A DNA stretch of 64,000 nucleotides, taken from NCBI GenBank assembly GCA_037893225.1, contig JAZGUH010000276.1, forward strand, positions 744,001 through 808,000, read 5' to 3'. Below the pieces are notes generated by a model. That model was not told where the DNA came from, made no database searches, and saw nothing but the letters and a program-made list of their open reading frames with translations. This DNA comes from Hippasteria phrygiana. Taxonomy: Eukaryota; Echinodermata; Asteroidea; Valvatida; Goniasteridae. Below are positions 1-64,000 of this stretch, piece after piece (within the stretch, counting starts at the first letter, position 1; the number at the start of each line of letters is the position of its first letter). A program made the position numbers and the translations under genes.

Positions 1-172
1 AATGATTTTGTGTTGTGTTATTTTTGCCTTAGATTGGTCAATAGGCTTTGAAGTTGTTAGGGATGAAAGTGACATGACAGTCTGAAAATATTAGTGATGG
101 TGGGATTGCCCATATAGGTTTGACATCAAACAAACCTCAAGGGAAAAGATAAGGTAGTTTTCAATAAGTTTT

Positions 173-245
173 CAAAGTGAACAAAGAAATTTGACAAGTG
201 GCTTGGACCTGCCACCTCCGGATTACCGTACCGGCGCTCCTCCAC
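173..245. mobile_element. Decayed SINE fragment related to 38110-38310
   Basis: Contains TTTCAAAGTGAACAAAGAAA, then ACCTGCCACCTCCGGATTAC and CGTACCGGCGCTC. These line up with the minus-strand SINE head at 38235-38307 (ACCTGCGACCTCCGGAACAC). Too degraded to be a tRNA gene. Confidence 0.45.
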
Positions 246-304
246 TTATAAAGCTAATTGTTTCAGGGGGTGCTAGTCAGGAGTCATACACCCATATTAA
301 ATGC

Positions 305-535
305 CTATAGACTAATCCAACAAGCAAAATTAGAAGCCATCTTTGGGTACCCAATCGGGCGGTACTGCGCTCGCGTCATACGCGTTCTTACTTTTGAGGC
401 ATATGTGTTTACTTTGGCAATCCTATTGGTCAAAGGCGCAATGAGTGCGAGCGTAAGACGAGCGCGCGTGTATGGTACCGCTCGATTGGGTACCCAAAGA
501 TGGCTTCTAATTTTGCTGGTCAAATTAGTCTATAG
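305..535. mobile_element. Foldback MITE with CTATAGAC-TAAT ends
   Basis: 231 bp. Left arm CTATAGACTAAT, AAAATTAGAAGCCATCTTTG and GGTACCCAATCG; the right arm is its reverse complement, ending ATTAGTCTATAG. Arms are about 70 bp. The core is CpG-rich (CGCTCGCGTCATACGCG). Open frames across it mirror each other on the two strands and are not genes. Confidence 0.85.
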
Positions 536-2864
536 CCAGGGATCACACTTCAACTTTACAACCTGGGAAGGGTCAATGTGGGGGGGGGGGGGGCACTCAA
601 TCAGGACAATTAAAACTAATAATAACATCCATTGTGGTTTGTTTGATGATGTATTTTGCTCTAAATGATGCGGGGGGGGGGGGGGGGGGGGGTTATGGAC
701 AGGACTGGAGTAATTAAAAAAGAAAAAAACACTGCCTGATACAAAGCAAAATGTAACCAGGTATGGTGCTGAGGAGAAAGAAAAGAAGACATTAAAAACT
801 GAGAACCAAGTTTGTTGGAAGTGTGAGTCTAAATGTACTACCCTGTTCAATGCTATATGGTTCAACCATGAGTCTACATTTTACCACCCTGCATCTGGCT
901 ATTATTAGGCCCTCATCATCCTCCTCTTTTTGAAAAAAACCCAGACCATCAACTGGTATTTTTTTACTTGGCATTACTGACAGTTGAAAACTGGACCACT
1001 GGATTCCCACGCATCCCCTCTAATGCTTCAACTCTTCTCAAACTGACTAACAAGGCAACACATTGTACATATAGTGGGACTAACAAAAGAGAGCTCTGTG
1101 TACTGTACTGTATTGTGTGCAATGAAAACCACCCACAGGGCTGTGGTTACCAACTACTCTCTTCTCAAACTTCTTATTTCAGTGCATCACCACTCTGGTA
1201 TGTGCACTAAACTTACAAAGCAACAAAAGGCCTGCACAACAGAGAGGTACACAGCTCCATGCTTGTACTATATCTACGGACAGACCTATGCACAATAAAC
1301 AGCTTTGTAAAAATGAACTACCTAAAAATATATCCCCAGACACTGCACAAGCAATTCAAACTCTGTAACAAGGAGAATAGCAAATATCCACTCTCCCTTT
1401 TCTTTTTGACCAGCACTTTTGCCAAGCCCTAGAATCTGGCTTGGGTCGGAGGATCATTCATATCCAAACACCCAGATGAGCTACACTGTAGGATCACCTA
1501 ATTCAAGCCTGCGTTTCTATTCTTGTCGCATTCAATTCCAATCCCCAAACCTGTATGGGATTTGAACCTTGGTCACAAAAGTAGAAATCAAGTAAATCAC
1601 CACTGCAAGAATGAATTCAGAGCAATTTTTTAAGAATGACAATGTAATTTTGATTAAGAATCCATGCGCAGGTACAGGTAAATGTGCCGGTGAATAAACT
1701 TTATTAAAAATATGTTCACTTGATCAGAGCATCGTTATCGTGTTCACGTCTAATTTATGACTAAAAACAAAAATATGTTCTCGGTGAGTATTGTTATAGC
1801 AACAGACATGATGTAAACAAATACATGAAATGATTGTAAGAGTGACTGACAGGCTCATAGTAACCATCTAATTCAACCAATACAATTAGTGAATAGAGCA
1901 AATTCTAGGCAGGCGAAATGTTTCAAAGTTCATTACCAGTGCGATGACTCAAGTTTGTTGTTATCACATAGTACCATCACATGCCCGACTGATTTTCCAT
2001 TGTGTGGAGCTTTATATAACAGGAATTTTACTGGAGAACAATGGTGTTGATACAGTTCCCATGTGACAGGCCAATTACAAGCAGGCTGCGTGTTGTAACC
2101 TTGTACTTGGGCCAAGGCAAAGTGTGCATTTTATCATCTATATTGGGCAATGCAAAGAGTACGATGGGTAAAGTGCGTCACGAGAAATGATACTGGTACT
2201 TGATAGACATCCTAGGGAAAGAAATGTAAACTGATAAACCTTGTTAGTTGGTCCATGGAGCAAGTTGGCCAAATCACTTTCTTAAAACTACACAAAAAAC
2301 AGCATCCATATTACCTATAAAATGCACCCCCCCCCCCCCCCCCCTCCTCCTCCTCTTCCTCCCCCACCCCCGGACTTTGGTCCTTCTTTGAGAGCTGTGG
2401 TGTAACCGGGGATGCAGAGTGTAACAGGATGGAGGTTTTGAAAGCAAAATCAGGTACACTGATAGAAGCAAAATTGGGACGGTGAAAATTGATTTTAAAT
2501 CTGAAACTGGGATGGTGAAAGGGGACAAAAATTCTTTCTTTTTTTTGGCAATGGGCAAACAAAACCCTGGCTACTCGTCTGCTTGAGAGTGGAAGCAAAT
2601 GAAAATCGGTTCTTTTGTATCAAAGGAGAAAGTACCCCATGGGTGGGTTTCGGTCGGACAATCGCCACATTAGGTGATGGGGCAGCAGGGAGGGGGAGAA
2701 CACTCATTGAGAGACCTGTAACATTAGTGTAATATGAGGTCTTTCCCATTCCAAAGCTTCATGTACCTCACATGAATCACATCAACTCCCTTCCCAATTG
2801 GCGATATGCTTTTTTTTATCCTGACCTTCCTAAAAATAAAAATGGTTCTTCATTACACACACAG
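536..2864. other. Intergenic stretch, no gene recognised
   Basis: Unique, AT-rich sequence. It contains G runs at about 581-593 and 672-692 and a C run at 2328-2344 next to CTCCTCCTCTTCC. Short open frames here are interrupted or low-complexity. Confidence 0.5.
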
Positions 2865-3728
2865 TAGTGCTGGGCGATACGACGATAAAATCGCGATGAT
2901 GCGATATTCGCCGCCCAAAAATCAAAATCGGCTACATGTTTTTTTAAATCGAAAAATCGAGATATCGCTGATATCGTTTCTAAAATCGGCGATTTTTTTC
3001 AGAATCCCTATTTTCCCTTAAAAAATCAGTGATACTTCTTGTTACCAGCAAATTTGCTAAAATTAATTTCCTTGTAAGCGAGGTTCAAGTCGAAGTGACA
3101 TCATCCTTTCGAACTTTTTATTTATAGTGTAAATAATGCGCCTATTAATTGCTTAATTGCAATTTTTTCGGTTTAAAGTCTAAGTTTATAATAATGGACA
3201 ACTTGAGCTGTCAGTAAATCTGCGATAAGATGCAAAATCTATTAAAACGTTCTAAATATCTAAACAATCAGCGTACTCCGCACTTCATTGTAATATTTAG
3301 TTTCATTCACATGCAAATTAGCAAGCCCAGCTCTGGCCATTTCAAGCACAATATGTGGGCAAGGGACCCCCCCCCCCCCCCCCCCCCCTTGTGTCAGTCA
3401 TTGTGTTCCCGGAATCTCAGGAATTCTTTTAAGAAATCTAGGGGGGTATGTTAAGTAACAATAGTCTGTGTGTATAGGGTAATGGCTCTGGCTGGTGGCG
3501 GTAACAAAGAAAAGGCTTTGATCCAGATATCCCCAGACTAAGCTTAGACTACGCTGTTTCTCAATATTGATGGCTGGCCTAAGAACGGCCTCAAACAATG
3601 ACTGGCGACAAACGAACTTTTGCGACATTTCAATCATGCTGAAATTTGTTGACGATTTTATCGCCATATCGGCGATATCGAGAGGTAAAAAAAATCGACT
3701 ACGAAAAAAATCAATATTGTCAGCCCTA
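2865..3728. mobile_element. hAT-like MITE with near-perfect 8-bp target duplication
   Basis: 864 bp. The left end is TAGTGCTGGGCGATAC and the right end TATTGTCAGCCCTA. Flanks are ACACACAG (2857-2864) and AAACACAG (3729-3736), 7 of 8 matching, as for hAT transposons. Subterminal regions are dense in CGATATCG/AAAATCG motifs. A copy of the CCGGAATCTCAGG element is nested at about 3340-3490. Confidence 0.8.
3340..3490. mobile_element. C-run element (TGTGTTCCCGGAATCTCAGG), nested copy
   Basis: Contains a run of about 22 C, then CATTGTGTTCCCGGAATCTC, AGGAATTCTTTTAAGAAATC and TAACAATAGTCTG. The same ~120-bp core occurs at 34668-34884 and 62637-62870, where short inverted repeats bracket it. Confidence 0.7.
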
Positions 3729-3892
3729 AAACACAGCGTAAACAACTACACGGGAAAATGTGGCCGATTTTTCTTCTTCCGAGAAGGCATATTGTAAAGG
3801 AACCTGGCTTCATATAGGTTCTTGCTTTGACCAGGTTTTCTACATGCATAACCCTGTTTATTGCTTTTCAGTTGCTTTTAATTTTTTTCATT

Positions 3893-4372
3893 AGAGAGGT
3901 TTTACGTGAACGCGAACGCGTGCGCGAAAATTGTGTGTTCTTTTGCTGACGTCATCAATTCCAGCATATTGTTACTCACGTACGTGAATTTCACACGGAC
4001 GTCAAATACGTGAAAATATTGAGTTCACGTTGGGTCATAACGTGAGTAATTGCAACATTTTAAAAACATTTGTAGACATTGCAATCAATATTTTTCTTAT
4101 GAGAATTAAAGCTCATTGAATAAACAACACTGAAGATGCATTTTTGGGTCAAACTAGGTCCAGTTTGATGTATTTCTGAAGTTAAAAATTTCCTTGCTTG
4201 TGAAGCTTTCGGGTTGCAAAACACCGTGGTTGTGCATGATACCTGTCGTGACGTGCAGCTAAACGTTTCACTGCGCGTCCGAACGCCCGCGTTATTCAGT
4301 TTGACCGCCGCTCCAAAAATGTCAGACGCGCTCGCGTTGACGTTCGCGTAATACGTGCTGCTAAACTTCTCT
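3893..4372. mobile_element. CpG-rich inverted-repeat element
   Basis: Ends AGAGAGGTTTTACGTGAACGCGAACGCG and, inverted, CGCGTTGACGTTCGCGTAAT...AAACTTCTCT. Several ACGTGA/TCACGT motifs in between. No ORF of note. Confidence 0.65.
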
Positions 4373-4650
4373 ATTACTGGATGGAAATACATTGATTAAG
4401 TTAATTTATTGAAATAAATGCTTTCTGGGTGTTCACAGAAATATTTCAACTTGAACCACAGTGACTCAACAATTTGTGACCCCATTACTAAATGACACCT
4501 ACCCTCCAAGATAAAATTATGGAAATAACCTTTGTACCTACAATTCAAACAGCTAGTTCAACGTTCACGGGCACTTAACTAAAGATTAAATGTATAATCT
4601 TTACACAACTTTTAAAGAAAACAGGAAAGTGCTTCTATTTCCAGACATGT

Positions 4651-4800
4651 CTTTAGCCGCATTCGCATTGGATAAATGGACAATCGACACTTGACAATTT
4701 GGAAAGTTTAACCGGCTGTCCGCACTGGACTTAATTTGGACAAGTTGACAACAGTCTCCGTATGTTTTACCAAAAAAGTCAAATGTGGACACGGCTTTTG
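4651..4800. mobile_element. Small element related to 22520-23230
   Basis: Contains GGCTGTCCGCACTGGACTTA and, inverted, ACCAAAAAAGTCAAATGTGGACACGGC. Ends CTTTAGCCGCATTCGCATTGG / AATGTGGACACGGCTTTTG pair imperfectly. Confidence 0.6.
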
Positions 4801-7616
4801 AATAATTGCATAACAATCCATTTATATACCACTAATAATAACTTGATATACATGTATCCTAGGTCCAACAAAATGGATCTAGTTGAGATTACATGTAGAT
4901 AAATTGATGCTCGCTACGCGAGACTAGTCTGATGAAATAAAATGAAGACAACTGAGACATGTACACTGTACAGACATTTCCAATTTATGTATTCCAAGCA
5001 TATTTGAATGTCAGACAACAAAGATCTATAATGAATACAACAAAAATCCAAAGGATATCTGGATGGAACCTGTTCAATTTTTAGGGGTGAGATTGGCAAA
5101 AAAATGCAAAAATCCACGAATTCCACGAAAAATCTACTAGGATGGGGTCCTACAACATATAGTTTGTATTTGCCTAAAGGCACCACCTTAAAATATCAAT
5201 TTTTATTGGTCTATATCCACTTTTACAGGAAAAGACACCTTTAGGACAACATCTCAGGAATTCCAGATTTCAAAAGAAATTCTTTAAAAATTTTAAAGTC
5301 CCGACAAAAAATCCTGACATCAGGAAAAATCCGGACAAATCTCACCATTGAATTTTGTAACAAATATCGTATACCTGTAGTTTATTCAGATAACATTTCA
5401 TAGACTAAACAAAAAAAGGAGTATAACCAATTTGTGTGGGTCACAAAAAACCCAGACATATAAACAAAAAAACAACAACAACAACAACAACAAAATCACC
5501 AAATGTGCAAAAAAATGCCTCTGATGCTCTGACACATTGCACTAAAAAATAATTGAGGGGGTGTGGAGGGGGGTGTCAATAAAAACAAATGGAAGGCAGC
5601 CAATAAGAGGTCCTTCATTAATTTGAGAAATTGCCAAAAATGGTTGGAAATGCTAACAAACAACTAAAAAGCATCTAAAAATATGGACTATATGCTACAT
5701 TTTTATTTTAGAGGGGGAAGGACCTGTAAAAACAAATTTGGGCATTATCTAATTTTGAGGTCCTGAAAAAAAAAGTGCAAACCTTAAATAAATCTGTATA
5801 AATAACACCAGTGTTTCCTAGTCTGTATGCATTATGTACATGTATTCATGCACATTACACTTAGACAGATGTATATGTACAACGTACATGTATGTACAAT
5901 GCAAGTACATAACAATATCCAGCTTAATACCATCATCCGCACAAACCACTTCATAATTAGAAATGTAATTTTAAAAATCCTTTAGAAATACGAATACCGC
6001 AGTCTCCCGAGAACAAAAATCCATAGTATTTCTGCTATTCATAAGCGAGTTCATTGAAGTGTCATGCAATGCCATATAAGGAGAGTCCATTGACTGTGGC
6101 ATGCACAGTGTAGAATCCAGTATCAGCCACAGAGCCTCCCTCTATGCGAAGGCTAATGGCATCATGCTGACCAACACAGTTCATCAAGTGCATACCATGA
6201 CTGCATCTCGACAAGACATTTTTCATAAACAAGTAAACACTCAATGTTCATCTATTATTTGCCATTTCCATTCCTCTTCTTGAACAGAAATTAGCATCAT
6301 GCTTTGTGTATTTGTGATATTAACAAAACTTGGACACTGCCAACTGTGGCAATTAGATTTACAAATTTGTTTCATTTGGTAGAGGGCTGGTACAGTATTC
6401 CGGAGGTCACAGGATCAAGACCTGCTCTTGGCAGTTCTTGGTTCCCTCTAAAAATATTTTCCAATTAGTTCTGCTCATTTTCTTTTGTTCGGGGTATTTC
6501 ACCTCAAGCTTTGTCTTCAGAACATGCCCTGCACTCCTCTTGTTTCATCTTCTTTTCAGATTGACGTGATCAGTTGTAATTATGTTTTTGTACAGAATTG
6601 AAAGACAAATGTGTATTGACTCAAATAATGTGGTCCGCTGTCTCAATCATTTTTGTTTACTTTCGGTGACAACTGTATCACCATCTGCTCGCAAATTGAA
6701 AAGCAATCAATTTTTCAGATTGCTTTTTATCCTACATACATCACTACTTGCATGTGGAGTACTCTGCATGTTACAAGTACCATGCAAGTACACATACTTA
6801 TGGTCCCTAGCATTGGAAAGTTACAGAGGAGGGGGAATGCCCTATTTAAAAAGCAATTCAAATTGACCAAAATATTTCAGTTGTTTGTCCTCCTTTTGAC
6901 CAAATAATCCCTGTTTGGTTGTCTGCCCCATAGCTTGTGCCGCCGTATAGTTCAAATTCCATCCATTGCTGAACTTATAACCATTCTCTTATTTCTACTG
7001 GAACACATTCACACAAGGCTTTTACTGAAACACACATCAACTTAATTGTCTCTAAATTCACAGACCAATTTAGCAAGAAGCCCGACGATGAATACAGAGG
7101 AACATTACAAGCAGCAGGATGCAATAAAGGAGCACACGAGATACTCACTCAGAGGAAATTGCTACTTGTATTTTTGTACTGGACCAGACTGGATGGCTGG
7201 GTGACTCAGTTCAGAAACCACAACAATTTCAGCTATTCATGCTAAGTCAGTTTAGGAGGTCAATGTGTGTCAAATACCAATCTCCCCCCCTCTTAAAAAG
7301 GCTAAAAATGTCTCCTGCAGCTAGTTTATGTTCTACTTGTAAACATGTACAACATTGAAGCTTTCACTTCAGAGGGGGACAGAGTTAAACCTCAGAGGAG
7401 CTGCTACTAGCGACATGGAGGAGGTCTTGATGAGATTATAACTGACAAGTCAGACTAGCTAGGTGCTAAATGCTAGAAGTACAGGCTAGACAGCTTCAGT
7501 CTGAGCTGTATGTCAGTGCTCTGACTGAATACTCCCTGCTAACAAATTCATGGGAAGAAAATAATTTTTGAACCCCCAAAAGTACTTACTGTGCACACTA
7601 TCAGTCTTCCTAAATA
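4801..7616. other. Intergenic stretch, no gene recognised
   Basis: Mostly unique sequence with an AAC simple repeat at about 5470-5492 and a ladder of TGTACATGTA motifs near 5830-5910. A possible exon at 6062-6166 on the minus strand is discussed under findings. Nothing else is supported. Confidence 0.5.
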
Positions 7617-8062
7617 TGTGACCCGCTCTGCAAAAAGGGCACTTATGTTGCAAAATTAAAAAATAGTGTTTTATATATAGCTGGAAAGGCCATTTTATAA
7701 GCTTTCATATGGTATATGTCTGAGGTCTCTAGCATTTTGCAATCACGAGATATTTGGAAATTTGCATGTTTGTTTTCAGGAATTTCTTGAAATGACTTAA
7801 GGAGAAACAAGCCATTTAAAAAAACAAAAAGCAAAGCAATAGATGGAAGCACTCGACAAAAACACATTCTTTTTCCAACTTTATTCACTGAAATCAAAGA
7901 TTTTGGTTATGAAATAGAATAATATAGGTATCAAAGATGCAAAAAATTCCCTCCCTTCAAAATCACTTGTTTGAAGAATTGTTCACTCTCTTTACATTGA
8001 ACGGCCCATAACTTGTAAAAGCATACAGCGACTTATGTGCCCTTTTTGCAGAGCGGGTCACA
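7617..8062. mobile_element. MITE with TGTGACCCGCTCTGCAAAAAGG ends and a TA target duplication
   Basis: 446 bp. The left end TGTGACCCGCTCTGCAAAAA and the right end TTTTTGCAGAGCGGGTCACA are perfect inverted repeats for about 27 bp and continue with ACTTATGT. TA flanks both ends, as expected for Tc1/mariner-type movement. No transposase. The SINE at 8073-8440 lies directly to the right. Confidence 0.85.
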
Positions 8063-8072
8063 TATGGTAGCC

Positions 8073-8440
8073 AAATCGACAATTCTATAATTATAATTAT
8101 AACTATAATTTGGGAGATAATTTGGGAGATAATTTGGGAGACTAATCATCCTTACTCGCAGCTGGGGTGCTGAATTGCGAAGGACGCGGCTACAATGTGG
8201 TCGAGTCGCTGGCACGTAAAGGCACCTCTGGCAGCCGGCCACATCGACCCATATATGACCACGGAGCACAGCCAGAGATCGAAAGTGTTTGATTTTTCCG
8301 GAGGGAGGAAAGCCGGAGGACCCGGAGAAAAACCCTCGTGGCACAGGAGAGAACCAACGCACAACTCTACTCACATATGGTCCGAGCCGGGAATCGAACC
8401 CGGGCCACATTGGTGAGAGGCGAGCACTTTTCCGGAATGA
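8073..8440 (-). mobile_element. tRNA-derived SINE with conserved middle domain and AT-rich tail
   Basis: On the minus strand, in order: a tRNA-like head with box B GGGTTCGATTCCCGG (plus 8391-8407) preceded by GCTCGCCTCTCACCAA; a middle block with GTTGGTTCTCTCCTGTGCC and GTTTTTCTCCGGGT; and a tail of AATTTGGGAGAT and ATT repeats at 8080-8150. A middle block of this kind is common in marine invertebrate SINEs as I know them. I cannot assign the family. Confidence 0.65.
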
Positions 8441-8456
8441 CCAGTGTTGACAAAGT

Positions 8457-8585
8457 TCGAGACCGAGACAGAGACCTCCGGGTTTGAGACCGAGACCGAG
8501 ACCGAGACCTCTGGGTTCGAGACCGAGACCTCTGGGTTCGAGACCGAGATCAAGACCCCAACCTCCTCATCGAGACCGAGACCTC
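8457..8585. repeat. GAGACC-type simple repeat
   Basis: Runs of GAGACCGAGACC interspersed with TCTGGGTTC, in a roughly 18-24 bp imperfect unit. It begins just beyond the SINE head. Confidence 0.8.
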
Positions 8586-9467
8586 AGACAAATTAATCTG
8601 TACTGTAAAATAATAAAACACTTTTCAAAGCCAACTTTCTTTATTTTCAATGGATTTTTAATGCTGTCCAACTGCTGTGAACATACATGCCATCTGTACA
8701 TGGAAAAAAAACAAGCTAGACTAGAAACGTGACTAACCTGTACTATGACTTGTTTCAGAAGTTCAGTACATACATGTACCAAGGACACTTCCTGTTGCTG
8801 ACTTCCATGTAACTACCTGTTATTTTCAGGAGGAATGGAAAAACAACAACACACTGTCTGGTAAAAGAAAACACACAATATGTAGTCTTAAAGTTATTGT
8901 ACCACCTGTCAAATGAAACAGAAAAACAAAAACAATGGACAGACATTTATAATTATTATTTATTTCTTTTTACAACAGTATTTAACACCTACAAATAAAA
9001 TCTTACTTTTCACCCAAAAAATGGGTAAAGTGGTACGAAAATAGTTGAGAAAAGGGCCAAATTTGACTGGGAATGAGCTGGTAATTTTAAAACTTGGCAG
9101 GAAGTCTCCAGTCATATCCAAGATGGAAACCTACATGGAAGACCTCTAGATTCATTACAAGTGGTGAGATAAATTGGAGATTCAAAATCCGGTTATCCTA
9201 ATTTTATTAAAACCGAATAACGGTTATCTGATTTCACATCTACATGTAGCTCATAGTCATGTCCATGAGATGAAGGCGGGAAAATTCAAATTCAGGTAAT
9301 TTTAAAAAGAATGGTACTTGAGATTCTTGGTCTGAAGTACTTTGTGCCCTCCTCCCCCCCCCCCCCCACCCCCCAAAAAAAAAAACTTCTGGGAAACGTG
9401 TAAACAAAATTTAAATCATCATTACATAGAAGCTTTTCACATACTGGAATGGATAAATTGACACCAA
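8586..9467. other. Intergenic stretch, nothing recognised
   Basis: AT-rich unique sequence with a C run followed by an A run at 9354-9388. No splice-bounded open frame stands out. Confidence 0.5.
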
Positions 9468-9634
9468 GTGACATTAATCAGGGATGCCAGTCAGACTTCT
9501 TTTCAGGGCCTGAAATTACAGCCAAGATGAATGGATTTACAGTCAAATTTTGAAAATGTACAGGATTTCAAATTTTGTAAAAGCCTGAACTCAGGCAATT
9601 GCCTGAAGACTGACATCCCTGATTAATGTGACAT
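9468..9634. mobile_element. Short MITE with GTGACATTAATCAGGGATG ends
   Basis: Terminal inverted repeats GTGACATTAATCAGGGATG / CATCCCTGATTAATGTGAC flank about 110 bp. The stem continues with CAGTCAG/CTGA and CTTTTCAGG/CCTGAA. Confidence 0.8.
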
Positions 9635-9776
9635 GACATTGATGAAATCAAGATTAATCCCCAGGGTGCAGCCCTGCTGTAATGTACATTAAATGCCAAA
9701 CACTGTAACCAAGAATACTTGATAACAGTTGTATTCCAACAATTTGGCTAATCCTAAGGCCTTTTGGGGTGAAAAT

Positions 9777-10465
9777 AAGCCCTGATTCACACTTGAAATT
9801 TTCACCCCCGCGCCACCCCCGAGATTGCTCATCCCCGGGGCGAGTTCAACCCTACTCTGGACCAGGGTTGAAAATCCTATCCCCGGGGTGAGAATGGTAG
9901 TGAGAAATGGTGCACACCCTACCCCGGGGCGAGCAACAGCACAAAGGTCACCAAAAGCGTGCATTATTTGGACGCTTTGCATATCAGCGCAACATAACAG
10001 AATCGCACACTTCATGTTTACATGTACACGTACAATGTATGCTTTTAATTACGCTGGTGTGCGCAGCGGCCGGGTAACCGGTATGTGCGTTCTTTGCTAA
10101 CAGATGAAACAGAAACAAACATATTGCTTCTCGTGTGACATCAATCCCACTGGCAGGCGCCATGTTTGTAACTGTTGCACTGTGGGAAAAATCTTCGCAC
10201 GATTCCACCGAGATTTCTGGGTAATGTGGTAACTACGCATGTGCACCACTCGATGAACGTTTGCCATGATGACCGCCGTGTTCAAGTGAAAAACGACTGT
10301 GCCGATCCCGGGACGAACTCACCTCGGGGCGAGATAAGTGGGGTTTGAGAAAAGCAAGTGAGAATCGACGCGGGGTTGAACTCGGAGGTGAAAAATTGCG
10401 CGTCACCCAGCGGCCGCCCGGGGCAAACTCGCCCCGGGGATAGATACTCTAGTGTGAAAAGGCCT
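9777..10465. mobile_element. MITE rich in CCCCGGGG modules
   Basis: Ends AAGCCCTGATTCACACTTG and, inverted, AGTGTGAAAAGGCCT. Near both ends are many copies of CCCCGGGGCGAG / CTCGCCCCGGGG. The central 300 bp is ordinary sequence. The GC-rich termini stand out from the AT-rich surroundings. Confidence 0.7.
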
Positions 10466-11439
10466 CTATATTTGTTACCATGAAAGGTCTAGCACTTTCC
10501 AAACCACATCTTGATAATACAGGCCATTATACCACAATCAGTTGCCTCACAGGGAGTCATAAACTAATCTTCACAAGCCTCTACAGTAGGTCAATTCAGG
10601 ACAACAGCCACCACACATGTGTGTGTGCTGTTGGATGGAATTTCTTGACATAAAACAAAGTTGTTTGGACAATAACTCAGCAGGGCCTAGTTGTATACTC
10701 TTTAAATTCGCCACATTTCATTCAAAATTACCATTTTTGTTAATTTTGAGTTATTGATTTTGTTTCTTTTTATGTAAGCACACATTTTGGCCTGCACGCT
10801 GCATGATTGTAGTTTGTCAAACATTGTCACATTATCACATTAGTTATAACTTGAAGGTGGAATGTGCAAAAGTGGATACTGACCAAAAATACTGCACCAA
10901 ATTCCATAGTTTTTTATACAGGTCAATTGTCAGATTGTGTCAACCCCTTGACAAAATCCCAGATAATAGAATGAAGAGTAACAAAACAAGATTGCAATTA
11001 ATACAAGATAACTGGAAGTTGAATGCTTATCGGCAGCCTCCCCCCCCCCCCAAAAAAAATAACCCAGAAAGAAACACTTGTGAGCTGACATTTGGTTCTG
11101 AAGATCACGCCATGGAGGCCACTGATCAAATAGCGAAAATGGAAACCATGAGCAAGAAAGGCAGGGTCAGGGAGACATTGTTGAAATACTTCACCAAGAA
11201 TCTTGGCAAATTGTCAATACCTTATCAAATGAAACGTGGGAAAACAGTCCGCTTGAAAATACAACTTCAGAGCCAAAAAAGCGGTCCACATATGTTGTTG
11301 CCTGCTGCAGACCCGTACCTATACCCAGATATTTCAAGGAATTCCCATTATATGCAAATCTACACACAAAAACCGACAACACCAGTTGTAAGTGGAAGTT
11401 GGAATAAGAGATACCAGTTTTCCTTTGTTTATTTGCATA

Positions 11440-11795
11440 CTGTTATGGAAGGTGCATTGGATGTTGGGGGGAGGGGTAAAAGATGGGAGGAGCTGTGGTC
11501 ATGGTGGGGTAGGGTTGAGAAAATGGAAGGGGTTGGGATTGTAAACTTATGGGAGCAGAGTTGAGAATGTTGGAGGCACTATAGGGTAGTAAACTGGTGG
11601 GGGAAGGGTTGATTAGATTGAAGGGGCTAGGGTAGTAAACTGGTGGGGGAAGGGTGGACTAGATGGGAGGGGCTGGGGTAGTAAACTGGTGGGGGAAGGG
11701 TTGACTAGATTGAAGGGGCTAGGGTAGTAAACTGGTGGGGGAAGGGTGGACTAGATGGGAGGGGCTGGGGTAGTAAATTGGTGGGGGGGGGGAGG
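11440..11795. repeat. 46-bp minisatellite in an AB dimer arrangement
   Basis: The unit starts GGGTAGTAAACTGGTGGGGG. Two forms alternate from about 11580: one with TTGACTAGATTGAAGGGGCT and one with TGGACTAGATGGGAGGGGCT, giving a period of about 93 bp. Degenerate G-rich copies precede it from 11440. It covers the 3' end of an open frame at 10803-11564. Confidence 0.8.
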
Positions 11796-12139
11796 AAGCA
11801 GAAGAAGGGGTCAGCTGTTGACTGATGCAACATTTGGGTGGCAAGAAACACATTACGTTTTTGGCTTATTGTATACAGGGTAGTTGCAAAAAGTAACAGA
11901 CTCAAAGAATTCCCAGCCCTTCCCTAAGCTGAGCAGTGTTAACCCTGCAACCTTCAAGTTAACAATGGCCAAGAAAAAGTTGTTTCCATGTCAAAATCAA
12001 TTTGAATTCAAATGGAAATATTTCCAGAACTTCCTCTTTCATCTGATGGCAACATGTATTTTTGTGGTACTTCCAAACTTATCATATTGAGCCATGCCCA
12101 CTTTATCATTTAACTGCTCATAGGGCTTGTCTATGGGAG

Positions 12140-12405
12140 GATGAGTTCCAGAGTTGTAGTCAAGTCCCTGCAAGTCCATTCCACAAGTCCTTTCCAAAGT
12201 CCACTCAGAAGTCCTTTCATAAAGCTGGTCACAAGTGACTGGATGAACAATGACAAAGGAATGCCTTTGTCAAAGCTCATTTGAATAGCTTGTGATTGGA
12301 ATTAGGACTGGGGGGCTTTATGTGATGGGCTTGTGATGGACTTGCGATAAACTTGCAGGGACTTGCAGGGACTTGTGATGGACTCGACTACACCCCTGAT
12401 GAGTT
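12140..12405. mobile_element. Inverted-repeat element with CAAGTCC/GGACTTG ladders
   Basis: Left GAGTTGTAGTCAAGTCCCTG and right CAGGGACTTGTGATGGACTC + GACTACAC. Many CAAGTCC repeats in the left half and GGACTTG or GGCTTGTGATGG in the right half. Related to 60196-60400. Confidence 0.65.
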
Positions 12406-13399
12406 CTCAGGTTTAGTGCCAAGTGAAAAGAGCCCTACTTTTCTCTGAACTTTTGAAGATTAAGACTGCGTTCAGTGATTCAGTTGTCAATCTGACCTTA
12501 AATGATGAAGACTCATTTCCTTTTAGACACTTGTTTCTTAAAATATCCGCACACATTCATCTCTCGGTGTGCCTCAACTGACCGGATCTACTCTTGTGTG
12601 ACTTAGTGGACCCCGGTCATAAGTTTAAGGTCTTTGTAGTTATGTAAGTGTGCCCCAGGCAGGGAGGTTGAGGTCATGGTTTGTGCTGACAGGGGGATAT
12701 GTGTCACCCTCTTGGGTAAGTCTAGTCATCAGGGCTGTTACTAAATATAGAGGCAATCTGGGCGTACTTTGCCATATATGTGCATGTAGGTTATTCCGGG
12801 AAGGTCTCAGCCCGGGATAGCCTCACCTTATAGCAAGTTCAAGGATTCGTGAAGGGATTAATCTCTTAATGCCATCTTACAAATTTTGCATCAATTATTC
12901 AATGCGCAAAGATGAGTTTTATGAAATACAGGATACCAAACTATAATGCCAAAATCCATGCATTGCAGGTACATCATCATATAAATTTTCCTGGCTAGTG
13001 CAGCCAAGCCTATCCAAAATGCAGCGTTCAGATGGGGGTTCCATACATCTGAAAATAATTATTATGGCAGTGCTAAAAAAAAGGGAAACTAATCAATTTT
13101 CATGACCCAGATTTTGGTGATTTGACATTATTGGAATTTTTTTTAAAGGTAATTAATTATTCATTCAGTGCTCTTCTGGATAGAGTCCAGAAGAGGTTGT
13201 GTCAACCTTGTGGATGGGGAGGTGGGCTCTTCAGTATAAAGCCTATTCTGCAAATATGTGGTCGGTCAGTGCTCTATGGGCCAGTCTGAGTTGATTCTCC
13301 GCTACAAGCACATTGATCTGGGCATAATACAATGTACTGGGCTATCCAGATCTGCTAACTGTTTCACCATGAGCTGATGAGCTTGCCTAGGTCCAGGAC
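12406..13399. other. Intergenic stretch, nothing recognised
   Basis: Unique sequence without a convincing open frame or repeat. Includes an AT-rich patch at 13060-13160. Confidence 0.45.
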
Positions 13400-15174
13400 T
13401 ATGGCATTTTAAAAACGTTGCAATATTCGATAATCTACGTATTTTTGTGCGATGTTCAAATATATATGTGCGATGTTTGTCCTAATGTGCGATGTTCAAA
13501 TATATATGTGCGATGTTTGTCATTATATATGCGATGTTCAAATGTATGTGTGCGAAGTTCAAATATATATGTGATGTTTGTCATATATGTGCGATGTTCA
13601 AATTTATATGTGCGATGTTCAAATATATGTGCGATGTTTTGTCAATTTATATTCGAAAATGGAATTGTGGGATATAGTATGGTTTCCAGACCGAAATAGT
13701 ATGAATATTCCTAATAAGTTACATCAGGGACCAGACTACTTTGGACGGTCTATCTGTTGCACTGACCTGGCTGAATCTAGCCCGCAATTCAGCCCGCGAT
13801 TCGCAATAGGGCCCGCGATTCGCCCGATCAGAGCAGCCGCATGTTGAAAACTAGAATCCTTTCGACAAAAGGATTTTTTTTTATGAAATCGCTGGATTCA
13901 GGCAACAAATTTTCAAGAAATGTCAAGAAATTACATACCAATTTTTGCATGAACTTTCAGAATAGGTATGAGCAAAGCTGAACATATTATACTTAACATT
14001 GTTTTATGGGTCTTTTTTATGAAATAATTAGTCGTTTCGTGAGGGCCCATTTCAAAGGGTTCTCTACATCAATTCCTTTCGGCTCAGCACAATAGCTTCT
14101 GTTTGAAAGTAAGTGTACCGCACATGTTTTTAAAAATTCATATTTTTCTTTCGTATTTATAATTGCCACCTTCCTGGGCACACTTAATTTCAGCAAGAGC
14201 TTATTGCAAGAATGGTTTCTGTTCCAATTAGCCGCTTAAAGACGGATCATTTTCGTGAATATCTGTAAATGCGGTATTCGGAGTTTCGTGTGAAATGCCG
14301 TATTTGAAAGAAAGTGTATTACACATATTTTGAAAAATTCATATTTTTCTTTCATATTCATAATTCCCACCTTCCCGGGCACTTTCTCTCAAAGACGGCA
14401 TTTCCAGATATTCATGAAAATGATCCGTCTTTAAGCGGCTAATTGGAACAGAAGCCATTCTTGGAATAGGCCCTTGCTGAAATTAAGTGTGCCCAGGAAG
14501 GTGGCAATTATGAATATGAAAGAAAAATATGAATTATTAAAAACTTGTGCGGTACACTTTCTTTCAAACAGAAGCTATTGTGCTGAGCCGAAAGGAATTG
14601 ATGTAGAGAACCCTTTGAAATGGGCCCTCGCGAAACGACTAATTACTTCATTAAAAAAGACCCATAAAACAATGTTAAGTATAATATGTACAGCTTTGCT
14701 CATACCTATTCTAAAATTTCATGCAAATTGGTATGTAATTTCTTGACATTTTCTAAAAAATCGTTGCCTGAATCCAGTGATTTCATTAAAAAAACAAACT
14801 CCTTTTGTCAAATGGATTCTAGTTTTCAATATGCGGCTGCTCTGATCGGGCGAATCGCGGGCCCTATTGCGAATCGCGGGATGAATCGCGGGCTAGATTC
14901 AGCCAGGTCAGTGCAACAGATAGACCGTCCAAAGTAGTCTGGTCCCTGATGTAACTTATTAGGAATATTCATACTATTTCGGTCTGGAAACCATACTATA
15001 TCCCACAATTCCATTTTGAATATAAATTGAAAAACATCGCACATATTATTTGAACATCGCACATATATGACAAACATCGCACATATATGACAAACATCGC
15101 ACATATAAATTTGAACATCGCACATATAATGACAAACATCGCACACAAATATTGCAATGTTTGACATGCCATAC
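13400..15174. mobile_element. Giant foldback element, ~1.77 kb, arms ~0.8 kb
   Basis: The left arm (13400-14275) and right arm (14396-15174) are reverse complements over almost their whole length, with a loop of about 120 bp. Matching landmarks: TATGGCAT / ATGCCATA at the ends, TAGTATGAATATTCC / GGAATATTCATACTA, GGGCCCGCGATTCGC / GCGAATCGCGGGCCC and GACGGATCATTTTC / GAAAATGATCCGTC. Each arm begins with a 21-22 bp tandem repeat (TGTGCGATGTTCAAATATAT / TGTGCGATGTTTGTC), about 9-10 copies on the left and 6 on the right. An internal ~85-bp module with TTCATATTTTTCTTTC occurs three times (about 14102, 14308 and, inverted, 14489). No transposase. A transcript would form a long hairpin RNA. Confidence 0.92.
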
Positions 15175-15207
15175 AGGACAAGAGAAACCAAATGTGTTTT
15201 TTTTCCC

Positions 15208-15478
15208 ACAGGTCACTTCCTTGTGGGAACTCCCTCCCTAAACAATGTTTTCCTTCTGTATTTGACATGTCTGCATTCAAGAGCAATGTAAACAGACACC
15301 TATAGTGTAAAGAGTAGCAGGTGTAGCTGATTGCCTGACAAGTTGTACTTGTAGCTGAGGTATCTTTGCTTATGGTCTTTTTCCCTTTTCCCTATTTTTT
15401 CAATATGCCTCCACCTCGAGTGGCTTCGTACCTTGTGTTTGGCTGTATTCAATAAAAAAACAAAAAAGAAAAACAAAT
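15208..15478 (+). pseudogene. 3' end of a non-LTR retrotransposon (RT ORF C-terminus plus tail)
   Basis: One frame reads GNSLPKQCFPSVF then AFKSNVNRHL and TAG at 15303-15305. This is the typical C-terminus after the reverse transcriptase of CR1/L2/RTE-like LINEs (WNSLP...FKSNVNRHL). A 3' tail follows with CCTCGAGTGGCTTCGTACCT and ends in CAATAAAAAAAC. It is truncated on the left and begins close to the end of the foldback element. Confidence 0.65.
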
Positions 15479-15499
15479 ACAGCAAAAGATGAACAAGCA

Positions 15500-16780
15500 C
15501 TAATTCGTGCAGGAGCCGTGTCGTTGGTGACTTGCGTGTGTGACAGTTTCGTCAAGGAAAACTGTCACGTGACTAAACAAATTTGGCAAGAAGAAGAAGA
15601 AGAACAATGCTAAGCGCTTATAGAGCCCCATCTGCGATGCGATGCGGCTAACAATCACAGAAAAAGATAATGGCAACTGAAAACTTGAAAGGTCTGTTTT
15701 CTTTATTCACTGGTGAGTTTTGCAGCAAAAACCAGATAAATCCACCAAGATCATCGCAGCATTTCCCGTGCACAGTCACTTGAAACAATGGATTTACGAC
15801 ACTTCTACTATTTCTTGTCAAAATAAAGGTATTCACTTTCAGGTAAGCATGGAATGGATGATGTTGACAAAAAAAACCACTTGCAGATCAATCAATAAGT
15901 CTTCGTTCATATGAAATATCAGCTTAATCTCTGATGACGTAAACTATGATTGCGCCGCTTGCCCGATAAGTGGCTCTTGCCTGACATTACAAGATCTGGT
16001 TACACCTTGCGTGGATGTCAGCATCATTTCAATACACTCACACTGAATCATCATGCAAGGTCTATTTGTAAATAAATCGCTTCATGTTCTCATCCTTCAA
16101 TGGGATGGCAAACTGTTTGACAAGGAAAAAAAACTTTGATGTTATCAGTCAACAAAATCATTTTAGACTGATGCTCACCTTTTGGCATATTGTATTCTTT
16201 TAAATAAATGTCTTGCAAATGTCTGTAGTGATTGAAAGTATTTAAATGCCCTCTTGACTTTTCAAGAGTTTGTCAACAAAACCCAACCTCTTGCCATTAA
16301 GTCCGTCAGATCTACAGTGCTGGATCATGCCAGTGACACATTGGCAGGATTCTTATAATGATAATAATGTCAAAAGTCGGCACTCTCGAGGACCACATTC
16401 CGAAAAAGAAAAAATAACAGCCCAAAAAATGCCTCAATTTCAGTCAAGATATTTATTCCTCATCTAAATCTTTCAATTTATAATTCACTGCAAAACAAGG
16501 CTGCATGACTGACTGTAGAGAATAGTGGACATGATATCATCGCACTCAACCTGAAGGTCTCGGGACTTGTTTTGAAGATGAGCAGATGAGTCTCAAATAA
16601 GATAAGACACTGGCCTTGTGAATCAGCTTGAGTCACACAGCCGACGCAAATGTCATTAGAGTTCACCCGTGTGTCGAGGCATTCTAGCTACGAGCAAACA
16701 GCAGAGGCTTCCACTACTACTGCAATTCAGTTCATCCAAAGGTTAAGTGGCTTAATCTTCCCCAACTTGCAGCACGAGAT
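15500..16780. other. Unique, repeat-poor stretch
   Basis: No gene recognised. Contains a GAAGAAGAA run at 15590-15605. Otherwise single-copy-looking sequence. Confidence 0.4.
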
Positions 16781-17780
16781 GGAAGAGTATGCTCCAGCAG
16801 CATATCAAACAGTCATATAGAGAAGTAGGTTTTTAGAAGAGGTATGAGTGGGAGGCTGGGTAAAGGATTTATAGAAGAAGCTGATGATCTCAGACAGGTG
16901 AAAAACTGATATGGTGTCAACTAGAGGAGGTGTTGTGTGGGATGGTTATAAGATGGAAGCTTTCAGGACAAGTGATCCGTGGAGAAAGTGAGACAAGTGC
17001 GAAAAGCTGAGACCTGGTGGTTGCTGGGATGGTTTCAAAGGCCTGGGAAAAGGATAACATTCATGAGATGAGTCTCACAAAGACAAGATAATGGAGACAG
17101 TGAGTGGGACAAGCGGGATGGGTATTACAGAATTCTAAGAAGAGAGCCGTCCAGTGCAGAATAAATGAAGTGTACAGAGGGAGGACACATGCACAGTGGG
17201 AGGAATAATGCCAGAAAAGCTTAGAAGGTGGCAATGAAATGAAGTACATGGGAAGTATCGTATTGGCTGATGGTGGGATAGAATCAGGGAAAAATAATTG
17301 GGAGGTGGCAGTCTCTACAATGAAATAAAAGTACAACTAAACAAGCTGGTGGGTGGAGTGACTACGAGATGAGCTTGCAAGAGGGAGAGAGTAAGGGACA
17401 AAATGAAATAATGCATCAACAGGGAGGTGGGTGGGATGACGGTGAGAACCAGACTCTGGAAGGAGACAACATCTTCTGCAATGACTAACCTGTAGTGTGT
17501 GAACAGGGTGGTGGGTGGAACGGGATAGCACTTGAAAGGATCCATGGTATTGGTCCCTTGTAATGAAATTTATCAAATTAATCCAAGTACTTTAACAAGG
17601 ACGGTGGGTGGAATAGCAGTAGGGAATGTGAAGAAGGCTCTTCTCTCGTGAAATGAGAGGAGAAAAAACTAGGACAACAGAATTAATTGAGGAGGGGGAC
17701 AGGTATTTTGAAGGAGATGGTAATCCAGCAGAAAATCACTGCTAAAATGAGAGGTGGTTTAGGTGGACAACAGAGCGATC
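16780..17780. repeat. Degenerate purine-rich repeat region
   Basis: Modules such as GGTGGGTGGGATGAC, GGTGGTGGGTGGAACGGG, AAGCTGGTGGGTGGAGTGAC and GACGGTGGGTGGAATAGC recur at roughly 90-110 bp, with AAATGAAATAA and GAAGG pieces between. It looks like an old, heavily diverged minisatellite. Open frames on the minus strand here are by-products of the bias. Confidence 0.5.
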
Positions 17781-19096
17781 CAGGGACAAACAAGGTTAAT
17801 GGGGCAGTGTGTCATAAATTGTAGGCCCTTTCCCCTATTTTTTCTTTATGCAAATCACCGATCACAAGGCCAAAGGCCACTGGAGGTGTGGGCTACAGAG
17901 GAAAGTGTGGAAGAACCAGCCCCTCACACCTGAAACAAGACAAGATAATCTGATCTCTTCACAGTATGAATAGGGTCGGGATGGGTAGTTAGTTACCCAT
18001 CCACTGCAAGGCAATAATAATGCCTCAACCCACATTAAATCCAATATCCATTGGACTTGTAAACTTGACAAGTAGTTTTTTGTAAGCAAGAATGTACTTC
18101 CCCTAAAAATGGCACTATGTAAATAGCATATTTTTTCTACCCTCACATAAAATAATTTGCTTAAAAAAATTAATGGTTACTTGGAAGCTCAGATAGAGGG
18201 TACTTAAAATGTGAATGCGGAACGGTCTGTCAGTTTTTAATCTCTGCTCGGAGTGGACCGGTAGATTTTCAATTCAAGTGAGAACTCTGGCATATGTTTG
18301 CTATGAATGATTCATTACAGGCACATCTTGGGATTAGACTGTAGTGGGGATGGAATAAACATCCCATTATTGTAAGGCAGGTGTAGGAAGGAAGAGAGTC
18401 GTGAAGTGGCTGCAATTCAAAGTAAACAGCAAGAGGAACATGGACCAGGGAACTGCATGATTTTCTGTAAAGATGGAATTTAGTCAAAACTAACGACAAA
18501 GATTTTATGCAGGAAACGAGAGTTTAAAATAGCTCCGAGCAATATGAAAAGTCAACAGGACCTAAGCAGGCAGTTGGATGAATAAATGAACAAATTTTCC
18601 TCCTGACAACGGAGTGGAGGGTTTGAATGGATGCCAATGAGGAATTGAGCCGGGAGAATCAACAACTGTGATAAGATACACACAATGAAGCACATTGGAA
18701 GGGAAATTCCTGGTTATTTCCCCACGTTGTTTGGGTTCCGTATTAAAATTAAAGGAAATGAGTCCTTGTGAAATAGTCACACAATCTTTAAATATCAATG
18801 GGATTGCATACTTCATTGTTTAGACTTTTGATAGTTCAGTGTGAGGTCACGCATACAATGATAGTTTCCAATGTGGGGTTTTGAAGGGGCATGGCTAATT
18901 TGGCGGAAAATTTCATCCTCCTTCATAAGTCCTATAATTTAATTTCCTGGATGCATTGAATAATAATTTAGAATCCCCTTTTGGGGTATGGTGGGTGAGG
19001 GGTTCCTTCCAAACTCCAATTCTGAACATTTGATCCATATTTGATTTCTGCTTCTCTTAGTTTTATGTGTCTATTTCTAAAAAAAACAAGACAAAA
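17781..19096. other. Unique stretch, nothing recognised
   Basis: No convincing exon or repeat seen on either strand. Confidence 0.4.
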
Positions 19097-19550
19097 TGTG
19101 ACCGGCTCTGCAAAAAGGGGTATAATGTCGCAGAATTTGAAAAATGAGTTATATACATAGTTGAATTTGTCACACCCTAACCTTCAATTTGGTGTAGGTT
19201 TGACCCCTGTGGCATTTAGTGTTCTTGACATATCTTGACATTTGTATAGGCCTACTCCTATTTTCCAATTAATGGAAGTGCATTTAGAGATATAGGCCTT
19301 AAACAGAGAAAGTGCAAAGAAATCAGAGAGAAGTAATTTTTCTCAACATTTATTTTTTCAACTTTATTCATCTATATTAATGTTTCTGAAAATAAAATGT
19401 AAAAATATAGATATAACAGAAGCCCCCCCCCCCCCCCAAAAAAAATCACTTAGGTGAAGATTTTTTCACCCACTTCACATAGAACAGCCCTGTCTGTGTT
19501 TTCACATAGTGCGACATAATTAATACCCTTTTTTAGTAGAGCGGGTCACA
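19097..19550. mobile_element. Second MITE with TGTGACC-GCTCTGCAAAAAGG ends
   Basis: 454 bp. TGTGACCGGCTCTGCAAAAA at the left; the right end has TAGAGCGGGTCACA with GACATAAT inside it. Similar length and layout to 7617-8062. Contains a C run at about 19423-19437. The flanks are A-rich and TA is not preserved. Confidence 0.8.
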
Positions 19551-22519
19551 AATTTTGATACACATGCTGTTGTCGCAAGGACAGAAGCTTTTCGCTCTCA
19601 TTCTAATACTTTGTTGCTTAATTAGAGCCATTGGATCCCTACAGTCACATCGATAATTAATCCCCCCAGGAAGGGATAAATATGATGAGAAAAAAACGTT
19701 ATCTTAAGTCCCAGATCAATGAATTGAAACAGTCGCACTCACAAACTGTTTAACTTCAAGAACTATTCCAGATTTGGCTTCTGAACCAATGCTATTAATC
19801 TCTGCCTGATACTGCCCAGTGCCGATGGGTAAAACCATTAAAGCTTCGGTGATAGAGACAAAGATAGAGATCAGAGAAGCAACTACAAACCAATTGTCTG
19901 CTGTCGTTTAAGGCCACCTTAGGACTCAAGATTCTATGAACAGATCATTTATTCCGAGGCAAAACGTACAGTGTGCATTCATAGTAATAAAGTGGATATC
20001 ACAGCTAGCTGTATGCTCTTTCAACCAATATTAAAGGAACAAAGAACATAACCCCTGGTAGAAATGAAACCTTCAATGAGAAATTACAAACCTTGTAATG
20101 GTATTTTATTTTGCAGCAATCATATGTACTTTACTGTTAAAACAACATGCAAGCCTCATCAAGTCAAAACAATTCTTCATTTTTCCTGAAACATTTCAGG
20201 AACAAATCCCTGAAAATGATAACTCTAGATAAATGGGCAAGACTGAGAGTGGTACAAGTATGGATCCAGTCTGGTGAAGATTATTTCGGATTCACAATCC
20301 CCAATGGCTAGCATCAATCAATTCAGGATTAAAGAATGCTATATACGGGTCTCCTACCCAACATGGTCAACTAAAAATAGAATAATAAGCAGGCTGATGT
20401 GAATCAGTAGACTGTATGACCAGCACGTGAGTCAAGCTCACTGAGTAATTACCAAAGTTCGCTGTGCATCACATGCAGAAACCCGTGCAGTTCTTGCAGC
20501 GAACGATGCCTTGGATCTAATCAATGCAGCCAAATTCCGCATTAAATCTTAATTACATGTTTGTGTATGGTACTGAATGACAATCTTTGGAGTGTCATAA
20601 CATGATATATTTTTCACGAGCAGATCTCATTAGGCCATTCTAGAGCTAATTATTACTCACACCAGTTCAAACTATTGATTGTGCATGCAGACATATTCAT
20701 GGCCGTCTTGGACTCGTCAATTGTGAAGTGTCATTCAACTGATATCTACACGGACTGCGTAGAGCTCACTCCTTAACTACGACAGTGGGTCCCCATGAGG
20801 AATCTAGGATGACGTCTATTCTTTAATCCACGCAGCAGGGTTTCAATAACCTTCTTTATCTGATACTTAGCGTATGTCAAATGCCCAGGGTAGACAAAAA
20901 CACGCAATGTGTTACGCACAAGCTACGCAGAAAGCTCAAGTGCTGCTTGAGATATTCGATCCACGTAACGAAGACGGACTTGGACTGATAGAATTGTGTT
21001 TCACAGAGTCTACAGAAGCAACTCTGGAGCAAGCATCAGATTTCAAAAAGAAACAGAAAATCGGTTTCTAAAATAATCATAATTATCTTACAAAATCGTA
21101 AACAAATAACTGTCAATGGTCCCTTAATAAGGAGACATGTTTTAGTTATTTTTGAACCTTAGGGAGACAAGTGACATTAGGGAGACATTTCGATGTCTCC
21201 CTAATCAAATAATGTCACAGCCCCCTTAAATATTGAGAATTTTACAGTCGGAACTGGGTTATATCGATAGAGGATGGTCCAAAACATAAATATACCAAAT
21301 TTCGTGGGGGTAGGATAGGGGATATTTGGGTTAGGTTACATTAAAAGTTGAAACAAAAATGTGTGCACAAGTCTATGGGAATGTCTCCCAAATGACCCAT
21401 CGCCCGTAATTCTAAGTACTTTTACTGTGAATGTCCTCAGTCTGCTTCTTTGCTTTTCTCTCGCTTACGTACCCTCTTGAATACCCCAGTTTGAAAATGA
21501 CCACCTGGTCAGTTAATGTCTATAGGCGCATTCCTGCACATACTCAATCCTCTGTTTGCCTATTGTTTGCATTCATGCTTGGCTGCTTATAAAAAAACCC
21601 GTCTTGACATACCAGCACCCCATCAATAAACAGCTGGACAGAAATCCCGTATCAGTGGCTAGCCTTGTAAGGTAACTTGGAATAAATTACCCAAAAAACA
21701 ATAAATTCAGGCCAGAACTATAGTCCCTTTGGTTTCACACTACTTCACAGGGTCATTTTCTCACTGACGTCACCCAAAACAAAACAAACGCTTTCATTCA
21801 GTCTTACTCATGAAGCCTAATACAGGCGGAGAAAGGCAGTGACTGACTTCAGAGGAAAGGCTCTGTCAGGATGTTAATACGTGTTCACATCGGAAACATG
21901 TCACAAAGAAAGTACATCCTGTCTTCAACAATACTATCAGGCAAGATTAAACACGTCTATTACGCGACAGGATGTTGCTCTAAACAAGTGTGGACCAAAA
22001 ACTTCCATGGCCGAGAACAAATGACTGAATTGCATGGCCCTTGACTGCATATCTGTACTCTACATGTACATTAGACCTTATTAACAGGATACAATGCAGT
22101 CAGTCAATATATTCAGTTTAATGACGCAATGTCCACCTTGACCAGCTGTGTTAAAGCATTGTGATTCTTATTTTTTTTTAACTCATTTTTTAGTGTACAT
22201 GTTTTGAATGGATAATTATTGAATTTTTTTTTTACCTTTTATTTAATTAAATTATTATCTTACCTTATTTTACCTTCCTTTACCTTCCTGTATTCTTGAA
22301 TGAATTTCAGAATGATGGTGATGTGGCATGGGGATGCTGGTTATCTTTTTCAATTTCATCACGTAATTGTATACTAATTTCCGGTCACCCCAATAGAGAT
22401 TGTAGTTGTGCACACAGAGATTGTAGTTGTATTTTACATATTGTATGCCTATGCTAGAAGTCTCTGTGCATTCTCAGATGCTGCCTTGCAAACTGCTCAA
22501 TTACTCTGTTTCTGGAGAA
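19551..22519. other. Unique, repeat-poor stretch with homeodomain-type AT motifs
   Basis: About 3 kb without recognisable transposons. 20380-20800 has several TAAT-core motifs (GTAATTAC, GCTAATTATTAC, CGTCAATTG). 22230-22290 is a TTTACCTT/TTACCTTCC-rich tract. No coding exon recognised. Confidence 0.4.
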
Positions 22520-23230
22520 GCTATAGCCCTGTCCGCACTGGACTTTTTTTGGTAAAGCTTACCGAGACGATGGGTACTTTTCCCATTTTAAGTCCAATGC
22601 GGACAGCCTGGGACATTTTCCTCTCAGTTACTTTTCCCGAGTCCAGCGGTTATACTTCTACTGGGCAACTGCTGCCTAGGAAAACTGACCAGGTAACTTT
22701 TCCCGAGACAATAAGTCCAGTACGGACAGTGCGAGTCGGTAAAAGCGGCTCAGGAAAGTGTACATTCGGCCCAAGCGCAAGGTCATGCTACACAGGGACA
22801 CCACGCATGCGCTTTGCATTGTTTCACCGCAGTGCGGGGCATAGTGTGGCAAGTTTCCAAATTCCAGTGCGTTGTTTCTCTTTTGGTCACAATCATGGCA
22901 GATATTATTATTGATAAAGTCGGAAGTTTGATTGGTGCTACCAGTGCATCATTCCCAGATGATAATGAAGGACTTCAACGTGTACACATCGGCCAAAAGA
23001 ATGGAAAGGCATGTGCACTTTGGGTCAATCGGGTCAATGTAGAAAGGTCACGCAAAGCGCCCTCATGAGTCATTATACTGACAGCTCGGTTACTTCTACC
23101 ACGGTCTCGGTAAAATGTTCCTGTGTCGAAAGTCCAAGTGCGGACAGTGGTCACATTTGACCATTTTTCATTTTACCATCGTCTCGGTAAAACCTTCAAA
23201 AAAAAAGTCCAGTGCGGACACAGCTTAAGC
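22520..23230. mobile_element. MITE with five internal copies of its end motif
   Basis: Ends GCTATAGCCCTGTCCGCACTGGACTT and, inverted, AAGTCCAGTGCGGACACAGCTTAAGC. Both arms then have a GGTAAA/TTTACC plus CGAGACGATGG/CCATCGTCTCG block. Further copies of AAGTCC-x-TGCGGACAG lie at about 22590, 22711 and 23127. The ORF at 22408-22914 overlaps it and is not a host gene. Confidence 0.8.
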
Positions 23231-23540
23231 TACATGTGCTATCAACTGCTATAGACTGTGGTGCACAAGAGGTGGAGAACTAGGGGATTTAAAAAAATAA
23301 ATTGTAAAAATAAATTAAAACAAAAAAGTTTTTCACTTTTGGTTCCAATTTCATTAGCCATATTGGACATACAGACTTACATAAAAATATATCGAACAAA
23401 TTTGAAAAAGTAAATGATAACAACCGACACGCTCTACAAGGGGTTGGGGGCTCAAGCCCCCCCCCCCCCCCCCCCCCCCATCCCTCTACCCCACATACTT
23501 GTGTTACTCAGACATCGTATTCTTGTTAGATCAAGGCTTT

Positions 23541-23668
23541 AAGCCCGGTTCATACTTCATGCGAATGCATACATGCGAAGCGAATTCGTTAAGGTAACGG
23601 AGAACGTCACAATGAAACTTCAATTGTTGACGTCATGAAATTCGCTTCGCATTCACATGAAGGCCTTC
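23541..23668. mobile_element. Short foldback element
   Basis: AAGCCCGGTTCATACTTCATGCGAATGC...GAAGCGAATT pairs with AATTCGCTTCGCATTCACATGAAGGCCTT. Arms are about 40 bp. A C run (23458-23479) lies just to the left. Confidence 0.65.
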
Positions 23669-23989
23669 TGTTCAGGAACAACCAACCTCTGACATTCTAA
23701 ATGACTTTTGGCAGTCACTAATGGATCTTATGATCATTTATGTGCACCTGTGCCAGACTAGGGAAGATTACAGCTGTCCCTGGATGTTCACTGACACCAG
23801 GGATAACACTGTGTATTAAAGGATTATTAAAGGCAGTTTACAACAAATTAATTATAGCAAATACTGTAACACTGACCTGTTTAAAGTTGTGTGTGCACTA
23901 TAGATACTGGGAAAACAAAGAGACAAAAGGCTGTTCTGTTTAGTCTGGTTTGCTGAACCTACTTGAAATGAAATGGAGCAATTTATAGA

Positions 23990-24208
23990 CATAGGGGGAA
24001 TTATCAGTTCGGGGAACTAGACTATTTCCAACGGTGGTCGGCCGACCATCGCTGGAAATTGATACAAAAATTCCACTTTTCTTGAAAATGACAGTACACC
24101 ATGTACTTCACAGGACGCTTGAGACTTACAGTTAAGTAAGTTTTTTTCTAATAATTTAGTAGTTTTGTTTTTGATATTTGCAAATGTTGTATATTACCTT
24201 TAAGGGCT
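23990..24208 (+). mobile_element. Copy of the TTTAAAGGTA MITE family
   Basis: Shares ATTCCACTTTTCTTGAAAAT, a CACAGGACGCTTGAGACTTA block and a terminal TATTACCTTTAA with the element at 54680-55167. A central palindrome, GGTCGGCCGACC, replaces the GGAAATCG hairpin. The left inverted repeat is missing. Confidence 0.65.
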
Positions 24209-24975
24209 AAATATTACAGTATTCAGCTAATTGTCTCTACATACAGTTAGTAGATAATTCACAGACCATAGATAAAAGGATTTTAACGAGTTGATATCGT
24301 ACTATACATGTACAATACGATTATGCTACCCCAAAAAGAAAGCTCCCTATCCAACCTATGTACATAATGTATTTAAGTTATCTTGTTACAATAAATATAC
24401 AATACAAATGTAATACAAATGAAGCCACTCGCCCAGCTTGTTGTCTAGACATTTTTAATATTTTTTTTTGGGGGGGGGGGGGGGCTACTGAATTACAGTA
24501 TTCTGAAGTTCAACATCTGGCTGCTTCTCAAAATATTGCTGTTGAAATAAATGTGTCATGTATGCAAACACGGAATACAGTACTATTTGCATTGGGGTTA
24601 CAATGAATACATTCTAATCAACGTCACAGTCTGGTGATCATACAGAAATGCTGTTCCCTCAGTTCGCTCAGCTCCGGCTAAAAAAGCAAAAAAAACGGTC
24701 AGAGTTGCACTTTATTTAATGTCATGCACAGATGCCTTTTCCCTGACCCGCCCGTGATCTGGGTTGGTTCACGCACCACACCACTCTGTAATTGGTACGC
24801 GGCCTGTACACCAGTAGTGTGTAGTGATGGTATGGGCCTTGGCTAAGGTCAGGTCCCGGCATATTTTCCCATCATGTGTGACCGTCCATCGGACTGCAGG
24901 TCACAATTCCATAAAGGGTAATAACATGCACAGTGGGGGCCAGCTGCCCACTACATGCACTAGTTTTTGGTTGTA

Positions 24976-25150
24976 CAGTCGAACAATTTATAACAAGGTC
25001 CTTGGGACTTTACAATTTACCTTGTTATAACAGGTACCTTGTATTATCAGTAATGGAAAACAAAGAAAAACAAAGACTCGGGACCTATTTCTTTCTTTGT
25101 TATAAGCAGGATGTTGTATTAACAGTGCTCTTATTATCAGGGTTCGACTG
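24976..25150. mobile_element. Tigger/pogo-like MITE, second copy
   Basis: 175 bp in the same orientation as 63593-63768 and about 95% identical by eye. The left flank is TA; the right flank has mutated to TT. The close match over the whole length suggests recent activity. Confidence 0.85.
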
Positions 25151-27931
25151 TTAATGCGTCTTTCAAATTCTCTCTCTCAATTGGAGTAGGATTATAAAAT
25201 GCAAAACATTGCTGGATGTCGTAAACCAAAGGGAAAGGGGGGGGGGGGGGGGGTGAAAGGGGGTGGAAGGGAGGAGGAGGGAGAGCAATGTGCCCTTTCC
25301 AAGCCACAATTTGCTGTAAGTCGGGGATTTTGGTTTTCAATGAAAAAAAAATGTAATAAACAAAAGGGTAAATACAGTGTATAAAAATTAAAGCTTGTCT
25401 AATACCCAAGTAGTAGGCCAATATCTTTTACAGCCTGTTCAACTTTAAAAATAAATTGCAGCATTTTCTATTTTAAAATTTTGTTTAGTGCTTTTAAATG
25501 TTTTTTGTTAGGTGCTACAAGTTTTAATTCTAGCTATAAAGAAAGATTTCTTTTGATCATTTCATGAAATAAATCTTGTTTTGAGATGGGTGAAAATTCT
25601 ATAAACAAAGATCCTTTTGCATAAGATAAAATATAGTTAATTGTTGAATGGAGGAACATGAAGTCTCAGAAGAGCATAAAAATTAGCCAGGCAATGCCAA
25701 ATATGAGCAGCATCTCGGCCAGTCACTCTACATCAAGATCAACATGGGACAAGTCAAAAATATATTATCAGTACCTGCCGCTGCCAGGCAGTGCATGTAT
25801 TGCATCAGCCATAACACCAACAGTACCTACCCACACAAACCCACTGACAGACCTACTTATCCAGAATACACCCTCTCACCCACAGTATATCGGGTGACCT
25901 CCAAATGACCCAACCCTAGCCATGCACTGTGTGTGTGGGTACGGTCCGGGTATGGTAAAAACCCAACCCTAGCTCTCTGTGCATTTATAAGGTAGTCACA
26001 GCTCAATCAATGCTACAAACATGCAGGCGCGCATATGCAGAGAATGCAAGCAGGCACCACCCACAGCTGACCACACACATATTTTCGCCCATACCAGCAT
26101 ATTTATCAACAATTGTATGCATCTTTTGAAGGACAAATTTCAGTACCAACTGTCCAAACCCGGATATACAAATGCAAAAATTTGCTTTACACTTCAAATT
26201 TTTTTCTTGATTTATAGCAAAGAATACTTGTTTTAATTTCCAAAACATCTTTATAAAATACACCCAAACAATTTTTACTCATGGTTTTTAGTTTTTTTTT
26301 TGTTTTTAGGCGTGAAAATTCAATAAAATATTGCTTTGAAAACTGAGCAATGTACAGTACCTGTATGTGATACATGATCGGCTTGTGCCAAGAAATTGAC
26401 GTCAAAATTGACGTAAAATGTACCCTCGCAAAAACAGTTCTCGTAAACAACACATTTTGTGTTCACAAGTGCTGCCAAGAAGAACAATATATTCTAATTA
26501 TTTTCTGGAAAATGAAACTACAATAATTAGTCTTTTGAGAGAAACCCAATGAATTTCGTCGTGATTTTTCATTAAAATTTGGCATCGATGTAAACAGCGG
26601 GTTGGACACGTAGCAAATACGCTGCACCCACACGGATATACCTAGTAGACATCAATTATGCACAAGTGCGTCAGTCAATGATTCCTACGCACGCACGGCT
26701 CATAAATATTCATGCAGTGCACCCCTGATGGAAGAGACAGTCTGTGTAGCAGTACGGTAGTCTGATCTCCACAGACTATAGGTGTAGGAATTGTGGGTCA
26801 GTGCCCAGACCAAGCTCTTCCCACTGTAACTCGGCTATTTTTAGGCGGCTTAGATTAAAAATTAGCTGGCATAGTGGCCACCAATGGTATGGGCTGTGTG
26901 CAATGCTGCTGCGTGTATGCCGTTCAGTACAGCCGAGCATTAATCGCTGTCCTATTTGCTGAGTCTATGGTGTCGGGGGACTATTTATAGAACAAGGCGG
27001 GCTAATAATATCTACTGCGTTGACTGGAGAGGTTGTCAGTTGACACCATTTGGCTTATAAATATATGCATATATACATGCCCCTCAGGATGGAGCAGAGG
27101 TCAACCCGGGGTGGCTTGTACTGCCATATATGGAAACGTTCAGTTCAAAATGTACGACTAGATAATTGTGAATTGAACAAGAATTTTACAGAAATATCCA
27201 GTTTCATTAAGCACACACGTGGTTTTCTGGATACTACGCAGTGAAAAACTTTCAGAATTACTACAACGCAAGATCTCCACAAAGCTACGCTTGTGCCAAA
27301 AATTTACATCATTATCACCGTTTCCATAGCAACCCATTCAAGGCTTTAATGAATCTTTAAGATGAAGGGCTAACTATATGCAGCTATTCTCGGAAGGGCT
27401 TTGGATTGATTCCTTCACACCATTGTTTCATCGTCACGGTAACCCCATGTAAACATAAACAGCAATATTAGGTTGTCGGGGTAACGGTGATACACAAACT
27501 GCAAGAAACAGTGTTGTTAAGGATGCAAACCGCCAGTTCTGCGGAATGCCAGGTACGGGCGCAATAGCCTATTAAATGATCCAGACAGGCAGATCAATCC
27601 AGCATGCTGCACAACAAACCTCCATACTGGTTGCTGAAAATATTTTGTATGTCCGATGGTGCTGAAGACAAGTGAGAGTGGTTTAATAACACTGCAAACA
27701 TTTATCATTATTTTGACAAATTATGTGAATGGTTTCTAACTGCTTCAAAACAGTCCATTTACAAAAAAAAAGAAAAGAGCGTGGTGTATTGTGTGGGAGG
27801 GATACTTTGAATTCCGTGGGATATAACCATTTCATCAACCTTATTGCAGTTTTTGCACCATGCCGGAGGAATTCAGCATTGAGGACAGCTTATCTAAATC
27901 TAGCCATCCTCAATTCATAAACACTTGGGCT
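25151..27931. other. Mostly unique stretch; poly(G) and MEF2-type motifs
   Basis: A G run at 25238-25251 merges into GGAGGAGGGAG. 26640-27100 holds two consensus MEF2 motifs (CTATTTTTAG at 26835, CTATTTATAG at 26981) and AT-rich TATAAATATATGC at 27056. No coding exon recognised. Confidence 0.4.
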
Positions 27932-28197
27932 TTAACCCTAACCTACCTGAATCCATCAAAATCCATACCCCTTGTTTTGGAGGATTTCGGCGGATTCAGG
28001 ATACCTCCATATTGAAAACTGGGGGATTTTGATAGATTGAGGATTGTAAGCCTTGCGGTACTGCAGGATTTTGATAGATTCAGGATACCTCCATATTGAG
28101 CAGTCACCAAAACCAACTTTTTGTGCATGACAAAATAGGTGGATTTTGGCAGATTCAGGATACTTTCTAGTAAAGTTACCCAAGGGGTTAGGGTTAA
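27932..28197. mobile_element. TTAA-ended MITE with TTAACCCTAACC ends
   Basis: 266 bp. Ends are TTAACCCTAACC and GGTTAGGGTTAA. A module with GGATTCAGGATACCTCCATA and GGATTTTGATAGATT occurs two to three times inside, so the interior is itself repetitive. No coding potential. Confidence 0.75.
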
Positions 28198-28334
28198 AAG
28201 AAAATTCCCCTTAAAATTCTGCAGAGAGTTTCACTAACAAATTCAGTAACTGAGTGTGCAAGTCTTTCACTTCATGTCATTCGCTATCACATTTTTTAAT
28301 CTGAATATTCCTAAGCAACAAATTTGAACTGGCT

Positions 28335-28452
28335 ATAGAGTACCGAAGTCTGACGTCAGTTGCCGCGGCAACTGGTTCCAAACACATGCAGTTTAGAATG
28401 AATTCTGGTTCCAAACATTGCATTGATTGACGTCATCACTTCAGTACTCTAT
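28335..28452. mobile_element. MITE with ATAGAGTAC-GAAGTCTGACGTCA ends
   Basis: 118 bp. The left end ATAGAGTACCGAAGTCTGACGTCA pairs with TGACGTCATCACTTCAGTACTCTAT at the right. An inner repeat GGTTCCAAACA occurs twice. The inverted copy at 62470-62577 is about 90% identical. Confidence 0.85.
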
Positions 28453-28578
28453 GCCGACCAGCCACAGATAATAACAACAGCAATGTGCACAATTAATGGA
28501 TTGGAAGTCAAGGTCAAAGTTGAATCTGATTTGAATATTTCCAGTGTGCTGTAAAATGTAATGCATTATTTTCCTTGA

Positions 28579-28729
28579 TTAACCCTCCCTCTCTCGGTGC
28601 CAAAATGGAGCCAACTACCCTACCTATCAAAACCTATCGAGTTTCAGGTTGAAACACACAAGCTGTTGGAGAGGAATTGGGCTTTGGTTTTTTGATAGGT
28701 TATGATAGTTATAACAGTTGGAAGGTTAA
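28579..28729. mobile_element. TTAA-ended MITE, family A
   Basis: 151 bp, TTAACCCTCC...GGAAGGTTAA. It shares the internal CCAAAATGGAGCCAACTACC and TTTTTTGATAGGTTATGATA with 61162-61310. Non-coding. Confidence 0.85.
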
Positions 28730-28834
28730 CAAATAATTAATCGCTTCGTTTTAATTTACTAAATTTACAAAATATTTCTAACAAAATTGAATACCACACC
28801 CACTTCAGTTCCAACAGACCATGTGCTCTTTGTT

Positions 28835-29042
28835 TGTTTACATTCTAAACTGCCCCCATATTCAAATATGACTAGCGGTATGCGCAGGCATCGTGTTTTG
28901 CATAAATTTGGTTAAGGAGTAACATCAAAGGTCACATAATTCAAAGGCGATCTGACCTGTGACGTCACCCCTAAACCAAATTGATGCAAAATGTGATATG
29001 TGCGCATACCCTCGGGTACATTTCAATATAGATGTAAACATG
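28835..29042. mobile_element. Foldback MITE with GGTATGCGCA arms
   Basis: Outer TGTTTACAT / ATGTAAACA. Inner arms GGTATGCGCAGGCATCGTG...TGCATAAATTTGGTT and AACCAAATTGATGCA...TGTGCGCATACC. About 208 bp. Confidence 0.75.
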
Positions 29043-29882
29043 TGATGTCAGAGGGCACATCATCGACTGTGCCATGGATTGCACCTGTACTCTTGCAATT
29101 TTTTTAGATCAACTGGAACACTTGTTTACACTTTCAGTACAACAGCTAAACATCATGCGCACAGATAGCATTGCAATAAGAAAACAAATCGATTGAAATT
29201 ATTTTCAGTTGGCTAATTTTGGATGGTGGTGTATAATAAATGGCAATGAAACGACCTTCAACCTGTCTTGATGTGAGCCAGGCGGTCTGACCGACCAATC
29301 AGCACAACCTTCCTGTCACGTACACATAATTATCCTTGCATGCCTCATTCATAAAAATATTATATAATGTAGTAACTGCGGGTCCTTGGTCAGGCTTAAT
29401 GGTGTGTGGATCCCAGCATGGGAAAACCTTGATATGAGTGGCAGACAAGCAGGGATGGATGGGAGCGAGTGATTGGATGTAGAGTCTGGTCTGGGGACAC
29501 CTGGGGCCTGCTTGAGACTATAATCACTTCAGCCATCAAGCTCTCATATTGTGATCAGACTCGGACCCTGGATGGACTTCAGACCAGTAGCCCTGAGCTG
29601 GCAAGATAAGGACAAAGCATCTGATACTGAAGGACATGCAGAAAAGGGGTGGCGTCCTGGTGGCCCCGCCCTAAAATGGGACCTGAATAATGGGGCATTA
29701 GGTTGCCACGCCCCAGAATCATCTGCAAAAAGTAAGAACCTGTTGGCCCACTCGACTGGCTACATATGTATGTGCCTTTCCACCTGACGCACTCCAATTT
29801 TTAATTTTTTTTTATTTTTACATTTTTGTAATAATTGGGGATTTAAAGAGGAAGTTCATCAGTGGTGAGAGAAGTCAGCATC
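29043..29882. other. Intergenic stretch, nothing recognised
   Basis: Unique sequence; a short open frame at 29551-29787 has no family resemblance. Confidence 0.4.
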
Positions 29883-30279
29883 ATTTTTCATTTTTATGTA
29901 GATTGCGTACTGTAAAATCAAACAGCAAATTATTTCTGCCATTAAATACCAAAAAAGTGACTTTTGAGAGCTATTTTTAACAAGTGCCCTCTAGCCTCCT
30001 GGTGCCATTTGTCTAAAATTCGTCGCTGCGGGCAGCAAACAATTAACGTCATAGGACAAACTCCCCTTTTGTGTCAAGCACTAGGCACCAAAGGGGAGTT
30101 CGTCCTATGACGTCTATTTGTTTGCTGCCCGCAGCGCCGACAAATGGCACCAGGAGACTGTGCTGCGCAAGAGGCGACTTGATAAAAATAGCTCTCAAAA
30201 GTCACTTTTTGGTATTTCATGGCAGAAATAATTTGCTGTTTGATTTTACAATACGCAATCTACATAAAAATAAAAAATT
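29883..30279. mobile_element. Foldback element with ~180-bp arms
   Basis: The left arm has TTTTATGTAGATTGCGTA, GTAAAATCAAACAGCAAATT and AGTGACTTTTGAGAGCTATT; the right arm repeats them inverted up to TACGCAATCTACATAAAA. The loop is only about 20 bp around AGCACTAGGCACC. Both arms include GGCACCAGGAG and GCTGCGGGCAGCAAAC counterparts. Confidence 0.88.
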
Positions 30280-33200
30280 ACGCAGATTTCTCCCAGCAAT
30301 CAACATCTTTAAAAATTCAGGCATTCTTGGAAAATATCCCACAAAAAAATTCCTGAACAATTTTGTATAAGGTGGGTGAAGGAGGCCAGAGTGTAGAACT
30401 TCAAATACCTGGCTAAGTTTCAGGATTTCTTTATTTCTTATAAACTCCAGACAGAGACACCAAACTAAATACCTCCCCCTCAATGTCATGTTTTTCCTAA
30501 AGACCATCCTGATGCTCTTAACAAAAAATCTGTGCGGTAAACCAATGGCACATTATTTGTATCTGAACAAAATTGGGACATCGAGCCCCACGTAAAGTAA
30601 TGCTGCCAAGGCTCAACGGTTCTAAATCCATCCAAATCCCGTCAAACATTGCAATGGATTCAAGTGGATTTGGGAGGGTTAGGGTTAATCCACAGAACAA
30701 ACCCTGTAATGCATGTCACGCTGCAGATCCCAAAAATGGTGCTATATCCTACAACTTGTATTACCCTAACTGCAAGCAGCTTTTCTAATTCCCGCATTTT
30801 CAGGGGCGAGATCTGAGGAAAAATGAGAAATCCACAAAAGATTGAGAGTCATTTTATTTGTTGCTGAAAAATGCACAAGAAAGCTGCAATTTCTACCAAA
30901 AGATACGGTTCAAAATTGCGCAAATGGTCACCAGAATTAAAAGAAGACTGCTTCAGGTTGCAGAGGTCATATTGGAATGATCAAAACAATTTAAGGACCC
31001 AAAAATCTTCAGGAAATCTGGAAGACGTCTCACTAAAAATCCCGAAATCAGGAGAAACCTCACCGCTGATTTTCCATCTGTGTATTAAAACCTTTCTCTT
31101 GAAGGGATGTGTGCCAAATTATGTCGCAGTTCATCGTGCCTGCCTCGACACCACCCCCCCTTCTCCCACCCCAACCATAATCCACTATGTATGATTCATA
31201 TCATGCTGATCATGTAAACAGCATAACAAGTTATTTCCTGCCAAAAAACATAAAAAAATAACAATGCAACCATGACTCGACCATGAAGTTTATCTATGGC
31301 TGGACTCACCCAAACCCCTCCTACTCAACCCACTTATATCCCTTCCTAAGCAAAGAGGCTGGCCTTATGTCTGGACCACAGGACTTGAAGGCTGGGAACG
31401 TGACCAAGTAAATCACCTGGAACTAATTCATTTAATCCAGAGAAGCTGTGCAGTCCAGACCTGGCCGGGTGACCTCAGCAAGTTGCTGGAGTAGAGGACA
31501 TACTACAATCATGCTCAACCACTCAGGGATCCTTGAGAAAAGTACAACTAGAGACAAATTGAAAGTCCTTGCCTCCATCAGAACATACTGTGACCCCTGG
31601 AGGGGGAGCAGGGTGAGTGTAGGTCAGTTGGGTGGGGTGGAGTGGGACTCAAGGTAGTCACTACCATAATGACTGAAAGAATGTCATAAATCTACTAAAT
31701 TTAGGTGAGGTAATGAAGAGGCTGGGTAGAGGAAAAGGAGTCACGGATCCATTTCAAATCAATTGTCATAATGAAATTCTCCTAGTTAATACATCATTAA
31801 TTCTGCACAGAAGAAAAAGACACAGCACACATAGACGACAAGGCTGGGCCTTCAGTTATATAGCTTTTTTACCTAACCTACCCTACCCCCCCCCCCAATC
31901 CCTCCCCCCCCCCCCCCCCCCCCGAAACAAAAGATAGGAAAAAACTAACAAAAAAATTAAAAATCCACCACTTGCACTGAGAAAAATAATACGATTTATT
32001 AATCAATAAAGGGGGAAAAATTAATTCTGAAAAAAAGAAAAACAAAACTAAGTGGAAAAAAGATCTTTATATTAATCACACTTTTTTGAGTCAACTAATT
32101 TCGAGGATTAGAGTACATGAGTTTTGTCTTTCTGCTGAGACAATGACCATCTAGAAAGGTACATGTAGATATGATTAGATGCAAGTTTGAACAGTAAATG
32201 AAACAACTACACTAAATTGTACACTTGGTGCTGTGAACGTTTACCACATCAAACTGAAACCAATATCCATATTACTAACTAGACCGCTGTACAATACAAA
32301 CACCAATACCTACATTGTACAATCCACCAAACTTGGAAAAATAAATTGGGACGTTCAGGGGAAATCCCTAAACTAGTCAAACGGCTTGGAAATGAGAATG
32401 AGTGGTTAATATGGGAGGAATTCAAACACTCAAAAACACTTGTACCATACCTGGAATTAGGACAAACAGTCCATTCTCATTTCTGCCGGTTAGGATTACT
32501 ACACAAATTGGACATTGTGCCATTCACCGAAGGCAGGTGTAAAAGGAATCACTATTTGATTAATGAATATTCATCACACAGCACAGTGATTGGACTTTGA
32601 AATGAATAATGAGGTTTATTGTAAATGACCATACATGGCAGCAAAGTGAGAACTGCAAAGTGAGATCTAGGTATGCAAAGTCAAAACAGGACATTCAATG
32701 GAATTAGACTCTTCATAGTCAGAGCATAATACCCTAAGCAATGCACACAACCAGGAATTAAGGTACAATGCTTCCTGGTGCCTCATAAACAAAGCTAAAA
32801 ACCCAGCCGAGTTGGATTCTAAAAAACAGTCTGCAGAGGGAAATTCTAGACTACAGATAACAATGTGCAGTTGCCAAAGGGAAATACCCAAGTGTGTACA
32901 GCGAGTTTGGAAGTTTCAGTTTGGGAACTATTTTGGGAATAAACAGTCATTCTGCAAAACTACATTATGAAATGTGCGGAGAGTCATACAAAGTTTTTAG
33001 TTTAACTGTGTCAAGTGTAATGTGTACACTTCTGCAGTTTCACTGGCGTTTCATGGGATTTTTCAGTGACGCTACATTCAATGGTGTGGGGTTGTGGAAA
33101 GATTCAATAGGGGGGGGGGGGGGGGGGGGGGGGGTGTGACCATGCACAGTCTCTAATCTGTTGTGATACATCTAAAGTGATACATGCTCTCTTTACACAT

Positions 33201-33380
33201 TTTTTTTGTTTCATCCCGATTTTTAAAAAACTTTATACAAAAATTATTTGCCTTTAAACGAAACACCAAGTGGGAAAATCTGCAAAGGTTTAGTTATTTA
33301 TTATTAATTCCTGTACAAATGTTGAATTGTTTGAGATTTGAGAATAATTGCATTCCCCGGCTATGCCCCCCCCCCCCCCC
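30280..33380. other. Mostly unique stretch with long C and G runs
   Basis: C runs at 31887 and 31903-31923, a G run at 33109-33134 and a C run at 33366-33384. A TTAGGGTTAA-bearing fragment at 30600-30690 resembles one end of the TTAACCCTAACC MITEs. No gene recognised. Confidence 0.4.
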
Positions 33381-33384
33381 CCCC

Positions 33385-34565
33385 AAGGCTCTACCCCTCC
33401 TGGTCATTCCCTCTTTAGATCTACCCCCTCCAAACATTCCCCCTCCCAGGCTCCACCCCTCCTGGTCATTCCCTCTTTAGATCTACCCCCTCCAAACCAT
33501 TCCCCCTCCCAGGCTCCACCCCTCCTGGTCATTCCCTCTTTAGATCTACCCCCTCCAAACCATTCCCTCTCCCAGGCTCCACCCCTCCTGGTCATTCCCT
33601 CTTTAGATCACTCCCTCCAAACCATTCCCCCTCCCAGGCTTCACCCCTCCTGGTCATTCCCTCTTTAGATCACCCCCTCCAAACCATTCCCCTCCCAGGC
33701 TCCACCCCTCCTGGTCATTCCCTCTTTAGATCTACCCCCTCCAAACCATTCCCCCTCCCAGGCTCCACCCCTCCTGGTCATTCCCTCTTTAGATCACCCC
33801 CTCCAAACCATTCCCCCTCCCAGGCTCCACCCCTCCTGGTCATTCCCTCTTTAGATCTACCCCTCCAAACCATTCCCACTCCCAGGCTCCACCCCTCCTG
33901 GTCATTCCCTCTTTAGATCACCCCCTCCAAACCATTCCCCCTCCCAGGCTCCACCCCTCCTGGTCATTCCCTCTTTAGATCCACCCCCTCCAAACCATTC
34001 CCCTCCCAGGCTCCACCCCTCCTGGTTATTCCCTCTTTAGATCTACCCCCTCCAAACCATTCCCCCTCCCAGGCTCCACCCCTCCTGGTCATTCCCTCTT
34101 TAGATCACCCCCTCCAAACCATTCCCCCTCCCAGGCTCCACCCCTCCTGGTCATTCCCTCTTTAGATCTACCCCCTCCAAACCATTCCCCCTCCCAGGCT
34201 CCACCCCTCCTGGGCATTCCCTCTTTAGATCTACCCCCTCCAAACCATTCCCCCTCCCAGGCCCCACCCCTCCTGGTTATTCCCTCTTTAGATCACCCCC
34301 TCCAAACCATTCCCCCTCCCAGGCTCCACTCCTCCTGGTTATTCCCTCTTTAGATCTACCCCCTCCAAACCATTCACCCTTCCAGGCTCCACCCCTCCTG
34401 ATTATTCCCTCCCCAGATCTACCCCCTCTAAACCATTCCCCCTCCCAGGCTCCACCCTCCTGGTTATTCCCTCTTTAGATCTACCCCCTCCAAACCATTC
34501 ACCATTCCAGGCTCCACCCCTCCTGGTTATTCCCTCCCCAGATCTACCCCCTCCAAACCATTTCC
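33385..34565. repeat. 64-bp minisatellite, about 19 copies
   Basis: The unit contains GGCTCCACCCCTCCTGGTCA, TTCCCTCTTTAGATCTACCC and CCTCCAAACCATTCC. Two main forms differ by TAGATCTACCCCC versus TAGATCACCCCC and alternate in part of the array. Each unit has a CCAGG/CCTGG stem around CTCCACCCCT. Proline-rich frames across it are artefacts. Confidence 0.95.
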
Positions 34566-34667
34566 CAAACTTCGCCAAGTTGCAACACTCCCAGCTAAAT
34601 AAGGGGAGTTGTTCCCCACAGACCCAGTACCAGACTGAACCCTGGCACCAATCTAGTACTACACACC

Positions 34668-34884
34668 CATTCCTGCATATGAAGCAGGATATGGGGGAAA
34701 AGAGACCCCCCCCCCCTCTTTTGTGTTGGTCATTGTGTTCCCGGAATCTCAGGAATTCTATTCAGAAATCTAGGGGGATGTGTTAGATAACAATAATCTG
34801 GAGTGTGCTTAGGGTATAGGGATAAAGGGGGGGGGGGGGGGGGTACCCTTTTCCCCCATATCGTGCAGGGTATCCATTCCTGGG
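34668..34884. mobile_element. C-run element with ATATGGGGGAAAAG inverted repeats
   Basis: Ends CATTCCTGCATATG / ATATCGTGCAGGGTATCC and GATATGGGGGAAAAG / CTTTTCCCCCATATC. The core is CATTGTGTTCCCGGAATCTC with GGAATTCTATTCAGAAATCT. A C run lies near the left arm and a G run (about 34828-34843) near the right arm. Starts about 100 bp after the 64-bp minisatellite. Confidence 0.75.
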
Positions 34885-35984
34885 CTCAATAGCAAAGTCC
34901 CTCCCAATTGTTCCCCAGTGGCATGCAGCAAGAAAAAAGACTTCAAGGTCTGTTAATTATTTCACCTCCCTTTTTACCGCAGAATGGCTGACTTCACAGC
35001 AGCTTTGTCATTTGAAGTACAGCATGATTAAGTTTAACACGCAAACAACAACAAATAAAATAGTTTTGTGCAAATTCATTGTTTAGTGGAACTGGTACAG
35101 GAATCAAATTCAACAGTCACAATGCTGTGGGAAAAATAAAAGCAAAGTCATTCCATTAATAGGCATTTCCATTTTGAAAGGATAAGCCCCGTTACAATAT
35201 TGGTTTTTAACAAGCTACTCAACTACAACACTGGCACAAAAGTTTGAAATCAATTATTTTCGGAGAAAAGTAAACAGAACTCGACTGTTATTCATATTAA
35301 ACCACCAACCACAACCATGGACTGCTTTCCATGCACAGGACTGACCACTGATCAGCTGAGGCAAAAATTCAACCACTGCCTAACAGTCAGAGTATTGTGA
35401 TGGTTGTAAACAAGACCAGATCATCACGCAGGCAATGCATGGGTGTTACAACACCAGGAAGCATGTGATCCTGGGCTGGTACAGCTCACAGCCTGTTACA
35501 AGATAAACAGTGGGTGCACAAACTTTTATCAAGGATCACTGTGCCATCTGCACTACCAGCATATGTACATGTGACTGTGTACATGTATATTTATAACAAG
35601 CCTTGAGTAGATGACCCTGGATTTATATATAAGCTGTCTTTAATCTGGTCTGTGCTTTAAATAATATTATGGAGTCAGTTAGATCAGAAGAGGTCTGGAT
35701 GTGCTGGTCATTCACCTGAACAATCTTCTCAGATGAATGTGATCAACATAATGGAGCTGAATTCTTTTCAGAAGCAGTTTTAGGTTCACAGATAGAGTGG
35801 CTTTGATTCAATTGTTCCCTCTCCCCCACCTCCCCCAAGTCCACTGGAAGGTGTTCCAGTTGCCTTTCATCATTAGTTCCCCCCTGTCCATACTTTCAGG
35901 TACTCTACTCACCTGGCTGTCTCATCACATCCTTTCACTGTTTCAAAGATTGTTTCAAAGGCTACTACTTTGAGATACTCTTCA
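34885..35984. other. Unique stretch, nothing recognised
   Basis: Single-copy-looking AT-rich sequence without a convincing exon. Confidence 0.4.
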
Positions 35985-36183
35985 AGTTTTTCCCCTCGTA
36001 CTGCCTCTCTTTGGAACTGCTTAAGGAGTTCCACCTGTTCCCTTCCACCTATAATCTTTCACAATTCAAACGAAATGTGAATAGATACCTTCTATCCCTG
36101 TGATTTCTGTCTTTTCTTGTCTTTTTTAGCCCACACCTTGAGTGGCCTTTTAGCCTTGTGTTGGGCGATACCCATAAAAAAGC
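35985..36183 (+). pseudogene. 3' end of a non-LTR retrotransposon, second copy
   Basis: One frame has TASLWNCL; after a frameshift another reads FKRNVNRYLLSL then TGA at 36101-36103. The tail has CCACACCTTGAGTGGCC and CCTTGTGTTGGGCGATACCC before AAAAAA, matching the tail at about 15405-15470. 5' truncated and frameshifted, so inactive. Confidence 0.6.
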
Positions 36184-38109
36184 AGGTGCATGATTTAGCA
36201 TAACTTGAATATTTATACCTCTAAACCTTTGCTGAGTTGTATGAACCAAAAGTTTTTGGTGGCATTTGTAAGTATCCTCACATCCTCCAAATATTCTTTA
36301 CCCACACCCTACCCCTCCCCCCCCCCCAACAACAACAAAAGGACAACCTTACAAATGTAAGAGACATTTAAATTTTGCCATTTCTGTCATGTGATCAGCC
36401 TTTAGCAAGAAAGATCTTGCCTTCCTAAACCCTAACCTTCCCTAACCTGCCAAAATCAAACACCCCTTTGTGTTGAATTTTGTGTGATTGGGTACTGTAG
36501 ATCCTTGGCACCATCACTTTGCATGGGACTTGATGCCCTGATTTTGTCTAAGTACAAAGAATGTGCCATTGGTTTACTACACAGTGTTGGAGTTTGTGTG
36601 GTTAGGGAAGGATTCTAGTAAAAAGGCTTGGGCTGTTAGGGATTTATTTTAAATGACATTGAAAAAAATGAATAAGTTTTTGACAATCTAAACGTAACGG
36701 ACAAGAAAGACAAAAAGGTGAACTCCGTAACAGTGATGTTTTTGCACAAAACATCAAAATACAACCATCCGACATTTACTGTTTTTCTCCTTCGAGCTAT
36801 TTTTTTGGTAGCAAGCAGTCACGAAGGTACGAACACCTACACAGATCTTAGCAACAAATATCTGGAGGCATGCATCAATCCTCAAGTTATAGTTCAAAGT
36901 CTCCTGGCAGATAGGAAAAACAAAATATCACAAATTGCCTCCAACTATATTAACCCTACTCATTTTGTTCTCGAGGAGGACTGATCAAAAAGAGGGAAAC
37001 CGGTGTTTGTAAACACGCCCACGGGAGCTCAGCAAATAAATATTAACTCCTCTAGTGAGCTCCTGTTTGAGACAGAAGTGCAGCAGTACGCATCGCGTGG
37101 GCAGTGCATATTGATGAATGGATCAGAGACTCAGAGGAGTGTTGATGCTGAACAGACTTGCACAAGGATTTCGCTGGTAGCTCCTGAGCACTGAAGTCGT
37201 ACAATTCAGCTTTCACAAGGATTTCAGTTTCACCATTAACTCTTGGCATAGATATATTGGACTTTTCATATTAAATGATGACCATTAGGACCATTTATAC
37301 CATAGGCATAACTGTGCATGTATATGATGAGCCGATAGACACTTGCAATTGTTTTCACTGGTCATAATTTTAGGAAATTTTGACATGATTACCATTTGGT
37401 ACTGTGACAAGAACAAAGTCAGATATAAATTTTTTTTTATTTTTTTTTATTTCCCTAATACAAAATATGCTACTGGCACATCTAAAAAAAACATTTGGGG
37501 GGGGGGGGGGGGTGGTTGCACTAACTTTTTTGTCCAATTTTCTTTTTCTAATTTTGTTTTCCATCAGACCTGTATTACCAAACTGACCGATGGTTTTGAG
37601 AGTAAGCTTGGGTTCTAGCCCCTGAGGCCCCTCCCCCAGGTCCCCCTACTTTTATGATTTCAGTCTCAAATTCGCTCTCCCCAATCTTCCTAACCTCCTC
37701 AATGTTGTGTGTATAGACAGATTCTTAACTCTACATGATCAAACACATTATGTTGTGAGTAATCAGCAATGTCAAGCTGAGTGTGTTCATCTTGACAATG
37801 TGAAGACTTGTGGAAGTCTAGGTTTAGCCAGGCAAACACGATACATATAGCTGCGGAAGAGCTAGACTTAGCTGGCTTACCATGTTGTTGCAGCGGTTAC
37901 TGACACCCCAACATAATGTCCCATCCCTAAGGATGTGGTTGGAAGATGAGCCAGTGGGTCATCTTTAGGGAGCACACACTTCATGGAACACCCAGCCAAA
38001 TATCAGCGAATCTGGAACAGGGAAAAGATCCGTGGGCATCTTCTCAGAATGTGGGCTGAAAATGTCGGGCTTCATCAATCTCAATACAGGTATAAATGGG
38101 ATCCTGGAA
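36184..38109. other. Intergenic stretch; one unassigned open frame
   Basis: An 88-codon plus-strand frame at 36718-36984 shows no family I recognise and no clear splice sites. A C run lies at about 36318-36327 and a G run at 37498-37511. Confidence 0.35.
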
Positions 38110-38310
38110 TTGTGGGTGTTCACGTGTTGATCAAAATGTCACTATACACTGAAACACCAGGAGACTTTAAAAAGGAAAACAACCTGTTATCAGTTTTTAT
38201 GAACACATTTTCAAAGTGAATTAACAAAGAAAACTGGCATGAGCGGGATTCGAACCTGCGACCTCCGGAACACTGTACCGGCACTCTACCAACTGAGCTA
38301 TCTTGCCCTA
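38110..38310 (-). mobile_element. tRNA-derived SINE
   Basis: The head at 38235-38307 (minus) has box A TAGCTCAGTTGG and box B GGTTCGAATCC, a 6/7 acceptor stem and a T arm. The anticodon stem has a T-T mismatch and a non-T position 33. The body follows with CCAGTTTTCTTTGTTAATTC and ACTTTGAAAATGTGTTC. Decayed relatives are at about 173-245 and 42800-42845. Confidence 0.6.
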
Positions 38311-38651
38311 TGTTGGCGGTCTCCCAAATTGTCAGTTGGCGGTCTCCAAAATCGTCAGTTTTTATGAAAGTTTGTGACAAGAACAGACATTAATTGCATA
38401 CATAAAACAATAAAAATACATCCAGATGGGTGGGTGGGGACATTTTGTTGTTTGAGGGGGTGGAGACAAGGTGTGTGGAAAGTTCTCGCCCCAAATGATT
38501 TGAAATAAAGATTGTTACCTGGTTGACATGTAGTTGAAAAGGAGAATTCTCTGTCTCAAAATGACAACAGAAAGCGACCTGTATGAACAAATGGAACTAT
38601 TTAGACAATTTGTCATTCTAGTGCACATCTCTATAACAAGTACCACATTTT

Positions 38652-38735
38652 AACCCTCCTATACTTATAACTATCACAGCCTATCAAAAACTCTAAACAC
38701 CAACTCTGACAGTTTGTGTGTGTTTTAATCTGTAC
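38652..38735. mobile_element. Truncated TTAA MITE, family A
   Basis: TTAACCCTCCTATACTTATA followed by ACTATCACAGCCTATCAAAA is the reverse complement of the family A right end. Similarity fades after about 85 bp. Confidence 0.6.
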
Positions 38736-38882
38736 AACAACTGGGTCGATTTTGGCCAGGTGCATGTGCTACATGTAGTTCCACAACTTCAGAATCACTT
38801 TTTATCACTTTTTAGTAAGTGAACCTCTTGGTACCTTGTGTCAAACACGGACTAGTCTAGCTACGGACTCCTTGCTTTGTTT

Positions 38883-39067
38883 TTAACCCCTTCTGGCCGG
38901 CCGTTATTATCGACAACTGGTAAGACGGGCTTGTTCAGCCAAGCGCAGCGCAGACAATATGCAAACAATGGATTGAGCATGTGCAGGAATGTGCATATAG
39001 ACAACAACCAGCCAGGTGTTCATTTTCAAACTGCGGCCATGGTCATTGTCTGTATTCAAGAGGTTAA
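38883..39067. mobile_element. TTAA-ended MITE, family B
   Basis: TTAACCCCTTCTGGCCGGCC...TTCAAGAGGTTAA, 185 bp. The same element occurs at 45145-45330, sharing TTGTTCAGCCAAGCG, AAACAATGGATT and the right end. Confidence 0.8.
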
Positions 39068-42000
39068 CAAATTGCACTGCGAATAATAGCTGGATTTAAA
39101 ACTTTGATCTAATTTGTCATTATTTTGGTTACCAATTTGCACTATTTTTCAACATTGAAATACCTCTTTTTTTTCTGTCACAACAGCACCCTTTTGACAA
39201 ACATTCCTCGATGAGTGGCTAATATTTGAATATGCAAGAACATATACAATTCTGAGTCTCAAGAAAGTCTTGAACACTCAATTATATTCTGGGAAATGTC
39301 TACATTTTAGAGCCTGCAATAAAATCAAGAATTAAATGTAGTGAGAAATAAAAAGTAATTCTGGCTTTACAGAATGAAAGTTTGATTTGTTCTGATATTC
39401 AAAGATAAAAATACACTGCGCTTTCAGTTCACTGTTTATTGAGAAAGCAAAATGAAAGAAGAACAACAGTACTTTCATACAAAGAATTCAGGAAAAAAAG
39501 TCACAACCTTTTAATCTGGTTTCATTTTTGTTCTCTTTTCTTGAAGCATATTCAGTCCAGCTAGCTGCATTTTGACTGAATGTATTTCCTCCATTAGGTA
39601 TGCTTGACATTTTCAACTTTGTATGCAAGTCATTTTGGATTTAAAATTCCGGGAACGTTATTAATAAAGTACTTCAGTGCTACCTGCAATTGTTGATCTT
39701 TGGGGCTTTACAGGCTGACTGTTTATGTCAATAGAAACGATTGTACTCCCAGCCTGTACCAGTCTATAACATCCTACAATGACGTTCATTCACTGACCAT
39801 TTACAAAGACGTTATTTTTAGCAAGGTGGGTGTGCGCTGAAGTCAAAGTGGTCGTAGTTTATTGACTAAATGAGTCAGATCTGACCAGCTCCTTATAGCC
39901 AACATGGAACACGTAGGCAGATAAAGCACTATTTTTTTCAGTGACTCGAGAATGGAAAGTCATATGAGATTGACAATGAATGACCTGTCCACTGTGGTCA
40001 TTTAGAGAAGATCTTAATGAAAGACACAGACTAGTATTTGTGGAAAATTGTCAACTGTGGCCACGAAAATCGGTCCCACATATTTGAATTTTGATGTAGG
40101 AGTAACTGATAGTTACACAAGTTAGTCACTTCATTTCATTCATTCATTTCTGCAGATAAAAAACCCATTAAAAAACACTAAAATACATTCATGCTTATAA
40201 TAGTTAATACTCTTACTGAGTTGAATTTTGGTTTGAACTACATGTATACAGGCTTAGTTAAATAGCTCATTTCAAAATACGGGGGAGGGGGGGGGGGGGT
40301 TCATGGTCAGAGCTACGTAAAACGAAGCCGATTGGCTGGATGTAAATTCTGAAATTGACGGAGATGAAGCCACATGGTAAATTGCATTTCATACTTTTGA
40401 GAAGAAATTATTCTAAACTAAAGACAATCATTGCTGCAGCATTCGTTGGATTTATGGGGTTTTCATAACAAACAACAAACTTCCCTGAATGGGTCTTTTG
40501 AGTATAAATTCACCATCAGCAAGTGAACTGAATTAATGTGAACCTAGCCAAAGTAGGCTGATCAGCTGCACATCACCTGCACACACACGTACACATGTTA
40601 ATGCCGTGCACGTGTTTCAGATTAACTCTGTACATATACGGGACTGCGACATCAAACAGGTCCTTCTTTAACTTTAAAAAGAATGGTCAAGTTCACACTG
40701 CGATCCGTGCAAACATCAGTATTCAGACATCAGTGCAACTTTTGGGAGGTCTGGATCATGGTGCTTTCAGGGGTCGAATTTCAGGTAAAAATCTACTAGA
40801 CAGCTGGGCTTGTAGCACAAAATTTTTAATAGACCAGAAGGTATTTCACAAGACCAATGGTAAAAATAAGAACACATGTACCGTTTTTTGAATGAACGTG
40901 CTATTTTGATTTGTTTTCCCTTTGCCGACCTTGTTGGGGGAGGGGGAGGGTTAGGAATGCTGTTTTGATTGAAACTCCGTCTTAAAACTAAAAATGCCCA
41001 TTGCAGAAATGATAGGGTTTTTCAGTTCACCAGATTTAGAAAAAATTTACTTTAATGATAGCATTTCAGGCAGTGTATGAAAAAAAAACTACTAGACCAG
41101 TTGATTCAAGAGTTCACTAGACCAACGCTCATCAAATCACTGGACTTGGTCCAGCGGTACACTGGATATTTCGATCCCTGGCTTTTATAACCAGACTCGA
41201 GCACATTTCTGAAGGACCATGTAATGATACCATGATGTAAACGTACATGTATTTATAGAGAGTACTATATCTCAAGACTCTTGTCTCTTTCCAAAATAGT
41301 ACTTTTGAATTTCCTTGACTGTCCAAATGTGTCAAAAATCAACATCTTCAAAATTAAGGTCTGCAACCTTCTCCTCTGCGATACTCTTGTGAACTATCCT
41401 GAAAAAATGAATACTTTTTGGATGGCCCCCAACAAGGACATCACACCGCTGAGAATTGCAGGAAAATAAATAATGCTCGGAAAATAAATAAAAATGTCTG
41501 ATGTCCCGACCCTTTTTCTTTTTCAAGGCTGCTTCCATTTTTGAAGCCACCTTCTTTTTTGGTTGGCTTTTCTCCAAAAAAGTCACAAAAATGTCAAGAG
41601 AAGTGAGAAAACGCCTCCTAGTCAATCCAATGCATGTTTGGAATTCCAATGTCAGCGAAAGCCATGTTGAAAAATATCACCCGTCGCGATCTTAAAACAG
41701 AAGTAAAAAATGGCCTCTTTTAAAAAAAATGACATGACAAACATACTTTCTTTTCTTCACTTTGCCTTATGTCTTTGCACAGGACCCTTGTTTTTTGATA
41801 GCGTTAAATGGGCTTGTGAATACTAGTCAGGAAACACTTGGAATAATCAATCAGTATTAACTATTAACTTGGGTTAAGACACAAAATAAGACACATCTGG
41901 TGTCTGCTCCTCAAAGTGCAATCACTGCTCGACGTTCCTTTCTTTACGATTAAAACCAGCCAGGATTATTCTTGATTCCGGATCTCACAGAGAATTAATG

Positions 42001-42249
42001 ACCGGAGACCATAAATCAATATTGGGCTATAGACTAACACTCCTCTACCTTATGCATGTTTGTATTTCTATTTTGAACACACTGCAGTGAGTTCTTTGTT
42101 TTGTGATTGAAACAACAGAATTCCACATTGGTATCTAAAACACACAAACTACAATTAAGAATAAAAGTTAACCAAAAAAGAACAAAACCCACAACCCCAA
42201 AAATTTGATTTATTGTGTTTAGTTTTTTCTAAATTTGTTTTTATTTAAT
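39068..42249. other. Intergenic stretch, no gene recognised
   Basis: AT-rich. A G run lies at about 40283-40298. CTAGACCAG/TAGACCA motifs recur at 40790-41150 and may be an old repeat. Short paired frames at 41281-41695 mirror each other and are not supported. Confidence 0.4.
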
Positions 42250-42335
42250 GTTTTGTCATTTTATGTGCAGTGCCTAATTGAGGTATTCTTTATTAAGATG
42301 GAAGGCACTATATAAATATGTTTTACCATTATAAT
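42250..42335 (+). mobile_element. LINE/SINE-type 3' tail
   Basis: GTGCCTAATTGAGG...GGAAGGCACTATATAAATATG followed by TTTTACCATTATAATTATG. This 'GCACTATATAAAT plus ATT-rich' ending is typical of non-LTR element 3' tails, but too little remains to classify. Confidence 0.4.
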
Positions 42336-42845
42336 TATGCAAATGCGTGACCACATAAATTTGCATTGATGTGAATCTAAAGTACAATTTGAATTTTATA
42401 AATAAAAACTTACAATGTACTTGATGTTTTAAAATGAAAAAGGGTCAATTTTATGGGCTTCTTTATTCACTGAAACTATCAAACGAAATTTCAATAATAC
42501 TAGAGGTTTCCATATACCAAACAGTAACTGGTTTTACACAAAAGCTGTGTGGTGATAAGGTTTGGGCTACTTCCCGATGACGTCCATGAAGGCTCGTTAT
42601 CAAAGTCTACTTGTTGTTTTTTCTCTCACTTGTCCAAACAATTTGATGCAATACCAGCCAAGAGATATCACCGCATTTGAAAAATGTCCCATCTGGATGG
42701 GAAGTGTGTCAGTATGAATATGTCTGCATTATTCTTAAATAAATTCCACTCAGACTCAAATTCTACAGTCAAAGAATTACTACAAATCAAACTAATAAAA
42801 TTAGTCGCAATCCCGCTCCTGCCAGTTTCTTTGTTCACTTTGAAA

Positions 42846-43272
42846 TAGGGCTGTTCATTTTCGAATAATTTAGTATTCGAATATTCGAAACTTGGTTTGA
42901 TCGAATATTCGATACTCGCTGATCAAGTTTTTCAGTGCATGCCGCACCAGTAAAAAAAACATTGCACGTAAAAGCATACCGGTGTTTTACGTATGGCGAT
43001 TGATATTATGGACCATTCGGACAGCATTTTTTTGCATGCCCCTGTTGTATCAAGGGATTTACGGACGGGAACAATAAACTTCCGTCCACAAAAAGTTACA
43101 ATTGACAAAAATGCGGCATTTGACACTGCTAAGCGCCGCAACTTTCCTATTAAAATAGCATCAGAGTCGTATCTGTACGTGCACATATATCTTTTCGAAT
43201 ATTCGAACTGGCAAAATGATATTCGAATATTCGCTTGACGATCAAATATTCAGTAAATTAGGGACAGCCCTA
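42846..43272. mobile_element. hAT-like MITE with perfect 8-bp target duplication
   Basis: 427 bp. Ends TAGGGCTGTTCATTTTCGAA and TTAGGGACAGCCCTA. Perfect direct duplication CTTTGAAA at 42838-42845 and 43273-43280. Subterminal regions are dense in ATTCGAATATTCGAA. It landed in a decayed SINE (AATCCCGCTCCTGCCAGTTT just to the left). The short frames inside are not transposase. Confidence 0.9.
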
Positions 43273-43718
43273 CTTTGAAATTGTAATAAAATAAATACTT
43301 GCAGGACTGTTTTTGGTTTTTGTTTTTTACTGGTGCTGACAGCATAAGGGTACCATCATTATTCTGCATGTACCTTCCTCTTTCCCTGTCTGAATCTGGT
43401 TTAGTTCTGCGGTTAAATGAATAAATATGGAAAATGTCAACAGGAAGAAGAGTTTAGCTGGGCAGCAGGTCATACTTGACTGAAAACACCCAACCCCCCC
43501 CCCCCAAAAAAACAAAACAAAAAAAACAAAACAAAAAACAAACAAACACCCACCACACCCCAACAAATTCTACAAATGAAAAAAACAACAAGCAAACAAA
43601 ACTATCTCACTGAAGTATTGGAGCACGATTGTTCTGTAACTGTTTCAAAACTATTTATCAACCATCATTGGTACTTGGTATTCTGTTAATCATAAAACCA
43701 AAATAGCCAGCAACTGCC
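43273..43718. other. Spacer with C run and CAAAACAAA repeat
   Basis: CCCCCCCCC then an A/C-rich simple tract at 43495-43550. Nothing else. Confidence 0.5.
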
Positions 43719-43871
43719 TTAAAAACCCTAACCCTCCAGGGTATTTTGGCTAGAAACCCTGCCAGACGCATCAGATTGCATACTTTGTCACATTGACTTG
43801 TGTGCAGAGTGCAGCAAAGTCAAGCTGTCACCACAGATGCACTGTGCTGCGTCTGGCAGGGTTAGGGTTAA
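43719..43871. mobile_element. Short TTAA-ended inverted-repeat element
   Basis: TTAAAAACCCTAACC at the left and GGTTAGGGTTAA (on the same strand, GTTAGGGTTAA) at the right. An inner inverted repeat AACCCTGCCAGACGCA / TGCGTCTGGCAGGGTT gives a 16-bp stem. Confidence 0.7.
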
Positions 43872-44548
43872 TTCTTTTTGGAATTGCACAAGGTTTGTTT
43901 GCTGCATTTTTACTGTTTACTACTCCATATGGATACCAGTTTAGAAAAATGCCAGAGCAGATTTTACAGCAAAAGATTCATTAGAACATTTTCCGTTGTC
44001 AGGACAACAAAAAATGAAACAAAGGGCCTGCTGTACTCTGAATTCATGGTCTTGTTCAAAACATAATTTGCAATAAATACCGAATTGTTACAAGCTAAAA
44101 ACTAAAATTCCAATACTTCAGATGACTGTTGACTTTTAACTGATTCATGGAATTCTGCATTCTCTGACGTCACAACAAAATTATCGATTGATCCATAAAT
44201 GCCACACCATACAACAAAAAAACCATGTGTTCAGAAACATATGTTGGGTTTAATCGGCCTATTTCCGTTTCCTGTTTACTTTGCCATTTGCAGAAAGTTA
44301 TCAATTTACTTGGGCTTACAAAGGTATCAAAAAACTTAAACACATAATCTTTCCAATGCATTAAACAAGGACAATAAGTGAAATGACTGAAGGATGAGTG
44401 TCCTACTGAGATTGCAAGAATGCAAACCATAGTATGCCCACACCCTATCTGCGCCCACTGAAACCACAACATTCCAGACAGCCCACTTTATGTATGTACA
44501 TGTGTACCAACAGAGGGCGACATTTCTCTAAACTGGTACAAAAAAAAC

Positions 44549-44993
44549 CTAGGGGCGCACCACACTTATAAACTCCCATTGACCTTAGTGTAAAATCCAC
44601 TAACTTCACAGTTAAAAAATCCTTATCCAGAAGTCTCTCAGTTTTTGTGGCACTACTGAAAATTATAGTTTGAATCTTAATGTCATATTCTTTTCATTTT
44701 TGGTAGGGTAGCCGTTTGGAATTTTTGCTAATTGTCCCCCAAAGAGTACCACCCCTAAAAATGTGGTTTTTCCCAAACCGGCTAGCTGCCATTTTTCATA
44801 CAGCATCCCTCCACTTGCCAAGCCAAATAGGAGCACAGAACCAACTAGGTTATGATAGCTGATCATAATTACACAATCTATCAATTGCATGACCCCCCAA
44901 AATGTATTATTCAAAAAAAGTTGTGGGTTTACAATTTATGGTAATCAGCTTGGCGCAGCCATTTTTTGCCTATTTAGTGTGGTGCACCCCTAG
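44549..44993. mobile_element. MITE with CTAGGGGCGCACCACAC ends
   Basis: 445 bp. CTAGGGGCGCACCACAC / GTGTGGTGCACCCCTAG. The left half shares AACTCCCATTGACCTTAGTG and ATCCTTATCCA with 50673-51076; both have ATGATAGCTGATCATAATTA near the right end. Confidence 0.85.
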
Positions 44994-45144
44994 CTTGAAA
45001 TCACAAACTGGTTTGAAATTCCCTTATCTTCCTTCGAACGGAGGGGGCCACTATTTCTGCTCGGCACAGCCTCTGGTTTTCAAATATTCCTGATGCATCT
45101 CCATATTTTTGCCCTTTGCAGAAACTTGTCAAAACACACAAACC

Positions 45145-45330
45145 TTAACCCCTTCTATCCAGCCGTTATGGCTGCTGGTATGCGAAGACGGATTTGTTCA
45201 GCCAAGCGTAAAGCAAACAATATGAAAACAATGGATTAAGTACACGTAGGAATGTACGCATAGATGACAACTGGCCAGGTGGTCTTTTTTAAACTGCGGT
45301 TCTGGCCGTCATCCGTATTCAAGAAATTAA
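45145..45330. mobile_element. TTAA-ended MITE, family B, second copy
   Basis: TTAACCCCTTCTATCCAGCC...TTCAAGAAATTAA, 186 bp. Its right-hand TTAA is also the start of the neighbouring TTAAAGGTA element, so the two abut on one TTAA. Confidence 0.8.
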
Positions 45331-45545
45331 AGGTAAATATACACAACATTTGCAAACATCAAAAAACAAAACTACAAAAATTATTATAAAATACCTTCCT
45401 TGACTTTAGGTAAATAATAGTTTCAAGCATCCTGTGAAATCACAGCACCTAGGGTGTGCTGTCATTTTCAAGAAAAGTTGAAGTTGTGTATCAATTTCCA
45501 GCGATCATCATTGGAAATAGTCTTGTTCCTTGACCTGATAATTTT
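45327..45545 (-). mobile_element. Copy of the TTTAAAGGTA MITE family, inverted
   Basis: Starts TTAAAGGTAAATATACACA and carries the family blocks in reverse: ATCCTGTGAAATCACAGCAC, TCAAGAAAAGTTGAAG and AATTTCCAGCGATCATC. The far inverted repeat is eroded. Confidence 0.65.
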
Positions 45546-46090
45546 GTGACATCTTTTGCTCCGTTTTGTCTGAATTAAGGTCAGGGCACCAGACTACAAG
45601 AACATTTTTGTTTCTCTGTTTTCCCGGCATCTACGCCCACAAAACTTTTTACAGGTCAGTATTACAGTACAGGTATTTCCTATAAAATACCAACCCATCA
45701 TATCTATTCTTGTCTGAAAATTACAGCAAAATCAAATGTTTTATACTACATTTAAGCCAAAATTTGACAAACAAATTGGTAACTTGTCTTGTCTTAGGGG
45801 GAACATTTTTACATGGAAATTTCTCCCAAAAGTCATCTGTTAATCCCCACAAAATTGAACAGAAACTGAAAAAGGATGAAATAAGCTTTAATTTGATGTA
45901 TGTCTCCAACACCTTAGAGAGTTCTAAGTATTTTTCATGAATTTTGAAGGTTGGCGTATTTATCATTGGGGTCCATGGAAGTTGATTCACTGGTGTGCAA
46001 CCATATGGAATCACTGCAAAACCTTTCCAACAGAGGGCGCTATTACATACAAACAGTAACTTCATTATTACTGGACTGGAATGGAAATGC

Positions 46091-46460
46091 ATTCCAATAA
46101 GCCATTTGTGAGTTAAATTTGAATAACATCTGGTACACTGACATGCTCAAAATGCTTTGCACATTTTAACTTTGAATTCTCCAGACCAAAGAGACTATTA
46201 CTATATCGGGGCAAGCCTTATGCTAGCAACCCCCAGCTCCGGAATGGTCTGGTGTCTTTGTGCCATTCTCACTTATTGTGAACAATGTATTGGTGCTAAG
46301 CGTCTCTTACGTAACTATGCAAGAGCTTGCCCCGAATCATGTGATATAGCAACAGTGTCTTTGGTCTGGAGAATTCAAAGTAAAAAAATGTGCCAAGCAT
46401 TTGGAGCAAGTCAGTGTACCAGATGTTATTCAAATTTAACTCGCAAATGGCTTATTGGAA
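46091..46460. mobile_element. Foldback MITE with ~120-bp arms
   Basis: The left arm starts TTCCAATAAGCCATTTGTGA and runs through TTGAATTCTCCAGACCAAAG and TATCGGGGCAAG. The right arm is its reverse complement, ending GCAAATGGCTTATTGGAA. The open frame at 46157-46492 is a by-product. Confidence 0.88.
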
Positions 46461-47587
46461 AGAATAAAACTGTTTACGTGCAGAATAAATGAATAACTCT
46501 CACAGTGAATACCATAGGTATACTAATTGCTCAGTATATAGTGATTAGGTATTGACATAACATTATTGCTCATAATTCACTATGCTGATAAAGTAAAATA
46601 ACACCCAAAAATAAAAACGTGTTTAGCGTCATGCCTACCTCTCTTTGGATTCAATATTTGTTAGCTTTTTAACCAACTGACTTCAAGTTCATTTGAGCGG
46701 GGTGACATGGGATGAAATTAGACACTTAAAAGTGCACGGCCCTCATCAGCTTCTGATCTGTTATGGCATAGCTTGAGGATTTTGCAGGATTAAGACAGTG
46801 GCCCCCTCCAGAGAACAAATTCAAGAAATAACAGAGAATCTTTGTGAATTGGGGCTTTATCAAATGTTTACATGGAGGCAGTTAAACGATTTTGCAGGAT
46901 TGAGGGTGCATCCTAGCAAAAATGCCTAGGGGTTAGGGTTTATATTTCAATTTTATAATACATATGCACCTATCAATTGTATGACGCACCCCTAGGGGAG
47001 GTGTGTCAGTGTCCAATGTGAGGCCATCTTTTGGGGTCCCATCGTACCCATCATGTTCTCGACGAACTATTCACGTACAATTGACGCTATAAACCGCGTT
47101 TTTTTGACGCACCATGTCCAGACAACTCACCTATGACAGACATAATATGTCTCGTAGTTTAAAAGTGCATAAAGCACCATGACGCATCAATTGTCAACAG
47201 AGGGCGCCTTAACATATTGACAAACCACCACAGACATAAATAACCTATTATTTATGTTTGTGCAAACCACAGCATTAAGCCACCCTCTGTCAACAACAAA
47301 CGATGTCAAACTTTAAAAATTGGGGGGAAAGTGAGGGGAAAAGTTATAATTTGGGGGGGGGGGGGGGGGGGGAACTGAAAAATCACCGGCCGTCAAAAAT
47401 AACAAAGGGGGGGGGGGGGGGGGGGGACGACGACCTGGACATCATTTGATGTATGAGGGTGCTGTTTAAAACATTAAGATACGTATTTATGTACATTTAC
47501 TTGGCCATGCTATAGGGCTTTTTCCCGAGGATTTCCAGTTTTAAATAAGCGGCCAGTGCAATAAAACTTTTACCAAGAGCCTTTTGG
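46461..47587. other. Intergenic stretch with two long G runs
   Basis: G runs at about 47355-47371 and 47407-47426. AAATGCCTAGGGGTTAGGGTT at 46920 resembles a TTAGGGTT-type MITE end. CAACAGAGGGCGCC at 47201. No gene recognised. Confidence 0.4.
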
Positions 47588-47740
47588 AAAGAGTTCCATA
47601 TCCTGACATCATTTGGACCTCGTGCACAAAGTCTATTGGCCATGACAGAAAAAAATCAAAGTATTTTCAAAGAAAAAGCAAAAAAAATGTTCCTCCTAAA
47701 TTCGTGTTTCTTCATCAGATTTACACTTTTTGGTAGCTTT

Positions 47741-49133
47741 TAAAGAGGAACTAAAACGGCAATTTCTTTTTGACTTTTTTAACTTATCTGATAGTTTATG
47801 CCTCCCCAAAACTAATGTAACAAGTCTCATAATTCTGAAAAAATAAATAAAATGTTTTTGAACCTTTTCTTTCTGAGCCACTTTGACTCGATTCAGAAAA
47901 GGCCGAGGTCAACTGCGTGCCGTATCGCGCGAGTATTGACGTATACGTATAGAAACATATGACGTCACTGTATTATACGACAATGTTTTACGTAGAGTCT
48001 GTACGTATTTTTTTGTCTAAGGCTAGTATTACTTGCTGTACTTTTTGCTCATGATTCAGGAGTAACACTACGATAAACATATTTTAAAGTGTTGACATCT
48101 TTGTGAGACACATTTAGAATTGGGGTTGTAGGCTTGTTCTTGCTGAAAAGCTAGTTATGAGTCATACTTTCCTTTGTTTGCAGTCGGCTTTTATTGGAAC
48201 TTGCGTGGTGAGTTGTGTGTGAGCTGATGCTATACTCTAGTCTGGCGACTTTGCTTATGCAGCCCTCATAAGGACCCGCGCCTTCTCAGAACAATACACA
48301 CAATTTCTGTTATAAGGTACCAGACTCAATCGCATGTAGCGCATGCGGTACCGTGCGTGTACAATGCATGTTGAGTCAAGCGAGCGTGGACAGGGAGACG
48401 GCCGGGGCTCTGGCTGCTCAAGACGGCAACCGCAGGCAACGTCGTCGCGGTGGTGCGCGTGAGTCCGGGGCACGATTGGAATGCTCGGTGCCTAGAGTTG
48501 GAATGGCTCCAGCCTTCAAACGGAACTGTGCCTTCAAACCCAGCTGAGTTTTCATACTAACACTATCATCTATACAGTCTTTCGCGAAATGTTCTGCATA
48601 TATTTTCGACCATTTCGACAGCCCAAAATCAGATATTGTATTGTCTACAAAGCGGACCCACTGTCGCCTTTGAGCTCCATTTAGCACTGGGAATCGCAGT
48701 AAGGTTAAGTCAGGGTTTTTGTCGATGTTCCTCGTGCAACCCCCAACTACACACGATCGAGGCATAATGATTATCTCAGAACCATGCTCACACTGAAATA
48801 ATATCAAAATTAGACAAAATAGACGGGAAAACAGGGGAGAAAGGTCGACAAAAACTCTTCAGCAGCATCAACTCCACGTACGTACATGCATAGTGTTTGG
48901 CTGTAGCATCAACCGACTCTACACGTGTACGTCACGGGGTCACGTACATACATTTAACATACATAATGAGCTTTCGCGAAACAGGATAAATGGTTCAGAA
49001 TAACAACCCTTTTTTTTTAATAAAAAAATTTCTCTCGTCTGCAAACTAATCTCCATCAGTTAAAAGAGTATTTAAACTGTCGGAAAAGTCCAAAAAGTCA
49101 AAAACAAAATTTCCGTTTTAGTTCCTCTTTAAG
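47741..49133. mobile_element. Inverted-repeat element carrying a THAP-domain ORF
   Basis: Ends TTTAAAGAGGAACTAAAACGGCAATTT and, inverted, AAATTTCCGTTTTAGTTCCTCTTTAA, continued by TTTTGACTTTTT / AAAAAGTCAAAA. The interior is GC-richer than its surroundings and holds the THAP ORF at 48418-48765. THAP domains occur in P-element-type transposases and in host factors. No transposase catalytic domain is visible, so this may be a deletion derivative. Confidence 0.7.
48418..48765 (-). pseudogene. THAP-type zinc-finger ORF, one zinc ligand lost
   Basis: 115 codons from ATG at 48765. The THAP layout is nearly complete: start MPRSCVVGGC (Cys5, Cys10), FP at about residues 25-26, W36, then KIYAEHF at about 54-60 and LKAGAIPT near 83-90, the equivalent of the AVPT box. 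A C2CH THAP finger needs Cys-x2-His; here residue 56 is Tyr (TAT), with His59 kept, so zinc binding should fail. The remaining C-terminal part is Arg/Pro-rich and unlike known domains. It probably derives from a P-like element and is decayed. A divergent intact host exon is the alternative. Confidence 0.65.
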
Positions 49134-49167
49134 TCATAAGTGATGTCCGGATATGGAACTCTTTCCG

Positions 49168-49428
49168 TTAAAAAAGGCGATAAAGGGTCCAAGTTACTCG
49201 GACTAGTCATAAGCTACATAGCAACCATGGTAATAAAGATGTGCGATGACGGGTCAAGTCTCTTGAAAATTTACATTTTTAAAAATTTTCTCACTAGGTA
49301 AGCAATGTAAATTTACACAAACTATGAACAAATTAGGTTGTGCTATCTAGCTATGGGGCTCCAAGTCCAAGAGCCCCATCCGCATATGTAGTCCGAGTAA
49401 CTTGGACCCTTTATCACCTTTTTTAACA
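49168..49428. mobile_element. Hairpin element with GGGTCCAAGTTACTCGGACTA ends
   Basis: Left TTAAAAAAGGCGATAAAGGG then TCCAAGTTACTCGGACTA; right TAGTCCGAGTAACTTGGA then CCCTTTATCACCTTTTTTAA. Arms about 39 bp, loop about 180 bp. The right arm is shared with the next foldback. Confidence 0.8.
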
Positions 49429-50105
49429 TTTAGACATGATCTGGCGATAGTAGGGTTAAAGTACGCGTACGACGATTTTCTATTCATTAATTAAAAACGT
49501 CTAAAATCCCAACAAAAACATCAAAATTCAACCTTACAACGGCAACCAAAATACTAGATACGCCACCTTCTGAACAAGTGGAGTTCCATGATCAGATGAA
49601 TGAAGAATTCCCCCCCCCCCCCCATGACGCACGTGCAACCTCGAATCAATATACTACATGTATCTACACACGAACACTTACCGTGACCGTTATACAACTC
49701 ACGAAACAGTCGCCGGCATAAACAGGTTGTCGCGCGGTGCATGCGGGCGCTGCACATCAGGGTGACGTCATGCAAGGTCGAGGGGTCACTATTTGAACTG
49801 CAAGACAGCGAAAAGACATTTTCTGCGGGGGGTCTCTAAGAATTAAACGGTAAATTTCACTTTTTATTTGGATGGTAAGTAAACCTTGGTACATTCAATT
49901 GATCATGGAACTCCACTTGTTCAGAAGGTGGCGTATCTAGTATTTTGGTGGCCGTTGTAAGGTTGAATTCGGATGTTTTTGTTGGGATTTTAGACGTATT
50001 TAATGAATGAATAGAAAATCGTCGTACGCGTACTTGGACCCTACTCCCCAGATCATGTCCAAATGTTAAAAAAGTGATCATAAAGGGTCCAAGTTACTCG
50101 GACTA
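49389..50105. mobile_element. Foldback element with 214-bp arms
   Basis: Arms 49389-49602 and 49892-50105 are reverse complements at roughly 90% by eye: TAGTCCGAGTAACTTGGACC, ACGCGTACGACGATTTTCTA, AATACTAGATACGCCACCTT and CAAGTGGAGTTCCATGATCA. The loop has a C run (about 49609-49623) and CpG-rich sequence. Non-coding. Confidence 0.9.
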
Positions 50106-50672
50106 CCGCGTATGGGTAATAATGGACATGATGGAAATGACAACTGACTTACATTGTGTGTTCAGTCATGGAGAAAGGATATAGCCGAGTTAAACCTTCC
50201 CCTCCTCCTACGTACGCGTACGCTATGTCCAGCTGCATGCATTGCCTTGACACACACGTCACGTCACATGCACTGCGTGTAAATTAGGCAAATTACAACT
50301 TAGTCTAACTGCATGATGATCGATCGACTGGGAGTTTAAAGCCAATTCTTGGCCACAAAATGAGTTAGTTTTCCTTGGTTGACTCCCTTTGATTTCCAAG
50401 GTAAGCCTACCGTTTCTTTCCAAACTAAATGCATCGAAGTTCAGTAAACGAGGCATTTTTTTACGGCTAAGAATTGAACAAAATCTCGCTCGCTTCTGCT
50501 TTCCTGCAACTTCTGTTTTGCACGTGCATTTTTGGTTTCTAGACGTTACTGCCATTAGATTAAACATAAACAAAGCACCCGACTAAACGTTGTTTACATT
50601 ACGTCATGGGGCTCCTGGATGGTATGTAGAGGGCGCTATCATACCATTTTCACTGGGTGCACCCACAGACAT

Positions 50673-51076
50673 GTGGGTGCACCGAACTCCCATTGACCTT
50701 AGTGTAAAATCCATTAACTTCAGTGAAAAAAATCCTTATCCATGAATCTCTCAGTTTTTGTGACAACTGAAAATTATAGTTCGATTATTAATCTGTCAAA
50801 TTCTTTTCAATTTTTGGCAGGTCAGCATTTTATTTTTTTTGCTATTTGCCATAGAGAGTACCACCCCCCCCCCCCCCCCCCAAAAATGTGTTTTTTCCCA
50901 AACCGGCGAGCTTCCATTTTTCACAAAAGTTAAAGCACAGAACCCCCAGGTTATGATAGCTGATCATAATTACACAATATATCAATTGCATGACCCCACC
51001 CCCCCCCCCCCCCCCAATTGATTATTCAAAAAGAGTTTGGCACAGCCATTTTGGCCCATTCAGTGTGGCGCACCCT
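50673..51076. mobile_element. MITE, second copy of the GGTGCACC family
   Basis: Left GTGGGTGCACCGAACTCCC, right GTGTGGCGCACCCTG. Shares long blocks with 44549-44993 but has acquired two long C runs (about 50864-50881 and 50998-51015) where that copy has only a short one. Confidence 0.85.
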
Positions 51077-53382
51077 GCAAAGGACAGGGGAGTTAGGGTC
51101 CGGTGCTTTGAGTTTCCGGCACGAACAGGGGGTGGGAACAGGGGTTTTTAGGTCTTGTAAAAAGTCACTAGCGACAGATTCGAAGGAGAGCGTTGAAATG
51201 GCACCTGTTCTTTCCATTTTTTTCCCTACATGTAACAAGTCAGCGTCAGATCATGGCTGCACCTACTCTTTAGGGTCTAAGATTGGGTTCCCTCTTTTCT
51301 GCAATTCATCTGCATGACCCTCCAAATTCTCTCCAGACAACTCTAGAGTTAGGAACCAAACCAACAGACAGACTCCAGACAACAGAAAACAAAACCACAA
51401 GCATTACAAATTCAGAAATGGACTTTTAATACTTGAAATGAGCGAAAAACAAAACCAAAATGTGACTGAATATCTTTCACAAAATAAAAATTCAAACTTT
51501 GAAGAACTGCTCCTCAGTGTAACAAAGAAAGAATGGAGAGATATACCATACCCTGTGGAGACATGAAAACAATAGAGACAAAGGGACTGAATAGGTCTCC
51601 ACAGGGCAATTCTATGGGTTAGGTTGTCTCCACAAGGAATTTTGTGTACAAAGTCTATGGGGGTTTGCTTAAGTACAGTGACAAAGGGGAGAACAATGCC
51701 ACGTCTCCACAGGGATGCAAAAAACGCGAATAAGTGTTGCGAACAACTGACCGAAATGTTGGCACAAATATGTGTGAAGACTTATAAGTGCATGAACCAG
51801 AACAATGGCAAATGACACCACACTTTGATACTCTGCAAACCTCAGTTATAAACATTTTAACCACACACAGTTCTTGTCAAAATAAAATAAAGTGCCACGG
51901 TAGCATTACTACACCAAATTTAAGTTGAGTAAGAAATTGTTATTATTTTGAAAGGCAATATCTGGTCTATTATATTGTACCAAAGCTATTGTCTGGATAT
52001 TAAAAACAAAAGCAAAATCCTACATTTTACATCTCATAAGAAATACATCTTGATACCAAGATAATCTTGTTCTTGAGTAACATTTTTTAAACGGAAAATT
52101 CAAAATTCTTAAGGGGACTTGAATGAAAAAAAATAAGGAATACAAACAATTTCTGATCATATTTGTCAAACAAAAATATAGTCCAGGATAGATGGTAGTC
52201 TGGCATATAAATTTCAAAAGAAAAACGGAGGAGAACTATTCAAAGGGGAAGGATGGTACTCTATACCTGAACAACTCCATGATGAAACTTGGCAAAAACG
52301 GTTTAATTTTACAGTTTAAAAAACTAAAGCAGCAAATAAAGTAGCTTATCGAATCGAGACGGCACACAACTTATCAACAGCGATGCATCAAGATGTTTTC
52401 ATGACATCTTTTAAGGAATTTGTTATCTCTGCCAATTTGGTATGATTATAAAGCATACACTTCCCCGATATGTTAGATTCTTAATAACAACCATTTCTTT
52501 TCAGAGAATATAATGTGCATAGTTTTCATCTAGCCATGCAAGTTCCTGAAAAGTACCAAACTCCACTTATTCCAAGATTTCTGTAGTTTCAGATTTTAAT
52601 TCGTCAAACAATCCACAAGGGAAATTGACTTGTTTCAGATATTAGGCAGTTTATCTCACCATCTTTACCCAAAGCCATTTAAAGGCATCATTGATGCTTA
52701 AAGTTCCATCTATAGTAGAAAATATTTATTTGCTAAGCAACTGCAGGCTTTTAAGCAGACACAGCTAGAAAAGTAGAAGAATAGTAGAATCAACATTCCC
52801 TCCCCCCCCAAAAAAAAAAAAAAAAAAAAAAAAACCGGGACAAAAGTAGGACTTTGGAGGACAAAATCAGGATAAAAGTAGGACTTTTGCAGGCTTTCCG
52901 GAATAGTTTTCGTTGATACTCAACCATGTCCACAGCATCACAAGCCTCAAGGAAAAGTAGACGTACATGAAAACCTGCAACTGATAATATTTGAAGGTTT
53001 CCATGGTGAAGATAGCAATAAGATAAAGATTTGTGGTAGCACCACGCGGCAAGCTCTCTTTTGTGAGTTTGTGAGGTTCTGAAAAGAACCAGGGGAAACA
53101 CTGAGGAACCAACTCAGAAAACCTGCAAAAGCCATATGCACCACCAAACATGTTGGCCAGTAACGTGTTTTTTTTTTTAGGTATACAAAACATTTCTGTA
53201 AGGAGTAACTTTAGCTCAACAAGTAGGCCTATGAGACCCTGCTTGGCTCAGCTAATCTCCTCATTATCCCAAATGTCAAACGCCCTGAAATAAATGAAAG
53301 AATTTACAGCCCATTTAAGATAAATCATGACAAATTGTCACTCACAAAAAAATGGCTGGGTTCTGGTCACTGACTGCATACC
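51077..53382. other. Intergenic stretch downstream of QARS1, no gene recognised
   Basis: AT-rich. Three GTCTCCACA(A/G)GG motifs lie at 51595-51720 and an A run of about 25 at 52808-52832. No convincing exon. Confidence 0.4.
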
Positions 53383-53834
53383 TTAACCCTCTCTCTGTCT
53401 CTGTGCCAAAATGGAGCCGACTACCCTGTACATGTATACCAAAACCTATCAAGTGACAGGTTGAAACACACACAAGCTGTGAGAGTTGGTGGGTAGATTT
53501 TTTGATAGGCTGTGACACTTAATCCCTTGGATGTGATTTCCTATAAAAATGGGCATGAGGGTTAAGAGGATGTGATTTTAGCAATGAGGGTCCAAAATCA
53601 CATCCTACTCTATTTAAAATCACATCTGAAGCCTGTGAACTATTATTCCACCCTGAGTACATTGTGACTTCTGGGTTTAACAGCTTAAACCGCATTGGGA
53701 TTCTGGACTCTGGATGTGACTTTGGACCCTCATTGTTAAAATCACATTCTCTTAATCCTCCTGTCCATTCTGAATAGGAAATCACATCCAAGGGGTTCAT
53801 AGTGTGATAGTTATAATAGTAGGAGGAGTGTTAA
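53383..53834. mobile_element. TTAA-ended MITE, family A, split by another inverted-repeat element
   Basis: The outer element begins TTAACCCTCTCTCTG and ends GTAGGAGGAGTGTTAA. Its family sequence breaks off after TTTTTTGATAGGCTGTGACAC at about 53518 and resumes at about 53803. The insert (about 53519-53800) has ends CCTTGGATGTGATTTCCTAT / ATAGGAAATCACATCCAAGG and inner stems around GGGTCCAAA. The flanks TGTGACAC and TGTGATAG could be an eroded 8-bp target duplication. Confidence 0.8.
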
Positions 53835-54103
53835 TACACTGTACAAGCATACAGCAGTGTCTAGCCTACTGCAGATTGCACAGGCAGTTGCCTGTAGAAA
53901 ATGAGCATGAATGTTGTGTGCATGCAAAATCATATTGAAATTTGAGGATTTGGGACTGTTAGGGTTAATCCTAAACATTGGCAAAAAATCTTAAAAGTCC
54001 CCCTAAATAGTGGGTACAAGGGTTACATCGCCTCAGACTGCAGTGAGCGCAATCTAGCCGCAAGTGGACAAACATATTTATAAATATTGGACAACAGTGG
54101 ACA
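53835..54103. other. Probable QARS1 downstream flank or distal 3' UTR
   Basis: Unique sequence between the split MITE and the 33-bp minisatellite. A GTTAGGGTTAA motif occurs at about 53957. No AATAAA on the minus strand seen here. Confidence 0.35.
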
Positions 54104-54395
54104 CCTTTGCTTGGAAAGGACAGACAGATTTTTTGACCCTTACTTGGAAAGGACAGACAGATTTGTTAAACTTTGCTTGGAAAGGACAGACAGATTTTTA
54201 AAACTTTGGTTGAAAAGGAGACAGATTTGTTAAACTTTGGTTGGAAAGGACAGACAGATTTTTAAAACTTTGCTTGGAAAGGACAGACAGATTTGTTAAA
54301 CTTTGCTTGGAAAGGACAGACAGATTTGTTAAACTTTGCTTGAAAAGGACAGACAGATTTGTTAAACTTCGTTTGGAAAGGACAGACAGATTTTT
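54104..54395 (-). repeat. 33-bp minisatellite just after the QARS1 stop codon
   Basis: About nine imperfect copies of a 33-bp unit with the core TTGGAAAGGACAGACAGATT (plus strand). Because 33 is a multiple of three, the minus strand stays open in one frame as an 11-residue repeat (LSVLSKQSLTN), but no start or splice site suggests translation. The array begins about 38 bp beyond the QARS1 stop, so it is probably 3' UTR sequence. Confidence 0.85.
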
Positions 54396-54432
54396 AGTCC
54401 CAGATAAAATCCTGCTGTAAACCTGCTGACAC

Positions 54433-54483
54433 TCAGTTCTTGCCCACATCCTCCTTGAGTGCTACAGTTTGATTGAAGATGAT
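54433..54483 (-). CDS. QARS1: QARS1 terminal coding exon with stop
   Basis: 51 nt coding: IIFNQTVALKEDVGKN then TGA at 54433-54435. It corresponds to the conserved GlnRS C-terminal tail of the form FNRTVTLKED. The acceptor TTTCCCCACAG has a good pyrimidine tract. The 3' UTR should run to lower coordinates, into the 33-bp minisatellite. I saw no clear AATAAA on this strand within the next few hundred bases. Confidence 0.94.
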   Translation of the reverse strand: MIFNQTVALKEDVGKN

Positions 54484-57400
54484 CTGTGGGGAAACCAAAG
54501 CAAGAAGCACAATCAAACTGATGAGGCCAAACAAAAATAGTTGTGTTGACCTCCGCGACCGACCCTAAAAGTCACAAAAGTCTGGTTGCGTTTTATTTAT
54601 TTATTTTTTTAAGGAATTTTCAAAATCTCACCTATTCCAGATCCCGTACAAAATGAACAAATTTAAAAAAATAATTGTCTTTAAAGGTAGTGTACATGAT
54701 TGGTCATTGTTGCAATTTTGAGAAATGGGCGGATTTGGGCGTTAGCATTATATAGGAAATATCGTTCCACTGACCTGTTCAAAGTTTTGCGTGGATGGAT
54801 GGCAAATAAAATGAAAGAAATACGGCGCTCATTTTCAACCGTCGGGCAGATGATAGCCTTTAGTCAAGGCGCACGTGGCTAACTGGACGCGTGACGCGCC
54901 CCGAATGTCAGCATGTCCGGGCGCGCCACTCATCCGGGTAGCACGTGCGCCTTGACTAAAGGCTACAAGACAGTTTTCCAACGATTTCCAGCTGGAAATC
55001 GTTGGGAAAACAATATAGATTTCCACTTTTCTTGACGACGACAGCACACCTAGTGCCATCCTTTCACAGGATGATTGAGACTACTGTTAACTGACAGTCT
55101 AGTAAGGTATTTCATAATTCAGTAAAAAAAAATTGGAGGATTACCAATCGTGTACACTACCTTTAAAGGCAGCTACGACAGCATCTCACTTTTAAATAAG
55201 CTTACTTTTTGCCTCCCGACTTCAGAGAGTTACACGACATGTAGTTGATCATGGATGGTTAAAAAAAATAAAAAATTCAACCAACCGACCCTCCTCCCTC
55301 TCGATTTTTCCCATTTAAGGGCAACAAGTTTTGTGGGTTTTTTGGCCTGAGCTTCAAGTATCTGCCGTCCTATCTTTCTCTTACATAACCTGAATTCCTG
55401 CAGAAATCCTGTCTTTGGAAAGACATTGACAAATTGATTTCCTCTCGCTTTTGTAATTCGAAGCAAGAACAAAGTAATTGGCTACGTCTTTTAATCATTG
55501 TACGTATTTGACAATTTCGATGACCTACCTTGTTTGGCGTCGAGTCCGGATCAACAGAGAAGTAGCCCTTCCTCTCAAACTGAAACTTGTCGTAGACTTG
55601 AGCTCCCCTGACTGACTGATCAATCAATGCATCAGGTATGATCCTCAGAGAGTCCTAATCAGAAACAAAACACACAACATCTTAAATGCATGTGGAGAAG
55701 AGATTTCTAGCCGTCCTGACTTTCTATGTGACAGACATTCCAGCAATGCAAACCTTGCTTTGTACCCGATTACGATCAGTAAAAACCTTCTTCAAACTTG
55801 GCCCTGCCCCTAGCCTAGAACTCCTCTCCTATACACTCCTTACAATCAATCCATTTGACCCCATTATAATCTTACCTAATTACAATCAATCACAAAACCT
55901 CTTACTTCCTCAACAGAGGCGTAGCAATGGGGGGGGGGGGGGGGGGTGGGGGGCGGGAGGGGGGGGCACAGGCTGTGGGGGGGGCACAGATTCCCTCCCC
56001 TACACACTACTTATTTAAACCTTCTGTATCTTACCGGATTTCAGTCAGTTAAGAAACCTCCTACTTCCTCATACTAGGCTCCACCCCTAGCCTAGATTCC
56101 CTCTCCTACACACTACTTATTTAAACCTTCTGTATCTTACCTGATTACAGTCAGTTAAGAAACCTCCTACTTCCTCATACTAGGCTCCACCCCTAGCCTA
56201 GATTCCCTCTCCTACACACTACTTATTTAAACCTTCTGTATCTTACCTGATTACAGTCAGTTAAGAAACCTCCTACTTCCTCATACTAGGCTCCACCCCT
56301 AGCCTAGATTCCCTCTCCTACACACTACTTATTTAAACCTTCTGTATCTTACCTGATTACAGTCAGTTAAGAAACCTCCTACTTCCTCATACTAGGCTCC
56401 ACCCCTAGCCTAGATTCCCTCTCCTACACACTACTTATTTAAACCTTCTGTATCTTTAACCTGATTACAGTCAGTTAAGAAACCTCCTACTTCCTCATAC
56501 TAGGCTCCACCCCTTGCCTAGATTTCCTCCCCTACACACTACTTATTTAAACCTTCTGTATCTTACCTGATTACAGTCAGTTAAGAAACCTCCTACTTCC
56601 TCATACTAGGCTCCACCCCTAGCCTAGATTTCCTCCCCTACACACTACTTATTTAAACCTTCTGTATCTTACCTGATTACAGTCAGTTAAGAAACCTCCT
56701 ACTTCCTCATACTAGGCTCCACCCCTAGCCTAGATTTCCTCCCCTACACACTACTTATTTAAATCTTCTGTATCTTACCTGATTACAGTCAGTTAAGAAA
56801 CCTCCTACTTCCTCATACTAGGCTCCACCCCTAGCCTAGATTCCCTCCCCTACACACTACTTATTTAAACCTTCTGTATCTTTAACCTGATTACAGTCAG
56901 TTAAGAAACCTCCTACTTCCTCATACTAGGCTCCACCCCTAGCCTAGATTTCCTCCCCTACACCCTACTTATTTAAATCTTCTGTATCTTACCGGATTTC
57001 AGTCAGTTAAGAAACCTCCTACTTCCTCATACTAGGCTCCACCCCTAGCCTAGATTCCCTCTCCTACACACTACTTATTTAAACCTTCTGTATCTTACCT
57101 GATTACAGTCAGTTAAGAAACCTCCTACTTCCTCATACTAGGCTCCACCCCTAGCCTAGATTCCCTCCCCTACACACTACTTATTTAAACCTTCTGTATC
57201 TTTAACCTGATTACAGTCAGTTAAGAAACCTCCTACTTCCTCATACTAGGCTCCACCCCTAGCCTAGATTTCCTCCCCTACACCCTACTTATTTAAATCT
57301 TCTGTATCTTACCGGATTTCAGTCAGTTAAGAAACCTCCTACTTCCTCATACTAGGCTCCACCCCTAGCCTAGATTCCCTCCCCTACACACTACTTATTT

Positions 57401-60400
57401 AAATCTTCTGTATCTTACCGGATTTCAGTCAGTTAAGAAACCTCCTACTTCCTCATACTAGGCTCCACCCCTAGCCTAGATTCCCTCCCCTACACACTAC
57501 TTATTTAAATCTTCTGTATCTTACCGGATTTCAGTCAGTTAAGAAACCTCCTACTTCCTCATACTAGGCTCCACCCCTAGCCTAGATTCCCTCCCCTACA
57601 CACTACTTATTTAAACCTTCTGTATCTTACCTGATTACAGTCAGTTAAGAAACCTCCTACTTCCTCATACTAGGCTCCACCCCTAGCCTAGATTCCCTCC
57701 CCTACACACTACTTATTTAAACCTTCTGTATCTTTAACCTGATTACAGTCAGTTAAGAAACCTCCTACTTCCTCATACTAGGCTCCACCCCTAGCCTAGA
57801 TTTCCTCCCCTACACCCTACTTATTTAAATCTTCTGTATCTTACCGGATTTCAGTCAGTTAAGAAACCTCCTACTTCCTCATACTAGGCTCCACCCCTAG
57901 CCTAGATTCCCTCCCCTACACACTACTTATTTAAACCTTCTGTATCTTTAACCCGATTACAGTCAGTTAAGAAACCTCCTACTTCCTCATACTAGGCTCC
58001 ACCCCTAGCCTAGATTTCCTCCCCTACACCCTACTTATTTAAATCTTCTGTATCTTACCGGATTTCAGTCAGTTAAGAAACCTCCTACTTCCTCATACTA
58101 GGCTCCACCCCTAGCCTAGATTCCCTCCCCTACACACTACTTATTTAAATCTTCTGTATCTTACCGGATTTCAGTCAGTTAAGAAACCTCCTACTTCCTC
58201 ATACTAGGCTCCACCCCTAGCCTAGATTCCCTCCCCTACACACTACTTATTTAAATCTTCTGTATCTTACCGGATTTCAGTCAGTTAAGAAACCTCCTAC
58301 TTCCTCATACTAGGCTCCACCCCTAGCCTAGATTCCCTCCCCTACACACTACTTATTTAAACCTTCTGTATCTTACCTGATTACAGTCAGTTAAGAAACC
58401 TCCTACTTCCTCATACTAGGCTCCACCCCTAGCCTAGATTCCCTCCCCTACACACTACTTATTTAAACCTTCTGTATCTTTAACCTGATTACAGTCAGTT
58501 AAGAAACCTCCTACTTCCTCATACTAGGCTCCACCCCTAGCCTAGATTTCCTCCCCTACACCCTACTTATTTAAATCTTCTGTATCTTACCGGATTTCAG
58601 TCAGTTAAGAAACCTCCTACTTCCTCATACTAGGCTCCACCCCTAGCCTAGATTCCCTCCCCTACACACTACTTATTTAAACCTTCTGTATCTTTAACCC
58701 GATTACAGTCAGTTAAGAAACCTCCTACTTCCTCATACTAGGCTCCACCCCTAGCCTAGATTTCCTCCCCTACACCCTACTTATTTAAATCTTCTGTATC
58801 TTACCGGATTTCAGTCAGTTAAGAAACCTCCTACTTCCTCATACTAGGCTCCACCCCTAGCCTAGATTCCCTCCCCTACACACTACTTATTTAAACCTTC
58901 TGTACCTTACCTGATTACAGTCAGTTAAGAAACCTCCTACTTCCTCATACTAGGCTCCACCCCTAGCCTAGATTCCCTCCCCTACACACTACTTATTTAA
59001 ACCTTCTGTATCTTTAACCTGATTACAGTCAGTTAAGAAACCTCCTACTTCCTCATACTAGGCTCCACCCCTAGCCTAGATTTCCTCCCCTACACCCTAC
59101 TTATTTAAATCTTCTGTATCTTACCGGATTTCAGTCAGTTAAGAAACCTCCTACTTCCTCATACTAGGCTCCACCCCTAGCCTAGATTCCCTCCCCTACA
59201 CACTACTTATTTAAACCTTCTGTATCTTACCTGATTACAGTCAGTTAAGAAACCTCCTACTTCCTCATACTAGGCTCCACCCCTAGCCTAGATTCCCTCC
59301 CCTACACACTACTTATTTAAACCTTCTGTATCTTTAACCTGATTACAGTCAGTTAAGAAACCTCCTACTTCCTCATACTAGGCTCCACCCCTAGCCTAGA
59401 TTCCCTCCCCTACACACTACTTATTTAAACCTTCTGTATCTTACCTGATTACAGTCAGTTAAGAAACCTCCTACTTCCTCATACTAGGCTCCACCCCTAG
59501 CCTAGATTCCCTCCCCTACACACTACTTATTTAAACCTTCTGTATCTTTAACCTGATTACAGTCAGTTAAGAAACCTCCTACTTCCTCATACTAGGCTCC
59601 ACCCCTAGCCTAGATTTCCTCCCCTACACCCTACTTATTTAAATCTTCTGTATCTTACCTGATTACAGTCAGTTAAGAAACCTCCAGGGACCTCTGATGG
59701 ATCTTCTGGGTTCTTGTGCTTAAACCTGTTAAAATGATATTGAATTAAATGACATTTGAAAACCATTGAAGGGCAAAACCCAATATTGAATTTGAAAACC
59801 ACTCGTGATTGCAAAGATCTCTAGAATATTATAAGGACTGGAAATACAGCCAACTTCAAATGGCAAGATTCTGCCCTGTCTAACTCGAATAAATCGCAGA
59901 CACGAAGACAGTTTCAAGCAATTGCCAGATTTGTGCCTAAAGTTAGACAGGCTATGCCGAACTTCTGGCAGAAGACCTGCCCAGCCTCAAGCACCAAACC
60001 TGTACCACATCCAATTCAATTCACTCTGGCAAGATTCTGAAATTGTGCATGTTTGTGAAGACTGCACCTTATCCTTGCTAGATCTCTGTTCCTGGTATCA
60101 TAAAATGTCTCCTTTCAGAGGCTCTCATCTTCAATATGTCGAACAGGTTCGACAATTATTCAATATTTGAAGAAACTGTTGCATTTCTGCCACTCTATGG
60201 TCCAGAGTTGTGATCCATTCAGTCACAAATCACTTGCAATTCAGTCACAAGTCCATCACAAGTCTGGTCTCAAGCCAAGTCACAAGCTATTCAAATGAAC
60301 TATGAAAAAAGTATTCCTTTGTCATTGTTTATCCCCTGCAGCTTATGAGCTGGCTTGCGATTGGCTTGCGATTGGCTTGATTACAACTCTGCTATGGTCA

Positions 60401-61738
60401 GATGCAACATCAACTGAAACAAACAGCAGAAATTTAAGTGAAATTTATATTTCAAGTGAACCTTGGATCTTCAACTTACAGTCTTCCATAGACCCTGACT
60501 TCACACTTGATGGGCTCAGATACCCAATGGATGAAGGCCTTGGGTTTAGATGTAACATCCACTGATTGAGACGTCACCTTTAACTCTATCACTCGACCCG
60601 AGTCATCTCTGACTATGGACTGTAGTGTCAGGACTTGTGCTGCATACTTCAGGCCGACCGTCTGGGTTGGGGTCAACCTGCGATATCCCTTCTCAGGATT
60701 CTGGAAATGAAATCAGTTTAATCAGATTAATTAATCCTCTATCAGAATGGTATAAAATAAATAGTAGAGCTGTGCATTCGAACCGGAAGTACCCACACTA
60801 ATGCCAGGAACCAGTTCTAGATCATGAAATTGAGTACCCTAAACCTAATTAACATATTACTTCGTAATTTCTTGGACACTGTAAACAAGTTTTTGAATGT
60901 CATTTGTGGGGGTTTTCAAAATGAAGACCAGAGTACATGGGAAAACAAGACAGATTAACGTCTATGACGCTTACGAAAATGCAATTTACACCGTAAAGCT
61001 ACCCAGCTCACTGTACACACTTGCATCTTGCTTCATTGATGCACAGATGTGGTAGTATTAACCCTTTTGCATGCACCTAGTGGGTTAGGGTTAACATGCG
61101 GACCTTTACGAACAATATGCACAGCAATTTCCAAGATTTAATTTTTTTAGATCGGTTTTCTTTAACCCTCCCTCTCTCGGTGCCAAAATGGAGCCAACTA
61201 CCCGACCTATCAAAACCTATCGAGTTTCAGGTTGAGACACACAAGCTGTTGGAGAGGAAGGGCTTAGGTTTTTTGATAGGTTATGATAGTTATAACAGTA
61301 GGAGGGTTAATTTAGGAAGAGATTCATCAGTGGATATTTTTGATAGGCAAAAAAACCAAAAAAACTGCTCAAATTTGATTTTTCGGTATTACTTAAATCC
61401 TAACACCATTTGCAATAATTGCCTTTACGTGGCAACCAGACAGAAGGCGCAAAGTAGAAAGAACGCAAACAACTTGGAAAAAGACAGTAGAAAAAGGAAA
61501 GAAAGGTTACAGAATGGAGGACGTGCAAGGAAGCTACGGGATGTGGACGGGACACACAAATGGAAACAGAGTGTGATGGCCGTACGTGCTACAGGGTGCG
61601 AAGAGGATAGGAGGAGGAGGAATGTTGAGTTACCTCACTGAAGTCACTCTGCTCGATGTAGATGACGGAAGTGAAGAGCAACTTACGTGAGCCCTTACTG
61701 CTATCATGAGGGATGACAGGAACACTCAACTTCTCCGG
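54433..61738 (-). CDS. QARS1: Glutaminyl-tRNA synthetase, cytosolic (3' part: last five exons)
   Basis: GlnRS charges tRNA-Gln with glutamine in the cytoplasm. The window holds its C-terminal anticodon-binding beta-barrel region, about 189 residues. Coding blocks are 61634-61738, 60480-60700, 59659-59725, 55529-55654 and 54433-54483, all on the minus strand with GT-AG borders, and their phases join without a frameshift. Family-typical pieces in order are [49 protein letters not shown] and a final FNQTVALKEDVGK before TGA. These match the end of animal GlnRS as I know the family. The catalytic Rossmann domain with its HIGH and KMSK-type motifs is not in view and should lie beyond the right edge. 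Every intron carries a different repeat, most notably the 106-bp array at 55655-59658. Confidence 0.95.
54680..55167. mobile_element. MITE with TTTAAAGGTAGTGTAC ends, in a QARS1 intron
   Basis: Terminal inverted repeats TTTAAAGGTAGTGTAC...GTACACTACCTTTAAA extend about 25 bp, through ATGATTGGT/ACCAATCG. Inside is a second, GC-rich hairpin at 54847-54965 with stem TAGCCTTTAGTCAAGGCGCA. Related copies lie at 23990-24208 and, inverted, at 45327-45545. They share the GATTTCCAGC-GGAAATCG palindrome, ATTTCCACTTTTCTTGA and a CACAGGAT block. No coding capacity. Confidence 0.85.
55529..55654 (-). CDS. QARS1: QARS1 penultimate exon
   Basis: 126 nt, 42 codons, phase 0 at both ends. It begins DSLRIIPDALIDQSV and ends [13 protein letters not shown], with the GlnRS signature DKFQFER between. 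The acceptor is CTGATTAG|GAC and the donor is AAG|GTAGGTCA. It is intact despite lying next to the expanded array. Confidence 0.96.
55655..59658 (-). repeat. QARS1 intron filled by a 106-bp tandem array carrying exon-end and splice-donor copies
   Basis: About 35 units run from roughly 56033 to 59658, counting the authentic exon junction as the last. Two more diverged units sit at about 55790-55925. On the minus strand each unit has GAGGTTTCTTAACTGACTG, then one of three donor variants: AATCAG|GTAAGA (type B), AAATCCG|GTAAGA (type A) or AATCAG|GTTAAAG (type C, 2 bp longer). I count about 12 A, 13 B and 10 C units. Each unit also has a 7-bp stem, CTAGGCT/AGCCTAG, around a CCACCCCT loop. A poly(G) stretch (55930-55975) interrupts the left, more diverged edge. 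The intron acceptor at 55655 (TTTCTGATTAG) is intact. Confidence 0.95.
59659..59725 (-). CDS. QARS1: QARS1 exon, third from the end; source of the donor copied in the array
   Basis: 67 nt. It completes the split Leu codon and then reads [22 protein letters not shown]. The acceptor is TTTTAACAG and the donor is CAG|GTAAGATAC. The last ~25 coding bases (59659-59683, encoding GGFLTDCNQ) and the donor belong to the first unit of the 106-bp array. This exon end is therefore repeated more than 30 times in the adjoining intron. Confidence 0.95.
60196..60400. mobile_element. Short inverted-repeat element in a QARS1 intron
   Basis: Ends match as TATGGTCCAGAGTTGTGATC and ATTACAACTCTGCTATGGTC. The interior is rich in CACAAGTC and GCTTGCGATTGG motifs. 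It resembles the element at 12140-12405 in its AGTTGTAGTC end and its runs of CAAGTC/GACTTG. Confidence 0.55.
60480..60700 (-). CDS. QARS1: QARS1 exon, fourth from the end
   Basis: 221 nt, starting in phase 0 at AAT CCT GAG AAG and ending two bases into a Leu codon. It encodes NPEKGYRRLTPTQTVGL at its start and [21 protein letters not shown] near its end. The KAFIHWV block is strongly conserved in GlnRS. The acceptor is ATTTCCAG and the donor is CT|GTAAGTTG. Confidence 0.96.
61162..61310. mobile_element. TTAA-ended MITE, family A (in a QARS1 intron)
   Basis: 149 bp between TTAA sites: TTAACCCTCCCTCTCTCGG at the left and GTAGGAGGGTTAA at the right. It is nearly identical to 28579-28729. TTAA ends suggest mobilisation by a piggyBac-type transposase, by inference. 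Confidence 0.85.
61634..61738 (-). CDS. QARS1: QARS1 exon, fifth from the end
   Basis: 105 nt, 35 codons, phase 0 at both ends. It reads PEKLSVPVIPHDS at the start and VIYIEQSDFSE at the end, the start of the anticodon-binding barrel. The acceptor is TTGTACAG before CCG GAG and the donor is GAG|GTAACT. The donor is weaker than those of the other exons here. The polypyrimidine tract ahead of the acceptor is short. Confidence 0.93.
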
Positions 61739-61862
61739 CTGTACAAGATAAATCAGTCAGAAAAAGCATTTCAATTCTCTTTGTAAGTAGATGTGTAATA
61801 TGGACACATGGTTCCGTCACATGCATTGATTTTGTTACTTTTCGGTCCAAGGCTTGATAATT

Positions 61863-62126
61863 TGTGACCGGCTCTGGCAAAATCAGATGCTTCTCTGCAT
61901 TTCCCATTATGCGGTATGGGCCTGCAACGTTAACAAATGGCATCATCAGTGATACAAAATCCCGAATATTGAAATTTGTGACCAGCTCTAGCAAAACCCA
62001 ACACTTAGAATGAAATTTCAATATTGGGATTTTGGTATCACTGATGCCATTTTTTAACGTTATGCGGTACCATACCGCATAATGAGAAATGCCGAGAAGC
62101 GTCAGATTTTGCCAGAGCAGGTCACA
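61863..62126. mobile_element. Foldback MITE with TGTGACC ends
   Basis: 264 bp with arms of about 60 bp. The left arm starts TGTGACCGGCTCTGGCAAAA; the right arm ends TTTTGCCAGAGCAGGTCACA. Both carry the CATTATGCGGTAT/ATACCGCATAATG stem. A third copy of the end motif (GTGACCAGCTCTAGCAAAA) sits in the centre. The ends match elements at 7617-8062 and 19097-19550. Confidence 0.85.
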
Positions 62127-62347
62127 TTTGTGTAAAAACATATCAGACATTGTAAACCTTTTTTTAAAACTCATTTTCACCTTCGTCAGAAGTACTTTAC
62201 ACTGCAGAAGTGTACTGTAATGAATGCAGTCTTTGAAAGTCTTTCTGCACTTTTCAGTTTCTTCAATAAAGCTTGAGGAAAATAATGTGCAATGCACTCT
62301 CATAAGATGACAGATCATGGTTGGATTTAGTCTGTGTTATGCCTGCT

Positions 62348-62430
62348 GGACTTCAATGGCTATGCCACCACAAATCTTCCAGGGTTAATTAACCCTGGAG
62401 GATAAGCGGTGGCACAGCCATTTAAGAGGG
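62348..62430. repeat. Long imperfect palindrome centred on TTAATTAA
   Basis: AATGGCTATGCCACCAC...CTTCCAGGGTTAA pairs with TTAACCCTGGAGGATAAGCGGTGGCACAGCCATT, with no loop at the centre. Stem of about 35 bp with a few mismatches. Confidence 0.85.
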
Positions 62431-62469
62431 CACTGTTATCACAATGGCGGCTAATCCAATAAGTACTCC

Positions 62470-62577
62470 ATAGAGTATGACGTCAATCAATGCAATGTTT
62501 GGAACCAGAATACATTCTAAACTGCATGTGTTTGGAACCATTGAAGCGGCAACTGATGTCAGACTTCAGTACTCTAT
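62470..62577 (-). mobile_element. MITE with ATAGAGTA ends, inverted copy
   Basis: Reverse-complement copy of 28335-28452, sharing AATGCAATGTTTGGAACCAG and ACTGCATGTGTTTGGAACCA. Ends ATAGAGTATGACGTCA / TGATGTCAGACTTCAGTACTCTAT. Confidence 0.85.
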
Positions 62578-62636
62578 TGTGCAGCCTACCTACCTCCTGA
62601 CCATATGCGCTCAAGTGTATACAGTTTGAGCTGGGG

Positions 62637-62870
62637 ATTAATACCCTTTGGGCCCATACCATTTGGGAACTCTCAAGTTTCATATGATGCACCATATGGG
62701 GCAGAGCGAACCCCCTTCTTTTGTGTTGGTTGTTGTGTTCCCGGAATCTCAGGAATTCTTTTTTAGAAGTCTAGGGGGGATGTGTTAGGTAACAATAGTC
62801 TGGAGAGTGTATATGGTATAGGGACAAAAAGGGGAATACCCCTCTGCCCCATATGTGCTGGGTATAAGTA
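62637..62870. mobile_element. C-run element, third copy
   Basis: Carries TGTGTTCCCGGAATCTCAGG and AATTCTTTTTTAGAAGTCTA with inverted ends CCATATGGGGCAGAG / CTCTGCCCCATATGTG. The homopolymer run here is short (CCCCC), so long runs are not essential to the element. Confidence 0.75.
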
Positions 62871-63039
62871 ATTTGCATACGTTTCTAAATCGCACTGACG
62901 CCTTAAGGGTTCACGTTTTTCTGAAATTTGACAATAGCAATCAAGCACTGGCACATTATTAATACATGACCATAAATGTCAATATGTTATGATACAATTT
63001 GGGACATGTCGTTTGACCTTTGATGGGAAACAATTTTGT

Positions 63040-63227
63040 TTAGCTCTCCAATGAATTGAAAGGCTACACATAAATAGTCAAAAGATGGAATTTTTCCGTC
63101 GGGGTTGATGTAAATTAGAACAGGGATGTTTTCTCTTTTTGCCCTGTTATGTATACTCACTGTATACTCAGTGCTTTCCGAGAGCCTGTGTGACAAAAAT
63201 CACAGGCTTACTCAGGTGGGATTCGAA
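63040..63227 (-). mobile_element. tRNA-derived SINE, minus copy, head truncated
   Basis: On the minus strand it starts near a GGTTCGAATCC-like box B remnant (GATTCGAAC on plus at about 63220), followed by TAAGCCTGTGATTTTTGTCA and the body with AACAGGGCAAAAAGAGAAAA. Two plus-strand copies of the same body follow at once. Confidence 0.6.
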
Positions 63228-63356
63228 CAGGCTCTCGGAAAGCACCGAGTAAACAGTGCTTCATATATTACGTCGGGACAGGGCAAAAGAGAAAACATAT
63301 CCATTCTAATTTACATCATCCCCGACGCAAAAATTCCATCTTCTGACCGATTACGC
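63228..63356 (+). mobile_element. Partial SINE body, plus copy
   Basis: Begins at ACAGGCTCTCGGAAAGCACC and continues ATTACGTCGGGACAGGGCAA to CCCCGACG. Same body as 63476-63590, lacking the tRNA-like head. It faces the minus copy at 63040-63227, so the pair folds back. Confidence 0.6.
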
Positions 63357-63397
63357 GGTACCCGCTGCTGCATTGGATTTAAATTGGCCAGCCCACT

Positions 63398-63590
63398 CCG
63401 GCAAGCTCGGTGGTCGAGTGGTTAAGACGTCTGCACTAGTAGCAGGAAGTCGTGGGTTCGAATCCCACCCGAGCAAGCCTGTGATTTTTTTCACACAGGC
63501 TCTCAAAAATGCACTGAGTATACAGTGCTTTATACATTACGTCGGGACAGGTCAAAGGAGAAAACATCTCTGTTCTAATTTACACATAAA
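63398..63590 (+). mobile_element. tRNA-derived SINE with recognisable tRNA-like head
   Basis: The head (63404-63475) folds as a cloverleaf: 6-bp acceptor GCTCGG/CCGAGC, D arm GTC/GAC, anticodon stem TCTGC/GCAGG and T arm GTGGG-TTCGAAT-CCCAC. Position 33 of the loop is C rather than T and the variable loop is short. I therefore read it as a SINE promoter head, not a working tRNA. The body contains AAGCCTGTGA and ATTACGTCGGGACAGG. A TA-flanked MITE starts 3 bp later. Confidence 0.65.
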
Positions 63591-63592
63591 TA

Positions 63593-63768
63593 CAGTCGAA
63601 CACCTTTATAACAAGGTCCTTGGGACTTTACAATTTACCTTGTTATAACAGGTACCTTATATTATCAGTAATGGAAAACAAAGAAAAACAAAGACTCTGG
63701 ATCTATTTTTGTCCTTGTTATAAGCAGGATGTTGTATTAACAGTGCTCTTATTATCAGGGTTCGACTG
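63593..63768. mobile_element. Tigger/pogo-like MITE, CAGTCGAAC ends, TA duplication
   Basis: 176 bp, CAGTCGAAC...GTTCGACTG flanked by TA on both sides. Nearly identical to 24976-25150 throughout, for example ACAAGGTCCTTGGGACTTTA and TATTATCAGTAATGGAAAAC. Non-coding. Confidence 0.85.
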
Positions 63769-64000
63769 TAGTTTATGTAACTTAAAGCTGTATTGAATTA
63801 ATGCGATGTAGTTATAGAATAATTAACTAATGAACTGTTCATTTTGTTTTCTTTAATTCCACAGACTTGCCCCTGAATTGGCCGTCATTTTTTTCTTTCT
63901 TTATTTGCCTTTGTTGTATACATTTGAAACTAACATTTGTACATATATGTGAATAAACTCTGAAAACTCTAGTATCTCTGGGTCCACTCTTGTTTTCACA
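63769..64000. other. Right edge, nothing firmly assigned
   Basis: AT-rich; GTGAATAAACTCTG at about 63950 carries a polyadenylation-type AATAAA on the plus strand, but no upstream coding frame supports a gene end. Confidence 0.3.

What the first reader, a model, noticed from the sequence alone, without database searches (positions are those of the whole stretch)
55780..59700. An intronic tandem array made of copies of an exon end plus its 5' splice donor
Seen directly: the QARS1 exon at 59659-59725 ends ...AACTGACTGTAATCAG|GTAAGATAC. This junction, with about 25 coding bases, is part of the 106-bp unit that repeats about 34 more times through the next 3.6 kb of intron. A primary transcript would carry about 35 look-alike donors before one acceptor. 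Use of any later donor would add codons and hit the in-frame TAA present in each unit (GTA AGA TAC AGA AGG TTT AAA TAA). The gene must therefore choose the first donor, or lose transcript to decay. Inference: the array could act as a U1 snRNP sponge, tune QARS1 output by copy number, or protect against early polyadenylation. I know of no described case of this kind.
Basis: partly seen in the sequence, partly recalled or inferred. Interest (0 to 1): 0.9.

Follow-up and report, generated by a model that had tools for sequence, protein, structure and literature searches.

The report
Exon-end minisatellite in starfish QARS intron
In a glutaminyl-tRNA synthetase gene of what is most likely a starfish, the last 27 bases of one exon plus the start of the next intron, splice donor included, stand in 35 tandem copies; arrays of this type are known from lancelets and from a human gene, and the extra donors are most likely a tolerated passenger whose accidental use would give doomed transcripts.

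Summary
On the minus strand a QARS exon (59725-59659) ends CAG|GTAAGATAC, and this exon end plus donor is copy 1 of an array of 35 units of 106 or 108 bp filling about 92% of a 4,004-nt intron. The 34 intronic donors differ: 12 keep the exon's donor or better, 12 have CCG|GTAAGA, 10 a disrupted GTTAAA. Two diverged old copies lie beyond the array. The host is most likely a starfish: the QARS piece is 84% identical to Patiria, 83% to Asterias, 70% to lancelet. "No described case" is wrong: lancelet "mirages" are minisatellites across exon-intron boundaries, and the human CBS 31-bp VNTR, c.1444_1467+7(16_21), repeats an exon end plus donor. Best reading: a mirage-type minisatellite grown by unequal exchange. 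Splicing likely takes the first donor; a later donor would add VRYRRFK-stop and would be expected to trigger decay. Nothing here supports a U1 sponge or protection from polyadenylation. My searches of open-licence papers showed no echinoderm case. RNA and population data were not available.

The parts
59659..59725 (-). QARS exon A (67 nt), coding ...FKHKNPEDPSEVPGGFLTDCNQ; its last 27 nt (59685-59659) are the exonic part of unit 1
   Evidence: tblastn with Patiria and Asterias QARS; acceptor and donor read; GGFLTDCNQ identical in Asterias QARS, GGFVTDCNQ in Patiria
55655..59658 (-). 4,004-nt intron, GTAAGATA...GATTAG; array part 59658-55988 is 3,671 nt, about 92%
   Evidence: length, array end (the script printed 92.5% because it counted the last unit as full length)
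55988..59685 (-). Tandem array: 35 units of 106 or 108 bp, the last cut short; pairwise identity 92.6-100%, mean 96.7% over the first 34
   Evidence: TRF; units; identity
55740..55903 (-). Two diverged old copies outside the array: first copy 20/27 exon-like and 61/79 intron-like aligned positions match, donor TAG|GTAAGAT kept; second partial (38 of 50 aligned positions), donor decayed
   Evidence: local score 138 against a largest shuffled score of 58 in 500 shuffles
55929..55987 (-). Poly-C-rich stretch that cuts off unit 35 and lies between the array and the old copies
   Evidence: sequence
55529..55654 (-). QARS exon B (DSLRII...STPNK), the acceptor exon of the intron
54433..54483 (-). Last QARS coding exon (IIFNQTVALKEDVGKN stop)
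60480..60700 (-). QARS exon upstream of exon A
61634..61735 (-). QARS exon further upstream, start only approximate
   Evidence: Pfam tRNA-synt_1c_C, E 3.7e-08, on the ORF 61592-61756
33377..34566 (-). Separate 62-bp array sharing a 41-column core (exact 13-mer AGGGGTGGAGCCT) with the intronic half of the QARS unit, same strand
   Evidence: TRF; alignment score reached by 1 of 1000 shuffles; all 53 window matches of the 13-mer with up to 2 mismatches lie in these two arrays

Best explanation
This is an exon-boundary minisatellite of the 'mirage' type: 35 tandem copies of the last 27 nt of a QARS exon, most likely of a starfish, with its splice donor and some 79 nt of intron, which likely began as a small tandem duplication and grew by unequal exchange, with splicing predicted to use only the first donor. 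Inferred steps: exon definition would pick donor 1, because it closes a 67-nt exon, while decoy 2 is weak and the next strong decoy (unit 3) would need a 281-nt exon. A transcript spliced from a later donor would gain VRYRRFK and a stop 82 nt or more before the next junction, would lose the last 58 residues, and would be expected to undergo nonsense-mediated decay. The array is then mostly a tolerated passenger with, at most, a small cost to QARS output. Shown by sequence: the copies, their three donor classes, the intronic haplotype that the exon copy shares with seven intronic copies, and the old diverged copies at the far edge.
For: Units and order. Donor classes and scores. The exon's own unit shares its intronic haplotype with seven class-C units and differs from them at only two exon-like sites, which points to recent exchange or copying between exon copy and array. 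Edge copies are diverged while inner ones are 92.6-100% alike, the pattern reported for lancelet mirages. Exon-like and intron-like parts of the first old copy have diverged about equally (20/27 and 61/79), so the exon-like part shows no extra constraint. The true acceptor scores 8.4; the best other AGs in the intron score 4.49 and 4.3. Lancelet authors report that mirages do not disturb regular splicing (passages).
Against: No RNA evidence. 24 of 34 decoys (12 exon-type, 12 CCG-type) score above two of the gene's own other donors (7.93 and 6.69), so they are not weak in themselves. Changes inside the 9-nt donor window are over-represented among the array's variants: 4 of 10 events, binomial P 0.007; counting only weakening events, 3 of 10, P 0.047 (events counted). 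The window was chosen after seeing the data, so this is only a hint, but it would fit selection against decoys rather than pure neutrality. The intronic half shares a core with another array about 21 kb away, so unit growth may have been seeded by a minisatellite core rather than by the exon.
Confidence: 0.72

Rival explanations
1. Copy-number rheostat: decoy donors divert a fraction of transcripts into decay, so array length sets QARS output, as suggested by work on the human CBS 31-bp VNTR.
For: Same topology as CBS c.1444_1467+7(16_21); the title of Lievers 2001 links that VNTR to reduced CBS activity (seen only in reference lists). Strong decoys; every decoy product would meet the early-stop rule (arithmetic).
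Against: No expression or allele data here; QARS is expected to be essential, so a strong effect would be costly; the nearest decoy (unit 2) is weak.
Confidence: 0.14
2. Recursive-splicing ladder: each CAG|GT junction acts first as acceptor and then as donor, so the intron is removed in steps and every step restores the same junction.
For: Class-A junctions read TTCTTAACTGACTGTAATCAG|GTAAGA, near the Drosophila consensus (Y)nNCAG|GTAAGT (passage). After the true acceptor and one AG behind a C run, they are the best-scoring AGs in the intron. Use of such a step would leave the mRNA unchanged.
Against: Weak pyrimidine tract: score 4.3 against 6.5-10.3 for four real acceptors of the gene, only the 88th percentile of background AGs; 14 of the 35 copies lack the AG (12 CCG, 2 CGG) and the class-B copies lack a good donor; a 4-kb intron hardly needs stepwise removal.
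Confidence: 0.05
3. U1 snRNP sponge or shield against early polyadenylation.
For: 24 good U1 sites of the A or C class among the 34 intronic copies.
Against: No AATAAA or ATTAAA in the intron; one intron could hardly titrate an abundant snRNP (general knowledge).
Confidence: 0.03
4. The copy number is an assembly artefact.
For: A 3.7-kb array of near-identical units is hard to assemble; reads not available.
Against: Ten variable columns in a mosaic order, 12 haplotypes among 34 units, and old diverged copies argue for a real array; only the exact count is doubtful.
Confidence: 0.06

Closest known systems
Amphioxus 'mirages' (Adh3, TnC, globin genes BflGb6 and BflGb9, PGBD5)
   Same: Minisatellite-like tandem copies across an exon-intron boundary, many but not all with AG/GT signals, inner copies homogenised and cluster edges excluded from this, either exon side possible (passages of PMC3087553 and PMC3902484)
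   Different: Lancelet, not starfish; 6 and 3 repeat units of 150-160 bp in the two BflGb6 haplotypes, one duplicate of 157 bp in BflGb9, 10-72 bp units in Adh3 as quoted there, copy number of Adh3 not seen; here 35 units, 3.7 kb, three donor classes
Human CBS 31-bp VNTR, c.1444_1467+7(16_21)
   Same: Unit = exon end plus start of intron with the donor, repeated 16-21 times (passages of PMC2630376; table entry 'exon 13-intron 13' in PMC1395315)
   Different: 24 exonic and 7 intronic nt per unit by that notation, against 27 and 79 here; polymorphism and an activity effect are reported there, nothing known here
Internal tandem repeats at exon-intron boundaries in human segmental duplications, and intron gain by tandem duplication
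   Same: Tandem copies at a boundary can create new introns or activate cryptic splice sites (passages of PMC2812944; PMC4974935 seen only in a search listing)
   Different: Those cases make novel introns; here the array lies inside an intron of a conserved gene
Recursive (ratchet) splice sites
   Same: CAG|GTAAG junctions inside an intron (passages of PMC5126111)
   Different: Poor pyrimidine tract, short intron, tandem copies; no evidence of use

Membership tests
mirage (lancelet exon-boundary minisatellite) | Tandem units that span an exon-intron boundary, with the true boundary as one of them | tested here: met
   Unit 1 is the exon end and donor
mirage (lancelet exon-boundary minisatellite) | Many but not all copies keep AG/GT signals | tested here: met
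   12 of 34 intronic copies exon-type or better, 12 CCG|GTAAGA, 10 GTTAAA
mirage (lancelet exon-boundary minisatellite) | Inner copies homogenised, edge copies diverged | tested here: met
   92.6-100% among 34 units; first old flank copy matches at 81 of 106 aligned positions; at the exon side the edge copy is not diverged
mirage (lancelet exon-boundary minisatellite) | Regular mRNA splicing not disturbed | not testable with these tools
   No RNA data for this species
mirage (lancelet exon-boundary minisatellite) | Length instability between haplotypes or in soma | not testable with these tools
   One assembly only
mirage (lancelet exon-boundary minisatellite) | Found in cephalochordates (range of the cases I saw, not part of the definition) | tested here: not met
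   Encoded 149-residue QARS piece 84% Patiria, 83% Asterias, 70% Branchiostoma
CBS-type exon-intron VNTR with dosage effect | Exon end plus donor repeated | tested here: met
CBS-type exon-intron VNTR with dosage effect | Copy number varies and changes gene output | not testable with these tools
   No population or expression data
recursive splice site | Pyrimidine tract plus NCAG|GTAAGT | tested here: inconclusive
   Junction TCAG|GTAAGA, acceptor score 4.3 against 6.5-10.3 for real ones
recursive splice site | Splicing intermediates at the site | not testable with these tools
   No RNA data

The most novel reading that the evidence does not exclude
The array is a heritable splicing rheostat in an essential starfish gene: up to 24 strong decoy donors compete with the true one, CAG|GT junctions may also serve as harmless ratchet steps, decoy donors are being eroded by selection, and gene conversion from class-C copies, which carry TGA in the exon frame, into the exon would keep creating null QARS alleles.
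Probability: 0.13. Interest if true: 0.8.

Novelty: new member of a known kind. Interest (0 to 1): 0.45.

Why it matters
It would take exon-boundary minisatellites beyond lancelets and one human gene into echinoderms, with more copies than the lancelet globin and human CBS cases whose numbers I saw. It is a natural test of how the spliceosome picks the first of many similar donors, and of intron growth by tandem duplication. Because twelve copies carry a TGA in the exon's frame, it also predicts a local source of null alleles in a gene expected to be essential.

Tried and rejected
Lancelet origin: my first guess, from the likeness to mirages; rejected because the QARS piece is 84% and 83% identical to two starfish and 70% to Branchiostoma.

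Other arrays in the window as further mirages: the 46-bp unit (11582-11787, both strands) and the 33-bp unit (54105-54396, one strand tried) show no likeness to the QARS unit (387 or more of 1000 shuffles do as well); the other rows of the TRF table were not compared. The 62-bp array shares a core, but I could not place it against an exon: of 10 ORFs from the window given to Pfam, none of them at that array, only the THAP and QARS ones matched.

RNA structure: one unit and a three-unit stretch fold no better than shuffles (z -0.93 and -0.87).

Higher-order repeat order: lag 3 not above shuffles (581 of 2000 shuffles reach it); lags 5 and 7 look higher but were not tested.

Not in print: lancelet and minisatellite terms (9 papers, 20 of 48 listed), boundary repeats (3 papers), sea star terms (20 of 56 listed), echinoderm terms (1 paper, on lancelet PGBD5) showed no echinoderm case by title and start of abstract; the unlisted papers were not seen. 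The library holds open-licence papers only.

Full report
What is there. The window carries the end of a glutaminyl-tRNA synthetase gene on the minus strand. Patiria QARS aligns to five pieces: 61735-61634, 60703-60479, 59745-59647 (exon 59725-59659), 55669-55526 (exon 55654-55529) and 54486-54436; Asterias QARS finds the same exons. The joined exons read in one frame to the stop. A protein search with the last 149 residues put Patiria miniata (84%) and Asterias rubens (83%) first and Branchiostoma floridae (70%) next (120 best of 2,228 hits listed), and five proteins from four other echinoderm classes gave 65-68%. So the host is most likely a starfish, of a species I cannot name.

The array. 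Exon A ends GGAGGTTTCTTAACTGACTGTAATCAG|GTAAGATAC. The same 27 exonic bases, the donor and the rest of a 79-base intronic stretch recur head to tail: 35 units, 106 bp or, with a TA inserted at the donor, 108 bp, the last one cut short. TRF gives 55988-59685 and 34.7 copies. The array takes 3,671 of the intron's 4,004 nt, about 92% (lengths). Among the first 34 units pairwise identity is 92.6-100%, mean 96.7%, with ten variable columns and 12 haplotypes (unit 35 was left out).

Donor classes. Including the exon's own unit: 13 of class A (CAG|GTAAGA, one with GTAAGG), 12 of class C (TGAAATCCG|GTAAGA) and 10 of class B (GTTAAA) out of 35, in the order ABABACBACBCBACCCBCBACCCBACBAAABAAAC. By an approximate donor matrix recalled from memory, class A scores 10.97 (11.29 in unit 8), C 8.76 and B 3.62, or 1.3 in two units. 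Four donors of the gene, exon A's included, score 7.93, 6.69, 10.97 and 9.86. So 24 of 34 decoys score above two real donors. CAGGTAAG occurs 13 times on this strand in 64 kb, all 13 in the array with its exon copy, and once on the other strand.

What wrong choices would do. The first intron bases read VRYRRFK and a stop. Any later donor would therefore end the protein early and drop the last 58 residues; with the nearest decoy the stop lies 82 nt before the junction (arithmetic), beyond the usual 50-55 nt limit for decay (general knowledge). Exon lengths for donors 1 to 5 would be 67, 173, 281, 387 and 495 nt, which favours donor 1 under exon definition (inference). The only strong acceptor in the intron is the true one, 8.4; the best others score 4.49 and, for the unit junctions that keep AG, 4.3.

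History. Beyond a poly-C-rich stretch lie two old copies; the first matches 20 of 27 exon-like and 61 of 79 intron-like aligned positions and keeps TAG|GTAAGAT; the second is partial and its donor has decayed. Unit 1 has the same intronic haplotype as seven class-C units and differs from them at two exon-like sites only. This points to recent exchange or copying between the exon copy and the array. Class C reads GAC TGA in the exon's frame, a stop, so conversion of the exon to class C would truncate the protein (sequence). The exon keeps TGT, and DCNQ is identical in Patiria and Asterias. Ten mutational events separate the units (the TA insert as one event, two different changes at one site as two); four fall in the 9-nt donor window (P 0.007), three of them weakening (P 0.047). 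This window was picked after looking, and the two class-C changes always occur together, so it is a hint of selection against decoys and no more.

A shared core. The intronic half, GAGGGAAT..CTAGGCTAGGGGTGGAGCCTAG, aligns with the unit of a separate 62-bp array at 33377-34566; 1 of 1000 shuffles scores as high. All 53 matches of AGGGGTGGAGCCT with up to two mismatches lie in these two arrays, same strand (34 in the QARS array, 19 in the other; 1.2 expected). The intronic half may thus have a minisatellite ancestry of its own.

Compared with what is known. The lancelet literature describes minisatellite-like duplications of intron-exon boundaries called mirages, in Adh3, troponin C and globin genes, with similar imperfect repeats in PGBD5; the authors report regular splicing despite copied AG/GT signals, and homogenised inner copies with cluster edges excluded (passages). 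The original Adh paper was not held. The human CBS VNTR is written c.1444_1467+7(16_21): an exon end with its donor, 16-21 times (passages), and a paper title ties it to reduced activity (reference lists). This array meets the defining features of a mirage that I could test. It differs in host, in copy number and in the spread of donor classes.

Verdict. Real, striking and mostly already explained as a kind; a new member, most likely in a new phylum. Whether it affects QARS is open and testable.

Noticed in passing
33377-34566: 62-bp tandem array (19 copies), G-rich on the minus strand, that shares an exact 13-mer and a 41-column core with the intronic half of the QARS unit; no gene placed around it.
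   Followed up: partly
54105-54396: 33-bp tandem array (8.8 copies) starting about 36 nt after the QARS stop codon on the coding strand, so probably in the 3' untranslated region: a second array in the same gene.
   Followed up: partly
13446-13656 and 15028-15145: Two arrays 1.4 kb apart whose units look like reverse complements of each other (TGTGCGATGTTTG / CAAACATCGCACA), seen in the TRF table only.
   Followed up: no
38235-38360: tRNA-Thr gene (minus) with about two copies of a 23-bp repeat just upstream of its 5' end (38312-38360).
   Followed up: no
48421-48858: Open frame on the minus strand with a THAP domain (Pfam PF05485, E 7.4e-10), with the segment MPRSCVVGGCTRN.
   Followed up: no
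63404-63476: tRNA-Leu (TAG) on the plus strand; the ORFs around it (63000-63600) show repeated look-alike peptides, perhaps duplicated or tRNA-derived repeat sequence.
   Followed up: no
33110-33134, 31904-31923, 33366-33384, 34827-34843, 55929-55946: Several pure G or C runs of 17-25 bases, two of them at or near the edges of the two minisatellite arrays that share a core.
   Followed up: no
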